DNA from: a virus | Length of the DNA: 23,066 bases | Strand: one strand, 5' to 3' | Virus record (IMG/VR): IMGVR_UViG_3300044625_000777 | Location: 1 to 23,066 of that record | Shown: positions 1-23,066 of the stretch, piece by piece | Layout: every line of letters starts with the position of its first letter | Numbering within the stretch: position 1 is the first letter of the stretch | Position numbers and translations under genes: made by a program | The notes under the pieces: model-generated | Database searches by the model: none | Told to the model about the DNA's origin: nothing | The model's input: only the letters and a program-made list of their open reading frames with translations

Positions 1-108
1 TTATTAGATAATGTAATAACAAATGAAATGATTAAGGACTTTAATGATAAATTTACAAAACAAATAGAAGCGGATATTGCAGCGGAATTTAAAAAGGACT
101 TAGGATAA
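1..108 (+). CDS. 3' end of an unknown phage protein (partial)
   Basis: The frame is open from the first base and ends with TAA at 106-108, directly against the ATG of the next gene. The visible 35 residues are rich in Lys, Asp, Glu and Asn and look helical, ending in KKDLG. Zero spacing to the next gene suggests the same operon. Too little is present to assign a function. A tail-related role is only a guess from the neighbours. Confidence 0.7.
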   Translation, partial: LLDNVITNEMIKDFNDKFTKQIEADIAAEFKKDLG

Positions 109-912
109 ATGGCAACAAACGTATATTTAACAGACGCACCTAATTATCTTTGGAATGCAGCATATTCCGATATTATTTTTTTATTTGATTTTAAGCAATA
201 TCAAGTATTTTCTGCAAGTGAACAAATAGCATCAAGCGTTGGTACTGGAAAAACACAAATCAATCTGTATTACACTTGGGATATAAATCCTTCAAAAAAC
301 GAATACGTTTGGATTGACACAGGAATTTATGCAGGAAAACATAGAGTTATAACATCAACAAATAATTCAGTTATAATTGATTTTCCTTTTGATGTTAATA
401 TAACAGGTGATGTATTTATAAAGTCGCTTAGGCTACCACAATTTGAATTATATAAAGGTTTTAATACTGGTGAACAATTTGATGCAGCATTACCATATAC
501 TTTAGTAACTTCATTTACTTATATATTCAATTCTAATTATCAATTAGAAATAAACATAAAAGGTTTAGTACAAAAATGTTTTACTATTGAGCCACCAGTA
601 TTAACACAGGATTATGATTTTAGCGTATTTAATGCATTCCGTTTAGTTTGGGATGAGGAAATTACTGATTATGCTTTAGTTCTTAATTCAAGTATTTCAA
701 CAGATGAATTAAATGCTGTTTATTTATCAAATGGTTTACCATTGACAAATGTAGATGAGCAGCTTTTATGGGGATGTGGAAACACTTTTTATACTATATT
801 TGATGGTGGTTATCCTAAATTAAAAGCATTTAATGGTTATGACCAAGCGGTAGCAGGATTCAATAATGCATTTCAAACAAATCAATTTTCACAAGGTTTT
901 GATATAAATTAA
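109..912 (+). CDS. Putative tail or baseplate structural protein, unknown family
   Basis: This 267-residue protein has no signal peptide or membrane segment. It is rich in Asn, Tyr, Phe and Thr with alternating hydrophobic residues, which suggests mostly beta structure, as in virion proteins. The ATG touches the preceding stop codon, and the second residue is Ala, as in most structural genes of this window. The next gene starts 7 bases after the stop. I recognise no catalytic motif or named family. Its position at the head of a run of four tail-like genes upstream of the tape measure gene is the only reason to call it tail-associated. Confidence 0.7.
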   Translation: MATNVYLTDAPNYLWNAAYSDIIFLFDFKQYQVFSASEQIASSVGTGKTQINLYYTWDINPSKNEYVWIDTGIYAGKHRVITSTNNSVIIDFPFDVNITGDVFIKSLRLPQFELYKGFNTGEQFDAALPYTLVTSFTYIFNSNYQLEINIKGLVQKCFTIEPPVLTQDYDFSVFNAFRLVWDEEITDYALVLNSSISTDELNAVYLSNGLPLTNVDEQLLWGCGNTFYTIFDGGYPKLKAFNGYDQAVAGFNNAFQTNQFSQGFDIN

Positions 913-919
913 TTACACA

Positions 920-1498
920 ATGGCGGTAAAAACAAAAGCACAGATATTAAGCGAAATTTCAACTTTATTAGCAGACAATACAAGTGGTGATATTTCAGCA
1001 AATGATGTAAGAACAGTTGTAAATGATATAACAGATAGTTATGAAGATTTAATTACAGCAGGTACAACTTCACAATATTGGAGGGGTGATAAAACGTGGC
1101 AAACATTTCCTGTAACTGAATTAACAGGAAGTTTAACTGCAGCTCAAATTAATGCATTAGATACAACACCAATTACTTTATTGGCTGCTGCTGGTGCTAA
1201 TAAGTATTATGTTATTGAAAATACATCATTTCATTATAAAGCTGGAACAACAGGATTTACAACCGCTGGAAATTTAAGACTAAAATATGTAACTGCTAAT
1301 AGAAATATATTTACAACTTTAAATACATCAACTTTAACAGGAACAACTGATAGAGTATATATTGGAGTGCCAGCGGCATTAGATTTAGAAAATACAATAA
1401 TAAATGATTCAATTTCAGTTGATTGTTCAGCAGCTATTTCAGGCGGAGACGGAACAATTAATTATTCAATTAAATATAGAATTGTAACTACTTCATAA
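920..1498 (+). CDS. Putative tail fibre or collar-type structural protein
   Basis: This 192-residue protein has a helical N-terminus (about residues 1-45, with ILSEISTLLADN and DVRTVVNDITDSYEDLI). Next comes the segment TSQYWRGDKTWQTFP (about residues 50-64). A segment of this kind (SQYWRGDKTW) is common in tail fibre and collar proteins of many phages, where it links the virion-attachment part to the distal part. The rest, to residue 192, is Thr/Ala/Asn-rich and beta-like. It is short for a full fibre, so it may be an adaptor or a small fibre. The stop codon TAA shares its last base with the ATG of the next gene (TAATG), so translation is probably coupled. Confidence 0.7.
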   Translation: MAVKTKAQILSEISTLLADNTSGDISANDVRTVVNDITDSYEDLITAGTTSQYWRGDKTWQTFPVTELTGSLTAAQINALDTTPITLLAAAGANKYYVIENTSFHYKAGTTGFTTAGNLRLKYVTANRNIFTTLNTSTLTGTTDRVYIGVPAALDLENTIINDSISVDCSAAISGGDGTINYSIKYRIVTTS

Positions 1499-2610
1499 TG
1501 GCAACTCCAGCAAAAACATTCACATTAATTAAAGGTCAGGAAATAACAATTGATTTAAACCAAATTTATATCAATGATTATGAACCTATACGTGATGTTT
1601 ATTTAAATTATGGAGATAATTTTGTAATAGGAAATTTCAGTCCTTCATCTAATTTTAATTATTATGTACGCCCAAGTGATTTGACAATTACACAATCTGC
1701 AAATGTTAACACATTAAATTATCCTTTGAGTTATACAACTGCTTTACAACCAACTAAATTATATAATGGTACAGATTATGTAACTCAAATAAAAGTTAAA
1801 ATAAATACTGCAGGTACTTTTGTATTGCCTTTTGATTCTTTTTTTTATAAAGGTTATCAAACAGGTGGCTATAATTTGAATTATATTTTTAATGTAGTTG
1901 AACCACCACCACCATTAGTTTATAATAATGCTGGAATAGTTTATAATAAATATGATAGAGTTATTAGAGTTGAAAAAAATAAAACAACTGAAGTATCTTT
2001 TGGAACGGATGGACTTTTTCCAAATGGTGAACAGCTTATAATTAATAGCACATTACCAGCTTGGATTACAAATAACACAATTGGTTCTTATACTCAATTT
2101 TGGACTTTAGCACCAACTTCAACAGGAACTTTTTATTATAATGCGAGTGCTTATTTAAGAAATACTTTTGAAGGTATTGCTGCAATTACAGTTATTGTAG
2201 TTGAATCTTTATTTGAAGAAATTGATAATTGCTGTTCAGATCAAAATGTTAATATAGTTTGGTTAAATAGACAAGGTGGAAGAGGTAATTTTATATTTAC
2301 TCAAAGGAAAGATTTTAAAGTTGAAATAGGAAAGAAATCAACTTACTTAACAAATGATATTAAAAGGTATTCTGAAATAAAAAATGTTCATAATGGATTT
2401 AAAGTTTATTCAACTGGGTTAAGCTTAAATCAAATTGACTTTTTAGATACTTTAAGATATTCAATACAATGTTGGCAATATATTAATGGTGTTTTTATTC
2501 CATTAATTTTAGATATAGGTTCATTTGAAAAATACAATACAAAAGAAAATATGTATGAAATATCAATGAACTTTTTATATGCTGAAAGGTTAAACATACA
2601 AAGACAATAA
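1498..2610 (+). CDS. Multidomain tail protein with an Ig-like middle domain
   Basis: This protein of 370 residues appears to have three parts. The first is a beta-rich N-terminal domain (about 1-132). A proline linker EPPPPL (135-140) leads to a second beta domain (about 145-236) resembling immunoglobulin or cadherin-like modules in phage tails. The C-terminal domain opens with a Cys pair (245-246) and WLNRQGG (255-261). I recall similar Cys plus W-L-N-x-x-G-G segments in tail proteins of Bacteroidota phages and prophages, but this is from memory. The start ATG overlaps the previous stop by one base. No enzyme motif is seen. It is probably part of the distal tail or baseplate. Confidence 0.7.
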   Translation: MATPAKTFTLIKGQEITIDLNQIYINDYEPIRDVYLNYGDNFVIGNFSPSSNFNYYVRPSDLTITQSANVNTLNYPLSYTTALQPTKLYNGTDYVTQIKVKINTAGTFVLPFDSFFYKGYQTGGYNLNYIFNVVEPPPPLVYNNAGIVYNKYDRVIRVEKNKTTEVSFGTDGLFPNGEQLIINSTLPAWITNNTIGSYTQFWTLAPTSTGTFYYNASAYLRNTFEGIAAITVIVVESLFEEIDNCCSDQNVNIVWLNRQGGRGNFIFTQRKDFKVEIGKKSTYLTNDIKRYSEIKNVHNGFKVYSTGLSLNQIDFLDTLRYSIQCWQYINGVFIPLILDIGSFEKYNTKENMYEISMNFLYAERLNIQRQ

Positions 2611-2612
2611 AT

Positions 2613-4709
2613 GTGGCTATTCTCGAAATTAAAATACAAGATAAAATCATTGATTTATACGATGAAGAAAAAATCGTGCAATCTTTTTCATTGATTAATA
2701 TTCAAGATATTACTAAAAGAGAAAGCGAATATTCAAACACATTTAAAGTACCAAGAACCAATAATAATTTACAGGCATTAGATTATATTGATTTTTTAAA
2801 TTCAAACTCCTTACTTCCTTATTCTCGATTAGATTGCCAAATATTAATTGATGGCTTTTTATTTAAAAATGGATTTGTTTCAGTTGAAAGTATTGAAGAG
2901 GATATTACATTGCAATTTTATACAGGCAATGCAGGATTCTATGAAATAATTAAAACAAAAGAATTATCCGATATTAATACAGATAATACACCAAGTTTAG
3001 AAACTACATGGAATTTATCAAACGTTATTTCAAAGAGATCCTCAAATGAAGGGATATTTTTTCCAATGGTTGATTATAACGGAATGCCTACTTCAACTAC
3101 AAACGTTGATGTTCGTTTATTACTACCTTCATTTTATCGTAAAACATTAATAGAAGCTATTATTGAGGATGCTGGTTATACTTTGGTTAATAATATAGGT
3201 ACAGATACAATTGATGCTTATAATCATGATATAATACCAACAGCAACAAATAAACTTTATAATGACCAAGATACAATTGATTCAAACTTTTATAAAGGTG
3301 TTGATAATTACAGAAATAGAAATTTAAGTGTAGCAACAAAAGAGTTTACAGTTCCAGTTACAACTTTTGATTTATCTTATACTGGTTATGATCTATTTAA
3401 ATATGATTTTGTAGAAGGAAATTTAAATACATTTACAAACGTCCCTAATGGTAGAAGTTACTTTACTTCAAGTGTTGCAGGTGATTATAATGTAAATATT
3501 AATTTTAATATTAGTGCAGTAAATACTTTTAGATGGGGAAATTATGCAAACACACTGGATATTCCAAGATTCATTGCAAATACAACTATAAGATTTTATT
3601 TAAGAATAGGAAATAGAGAAGTTCAATTTCATCAAATAAATAACAACTTTGAAAATCCTGCTAATATAATAGCACCTTATATTAACTCAACTTTCAGTGA
3701 TGTAATAAATTATTCAGGAAAAATAAATGTTAATCAAGGTGAACAAGTTAGTATTAGAGTAAATGTTTCATGTGTATTCGCTGATTCAAATGTAACTTAC
3801 GCACCTGTTGGAAATGTACGTTCAAATGTTTTAGTTCAATGTGCAAAAGGTGATACATTTCAAATAAAATTAGCTGATAGTTTAGCGTTTAATGGAATTG
3901 TTAATCCAGCAGGATGTTTAAGAGGAATAAAACAAAGCGAATTTTTAAAAGACACTTTGATTAGATATTGTTTAATTCCAATAGTTGACGAAGATAATAA
4001 AAAGGTTACTTTATTTGAGTTTAACCAAATTAAAGACAATATATCAAATGCAGTTGATTGGAGTGGAAAATTAGATGAAACAAATGAAAAAGAATTAACT
4101 TTTAAAATTGATACTTACGGGCAAAACAATTATTTAAATCATAAAGAAGATAAATTTGTTTTACAATTACCACAGGGAAGTAATGGAATAATTACAATAG
4201 GAAATCAAAACTTAGAATTAAATAAGGATTTATATGAAAGTCCATTTGCAGCAAGTGAAACTGTAACTCGTTTAAATGGAAAAAAAGTCATGTATATAAA
4301 TTTACATGACGGTGTTTCTTTAACAACAACAGAAAGTTTTAAAAATGATGTTCAGGCAAGAACTGGTTACACATCAAAAGAAAATTTTACAGTTACTTAT
4401 ACAGATGGAATAACAAGCACAGTTGTTTCAAATGATATACCTTTAACTTGGTTTATTGATAGTGCTAAAAATTACAATGCAGGATTTCAATATTTATTAG
4501 ATTTTTCAATTGATTTAATAGCTATTTTACAAAATTTAAAATTAGTAAAAGCTGATATTAGACTAAATATTTTAGATATTATAAACCTTAATTATTTTTA
4601 TCCAATATACATTTCAGAGTTCAATTCATATTTCTTTTTAAGCAAAATAAATCAATTTGACTATACTTCTAATGAAAGTACAAAAGTTGAATTAATTAAA
4701 TTAAATTAA
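2613..4709 (+). CDS. Large tail or baseplate protein (GTG start)
   Basis: This 698-residue protein has an N-terminal segment TKRESEYSNTFKVPRT (about 34-49) followed by N-N-L-Q. The pattern R-x-S-x-x-Y-S-x-T-F-x-x-P-x-T-x-x-N is familiar from large tail proteins of Bacteroidota phages. The middle is a long beta-rich region (about 240-400), and the C-terminal part alternates charged and hydrophobic stretches. The start is read as GTG at 2613 (Met-Ala-Ile), because the nearby ATG at 2611 is in another frame and stops after 27 codons. The stop is one base before the tape measure ATG. By position and size it may form the baseplate hub or distal tail. Exact role unknown. Confidence 0.75.
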   Translation: MAILEIKIQDKIIDLYDEEKIVQSFSLINIQDITKRESEYSNTFKVPRTNNNLQALDYIDFLNSNSLLPYSRLDCQILIDGFLFKNGFVSVESIEEDITLQFYTGNAGFYEIIKTKELSDINTDNTPSLETTWNLSNVISKRSSNEGIFFPMVDYNGMPTSTTNVDVRLLLPSFYRKTLIEAIIEDAGYTLVNNIGTDTIDAYNHDIIPTATNKLYNDQDTIDSNFYKGVDNYRNRNLSVATKEFTVPVTTFDLSYTGYDLFKYDFVEGNLNTFTNVPNGRSYFTSSVAGDYNVNINFNISAVNTFRWGNYANTLDIPRFIANTTIRFYLRIGNREVQFHQINNNFENPANIIAPYINSTFSDVINYSGKINVNQGEQVSIRVNVSCVFADSNVTYAPVGNVRSNVLVQCAKGDTFQIKLADSLAFNGIVNPAGCLRGIKQSEFLKDTLIRYCLIPIVDEDNKKVTLFEFNQIKDNISNAVDWSGKLDETNEKELTFKIDTYGQNNYLNHKEDKFVLQLPQGSNGIITIGNQNLELNKDLYESPFAASETVTRLNGKKVMYINLHDGVSLTTTESFKNDVQARTGYTSKENFTVTYTDGITSTVVSNDIPLTWFIDSAKNYNAGFQYLLDFSIDLIAILQNLKLVKADIRLNILDIINLNYFYPIYISEFNSYFFLSKINQFDYTSNESTKVELIKLN

Positions 4710-4710
4710 C

Positions 4711-7197
4711 ATGGCAGAGGTTAAACTATTTGAAGTAAATCTAAACGAAACTATTAATAATATTAAACGTTTAGAAGATGAATTAAAAGCAATTAAAAAA
4801 GTTTATAAGGAAGCTGCTATTGGTAGTGAAGAGTTTATAAAAGCACAATCAGCAGGAAAAGAATTAACAGCTGAAATAAAGAAGCAAAATGATGCATTAA
4901 AAGCGAATACAAATGCTTTAGGTGGGGTTAATAGTGCTGCAAAGTTTGCTGAGGGTTCTTACGGTAGATTAAAACAACAAATAAAAGAAAATAGGGATTT
5001 ATTAGATAAACTTGTTATTGGAAGTTCTGAATATGAAGACGCTTTAAAAGAACAATCAAGGCTATCACAGCAAAGAATTGATATTGAAAAGCAATTGCCA
5101 TCTTTATTTCAAGAAAGAATTAAAGGTGCTATTGATGAGGCTAATAGTTTAAAAGAACTAAAAGAACAAATAAAAGAATATACTGCTGCTGTTATTAGAG
5201 GAGAAGAAGGAGCTGCAGAGAAATTAGCTGAATTAAAAGATAAATTAGAAGATGTAAAAGATGCAACAGAAACTTTTAAAGGTAGTGGAGTTGAAAAACT
5301 TAATGCATCAATGGGTTTACTTCGTGAATCATTTTCCAATTTAGATGCGGATAAATTAAAAACAGCAATTAATGGTTTAAGTGCTTCTTTTAAAGCTATT
5401 CCTATATTTTTAATAATTGAAGGTTTTAAATTATTATATGAAAATTTTGATACATTAAAAGAAAGCGGTGCTTTTTTAGGTGAAACATTTAAAGTTTTAG
5501 GTGCTGCTTTAGAAGGTTTAAAAAATGATTTTATAGCGTTTTCTGACTGGTTAGGGATAACAAATATAGAAGCTCAAAAACTTTATGATACATTTATTAA
5601 AAATCAAGATGCATTAATTAAAGGTGAAGAAAGAAATTTAGATACAATAAATTTTACCTATGACCAAAAAATTAAATTATTAAAATCTGAAGGAAAAACA
5701 ACAACAGAAATAGAAATACAAAAACAAAAAGATGTTAAAAAAAGTCTTGATAATAAATTAGATTTAATTTCAAAAGAAATAGCAGCTACAAGTAAAAGAT
5801 ATGAAAATGATGAAAAGAAAAGACAAGAGGAAGTAGCAAAATTAAAAGCTAATTATAATGATGCTTTAAAAGAATCAATATCAGCTGAAAATGAAATTAC
5901 AATAATTAAAAATGAAGCTGAAAAACAAAGAATTGAAAATGCAATAAAAGCAGCAGAAAAACAAAAGCAAATAAGGGAAGAAGCTGACAAAAAAGAAAAA
6001 GAAAGGCAAAAGGAATTATTAGAAGGTGTTAAAAGAAATCAACAGGAAGAAATTTCTTTATTAGAATCTAAGATTCAAGAACGTAAAAACTTACAAGAAA
6101 AAAGTTTTGCAGAACAAGAGGATTTAATTAAGTATCAATATGAAGTTGCTAAATACAATGCTAATGGTAATTATGAAGCCATGTATAAAGCGCAAGTTGA
6201 TTTTGATACTGCAATGTTGGAACTTCAAAAAAATCAAAAAGAAGAGGAAGAACGAATAAATAAAGAGTACTTTGAAAAAGATTTAAGTGCAAGAAAATTA
6301 CAGCAAGAAATAATAATAAATGAAGAACAAGCATTTCAAGAAGTTAATTTTGAAGATGCAATAAATACTTTAGAAACTCAATTTGAAGCAAAACAAAATT
6401 TATTATTACTTCAAAGAGAAGAGGAACTTTATGGGTTAGAAGAAAATTCTTTAAAGTATCAAGAAATAATTTCAAGATATAATCTGCAGGAAATAGAACT
6501 TGAAAGACAAAAGCAAGAAGAAAAAGCAAAGTTAAGACAAGCGGAAGTTCAATCAGTTGCAAATACAATGCAAGTTATAATGAATTTAGGTGCTTTACTT
6601 GCTAAAGACCAAGAGAAACAGGGAGCTTTTGCAAAGATGGCTGCATTAATTAATATAGCAGCAAATACAGGTTTAGCAATTTCAAATTTAACTGCAACTT
6701 CATTTTCTCCAGCTTCACCTGATAATGTTATGACTGGGGGTTTAGCAGCTTACGCAAAATTAGCAGCAGGTTTAGTTACCATTACTTCAAACATGGTACA
6801 AGCAAAACAATTAATTAATTCATTTGAGGAAGGTGGTTATACAGGTGAAGGAAATCCACATGAAGTATCTACTAACTTAGGAAGTAAATCTTATACATAC
6901 CATAAAGATGAATATGTAGTGCCATCACGTGTTTTAAATACTTCTAAAGGTTCAGCTTTAGCAGGGCAATTAGAAAACATGAGATTAGGCATGAGCAACC
7001 CTATGCCACATATAAGTGGAATGTTTGATGGTGGTTTTACAGGAAGAAGTGCAGGAATGGAAACTTCAAACATGTTATCAAACCAAATAATGATGCAAAA
7101 ATTTATTGAAAGTATGCCTAATCCAGTTGTAAGAGTAACTGATATAAATAAAACACAGAACAGTGTACAAAGGGCGGTAAACGTTAGTTCACTTTAA
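4711..7197 (+). CDS. Tail tape measure protein
   Basis: This 828-residue protein sets tail length and is ejected with the DNA in siphoviruses and myoviruses. The first 190 residues and residues 300-620 are Lys/Glu/Gln-rich helices typical of coiled coil. A hydrophobic stretch lies near 228-246 (AIPIFLIIEGFKLLYENF), and a second Ala/Gly/Leu-rich one near 640-700. The C-terminus has GGYTGEG (about 708) and HKDEYVVPSRVL (about 731), a GGYTG ... H-K-x-E-Y-V-V-P pattern seen at the end of many tape measure proteins. At roughly 0.15 nm per residue the tail would be about 120 nm. The gene follows the upstream tail gene by one base. It is not preceded by the usual pair of tail assembly chaperone genes. 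Confidence 0.9.
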   Translation: MAEVKLFEVNLNETINNIKRLEDELKAIKKVYKEAAIGSEEFIKAQSAGKELTAEIKKQNDALKANTNALGGVNSAAKFAEGSYGRLKQQIKENRDLLDKLVIGSSEYEDALKEQSRLSQQRIDIEKQLPSLFQERIKGAIDEANSLKELKEQIKEYTAAVIRGEEGAAEKLAELKDKLEDVKDATETFKGSGVEKLNASMGLLRESFSNLDADKLKTAINGLSASFKAIPIFLIIEGFKLLYENFDTLKESGAFLGETFKVLGAALEGLKNDFIAFSDWLGITNIEAQKLYDTFIKNQDALIKGEERNLDTINFTYDQKIKLLKSEGKTTTEIEIQKQKDVKKSLDNKLDLISKEIAATSKRYENDEKKRQEEVAKLKANYNDALKESISAENEITIIKNEAEKQRIENAIKAAEKQKQIREEADKKEKERQKELLEGVKRNQQEEISLLESKIQERKNLQEKSFAEQEDLIKYQYEVAKYNANGNYEAMYKAQVDFDTAMLELQKNQKEEEERINKEYFEKDLSARKLQQEIIINEEQAFQEVNFEDAINTLETQFEAKQNLLLLQREEELYGLEENSLKYQEIISRYNLQEIELERQKQEEKAKLRQAEVQSVANTMQVIMNLGALLAKDQEKQGAFAKMAALINIAANTGLAISNLTATSFSPASPDNVMTGGLAAYAKLAAGLVTITSNMVQAKQLINSFEEGGYTGEGNPHEVSTNLGSKSYTYHKDEYVVPSRVLNTSKGSALAGQLENMRLGMSNPMPHISGMFDGGFTGRSAGMETSNMLSNQIMMQKFIESMPNPVVRVTDINKTQNSVQRAVNVSSL

Positions 7198-7377
7198 CTT
7201 TTTAACATAATCCTTCCAGCCAAAAGGTTCTTTGTCTTTATAATAATCTTTTAATATATCACGAATTTTTGCTGAAGCTCTTTGTTCACTATCTACTAAA
7301 TCACATTCAAATTTATGCAAAGTAGTTGATCCTAAACAAACTTGATACACTTTATAGTTCTTTGGTTTTTTTGACAT
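7189..7377 (-). CDS. Small basic protein on the opposite strand, unknown function
   Basis: This is the only convincing gene on the - strand. The product has 62 residues, is Lys-rich (starts MSKKPKNYKVY, ends DYVKKLK), has two Cys (14, 25) and no membrane segment. Three things favour a real gene. It fills an otherwise empty gap between the tape measure and protease genes. Its sequence composition looks like protein and not like an antisense shadow. An exact Bacteroidota -7 element (TAAATTTG on the - strand) lies 25 bases upstream of its ATG. Its 3' end overlaps the tape measure gene by 9 bases, tail to tail. A regulatory or moron gene is plausible. No family recognised. Confidence 0.6.
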   Translation of the reverse strand: MSKKPKNYKVYQVCLGSTTLHKFECDLVDSEQRASAKIRDILKDYYKDKEPFGWKDYVKKLK

Positions 7378-7401
7378 TTTATATTAACTAATAATAAAAA
7401 A

Positions 7402-7409
7402 CAAATTTA
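7402..7409 (-). promoter_or_regulatory. Candidate -7 element for the - strand gene
   Basis: Read on the - strand this is TAAATTTG, an exact match to the Bacteroidota -7 consensus TAnnTTTG. It lies 25 bases upstream of the ATG at 7377, which fits a start of transcription about 18 bases before the gene. No clear -33 TTG is seen at the expected distance. Confidence 0.4.
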
Positions 7410-7441
7410 ATTTTTTTCCTTTGAATAAATTTACTAATAAT

Positions 7442-8635
7442 ATGAAAATAGCTAAATTAAATATTGAAGGTTACATTGGAGGTAGTGATATGGTGTCATT
7501 ATTTTCAGGTGCAGAAACCTTTAGTTTAGCAGCTTTAAAACGTTTTTTAGATACTTTAGAAAACGATGTAACAGACATTCATGTTTACATTAATAGCGGT
7601 GGAGGTTCTGTAATTGAAGGATGGGCTATTTATGACAAAATAAAAACAAGCGGTAAAAAAATTACTACAATAGGGGAAGGTATGGTTGGTTCAATTGCAA
7701 CCATTATTTTTATGGCTGGTGATTATAGAAAGTTACATGAAAATTCACGTTTCTTTATTCATAATCCATATTGGCAACCTGATTCACCAACACCAATGGA
7801 AGCTGATGACTTAATTACTTTAGGTGAAAGTTTACAAGCTGAACAAAAAAAGATTTTAGATTTCTATTCTATACAAACAGGAAAAGCAATTGAGGAATTA
7901 GAACCATTAATGCAAAAGGCAACTGATTTAACAAGCACACAGGCTATTGAATTAGGATTTGCAAATGAAATAATATCAACAAGTGTAAATTATACACCTT
8001 ATAAATTAGTTGCTTTTGTAGCAACAGAAAACAAACCAAAACAAATAAAAATGAACAAAAACGAACAATCAGTATCGTGGATTAAAAGAGGATTCACGAA
8101 GTTAGCTGCATTGATAAATGGTGTTACTTTGAACATGGAAATGCCAGTTAAAGATGCGGAAGGAAATGAAGTATTATTATACGTTGATTCTGAAACTGAA
8201 GATTTAGTTGGCAAATCAGCTTATTTATTAGATGCTGAAGGAAATGAAAGTGCAGCGCCAAATGGTGATTATACTGATGCTAATGGCAGAGTTATTAAAG
8301 TTGCTGAAGGTGTGGTTGCTGAAGTTATTGAGGCTGAAGCTAAAAAGCATGAAGGTGAGGAAGAAACTAAAATGGAAGATTTAATTGCAAAGATTGCTGA
8401 ATTGGAATCAACAAAAGCAAATTTAACTTCTGAATTAGAATTAGTAAAAGCTGAAAAATCAAAATCGGAAACAGAATTTAATGCATTTAAAAACGAATTT
8501 GAATCACTAAAAAAAGTGGTTATTGGTAAGGGTTCAAACTTCCAAGCAAGTGAACAAGACTTTACTAAAAAAGAAGCTACAAGCGACAATTCATTTGGAG
8601 CATGGGCAATTAATAAAATAAAAAACAATAATTAA
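7442..8635 (+). CDS. ClpP-like prohead (head maturation) protease with fused scaffold-like region
   Basis: This protein of 397 residues is read from the ATG at 7442. A TTG start seven codons earlier is possible but less likely. Residues 1-180 match the S14 ClpP fold used by phages to mature capsids: INSGGGSVIEGWAIYDKI (50-67), the nucleophile Ser84 in GMVGSIATI, His107 in FIHNP, and a probable Asp162 in KATDLTSTQA. After residue 204 comes a different region. It has an Asp/Gly-rich beta segment (about residues 240-285, with GDYTDANGRVIKV) and a Lys/Glu/Leu coiled coil (about 311-360), as expected for a scaffold. The major capsid gene follows 20 bases later. An internal ATG at 8051 may give a separate scaffold. 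Family call firm; scaffold role inferred. Confidence 0.88.
   Translation: MKIAKLNIEGYIGGSDMVSLFSGAETFSLAALKRFLDTLENDVTDIHVYINSGGGSVIEGWAIYDKIKTSGKKITTIGEGMVGSIATIIFMAGDYRKLHENSRFFIHNPYWQPDSPTPMEADDLITLGESLQAEQKKILDFYSIQTGKAIEELEPLMQKATDLTSTQAIELGFANEIISTSVNYTPYKLVAFVATENKPKQIKMNKNEQSVSWIKRGFTKLAALINGVTLNMEMPVKDAEGNEVLLYVDSETEDLVGKSAYLLDAEGNESAAPNGDYTDANGRVIKVAEGVVAEVIEAEAKKHEGEEETKMEDLIAKIAELESTKANLTSELELVKAEKSKSETEFNAFKNEFESLKKVVIGKGSNFQASEQDFTKKEATSDNSFGAWAINKIKNNN
8051..8635 (+). CDS. Possible nested scaffold protein from an internal in-frame start
   Basis: An in-frame ATG at 8051 falls exactly where the protease domain ends. It has an A-rich upstream context (ACAAATAAAA), like other starts in this window. 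Translation from it would give a 194-residue protein made only of the acidic, coiled-coil scaffold-like part. Phage lambda makes its scaffold Nu3 from an internal start inside the protease gene C in the same way. This is an inference from the position and context of one start codon. The region may equally be expressed only as part of the full-length protein and be released by self-cleavage. Confidence 0.35.
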   Translation: MNKNEQSVSWIKRGFTKLAALINGVTLNMEMPVKDAEGNEVLLYVDSETEDLVGKSAYLLDAEGNESAAPNGDYTDANGRVIKVAEGVVAEVIEAEAKKHEGEEETKMEDLIAKIAELESTKANLTSELELVKAEKSKSETEFNAFKNEFESLKKVVIGKGSNFQASEQDFTKKEATSDNSFGAWAINKIKNNN

Positions 8636-8655
8636 AAACTAAAAATTAAAACAAA

Positions 8656-9672
8656 ATGGCAGTAGTTACTTCGTTTACAACTTATACCGGTAAACAATCA
8701 GAATTTAGAGAATTGGTTATGAAAAAACTTGCTGGTTATGCAAGAGTTGACCAATTAGGATTTCAATTAGTTGAAGATGTACAATCTAATAAGATTATGT
8801 ACAAGGATAACTATTTGGATAAAATCACAAAAAAATTTACAACTTGTCAAAACACAGAAACAGGAACTGGAATTGCAGTTTCATCTTTTACTTTGTCAGT
8901 TGCAAATATGCAAGCACAATTAGAGCAATGTGCAGCTGTATTTGATTCTACAATTGCAGAAATCGTACGTAAAAAAGGCGCTGATATTAATGACTTAACA
9001 GGAACTGAAATTGAAGCTTACGTTCTTGAAAAAGTTGCAGAAGCTGCTGCACGTGATTTATTTAGAGTAATGTTTTTAGGTGATACAACTTTATCTAATA
9101 GCGATTACACTCAATTTGATGGTGTATTCAAAAAAATTAAAGCTGGTTATTTAGCAGGTGATGGTACTGTTTATGGTGGTACTGTTTCAGCAAGTGATAT
9201 TAATACTTCTAACATTGTAAATACTTTAGATTCTAAAATTTATGATGTTCAACCATACGAATTAAAGTTTATTGAAGATTCTCAAAAAGTGTTATTAGTT
9301 ACTGATAATATTTATAAAGCTTGGGTTAAATATCTTTCATCAACTGCATACGGAATTGTTGAGCAAAGAGCAGCATTAGTAAATGGTTTAACTGGTATTA
9401 CTTACAGAGGTATTCCAATGGTATCTTTAGGAGTTTTAGATAAATATATTGCAACTGATTTTGCAACTGGTTCACCAGCAGCAGCAGCAACACCTTATCG
9501 TGCAATCTTAACAAAAGCTGATAATCACTACTTAGCAACTGATACTTTGACTTCAACTTCACAAGTACAAATGTGGTATGACCAAACAGATGACAAAAAC
9601 TACACACGTTTACGTTACAAAGCTGGTTATAACTATGCATTCGGTGAATTAAACGTTTTCGCAGGATTCTAA
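8656..9672 (+). CDS. Major capsid protein (probable HK97 fold)
   Basis: This is a 338-residue protein with an Ala/Val/Gly-rich, evenly mixed alpha/beta composition typical of capsid subunits. It lies immediately downstream of the protease-scaffold gene, the usual place for the major capsid gene. The N-terminal 40 residues are helical (EFRELVMKKLAGYARVDQLG). A long helix-rich stretch occupies about 95-142 (EQCAAVFDSTIAEIVRKKGA, then EAYVLEKVAEAAARDLFRVM), and beta-like segments follow to a C-terminal YAFGELNVFAGF. There is no obvious N-terminal delta domain, so the scaffold function probably comes from the upstream gene. Codons are clean and the start context (AAAACAAAATGGCA) is strong, consistent with high expression. 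Assigned by context and composition, not by a diagnostic motif. Confidence 0.8.
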   Translation: MAVVTSFTTYTGKQSEFRELVMKKLAGYARVDQLGFQLVEDVQSNKIMYKDNYLDKITKKFTTCQNTETGTGIAVSSFTLSVANMQAQLEQCAAVFDSTIAEIVRKKGADINDLTGTEIEAYVLEKVAEAAARDLFRVMFLGDTTLSNSDYTQFDGVFKKIKAGYLAGDGTVYGGTVSASDINTSNIVNTLDSKIYDVQPYELKFIEDSQKVLLVTDNIYKAWVKYLSSTAYGIVEQRAALVNGLTGITYRGIPMVSLGVLDKYIATDFATGSPAAAATPYRAILTKADNHYLATDTLTSTSQVQMWYDQTDDKNYTRLRYKAGYNYAFGELNVFAGF

Positions 9673-9678
9673 TTTAAT

Positions 9679-9696
9679 GGGAGTGGAAACACTCCC
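9679..9696 (+). other. 7-bp hairpin with GAAA tetraloop after the capsid gene
   Basis: A perfect inverted repeat, GGGAGTG-GAAA-CACTCCC, starts 7 bases after the capsid stop codon. The loop is of the stable GNRA type. No run of T follows, so it is not a good terminator. It may protect the 3' end of the capsid message, act as a processing site, or lower read-through into the next gene. Confidence 0.55.
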
Positions 9697-9720
9697 TTAA
9701 CAATTTAATTAAATAAAAAA

Positions 9721-10287
9721 ATGGCAACAAATTGTAATGACTTAATAAGCGGAATAAACCCAGCATGTGACGCACTTAATAAAGTAGGTGGTGTTAATAA
9801 ACGTGTTTGGATAGGCTTAAAAGGAAATATTACTTACACTAAAGATTCAAACGGTTATGTAAATACTGTTTCAATGGGTACTGTAGGTTCTTTACCTTCT
9901 AAATTATATACATTCACAGGAAAGCGTGATAAAAATTCTTTTGCATTTCCTTTAACAGCAGGTGAAAACATTAATACATTTAACCATCAAGCTATGATGG
10001 CATTGTATTATTCAACACCTTCAGAACTTGAAACACTTAATCAATTAGCAAATGCTGATGATGTTGTTGTTTTCATGGAAGGCAATGATTCTAAAATCTA
10101 TGTTTTAGGTTTAGATAAAGGATTAAACGCAACAGCAGGTGAAGGTGGTTCAGGGATATTGTTAAATGATTCAACAGCTTACATGATTACATTAAGCGGA
10201 GAACAAACAACTGCACCAAATATCTTTAGAGTAAATGCAGCTGCAAGTTTAGCAACAAACCAAGCTTACTTAGATGCTTTAACCTAA
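9721..10287 (+). CDS. Putative virion structural protein (tail tube or head-associated)
   Basis: This 188-residue protein follows the capsid gene after a 48-base spacer with a hairpin and precedes a strong terminator, so it is the last gene of the head unit. The N-terminus has two Cys close together (NCNDLISGINPACDAL). The body is beta-like and Gly/Asn/Thr-rich. The segment YVLGLDKGLNATAGEGGSGI and the following S-x-A-Y-M-I-T-L-S-G-E-Q resemble beta-barrel virion proteins of Bacteroidota phages, as I recall them. A tail tube protein or a head decoration protein would both suit its position. I cannot choose between them from sequence alone. Confidence 0.7.
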   Translation: MATNCNDLISGINPACDALNKVGGVNKRVWIGLKGNITYTKDSNGYVNTVSMGTVGSLPSKLYTFTGKRDKNSFAFPLTAGENINTFNHQAMMALYYSTPSELETLNQLANADDVVVFMEGNDSKIYVLGLDKGLNATAGEGGSGILLNDSTAYMITLSGEQTTAPNIFRVNAAASLATNQAYLDALT

Positions 10288-10305
10288 TTAATAAAATTAA
10301 TTATT

Positions 10306-10335
10306 AAGAGCCTCACATTAGTGGGGCTTTTTTAT
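10306..10335 (+). terminator. Rho-independent terminator closing the capsid unit
   Basis: An 8-bp stem (AGCCTCAC / GTGGGGCT, one T-G pair) with an ATTA loop, extended by weak A-T pairs, is followed directly by a run of seven T. It lies 18 bases after the stop of the preceding gene. This is the clearest terminator in the first half of the window and separates the capsid genes from the glycosyltransferase cassette. Confidence 0.85.
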
Positions 10336-10336
10336 T

Positions 10337-10344
10337 TATATTTG
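10337..10344 (+). promoter_or_regulatory. Candidate promoter -7 element for the sugar-modification cassette
   Basis: TATATTTG is an exact match to the Bacteroidota -7 consensus TAnnTTTG. It sits just behind the terminator and 18 bases before the ATG at 10363. No good -33 element is visible, because that position falls inside the terminator stem. The terminator-promoter junction suggests the next genes are a separate transcription unit. Confidence 0.45.
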
Positions 10345-10362
10345 TTGGTATAATTTATAGTA

Positions 10363-10821
10363 ATGCCAGATAAAAGACCTAATGAAAGTAGAGAAGATTT
10401 TTTAACTCGTTGTATGAGTAATTCAGAAATGAATAAAGAATTTCCTGACAATGAACAAAGATATGCTGTTTGCTTAACAAAGGCTAAATTAAAAGAGGAA
10501 TATTACGCACAAGAATCTTATAACGATTATCCTGATAGCGTTTCAAATAATGCTAAAAGAGGAATTGAATTAAATGAAACTGTAAATAATAAATGTGCAA
10601 CACAAGTTGGTAAGGTAAGGGCGCAACAATTAGCAAATAAAGAAAAAATAAGTATTGATACGATACAAAGAATGTACTCATATTTAAGTAGGGCGGAAGT
10701 TTATTATAATGAAAATGATACAAAGGCTTGTGGCACAATTTCATATTTATTATGGGGTGGCAAGTCAGGTTTAAGTTGGAGCAAAAGTAAATTAAAAGAA
10801 TTAGATTTATTAGATGAATAG
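10363..10821 (+). CDS. Small protein with a phage head-associated conserved domain
   Basis: This protein of 152 residues has two parts. Residues 5-42 (PNESREDFLTRCMSN, then FPDNEQRYAVCLTKAK) match a short segment I know from the ends of phage prohead proteins: E-x-x-x-x-F-x-x-R-C-M ... F-P-x-x-x-Q-R-x-A-V-C. Residues 55-152 (DYPDSVSNNAKRGIELNE, VGKVRAQQLANKE, IQRMYSYLSRAEVY, YLLWGGKSGLSW) resemble a domain found alone or fused to phage portal or prohead protease proteins. Its biochemical function is unknown to me. It is the first gene after the terminator-promoter junction and overlaps the next gene by 8 bases. It may belong to the head module despite leading the sugar cassette. Confidence 0.75.
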   Translation: MPDKRPNESREDFLTRCMSNSEMNKEFPDNEQRYAVCLTKAKLKEEYYAQESYNDYPDSVSNNAKRGIELNETVNNKCATQVGKVRAQQLANKEKISIDTIQRMYSYLSRAEVYYNENDTKACGTISYLLWGGKSGLSWSKSKLKELDLLDE

Positions 10822-11599
10822 TGAATTAATAAATAAAGTTAAATCAGTTTTAGATAATCCAAAACAAAGATTAAATGAATTATTTGAATTATGTAAAACT
10901 TTATGCAATCATGCAGTGAATATAAATTGTTCATCATGCGTAACAGAGGGTGTTATGCTTTTGACAAATTGGATTAAAGAAAACAACATAAAATTGGAAG
11001 CTCAAAACTATTTTAGAAAAGCGGTAAATGGTGAATATGAATTTAAGCCACTTAATTTATTTGTTCAATACTACCAACAAGATAATCCTGAAAGACAAAA
11101 GGAAATTGATGCATGTTCTAAATTAAATCATTCTTTAAAGCATTTTAACAAGGTTTTTAGCTTAACAGAACGATTAACATATAAACAGATATTTGAACTT
11201 ACAAACGATTACGCTGATTGTATTAATGTAATATCAAATAGTGATATTTATTTTAATGAAACAATTTTATTTTCTCGTTTTATGAGAGAAGATGACTGTT
11301 ATGCTTTAAGTCGTTGGGATTATCAAGAAAATGGACTTGCAGTTTTATTTGACAGAAAAGATAGTCAGGATGCTTGGGTATTTAATGGAGCAGTAAAAAA
11401 AATACAAGATGGAAATTATAATTTAGGAACTGCTGGATGTGATAATAGAATTGCTTGGGAGTTAAAACAAGCTGGCTATAATGTACTTAATCCTTCAAAA
11501 ACAATACATTCAATTCATTTGCATTTATCTAATCATAGAACATATAAATCAATAGATAGAATAAGCGAACCTTACCATTTTATATTTCCTCATCACTAA
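10814..11599 (+). CDS. Putative glycosyltransferase-like protein with Cys-rich N-terminal domain
   Basis: This is a 261-residue protein. Residues 1-57 are helical with four Cys (27, 31, 39, 42) and a His (33) that could bind zinc. The rest resembles a GT-A-like family: a beta strand LNLFVQYYQ (80-88), INVISNSDIYF (137-147), an acidic pair before the segment CYALSRWD (162-169), KDSQDAWVF (182-190), GCDNRIAWEL (208-217), and a His-rich end HSIHLHLSNHRTY (232-244). The N-S-D and D-S-Q-D motifs are good candidates for nucleotide-sugar or metal binding. The donor and acceptor are unknown. It overlaps both neighbours, so it is part of one operon. The function is inferred from motif resemblance. Confidence 0.65.
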   Translation: MNSELINKVKSVLDNPKQRLNELFELCKTLCNHAVNINCSSCVTEGVMLLTNWIKENNIKLEAQNYFRKAVNGEYEFKPLNLFVQYYQQDNPERQKEIDACSKLNHSLKHFNKVFSLTERLTYKQIFELTNDYADCINVISNSDIYFNETILFSRFMREDDCYALSRWDYQENGLAVLFDRKDSQDAWVFNGAVKKIQDGNYNLGTAGCDNRIAWELKQAGYNVLNPSKTIHSIHLHLSNHRTYKSIDRISEPYHFIFPHH

Positions 11600-12522
11600 T
11601 GAAATTATTACACATAGGACTTTGTGTTTCTGAAATAGAAAACGGATTTCAAAAAGCATTTAAAAATGTTTTAGGAAGTGAAAATTATTTTGAATTAAGT
11701 ACAGGTGAACAGCATATAAATGTAAAGATTTTACAAAAGTTTAATGAATGTAAACCTAATATTGTATTTTTTCAAATACAAGCTGAAAACATAGTAGCAA
11801 ATCAAACATTTGACTATTTAAAAAGTAATGGTGCTTTTGTTATTAATTGGACTGGAGACAAAAGAAATAGTGTACCACAATGGATGATTGATGCTGCACC
11901 TTTTGTTAGTTTAACAGCTTTTAGTAACATGGAGGATGTAAGAGAATTAAATAAATTAGGATATGACAGTAAATACTTGGAAATTGGTTATGATGAAAAC
12001 ATTTACAATAATTTTGGCGATGCTTATACTGATTATGAGGTATTGTTTATGGCTAATAATTATGGCGCTGGTTATTTTCCATTTAGTCAATTTAGAATTG
12101 AAATAGCAGAAAACTTAAAGAATAAATTAAGTTCTTTTGGTTTATTTGGTAGTGGTTGGTTAAAAGGAAATGGTAATGTTAATCACTCACAATATGAAGA
12201 AGCTAAATGGTATAAAGGATGTAAAATTGCAATTAATTGTAGCCATTATAATGTAGCTCGTTACAATTCAGATAGGCTTTTAAGAATATTAGGAAGTGGT
12301 GCTTTTTGTTTATCTTATAAGCATCCTGAAATGGAAGAGGATTATGAAAATTATAAGCATTTAGTTTATTTTGATTCAATAGAAGATTTAAATAACAAGA
12401 TTGATTACTATTTACAAAATGAAGATGAAAGAAAACAAATTGCTTACAATGGGCAAGAATTAGTTTTAAATAGAAATACATTTAAACATCAAGTAGAAAA
12501 TATAATAAAATTAGCACAATGA
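11599..12522 (+). CDS. GT-B glycosyltransferase, CgeB/GT1-like
   Basis: The product has 307 residues. The N-terminal half starts with a Rossmann-type strand (KLLHIGLCVSE) and has PNIVFFQIQ (53-61) and VINWTGDKR (80-88), as in the CgeB-like group of glycosyltransferases. The C-terminal half has FGLFGSGW, CKIAINCSHY and YNSDRLLRILGSGAFCLSYK, where the R-x-x-E-x-x-x-x-G-x-x-x-x pattern of the GT1 donor site is recognisable in modified form (Arg-Leu-Leu-Arg-Ile-Leu-Gly-Ser-Gly). It would transfer a sugar from a nucleotide donor in the cytoplasm. The ATG overlaps the preceding TAA by one base, and its own stop is coupled to the next gene (ATGA). Acceptor unknown. Confidence 0.82.
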   Translation: MKLLHIGLCVSEIENGFQKAFKNVLGSENYFELSTGEQHINVKILQKFNECKPNIVFFQIQAENIVANQTFDYLKSNGAFVINWTGDKRNSVPQWMIDAAPFVSLTAFSNMEDVRELNKLGYDSKYLEIGYDENIYNNFGDAYTDYEVLFMANNYGAGYFPFSQFRIEIAENLKNKLSSFGLFGSGWLKGNGNVNHSQYEEAKWYKGCKIAINCSHYNVARYNSDRLLRILGSGAFCLSYKHPEMEEDYENYKHLVYFDSIEDLNNKIDYYLQNEDERKQIAYNGQELVLNRNTFKHQVENIIKLAQ

Positions 12523-13259
12523 AAGTTTTAGGATTTATGACCATTCATTATGGTTTAGAATATTTAAAAGAAAGTTTATTATCAATTAAAGACCATGTAG
12601 ATGGGATGGTTGTTAGTTATACTCATAAACCTTCACATGGTTATAAAACTATTTTAGATTGCCCAGATAAAGCTGAAGATATAAGAAAAGTTTGTGAAGA
12701 AACTTTAGGAAATAAATTAATTTGGGATGAGGCTACATTTTATGGTGCTGAATGGCAGCATAGAGAGGTAAGGTATAAATACTCACAGGGATTTGATTTA
12801 ATACTAACAATTGATGCAGACGAGGTATTTGAACCAAGCGAAATAGAAATAGCTTTAAAATACGCTTATACAAATCCTGAAAGGTATTATGGAATAAAAG
12901 GTTATCTTAATTTTTGGAGGTCTTTTAATTATATTTGTTTAGATGGATTTAGACCAATAAGAATAGAAAATTTAAATAATTATAATAATTTACAGAATAT
13001 AAATTGCCCTTTAACCATTTATCATTTTAGCACAGCTCAAAGTAAAGCGATTATGGAATATAAATATTCATGCTTTGGACACGCAAGTGAAATTAAAGCT
13101 GATTATTTAGAAAAGATATTTTATAAATGGACACCTGAAAACAATTTTGGTGATTTACATCCAGTTTCAATTAATCTTTGGAACGCTGTAAAATATAATA
13201 AAAATAATTTGCCTAACTTTATGCACTCACATCCAAACTTTAATAAATTATTGATATGA
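12519..13259 (+). CDS. GT-A glycosyltransferase, family 2-like
   Basis: This 246-residue protein has an N-terminal strand-turn-helix (KVLGFMTIHYGLEYLKESL) typical of GT2-like enzymes. It has a clear metal-binding D-x-D motif, ILTIDADEVFEP (95-106, Asp99-Ala-Asp101). Downstream, aromatic-rich segments (YYGIKGYLNFWRSFNYICLDG) and a late HASEIK probably form the acceptor side. The start overlaps the stop of the preceding GT-B gene as ATGA, so the two are translationally coupled. The fold and sugar-transfer role are well supported by the DAD motif. The sugar and the acceptor are not known. No membrane segment, so a soluble cytoplasmic enzyme. Confidence 0.8.
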   Translation: MKVLGFMTIHYGLEYLKESLLSIKDHVDGMVVSYTHKPSHGYKTILDCPDKAEDIRKVCEETLGNKLIWDEATFYGAEWQHREVRYKYSQGFDLILTIDADEVFEPSEIEIALKYAYTNPERYYGIKGYLNFWRSFNYICLDGFRPIRIENLNNYNNLQNINCPLTIYHFSTAQSKAIMEYKYSCFGHASEIKADYLEKIFYKWTPENNFGDLHPVSINLWNAVKYNKNNLPNFMHSHPNFNKLLI

Positions 13260-13336
13260 TAGTTTATCATTTTTATGATGGGATTTTTGAAGTTTGGAAA
13301 TGTAAATTTTATACAATTGAATTATGCATGAATTAG
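13256..13336 (+). CDS. Possible 26-residue peptide coupled to the upstream GT gene
   Basis: An ATG overlaps the stop of the GT2-like gene as ATGA and opens a frame of 26 residues (starts MIVYHFYDGIFEVWK). It crosses the only real gap in the cassette and ends 13 bases inside the next gene. Coupling of this kind is used by most genes here, so it may be translated. It could also be the remnant of a gene lost between the two neighbours, or just chance. Confidence 0.3.
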   Translation: MIVYHFYDGIFEVWKCKFYTIELCMN

Positions 13337-13935
13337 CAGCTGTTATAGTAGATACAAGAAGATTAAGTTTATATCAAGTAATTACAGAACATTTATTTTA
13401 TTTACCTAAGTACACAAAGCTTTACATATTTAGTTCTGAAGATAATAGGCATTTACAAGAAATGCTTAACTGTGAATTTTACGTTGTAGAAATAAATGAT
13501 ATTAGAGGATATAATAAACTTTTAAAATCAAAAAACTTTTGGAATAAAATTAAAGAAGAAAATATATTAATTTTTCAAGAAGATAGCAGAGTATTAATAG
13601 AAGGAATTGAAGATTTTTATGAATATGATTATGTAGGTGCTGCATGGGATTTTTATCCTTTTGTTGGTAATGGTGGTTTAAGCTTCAGACACAAATCAGC
13701 AATGTTAAAAGTTTTAGAAGTTTGCAATCCTGAAAATGATATTAATGAGGATGTTTACTTTGCGTGGGGATGTAATGTTTTAAAATTAAATTTAGCACCA
13801 GTTCATGTAGCAAATAAATTTAGCTGTGAAACTCAATTTAATTTAGGAACTTTAGGTTATCATGCAATAGAAAAATATTTATCTTTAGAACAAGTAAATG
13901 AAATAAAAAAGCAATATGAATCAATTATTAATTAG
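13324..13935 (+). CDS. DUF5672-like putative glycosyltransferase
   Basis: The 203-residue product matches by eye the DUF5672 family, thought to be GT-A-like: an N-terminal AAVIVDTRR (5-13), the acidic motif FQEDSRV (84-90), DYVGAAWDF (102-110), VGNGGLSFRHKSAML (114-128) and NEDVYFAWGC (141-150). The order Q-x-D, Y-V-G-A-x-W, G-N-G-G-x-S-x-R and E-D-x-x-F is characteristic of that family. The start ATG at 13324 is the first after an in-frame stop at 13318-13320. Its 3' end overlaps the next gene by 20 bases. Substrate unknown. It belongs to the sugar-modification cassette. Confidence 0.78.
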   Translation: MHELAAVIVDTRRLSLYQVITEHLFYLPKYTKLYIFSSEDNRHLQEMLNCEFYVVEINDIRGYNKLLKSKNFWNKIKEENILIFQEDSRVLIEGIEDFYEYDYVGAAWDFYPFVGNGGLSFRHKSAMLKVLEVCNPENDINEDVYFAWGCNVLKLNLAPVHVANKFSCETQFNLGTLGYHAIEKYLSLEQVNEIKKQYESIIN

Positions 13936-14488
13936 GGACAATTTCCAACAAGCTTGTAGAACTCCAAGTGATATAAATGAACATTTAGAGGTACTTTATG
14001 ATTTAGCAAAAGAATGTTCACATATTACAGAAATGGGTGTTCGTTCTGTTGTAAGTACATGGGCTTTTATGTATAGAAATCCAAGTATTTTAGTTGGAAT
14101 TGATTTACATGTTCATCCTAATATTGATGAGGCTTTAAAAGTTTATACTAATTGGAAATTTATTCAAGCTGATACGCTTAAAATTGAAATAGAGCCAACA
14201 GAATTACTTTTTATTGATACATTACATATTTACACTCAATTAAAAAAAGAATTGTTTAAACATGGGAAAAAGGCGAAAAAATATATTGTATTACATGATA
14301 CAACTACTTACGGGAAAATTGATGAACCGACTGATTGGCAAACTCCTGAAATCATGCAAAACTATAAGCAAGAAGAAAAACAAGGTTTAATTCCAGCAAT
14401 TGAGGAATTTTTAAATGAAAATAAAGAATGGTATATTTACAGACAATATACAAATAATAATGGTTTAACTATTTTAAAAAGAATATGA
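13916..14488 (+). CDS. Putative SAM-dependent methyltransferase
   Basis: This protein of 190 residues has a Rossmann-like methyltransferase layout: a motif I region HITEMGVRSVVSTWAF (36-51) with an acidic residue before a Gly, then a strand SILVGIDLH (57-65). An acidic strand LLFIDTLHIYTQLKKEL follows (97-113), and then YIVLHDTTTYG (123-133). The strand I-D-x-x-H ... L-H-D pattern is usual in Methyltransf_24 and cephalosporin hydroxylase-like enzymes that accompany glycan biosynthesis genes. It may methylate a sugar or other acceptor after transfer. The first Gly-rich loop is less perfect than in classic enzymes. It overlaps its upstream neighbour by 20 bases and its downstream neighbour by 4 (ATGA). 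Confidence 0.7.
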   Translation: MNQLLIRDNFQQACRTPSDINEHLEVLYDLAKECSHITEMGVRSVVSTWAFMYRNPSILVGIDLHVHPNIDEALKVYTNWKFIQADTLKIEIEPTELLFIDTLHIYTQLKKELFKHGKKAKKYIVLHDTTTYGKIDEPTDWQTPEIMQNYKQEEKQGLIPAIEEFLNENKEWYIYRQYTNNNGLTILKRI

Positions 14489-14817
14489 ATTTAAAATTTA
14501 GAATTAAGCAAGATTTTATTCATTGTGATATTATCACTAAGGATAAATCAGGAAATGATGTTTTAGTAAATCATTTAAACTTTAATGATTATTTTGCTAA
14601 CTTAATCTTTATTGCTGGGCAAAGTCATTTAATTGAATTGAATCCTTTATATGATGCACAACTACAGGAAGAAAAAAAAACTTTCGAGCAAATATCGGAA
14701 AATGTTATTGCATTAACTTACAATCCTCTTCAGATAGAAGAAAACAATTTAACAGAAATTCCAAAAGAGCAGGAATTAAAGCGCAAACGTGGAAGGCAAC
14801 CGAAAGTGAAAATATAA
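14485..14817 (+). CDS. Small protein with basic, AT-hook-like C-terminus
   Basis: This is a 110-residue protein of unknown family. Residues 1-65 look like a compact alpha/beta domain. Residues 66-95 are acidic and Asn/Glu-rich. The end is very basic (KRKRGRQPKVKI), close to the AT-hook core R-G-R-P but with a Gln before the Pro. It starts in an ATGA overlap with the methyltransferase gene. Its last 120 or so bases also encode, in another frame, what looks like the N-terminus of the GT25 protein. An A9 run at 14672-14680 offers a -1 slippery site (A AAA AAA) that would join residues 1-65 to that protein. Role unknown. Confidence 0.65.
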   Translation: MNLKFRIKQDFIHCDIITKDKSGNDVLVNHLNFNDYFANLIFIAGQSHLIELNPLYDAQLQEEKKTFEQISENVIALTYNPLQIEENNLTEIPKEQELKRKRGRQPKVKI

Positions 14818-15284
14818 AACATAATGGATTTTTATTGCCGACTGAAATAGCAACCCTTCGCAGTCACATGGCAATACTTCAGCACTCTTTAAATGAAAAT
14901 TTGGAGAGTGTTTTTATTTTAGAAGATGACGTTGATTTTACAGAAGATTTTATTAATAAATTAAATGATTCTTTAAAAGAATTGCCTGAAGACTGGGATG
15001 GGATTCATTTAGGTGGTTATTCACCAAATGGAAGCACAGTTAATTATTCAATAATGTTAAATAAATGTTTTGCAAGTTGGGGTGGTTATGGTTACATTGT
15101 AAATAAAAAAGCTATTCCAATAATTTTAGAAACAATTGAAAAAGAGGAAAAACAAATTGATACTTATATTGCAGGTTTAATGCCATCATTAAAATGGTTT
15201 AAAACAAAAGAAAAACTTGTTTTACATCCACCTAATCAAAGTACTATATTAAACAAGTGGGTTGATTATAAAGATTTATATTAA
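14694..15284 (+). CDS. GT25-family glycosyltransferase with unresolved, out-of-frame N-terminus
   Basis: The product resembles glycosyltransferase family 25 (LPS sugar transferases): CYCINLQSSSDRRKQF at the N-terminus, LLPTEIATLRSHMAIL, then VFILEDDVDF (E-D-D at 77-79 in this numbering), DWDGIHLGG, and SWGGYGYIVNKKA. A conventional start (TTG 14835 or ATG 14868) removes the whole N-terminal strand with I-N-L and D-R-R, which GT25 enzymes need. The frame is open from 14655 but has no ATG, GTG or TTG before the motif. The coordinate given begins at ATC 14694, where the family would be expected to start. Expression may use a rare start or a -1 frameshift at A9 (14672-14680), giving a 266-residue fusion. 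Family call firm, start uncertain. Confidence 0.7.
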   Translation: MGKCYCINLQSSSDRRKQFNRNSKRAGIKAQTWKATESENIKHNGFLLPTEIATLRSHMAILQHSLNENLESVFILEDDVDFTEDFINKLNDSLKELPEDWDGIHLGGYSPNGSTVNYSIMLNKCFASWGGYGYIVNKKAIPIILETIEKEEKQIDTYIAGLMPSLKWFKTKEKLVLHPPNQSTILNKWVDYKDLY

Positions 15285-15311
15285 CTATCTTTAAAGAAAT
15301 ATATTAAAACT

Positions 15312-15319
15312 TAAATTTG
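15312..15319 (+). promoter_or_regulatory. Possible -7 element just before the portal gene
   Basis: TAAATTTG is an exact match to TAnnTTTG in the 40-base gap before the portal gene. It ends only 5 bases before the ATG, so transcription would begin at or near the start codon and give a leaderless message. This makes the match less secure than those at 10337 and 22239. Confidence 0.25.
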
Positions 15320-15324
15320 AAATC

Positions 15325-16536
15325 ATGTTTAAACCACGCACTTTAACGTATAAAAATCGTGTTGTTAAAATCTATAAGGATAATAACACCGATTTAATAA
15401 AATACGGTGCAGACAATGCTTTTCCACAAAAGTTAATAGCTCAATTAGATGAAAGCGGAACTGCAACAGCTTGTATTGATGTACTTAGTCAATATATTTA
15501 TGCAGATGGCTTAGTTAATGAGCAATTAGGAAATTTTAAGATAAATGAAAAGCAAACATTTAATGAATTAATTTCTGAAATTACAAGTTACGTTGCACCT
15601 TTTCAGGCGGTATCACTTTATGTTATGCGTGGATTAAATGGAAAAGTAAGTGAATTAAAAATTGTACCTTTTGAGCAAATAAGAAAAACAGACAGAGGTA
15701 CTTTTATTGTTAATAATACTTTTGGAACTGCAAAATATAAAAAGGAAAAAGACAAAGAATTTCCGGCATTTTATGGAACTGAAATAAGCCCCGATGAATT
15801 ACGTGAACATGTAATGGAATGGGGAGAGAATACTGGTGAAATCCTTTATTATTTTAGGAAAAAACCAATGAAAAATTATTATCCTATTCCAACTTTTTAT
15901 AGTGCAATAGAAGATATAAATACAGATAGTGAGAATAGTAAATATGAACTTGAATCAGTTACCAATTCATTTTTGCCAAGTGGAATTTTAAACATAGTAG
16001 GAAACTATGATAATACACAGGAAGATGAAAATGGAATGACTCAACAAGATTATTTAGATTCTACTTTGGAGCAATTTACAGGAAATGTAAAAGATGAAAC
16101 AGGCGCAAGTGGAAGACAAAAACTTTTGATATTACAAGCTAAAACAAAAGAGGAACTTGCAGTTTACCAGCCTTTAAGTAATGAAGGAATTTTAAATGCA
16201 ATTGAAAACAGTACAAAAAGAGTTGCTGAAAAAGTTGCAAGGGCTTTTGGTGTACCACCATTTTTAATTGGTTTAGGTGGTAACGTTGGTTTTTCAACTA
16301 ATATAATAGCTGATAATATTGAACTTTTTAATAATCGTGTAAAAGTTTTACAAAATCTAATTAGTGATGCGTTACAACAGTGTTACCCACAATTAGAATT
16401 TACTATGACACAATTAAAACCGATTAAATTTATTGATAGAGAAATTTTAAAAGATTTAACTATTGATGAACGTAGAGAAATAGCTGGTTATGAACCTTTA
16501 AATCAAAACAATGGCATACAAACCACTAATAATTAA
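15325..16536 (+). CDS. Portal protein
   Basis: This 403-residue protein forms the ring at the capsid vertex through which DNA enters and leaves. Length and motifs agree with HK97-type portals. They are YGADNAFPQKL near the N-terminus (27-37), a mixed clip region, RVAEKVARAFGVPPFLIG (299-316), GFSTNIIADNIELFNNRVKVL (322-342), where the helix after V-P-P packs along the channel, and TIDERREIAGYEPL near the C-terminus. The gene starts a new unit after the sugar cassette. It overlaps the following gene by 26 bases. Oddly it lies about 5.7 kb downstream of the capsid gene instead of upstream of the protease. Confidence 0.88.
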   Translation: MFKPRTLTYKNRVVKIYKDNNTDLIKYGADNAFPQKLIAQLDESGTATACIDVLSQYIYADGLVNEQLGNFKINEKQTFNELISEITSYVAPFQAVSLYVMRGLNGKVSELKIVPFEQIRKTDRGTFIVNNTFGTAKYKKEKDKEFPAFYGTEISPDELREHVMEWGENTGEILYYFRKKPMKNYYPIPTFYSAIEDINTDSENSKYELESVTNSFLPSGILNIVGNYDNTQEDENGMTQQDYLDSTLEQFTGNVKDETGASGRQKLLILQAKTKEELAVYQPLSNEGILNAIENSTKRVAEKVARAFGVPPFLIGLGGNVGFSTNIIADNIELFNNRVKVLQNLISDALQQCYPQLEFTMTQLKPIKFIDREILKDLTIDERREIAGYEPLNQNNGIQTTNN

Positions 16537-17065
16537 AAGCGACTTTGATGCTTATTGCAGAATAAGTAAGAATATAAAAGATTCTGACTTAGATATTCAT
16601 ATTCGTGATACACAGGAAGTAGAATTTGAATCATGGGTTAGTGAACCTTTTTATACTGACTTAATGGATAATTTATCTACTAAGCCACAATTAACAGCTT
16701 TATTTAATGAATACATAAAGCCTTTTTTGGTTTTAGGTTCTTATTATAGGTTTTTATTATGGCATGGTGCAAATGTTAGTCAGTATGGAATAAGACAAAA
16801 CAATGAAGATACAAGCACAGAGGTAAGTGATAAAAGACGTGCTGAATTAATGGGGGATGTTCAAAGCAAAAAAAATGCTTATTTAAATAAATTAAAAGAT
16901 AAATTGTTTAATGACAATTATACTTACGATGGTGTGCAATATAACTTTTATGACACTTACGATAAAAGAGAATTGATGCAAGAACAAAACATTAGACAAT
17001 TAGGGCAAAAAAAATTAATTAAAAAAGGAAGGGGGTTCTGTGGTTATCCGAAGGATTGTTGGTGA
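16511..17065 (+). CDS. Putative head-tail connector / head completion protein
   Basis: This 184-residue, mostly helical protein is encoded directly after and overlapping the portal gene, where adaptor proteins usually lie. Residues 15-55 (YCRISKNIKDSDLDIHIRDTQ, then EVEFESWVSEPFYTDLMD) resemble the helix pairs of gp6-type connectors and of a Bacteroidota phage family I remember as DUF6712. A hydrophobic helix (YIKPFLVLGSYYRFLLWHG, about 68-86) follows, then a charged helix and a basic C-terminus ending KGRGFCGYPKDCW. No enzyme motif. The function is inferred from position and helical layout. Confidence 0.6.
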   Translation: MAYKPLIIKSDFDAYCRISKNIKDSDLDIHIRDTQEVEFESWVSEPFYTDLMDNLSTKPQLTALFNEYIKPFLVLGSYYRFLLWHGANVSQYGIRQNNEDTSTEVSDKRRAELMGDVQSKKNAYLNKLKDKLFNDNYTYDGVQYNFYDTYDKRELMQEQNIRQLGQKKLIKKGRGFCGYPKDCW

Positions 17066-17375
17066 TACATATCCAGTAAAAATTCAGATATTTTCTGAAG
17101 ATGGCACTGCATTTAATTTAACAGGATGTACTTGCTTTTTTACTGTTAAAAAAAGATATGAAGACACAGATGCTCAAGCTATAATTAGTTTGAGTACAAG
17201 TTCACATGTAACAGCTTTAGAAGGCATTACAGAATTTAATATGACTTCTGCAAATGTTAGTTTAGTTGGTTCTTTTTTATATGATGTAAAAGTAAAAGAT
17301 ACAAATAACATTATTTATTCAGTAATTACTGATAAAATTATTTTTGAAAATCACGTTACAATAAGAACTTCATGA
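17040..17375 (+). CDS. BppU-like baseplate upper protein domain
   Basis: This protein of 111 residues is beta-rich and begins RRIVGDTYPVKIQIFSEDG. It resembles the N-terminal domain of phage baseplate upper proteins (BppU-like): R-G-D-T-x-P-x-x-x-x-x-x-x-x-D-G, then N-L-T-G-C-x-x-x-F-x-V-K-K and a later G-x-F-x-Y-D-V-K-V. The start is GTG at 17040, preceded by GGAAGGGGG (17027-17035), a Shine-Dalgarno-like tract that is rare in this window. It overlaps the connector gene by 26 bases and the next fibre gene by 4 (ATGA). It may anchor the fibre encoded next to it. Confidence 0.65.
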   Translation: MVIRRIVGDTYPVKIQIFSEDGTAFNLTGCTCFFTVKKRYEDTDAQAIISLSTSSHVTALEGITEFNMTSANVSLVGSFLYDVKVKDTNNIIYSVITDKIIFENHVTIRTS

Positions 17376-18874
17376 CACCTTATAAACTTAAAATATTAAA
17401 CGGAGTATTGAAGTTAAAATCATTTTCTGATGTGGTTTTAAATATTTTTGGAATTAAAGATTTAGGAACTCAAACAGGCAACGTTGATAATGGTTTAGTA
17501 GATTGGAGTATTCAGCATTTAACTAAAACAACAGCTCAATGGAATGCTGATACAACAACTATTTTATTAAAAGGGCAATTAGGTATTGAAGATACAGCAA
17601 ATGCAACCTATAAGCTTAAAATAGGAAATGGTACTAATTTATGGAGTGCTTTGTCTTATGTAGGTGGTGGATCTGGTGGTAGTCAAGATTTACAAAGTGT
17701 TACTGATTTAGGAGCAACAACAACAAACGCTATTAATACAGCAGGAATTACAAGTGATTATTTACAATTAGATACAACAGCAACAAATACAAATGCAGTT
17801 GGTAAGGTAGTATGGAATGATACATTAGGAACTTGTGAAATAGGGTTAAAAGGTGGAAATATCAATGCTAAATTAGCACAGGATTTATATGCAAGAGTAG
17901 TAAATAAAACATCTCAAAATCTTTTAAGAGCTAATTATCAAGCTGTAAAAGTACAAAGCGCACAGGGGCAAAGATTAGCAGTTAATTTTGCACAGGCTAA
18001 TAATGATAATAACAGTGCAGATACAATTGGAATTGTAGCAGAAAATATAAATAACAATCAAGAAGGATTTGTTATTACAGTTGGGCAAATTATAAATCTT
18101 AATACAACTGGAAGTTTACAAGGTGAAACATGGAATGATGGCGATGTTCTTTACTTAAGTCCAACAACTGCTGGTTCATTAACTAATATAAAACCAAACG
18201 GAAGCACAGGACACATAATTGTAATTGGTTACGTTGAATACGCACATCAAAACAATGGTAAGATTTATGTTAAGATAATGAACGGTTGGGAATTATCGGA
18301 GCTTCATGACACTTTTATAAATCCAGCTACATTAACAAATAATGATGCTTTAATTTATGAAAGTTCAACACAACTTTGGAAAAATAAAACATTAGAAACA
18401 GCATTAGGTTATACACCAATAAAATATTTATCAAAAACAGCAGATAGCTCAAGTATAACAGGCACTGTTTCAAATGTATTATTAGATAGTCTTTTAATAC
18501 CTTCAAATACTTTTAAAGTTGGAATATCAAAATTTACTATAAGAAATAAATATACAGGAACAGCAGGTGCAAAAACTACAAGAATTTATTTAAACACAAG
18601 TAATAGTTTAACAGGAGCTACATTATTAGCAACTTATACGGCTGGTTCTGGTGCTTTATCTGTTGATATGGGTAGATTGTTAGCAGTAAAATCTTCAACT
18701 TCTTTAGAAGTTTATAATTCATCGGCAACAGCATTAACAAGTGAAGTACAATCAACAACTACAATTTCTACAATAACAATAGATATTACAAATCAATATT
18801 ATATAATTGTTGCAATACAATTAACAAATAGTGCAGATTCTGCAATTAACTCATATATATATTTTGAAGTATAA
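17372..18874 (+). CDS. Putative tail fibre protein
   Basis: This is a 500-residue protein. The N-terminal 50 residues begin KLKILNGVLKLKS. The segment WNADTTTILLKGQLGIEDT, then TYKLKIGNGTNLWSAL (about 55-92), matches a module found at the base of many tail fibres and tropism proteins (x-L-x-x-G-x-x-G-x-E-T/D). A flexible GGGSGGS linker (about 96-102) is followed by long Thr/Asn/Ala-rich beta segments (DLQSVTDLGATTTNAINTAG, GLKGGNINAKLAQDLYAR) that suggest a trimeric shaft. The C-terminal 140 residues form a Ser/Thr-rich beta region (TKTTRIYLNTSNSL-type strands), the probable tip. The start overlaps the BppU-like gene, and the stop overlaps the next gene by one base (TAATG). Confidence 0.78.
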   Translation: MTPYKLKILNGVLKLKSFSDVVLNIFGIKDLGTQTGNVDNGLVDWSIQHLTKTTAQWNADTTTILLKGQLGIEDTANATYKLKIGNGTNLWSALSYVGGGSGGSQDLQSVTDLGATTTNAINTAGITSDYLQLDTTATNTNAVGKVVWNDTLGTCEIGLKGGNINAKLAQDLYARVVNKTSQNLLRANYQAVKVQSAQGQRLAVNFAQANNDNNSADTIGIVAENINNNQEGFVITVGQIINLNTTGSLQGETWNDGDVLYLSPTTAGSLTNIKPNGSTGHIIVIGYVEYAHQNNGKIYVKIMNGWELSELHDTFINPATLTNNDALIYESSTQLWKNKTLETALGYTPIKYLSKTADSSSITGTVSNVLLDSLLIPSNTFKVGISKFTIRNKYTGTAGAKTTRIYLNTSNSLTGATLLATYTAGSGALSVDMGRLLAVKSSTSLEVYNSSATALTSEVQSTTTISTITIDITNQYYIIVAIQLTNSADSAINSYIYFEV

Positions 18875-19077
18875 TGGAATATTTAATTAAAATAGGAAAT
18901 AATGTAGAGTTTAGAAATCAACATTTGATTTATGTAAACTCTGAAAAATTAGATGAACAATCTATACATGTAAATTTTGAAACACAAACAAACTTATTCT
19001 TTGCATATGATACAGATTTAAATGGTATTATTTATGAGGATTCTGATAAATTAATAAATGCTTTAAATAAAAATTAA
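18874..19077 (+). CDS. Small acidic protein after the fibre gene
   Basis: This 67-residue acidic protein starts MEYLIKIGNNVEFRNQHLIY and ends LINALNKN. No Cys, no membrane segment. Translation is coupled to the fibre gene through TAATG. Two other very small acidic genes (19965 and 20981) have the same kind of position after larger beta-rich proteins. They could be fibre assembly helpers or minor tip subunits, but no family is recognised. Confidence 0.6.
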   Translation: MEYLIKIGNNVEFRNQHLIYVNSEKLDEQSIHVNFETQTNLFFAYDTDLNGIIYEDSDKLINALNKN

Positions 19078-19078
19078 A

Positions 19079-19357
19079 ATGATAACATTCGCAAATAGAG
19101 CTGGAGTTTCAGGAGGTTCTGAACTAATAGCAGATACAAACGCAAGAACAGGTGAACAAATATGTGCTTTTTATGTACGTGAAGATACTGTTGTAAGTGT
19201 TGCAACTGGTGGTGGTAAAAATTATGTTACCATATTTGGAATAAGTGGTAAAACATTAAAAGCTGGCGATTGGTTTTATGTACCTTATTTTGAATATATC
19301 ACAGCAATTACTTTAACAAGCGGAAGTATTATTGCTTACCAAGAAAAGAATATATGA
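19079..19357 (+). CDS. Small beta-rich virion-type protein
   Basis: This protein of 92 residues is beta-like throughout, with Gly/Thr/Val-rich strands (VYVREDTVVSVATGGGKNYV-type composition), a segment KTLKAGDWFYVPYFEYITAI and no charged clusters. This fits a small beta-barrel used in tails or on capsids. The ATG lies one base after the previous stop, and the next gene starts 4 bases before its stop (ATGA). No family recognised. A role in the fibre or baseplate tip is inferred from position. Confidence 0.6.
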   Translation: MITFANRAGVSGGSELIADTNARTGEQICAFYVREDTVVSVATGGGKNYVTIFGISGKTLKAGDWFYVPYFEYITAITLTSGSIIAYQEKNI

Positions 19358-19965
19358 TTGCTTTAAGTAGCACAATATATTATCAAAAAAAAAAATTATG
19401 CGAACCTATTTATAATTTACAATGGGCAACAATTCAAGGTACAAGTAATTTGAGTGATTATCCTGCATACGGGCTTTATAACTTTTCTCACACAATGTTT
19501 ATTATAAAAAAAAGTGAATTAATAAGTGCAAAGCAAATAACAGGCTTACAAATACACATGGCTGGTTACTCTTCAGGTTACACTTATAATAATCAAATAA
19601 TAAAATTAGCACATATTACAGATTCACAATTTGGTACTAATGTTCAAGTATTAAATACAAATGGTGATGTTAGTGGAATAGCAGGAATGAAAGATTTAAA
19701 AACAGTTAAAACTTTTAATTGGACTGTAACTTCAGGATTTAATAATTTAATTTTTGATAAAAATTTTTGTTATAATGGAAGTGACAATCTTTTAATTATT
19801 TGGATTAATAAAGATGGAAGTTGGCAAAGTGGATATGGTTGGGCTGAATGCCATTCAACTAGCGCACAATTCTTAAGTTGGTATAAACAAAATGATGCAA
19901 GTTATCCAACAGGATTAGGTACAAGAAATTCATCAACAAGACCTAACATCAAATTAAATTATTAA
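19354..19965 (+). CDS. Putative receptor-binding or carbohydrate-binding tail protein
   Basis: This 203-residue protein is rich in Tyr, Trp, Asn, Ser and Gly with alternating strands, as in lectin-like beta-sandwich modules (LQIHMAGYSSGYTYNNQIIK, NLLIIWINKDGSWQSGYGW). Many surface aromatic residues suit sugar binding. The family is not recognised. Codons 11-14 hold an uninterrupted A11 run (19385-19395), unusual in a structural gene and a possible slippage site near the start. It overlaps the previous gene by 4 bases and the next by one. The function is inferred from composition and position in the fibre block. Confidence 0.6.
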   Translation: MIALSSTIYYQKKKLCEPIYNLQWATIQGTSNLSDYPAYGLYNFSHTMFIIKKSELISAKQITGLQIHMAGYSSGYTYNNQIIKLAHITDSQFGTNVQVLNTNGDVSGIAGMKDLKTVKTFNWTVTSGFNNLIFDKNFCYNGSDNLLIIWINKDGSWQSGYGWAECHSTSAQFLSWYKQNDASYPTGLGTRNSSTRPNIKLNY

Positions 19966-20168
19966 TGGAAGATTTAAGAATTGAATTAAGTCAATATGGG
20001 GAAGTTTTAAATTGTGAAAATTATGAAAAATATTTTCTAATAGTAATTAATAACTGGGAAAAAGACATTGAGTTCTTTAATAATATTGCAGGAAAGTATT
20101 TAAGTAATCAAAAAATTTGCACATTAGTTGAAGGGCTTTTAAAATCAGAATATGATTGGAATAGGTAA
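19965..20168 (+). CDS. Small acidic protein between two tail proteins
   Basis: This is a 67-residue, mostly helical acidic protein (starts MEDLRIELSQYGEVLN, two Cys). It is coupled to the upstream gene by TAATG and overlaps the following gene by 17 bases. Similar in size and position to the genes at 18874 and 20981, though the sequences are not obviously related. Possible chaperone or minor tail subunit. No family recognised. Confidence 0.6.
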   Translation: MEDLRIELSQYGEVLNCENYEKYFLIVINNWEKDIEFFNNIAGKYLSNQKICTLVEGLLKSEYDWNR

Positions 20169-20979
20169 AAATATATTTAAGTCAAATGTAAAAGTAGGTT
20201 CAACAGCACCTGTTTACGATGCTGATGCACAAGCTTATTTTACTGCAAATACATCAATAACAAGTGCAGCCGATAAAAACGCTATTAATACATTTTATTT
20301 AGGTCTTAAAAGTGATGGAATATATACAAAGTTAAAAGCAATGTATTTACCTATTTGGGGAAGCGCTACTTCATCAAAATGGAATTTAGTTAATCCATTA
20401 GATACAGATGCTGCATTTAGAGCAACATTTGCAACTGGTTTTACTTACAGTAGTGGAGGTATAACAGGAAACGGAACAAGTGCTTATATTGATATATATT
20501 TTACTCCAAGCACCTCTGGAGTGTCTCAAAATAGTGTTTCGTCTGGTTTTTATTCAAGAACTTTGAGAAGTGGTAGTAATTCAATTCGCTGTTTTGGTGT
20601 TTCACAAACAACACCAGCAACAACATTTGAAATGAGACTACGTAATACATCTGATTTATCTTTTTATTATGCAAATGATAGTAACGGTAATAGTGTAGCT
20701 TCAACTACTGATAGTCGAGGATTTTATCAATTAAGTAGAACAATCTCAACATCTATGTTAAGAGGAAAAAACACTTATGTTTCAAACACATCTACTTCAA
20801 CTGGTTTAAATACTATTAAATTGTATGTATTTGCTTTAAATTCAAATGGTACAATAACTGGTTATGAAACTGTGCAAAGTCCATTTTTTTATATTGGAAC
20901 AGGTTTAACACTTACCGAAATGAATAATTTTAAAACAAGAGTTGATACATTAATGACTTACTTTGGAATAAACGTTTAA
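20152..20979 (+). CDS. Putative tail tip protein of a Bacteroidota phage type
   Basis: This 275-residue protein carries features I recognise from tail proteins of Bacteroidota phages. The first is DADAQAYFTANTSITSAADK (about 23-42) followed by AINTFYLGLKSDGIYTKLKA. The second is a W-G-x-A-x-x-x-K-W-N-L-V-N-P-x-D-T-D-A-A-F-R segment (about 69-90), and then G-F-T-Y-S-x-x-G-I. The middle is Ser/Thr/Asn-rich beta structure, like a LamG-type sandwich, and the end is helical (LTEMNNFKTRVDTLMTYFG). It probably sits at the tail tip and may bind the host surface. It overlaps the small gene before it by 17 bases. Confidence 0.75.
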   Translation: MIGIGKNIFKSNVKVGSTAPVYDADAQAYFTANTSITSAADKNAINTFYLGLKSDGIYTKLKAMYLPIWGSATSSKWNLVNPLDTDAAFRATFATGFTYSSGGITGNGTSAYIDIYFTPSTSGVSQNSVSSGFYSRTLRSGSNSIRCFGVSQTTPATTFEMRLRNTSDLSFYYANDSNGNSVASTTDSRGFYQLSRTISTSMLRGKNTYVSNTSTSTGLNTIKLYVFALNSNGTITGYETVQSPFFYIGTGLTLTEMNNFKTRVDTLMTYFGINV

Positions 20980-20980
20980 C

Positions 20981-21214
20981 ATGGAATATTACGGAAGGAT
21001 AGTAACAAATCAACAAGCAAATGAACTACAAGGTACGTTCATTGATGCTGACACTTTTTTTAATTTCGTTAAAGATATAAATGGAGTTTACTTTTTATTT
21101 CTAAGTGAACAGGATGAAATTGATGTTGCACAAACACAATACGCTTATTTATTAGACATTCCATTAAGTCCTTATACACCACCACCAACACCACCATTTC
21201 CAACAAATAATTAA
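20981..21214 (+). CDS. Small acidic protein with proline-rich tail
   Basis: This protein of 77 residues starts one base after the tip protein. Residues 1-60 are acidic alpha/beta (MEYYGRIVTNQQANELQGTF, VYFLFLSEQDEIDVAQTQY), and the last 17 are mostly Pro/Thr (SPYTPPPTPPFPTNN). It is the last gene of the fibre block before the lysis genes. It may help fold or attach the tip protein. No family recognised. Confidence 0.6.
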   Translation: MEYYGRIVTNQQANELQGTFIDADTFFNFVKDINGVYFLFLSEQDEIDVAQTQYAYLLDIPLSPYTPPPTPPFPTNN

Positions 21215-21222
21215 AACATAAA

Positions 21223-21429
21223 ATGAAAGAGGCATTGGAACTTATAAAAAAACATGGAGCAACCGCAGTGTTACTTATATGGTTATATCATACTCATAAC
21301 AGGGTTGCTGTTTTAGAAAACAAGCTTTATAATTGTTTAGAGCGTCAAAGCTATGAGCAAATAATTAAAAAACAAGAAGCTGCAATTTTACCTAAAAAAT
21401 TAGATTATGAAGCTGAAAGTAATTCGTGA
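21223..21429 (+). CDS. Small membrane protein, holin-like candidate
   Basis: This protein of 68 residues has a short hydrophobic segment (GATAVLLIWLY, 12-22) followed by a charged helix with coiled-coil features (VAVLENKLYNCLERQSYEQI) and a charged end. This layout resembles small BhlA/UviB-type holins. It lies next to a probable cell wall enzyme gene and overlaps it by 23 bases, as lysis genes often do. The hydrophobic segment is short, so the call is tentative. Confidence 0.5.
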   Translation: MKEALELIKKHGATAVLLIWLYHTHNRVAVLENKLYNCLERQSYEQIIKKQEAAILPKKLDYEAESNS

Positions 21430-21832
21430 AACAAAAACCGATATTAGTACAATTGGAAGGCTTTTCGTAAATGAAAAGTTTTTCTGTTATACACTTGAAG
21501 ATAAAGATAGGGGATTGAAACAAACAGATACTTTGATTTATATTCAGGCAAAAAAGATATTTGGAGTTACTGCAATCCCATCGGGAAGCTATGAATTGAT
21601 AGTTAATCAAAGCCCTAAATTCAAAAGGATGTTACCTCGCATACTTAATATAAAAGGATTTGATGGGGTTTTAATGCACAGAGGGAACTCAGCAGACCAT
21701 TCGCTCGGCTGTATTTTAGTAGGCTATCAAAAAGGCGATAATGCTATATTCGATAGCACTAAGGCTGAGAATGATTTGGTTAACTTACTATTGTTGCATA
21801 AAGATGAAAAACATTTTTTAGAAATTCTATAA
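21407..21832 (+). CDS. DUF5675 family protein, possible cell-wall-acting lysis protein
   Basis: This 141-residue protein resembles the DUF5675 family, found often in phages. Features are KVIRETKTDISTIGRLFVNE at the N-terminus, CYTLEDKDRG (27-36), TAIPSGSYELIV (55-66), and the hallmark VLMHRGNSADHSLGCILVG (88-106) with His91, Asp97, His98 and Cys102. The H-x-G-N ... D-x-x-x-G-C arrangement looks like the active site of L,D-transpeptidase-type enzymes, so a role in peptidoglycan cutting or modification is plausible but unproven. It overlaps the holin-like gene upstream and is followed at once by a hairpin. No other lysin is visible in the window. Confidence 0.75.
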   Translation: MKLKVIRETKTDISTIGRLFVNEKFFCYTLEDKDRGLKQTDTLIYIQAKKIFGVTAIPSGSYELIVNQSPKFKRMLPRILNIKGFDGVLMHRGNSADHSLGCILVGYQKGDNAIFDSTKAENDLVNLLLLHKDEKHFLEIL

Positions 21833-21835
21833 ATC

Positions 21836-21861
21836 AAAAAAGCACCCCGAAGGATGCTTTT
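21836..21861 (+). terminator. Probable terminator after the DUF5675 gene
   Basis: AAAAAGCA and TGCTTTT pair across an internal CCCCGAAGGA, in which two C-G pairs form after one mismatch. A short run of four T follows. It starts 4 bases after the stop codon. The symmetrical A and T flanks could let it work in both directions. The T run is short, so efficiency may be modest. Confidence 0.55.
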
Positions 21862-21934
21862 AAGAGTTAGAAATTTTTATGAAAAACACAAAGAACGAAG
21901 AGCACAAATATAAACAATTTAAAACAATATACAA

Positions 21935-22144
21935 ATGTTATTACAATTAGTAAATGATACACTAACAACAGTAGTTAGTGAAGTAGTTAATACAGCGGTG
22001 GCTGTACATGAGGTTACCGGTGGCGGTTCTTTCATTAATGGAGTAGATAATTCAGTAGTCGGATCAATAGTTACTTTATTAGTAGCTGCTATCATTCGCC
22101 ATTGGGAAAAGAAAAAGATAAAAAAGAGAGCAAATAAAGAATAA
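21935..22144 (+). CDS. Small single-span membrane protein, holin-like candidate
   Basis: This is a 69-residue protein. After a polar Val/Thr-rich N-terminal part there is one hydrophobic segment, SVVGSIVTLLVAAIIRHW (about 40-57), followed by a very basic tail KKKIKKRANKE. One membrane span with a positive cytoplasmic end suits a small holin or a lysis accessory protein. It lies between two terminators, close to the DUF5675 gene. No promoter match is seen in the 100 bases before it, so it may depend on read-through. Confidence 0.55.
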   Translation: MLLQLVNDTLTTVVSEVVNTAVAVHEVTGGGSFINGVDNSVVGSIVTLLVAAIIRHWEKKKIKKRANKE

Positions 22145-22171
22145 AATTTTCTTATTGATTATCAATTAGTT

Positions 22172-22205
22172 AGCAATTATTATAAAAAATAGTTGCTTTT
22201 TTTTT
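22172..22205 (+). terminator. Rho-independent terminator ending the lysis region
   Basis: A 10-bp stem (AGCAATTATT pairing with AAATAGTTGCT, one T-G pair and a 6-base loop) is followed by eight T. It begins 28 bases after the stop of the small membrane protein. Together with the promoter-like element at 22239 it marks the boundary to the next gene group. Confidence 0.8.
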
Positions 22206-22238
22206 ATATGCTAATGTTAAAGTGATTAATAAATAGTT

Positions 22239-22246
22239 TAAATTTG
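22239..22246 (+). promoter_or_regulatory. Candidate promoter -7 element for the right-end genes
   Basis: TAAATTTG exactly matches TAnnTTTG and lies 23 bases before the ATG at 22270, downstream of a strong terminator. Transcription would start near 22253. The -33 region holds TTAAAG rather than a clear TTG. Confidence 0.45.
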
Positions 22247-22269
22247 CTTTATATTTAAAAACAAAGAAC

Positions 22270-22470
22270 ATGAAAACAACTAAAGAACAAATCAGACAAA
22301 AGTATTCAATTTTAACTTCACAGCTTATTTATAACATTTATGAGCCAGTAGGTGGTTATGATGCTGAATGGAAAAAGTATTTAGCCAACTTAAACAAAGT
22401 AACTAAGCAAACTAAAAAAAATAACTTAGAATATACTTTACAAGAAATGTATCTTAATTATACACGTTAA
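22270..22470 (+). CDS. Small protein of unknown function
   Basis: This 66-residue, Lys/Tyr-rich helical protein (starts MKTTKEQIRQKYSILT, ends QEMYLNYTR) has no Cys and no membrane segment. It is the first gene behind the terminator-promoter junction. The 13 bases before its ATG (AAAAACAAAGAAC) nearly repeat before the next gene, which suggests a shared translation signal. Short soluble proteins at the edge of a phage late region are often early or regulatory, but nothing here proves it. Confidence 0.6.
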   Translation: MKTTKEQIRQKYSILTSQLIYNIYEPVGGYDAEWKKYLANLNKVTKQTKKNNLEYTLQEMYLNYTR

Positions 22471-22483
22471 AAAAACAAAGAAA

Positions 22484-22729
22484 ATGAAAGTCACAATCGA
22501 ACGAAAAGAAAAAGTACAAGTGGAAGTGCAACTACCATTATTTACTAAACAACATTACCATTATTACATGGTTGAAGAAAGTAGAACAACCGTTTTATTT
22601 TTAGGAGAGTTTGAGCATTCAATACAAGTCACTCAACACATGATGCAATATCCATGCAGTTATGAGCAAATTACAGAAAAAGAATATAACGAAGTATATA
22701 ACACAATTAAAAAACGAATTTATGAATAA
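22484..22729 (+). CDS. Small protein of unknown function
   Basis: This is an 81-residue protein with a beta-like N-terminal half (KVTIERKEKVQVEVQLPLF), an aromatic and His-rich middle (KQHYHYYMVEESRTTVLFLG) and a helical end (EKEYNEVYNTIKKRIYE). It follows the previous gene by 13 bases with a nearly identical A-rich leader. The next gene probably starts inside its last codons. No family recognised. Confidence 0.6.
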   Translation: MKVTIERKEKVQVEVQLPLFTKQHYHYYMVEESRTTVLFLGEFEHSIQVTQHMMQYPCSYEQITEKEYNEVYNTIKKRIYE

Positions 22730-23033
22730 CTCTAATCAAATAGAACTTAACAATAACCTTGAATACTGGTATGGTTATATAGATGCTAACTTAGTTAACT
22801 ATAATAGAACAAACATCAGTAATGTAAGTTTAGCAAATACAACAATGGAAATGTTTATTACAGATACTGAAACTCACTTTTGTTTTGACTTCTATAAAAA
22901 AGGTCAAGTAGTTGGTAAACATAAAATCTTCATTGGAAATAACCAGCTTGAGTTTGATTGGAATTTACAGTTTAGTCAAGAACTAATTAAAATTTTTAAA
23001 AGCATAGATATTAAAAACCAAGTTATATTATAA
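22722..23033 (+). CDS. Small protein of unknown function
   Basis: This protein of 103 residues is read from the ATG at 22722, which overlaps the preceding stop by 8 bases, the common arrangement here. An in-frame ATG at 22662 would add 20 residues but would bury 68 bases in the previous gene, so I prefer the later start. The protein has NLEYWYGYIDANLVNYNRTN (about 11-30) and THFCFDFYKKGQVVGKHKIF in the middle. It looks like a small alpha/beta protein. No family recognised. Confidence 0.6.
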   Translation: MNNSNQIELNNNLEYWYGYIDANLVNYNRTNISNVSLANTTMEMFITDTETHFCFDFYKKGQVVGKHKIFIGNNQLEFDWNLQFSQELIKIFKSIDIKNQVIL

Positions 23034-23066
23034 CGTTTTGCAGCTAATGGACGGTCGGTGGAAATA
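23034..23066 (+). other. GC-richer tail at the window edge, possibly the start of another gene or repeat
   Basis: The last 33 bases (with GCAGCTAATGGACGGTCGG) are visibly richer in G and C than everything around them. An ATG at 23047 opens a frame reading MDGRWK to the edge. It may be the start of a gene, or the edge of an intergenic repeat or foreign segment. Too little is visible to decide. Confidence 0.25.

Follow-up and report, generated by a model that had tools for sequence, protein, structure and literature searches.

This analysis points to a phage gene with two products, one of them a glycosyltransferase. The stretch of DNA analysed (the window) is the complete IMG/VR record IMGVR_UViG_3300044625_000777, of 23,066 bases, and comparison with its relatives makes it very probable that one gene yields two proteins through programmed -1 recoding on a nine-A run (A9). 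Most decoding would stop at 14817 and give a 110-residue protein with a folded N-terminal domain (N domain) and a disordered basic tail, while a fraction would slip by -1 on A_AAA_AAA (14673-14679) and proceed in the other frame to 15284. The slipped product would be a fusion in which the same N domain is followed by a complete glycosyltransferase of family 25 (GT25). The case for the slip is built on sequence comparison; a slipping ribosome is its probable agent and RNA polymerase a less probable one, with the same fusion expected either way. The elements of the locus are the following.

14485..14817, + strand: 0-frame gene (open reading frame, relatives, AlphaFold2), product of 110 residues
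14652..14654, + strand: TGA closing the GT25 (-1) frame upstream of the proposed slip site (comparison of relatives)
14672..14680, + strand: A9, proposed slip site, with heptamer A_AAA_AAA at 14673-14679 in the 0 frame; nine A's in 26/26 sequences
14679..15284, + strand: -1 frame of the predicted fusion, GT25 domain, 201 residues and stop (Pfam, PHROG, Foldseek)
14681..14735, + strand: near-invariant stretch after the run (7/55 against 30/82 variable columns, Fisher p 0.003)
14694..14696, + strand: ATC codon, put forward in the earlier note as a possible start; replaced by GTC in L052-L054 and by TAC in L055-L058
14815..14817, + strand: 0-frame stop of the short product (comparison of relatives)

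The comparison set comprises 26 sequences: the window and 25 IMG/VR relatives with the GT25 frame, obtained from scans of viral contigs. All 25 are metagenome contigs of one phage lineage and do not represent 25 independent events. Over the GT25 frame, amino acid identity is 84-99% in 21 relatives and 48-53% in four distant ones (L055-L058), whose N proteins, the products of the 0-frame gene, are 42-44% identical; the selection counts given below use 19 distinct sequences of the near group. The same gene order, N protein in one frame and GT25 in the -1 frame, is common to all 26, and the distant loci also retain the neighbouring genes, from those for sugar enzymes through the portal. Each of the 25 loci found by way of the N protein has the GT25 frame too, and an N protein lacking it was found in none of the viral contigs, bacterial genomes or phage records. 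The N protein has no match in the phage records, where the GT25 frame meets distant GT25 sequences only (21-28% identity). Neither protein was found in the bacterial genomes searched, which also gave no GT25 relative with its own ATG, and the DNA of the locus has no match in the phage collection.

The earlier note had proposed that the N-terminus of the GT25 protein lies out of frame inside the preceding gene, and a profile search bears this out. As had been read, no stop interrupts this frame between 14655 and the one that ends at 15284, and its listed starts are TTG at 14835 and later codons only. The translation of 14655-15281 matches Pfam PF01755 (Glyco_transf_25) with an E value of 4e-12 and 46.8 bits (cut-off 24), the alignment beginning at residue 16. 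Begun at 14835, it scores 36.4 bits and enters the profile at position 67 instead of 3; since both score and profile coverage are reduced, the hidden N-terminus is real GT25 sequence. The first GT25 strand (KCYCINL..DRR) is thus encoded out of frame within the 14485-14817 gene. The hidden region had been given as 14655-14868, and here the coordinates need revision: the conserved overlap extends over 14672-14817, beginning with the A run and closing with the 0-frame stop. The beginning described as normal for GT25, I-N-L followed by D-R-R, is present; its first element is invariant and its second varies (GRR in L015, DRK in L055 and L058). Across near and distant groups alike, GKCY[CF]INL and LEDD are unchanged.

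Other comparisons agree with this assignment. The GT25 frame matches PHROG 2835 (glucosyltransferase) at 1.8e-15, and a Foldseek search with its structural model returns GT25 enzymes as best matches, including bacterial beta-1,4-galactosyltransferases, Mimivirus R655 (E 7e-9) and human COLGALT1 (E 5e-8). The model, made separately from that of the N protein, is of medium confidence (mean pLDDT 66) and shows the GT-A-like fold of the GT25 family. By sequence and predicted structure, then, the GT25 frame belongs to glycosyltransferase family 25 and encodes a predicted enzyme.

The 110-residue protein is predicted by AlphaFold2 to fold into a domain in its N-terminal part (about residues 1-55), which is followed by a helix spanning the slip site and by a disordered tail; pLDDT is about 95 for residues 11-50 and falls under 50 in the tail. 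It terminates in KRKRGRQPKVKI, and its basic KRGR-type tail is kept across relatives, in accord with the earlier reading of a plausible basic C-terminus for this gene in its own frame. The 0-frame stop, TAA or TAG, stands at a constant distance from A9 in both near and distant groups. No family in Pfam, PHROG or NCBIfam matches the N protein, and no fold in the PDB matches the N domain. A weak structural match connects the N domain (14485-14679) to BFVD entry A0A6J5QQC0 (E 0.01, 27% identity over 52 columns), an uncharacterised phage protein of 177 residues, which may indicate a wider family.

Across the run the 14485 frame reads GAA AAA AAA ACT, so that A_AAA_AAA is correctly phased, and the length of nine and the phase described in the earlier note are both exact. 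They are also identical in 26/26 sequences; runs of eight or ten A's occur in 0/25 relatives. The flanks, meanwhile, do change (preceding base C in L014, following base G in L058). The A run is not unusual by itself, as the genome is AT-rich and its codon use would supply about four runs of at least nine A's by chance (4.1 expected, against 2 observed), and the case for recoding therefore rests on conservation of the run and not on its mere presence. The stop that closes the GT25 frame upstream lies no more than two codons from the run in 11/26 sequences; the TGA of L055 ends on the first A of the run, so that this frame can be entered only at or after it. As had been calculated, a -1 slip yields a fusion of 266 residues, 65 from the 0 frame and 201 from the GT25 frame. 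Residue 65, the slip point, falls beyond the predicted end of the N-domain fold (about residue 55) and the GT25 domain starts directly after it. According to these models, the slip joins a small N domain to a complete GT25 at a domain boundary, and the predicted junction peptide is EEKKNFRANIGK.

The pattern of variation indicates that both frames of the overlap are under purifying selection and that both products are maintained, the latter also because the 0-frame stop distance and the basic tail are kept. Among the 19 near sequences, variable columns number 0/9 in the A run, 7/55 in 14681-14735, 30/82 in 14736-14817 and 150/458 in the part encoding GT25 only. In this last part third codon positions vary in 101/153 cases and second positions in 17/153, and the variability by codon position passes from this pattern outside the overlap to a two-frame pattern inside it. 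Under synonymous recoding of the 0 frame, the probability that the GT25 frame stays open is 0 to 0.0013; under synonymous recoding of the GT25 frame, the 0 frame stays open with a probability of 0.0025-0.20. Fisher tests on these counts give p values of 0.003, for the lower variability of 14681-14735 relative to the rest of the overlap, and 0.002. This near-invariance was set aside as proof of an RNA signal, because a -1 overlap leaves few silent changes and constraint on both proteins could produce the same result; it may reflect either an RNA signal or two strongly constrained proteins.

Programmed frameshifting was one of five options first listed for the locus, and the 25 relatives support it over the other four. 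Initiation of GT25 at the non-standard ATC codon at 14694, inside the upstream gene and with no fusion, would fit an A-rich tract before the codon and the first GT25 strand directly after it, and ATC is present in 19/26 sequences. The remaining seven nevertheless carry GTC (three relatives) or TAC (the four most distant), and L058 has no ATG, GTG, TTG, CTG, ATT, ATC or ATA before the INL motif; internal initiation is accordingly not an explanation for the whole family. It would also leave an exact A9 with a phased A_AAA_AAA unexplained, and we regard it as highly improbable. Entry at a normal start fares no better: ATG, GTG and TTG before the motif are absent from 26/26 sequences, as the earlier note had found for the window, and no relative among the 25 has a clear ATG for its GT25. 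Glycosyltransferases of surface glycans are often phase-variable by way of homopolymer tracts, so that GT25 might be silent here and expressed in genomes with another run length, or the gene might be decaying. Poly-A tracts are capable of such switching (PMC3711429). Against a switch, the run is nine in every sequence, and a run length that joined the frames would abolish the short product, whose tail and stop are in fact conserved; against decay, which two-frame selection rules out, the GT25-only part evolves like a working gene in its codon positions and its invariant LEDD. Both variants are thus very unlikely. Error in sequencing or assembly, to which homopolymers are prone, is less credible still, to the point of being negligible, since the same run length recurs in 25 other contigs, some only about 42-50% identical; with A9 constant in every assembly, a read error is ruled out and phase variation by this tract is disfavoured. 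The conserved layout of the locus, the selection acting on its two frames and the lack of a shared alternative entry together make programmed -1 recoding the best explanation. What is found is a downstream frame that is open, encodes a known domain and has no start of its own, a phased slippery site conserved in 26/26, and an overlap under selection in both frames with unusual conservation at the site.

Which machinery slips is a closer matter. RNA polymerase could slip on the run and produce mRNAs with one extra A, normal translation of which would give an identical fusion. A9 reaches the homopolymer length, roughly nine A or T, associated with transcriptional slippage: nine A's, the exact length here, slip efficiently in bacterial transcription in vivo (PMC5009743), and A_n with n>7 is counted among the sites of transcriptional realignment (PMC3711429). 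Such slippage would also sit well with the want of a conserved stimulatory RNA structure. Ribosomal frameshifting usually comes with a stimulatory structure downstream or a Shine-Dalgarno-like element upstream, although neither is obligatory. In the near group hairpins are possible 3' of the run (z about -2), with UUUCGA/UCGGAA and AAUGU/GCAUU as candidates within 14681-14735. A conserved hairpin or pseudoknot is nonetheless not supported: the hairpins of the window are absent from the distant group, the two groups fold differently, and the family alignment contains zero covarying pairs. Rfam has no family matching the locus, and no purine-rich element resembling a Shine-Dalgarno sequence is conserved across relatives (it is absent in L014). 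A possible pairing of a loop GCAA with UUGC (14708-14711) has pairing bases that are invariant in the near group. Three observations run against the polymerase: the shift has a single direction, -1, in all orthologs, which is taken as a sign of ribosomal frameshifting (PMC3711429); the phase sets A_AAA_AAA on the P and A sites; and 14681-14735 is more conserved than the remaining overlap. Slippage during transcription is consequently a serious but lesser possibility, and a ribosomal slip the probable one. A_AAA_AAA and A runs longer than seven are known recoding sites (PMC3711429), and an A9 kept over deep divergence with no conserved stimulatory structure offers a clean case for comparing ribosomal with transcriptional slippage.

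The locus is preceded by a cassette resembling sugar enzymes (10814-14488) within the head-gene region. Pfam identifies Glyco_trans_1_2 at 11599, a weak GT2 at 12519 and DUF5672 at 13324, with no family for the gene at 13916; the cassette includes two unassigned proteins in all, and its order is kept in the distant L056 and L058 over the span that these loci cover. One of the two (13916-14488) is a conserved protein of 190 residues that by eye resembles a class I methyltransferase-like fold (FIDTLHIY, VLHDTTT). The gene downstream of GT25 is the portal (15325), which is about 22% identical to its relatives in phages of Bacteroides and Cellulophaga. Elsewhere in the window, 7421-8635 encodes a ClpP-like prohead protease that has an extended C-terminal part and TTG as the first listed start, similar to NCBIfam protease and capsid models at scores below their cut-offs. 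An A11 run (19385-19395) near the start of the 19354-19965 gene (YYQKKKLCEP), found also in the contig of L047, could be a slippage site in a second gene.

A reasonable role for the enzyme, by analogy, would be glycosylation of virion or host-surface material, which fits a cassette between capsid and portal genes. One report suggests capsid glycosylation for two phage glycosyltransferases (PMC11256854), and a host-envelope role has been proposed for a glycosyltransferase encoded near head genes (PMC8008677). Tentatively, the locus may represent a new recoding cassette in which a fixed slip ratio provides sub-stoichiometric glycosyltransferase, tethered through the N domain to a complex of the short form; the shared N domain would then serve as an adaptor bringing a limited dose of enzyme to a phage or host target. 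If true, recoding would determine both how much glycosylation of the virion or host surface takes place and where it is directed. There is also a practical consequence: gene finders that depend on start codons would call a truncated GT25 from 14835, losing the first strand and the fusion.

The GT25 domain itself shares sequence family (PF01755) and fold with Mimivirus R655, COLGALT1 and the bacterial beta-1,4-galactosyltransferases, which are known as separate, normally started proteins. A normal ATG is likewise present in an unrelated phage GT25 (L059) returned by the viral contig scans, unlike the GT25 frame of the 26-member family. In the open-access literature we found no frameshift fusion with a glycosyltransferase as the frameshifted part. 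In bacteria, frameshifting has been reported for a fucosyltransferase gene of Helicobacter pylori, and making a glycosyltransferase by this route may therefore have a precedent there. Phages provide well-known examples of frameshift fusions, in tail chaperones and in extensions of coat and tail proteins (PMC5009743); those named in the literature covered mostly concern virion assembly or structure, whereas here an enzyme is apparently made only as a recoded fusion, and in a lineage to which nothing in the phage collection searched is closely related. The A_AAA_AAA and A_n sites of transposases and dnaX have the same slippery run, and there too a ribosomal or transcriptional origin is often unclear (PMC3711429), but the phage locus is neither a transposase nor DnaX, and a conserved stem-loop was not found. 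In T7/T3 10A/10B and the phage Ig-like extensions, a -1 slip gives a minority of the protein an extra extension or domain (PMC5009743). The added domain here differs in being predicted to be catalytic, the N domain is no known virion protein, and the short form retains a conserved 45-residue tail in the overlap. The tail assembly chaperone of phage lambda, gpG/gpGT, depends on -1 programmed ribosomal frameshifting: the short product of the 0 frame and a less abundant -1 fusion have the same N-terminal domain, the slip lies near the end of the 0-frame gene and the arrangement is kept in related phages (PMC5009743). Relative to lambda, the part added here is a GT25 enzyme in place of a tail-assembly domain, the site is A9, and the surroundings are a cassette of glycosyltransferase genes flanked by those for capsid and portal.
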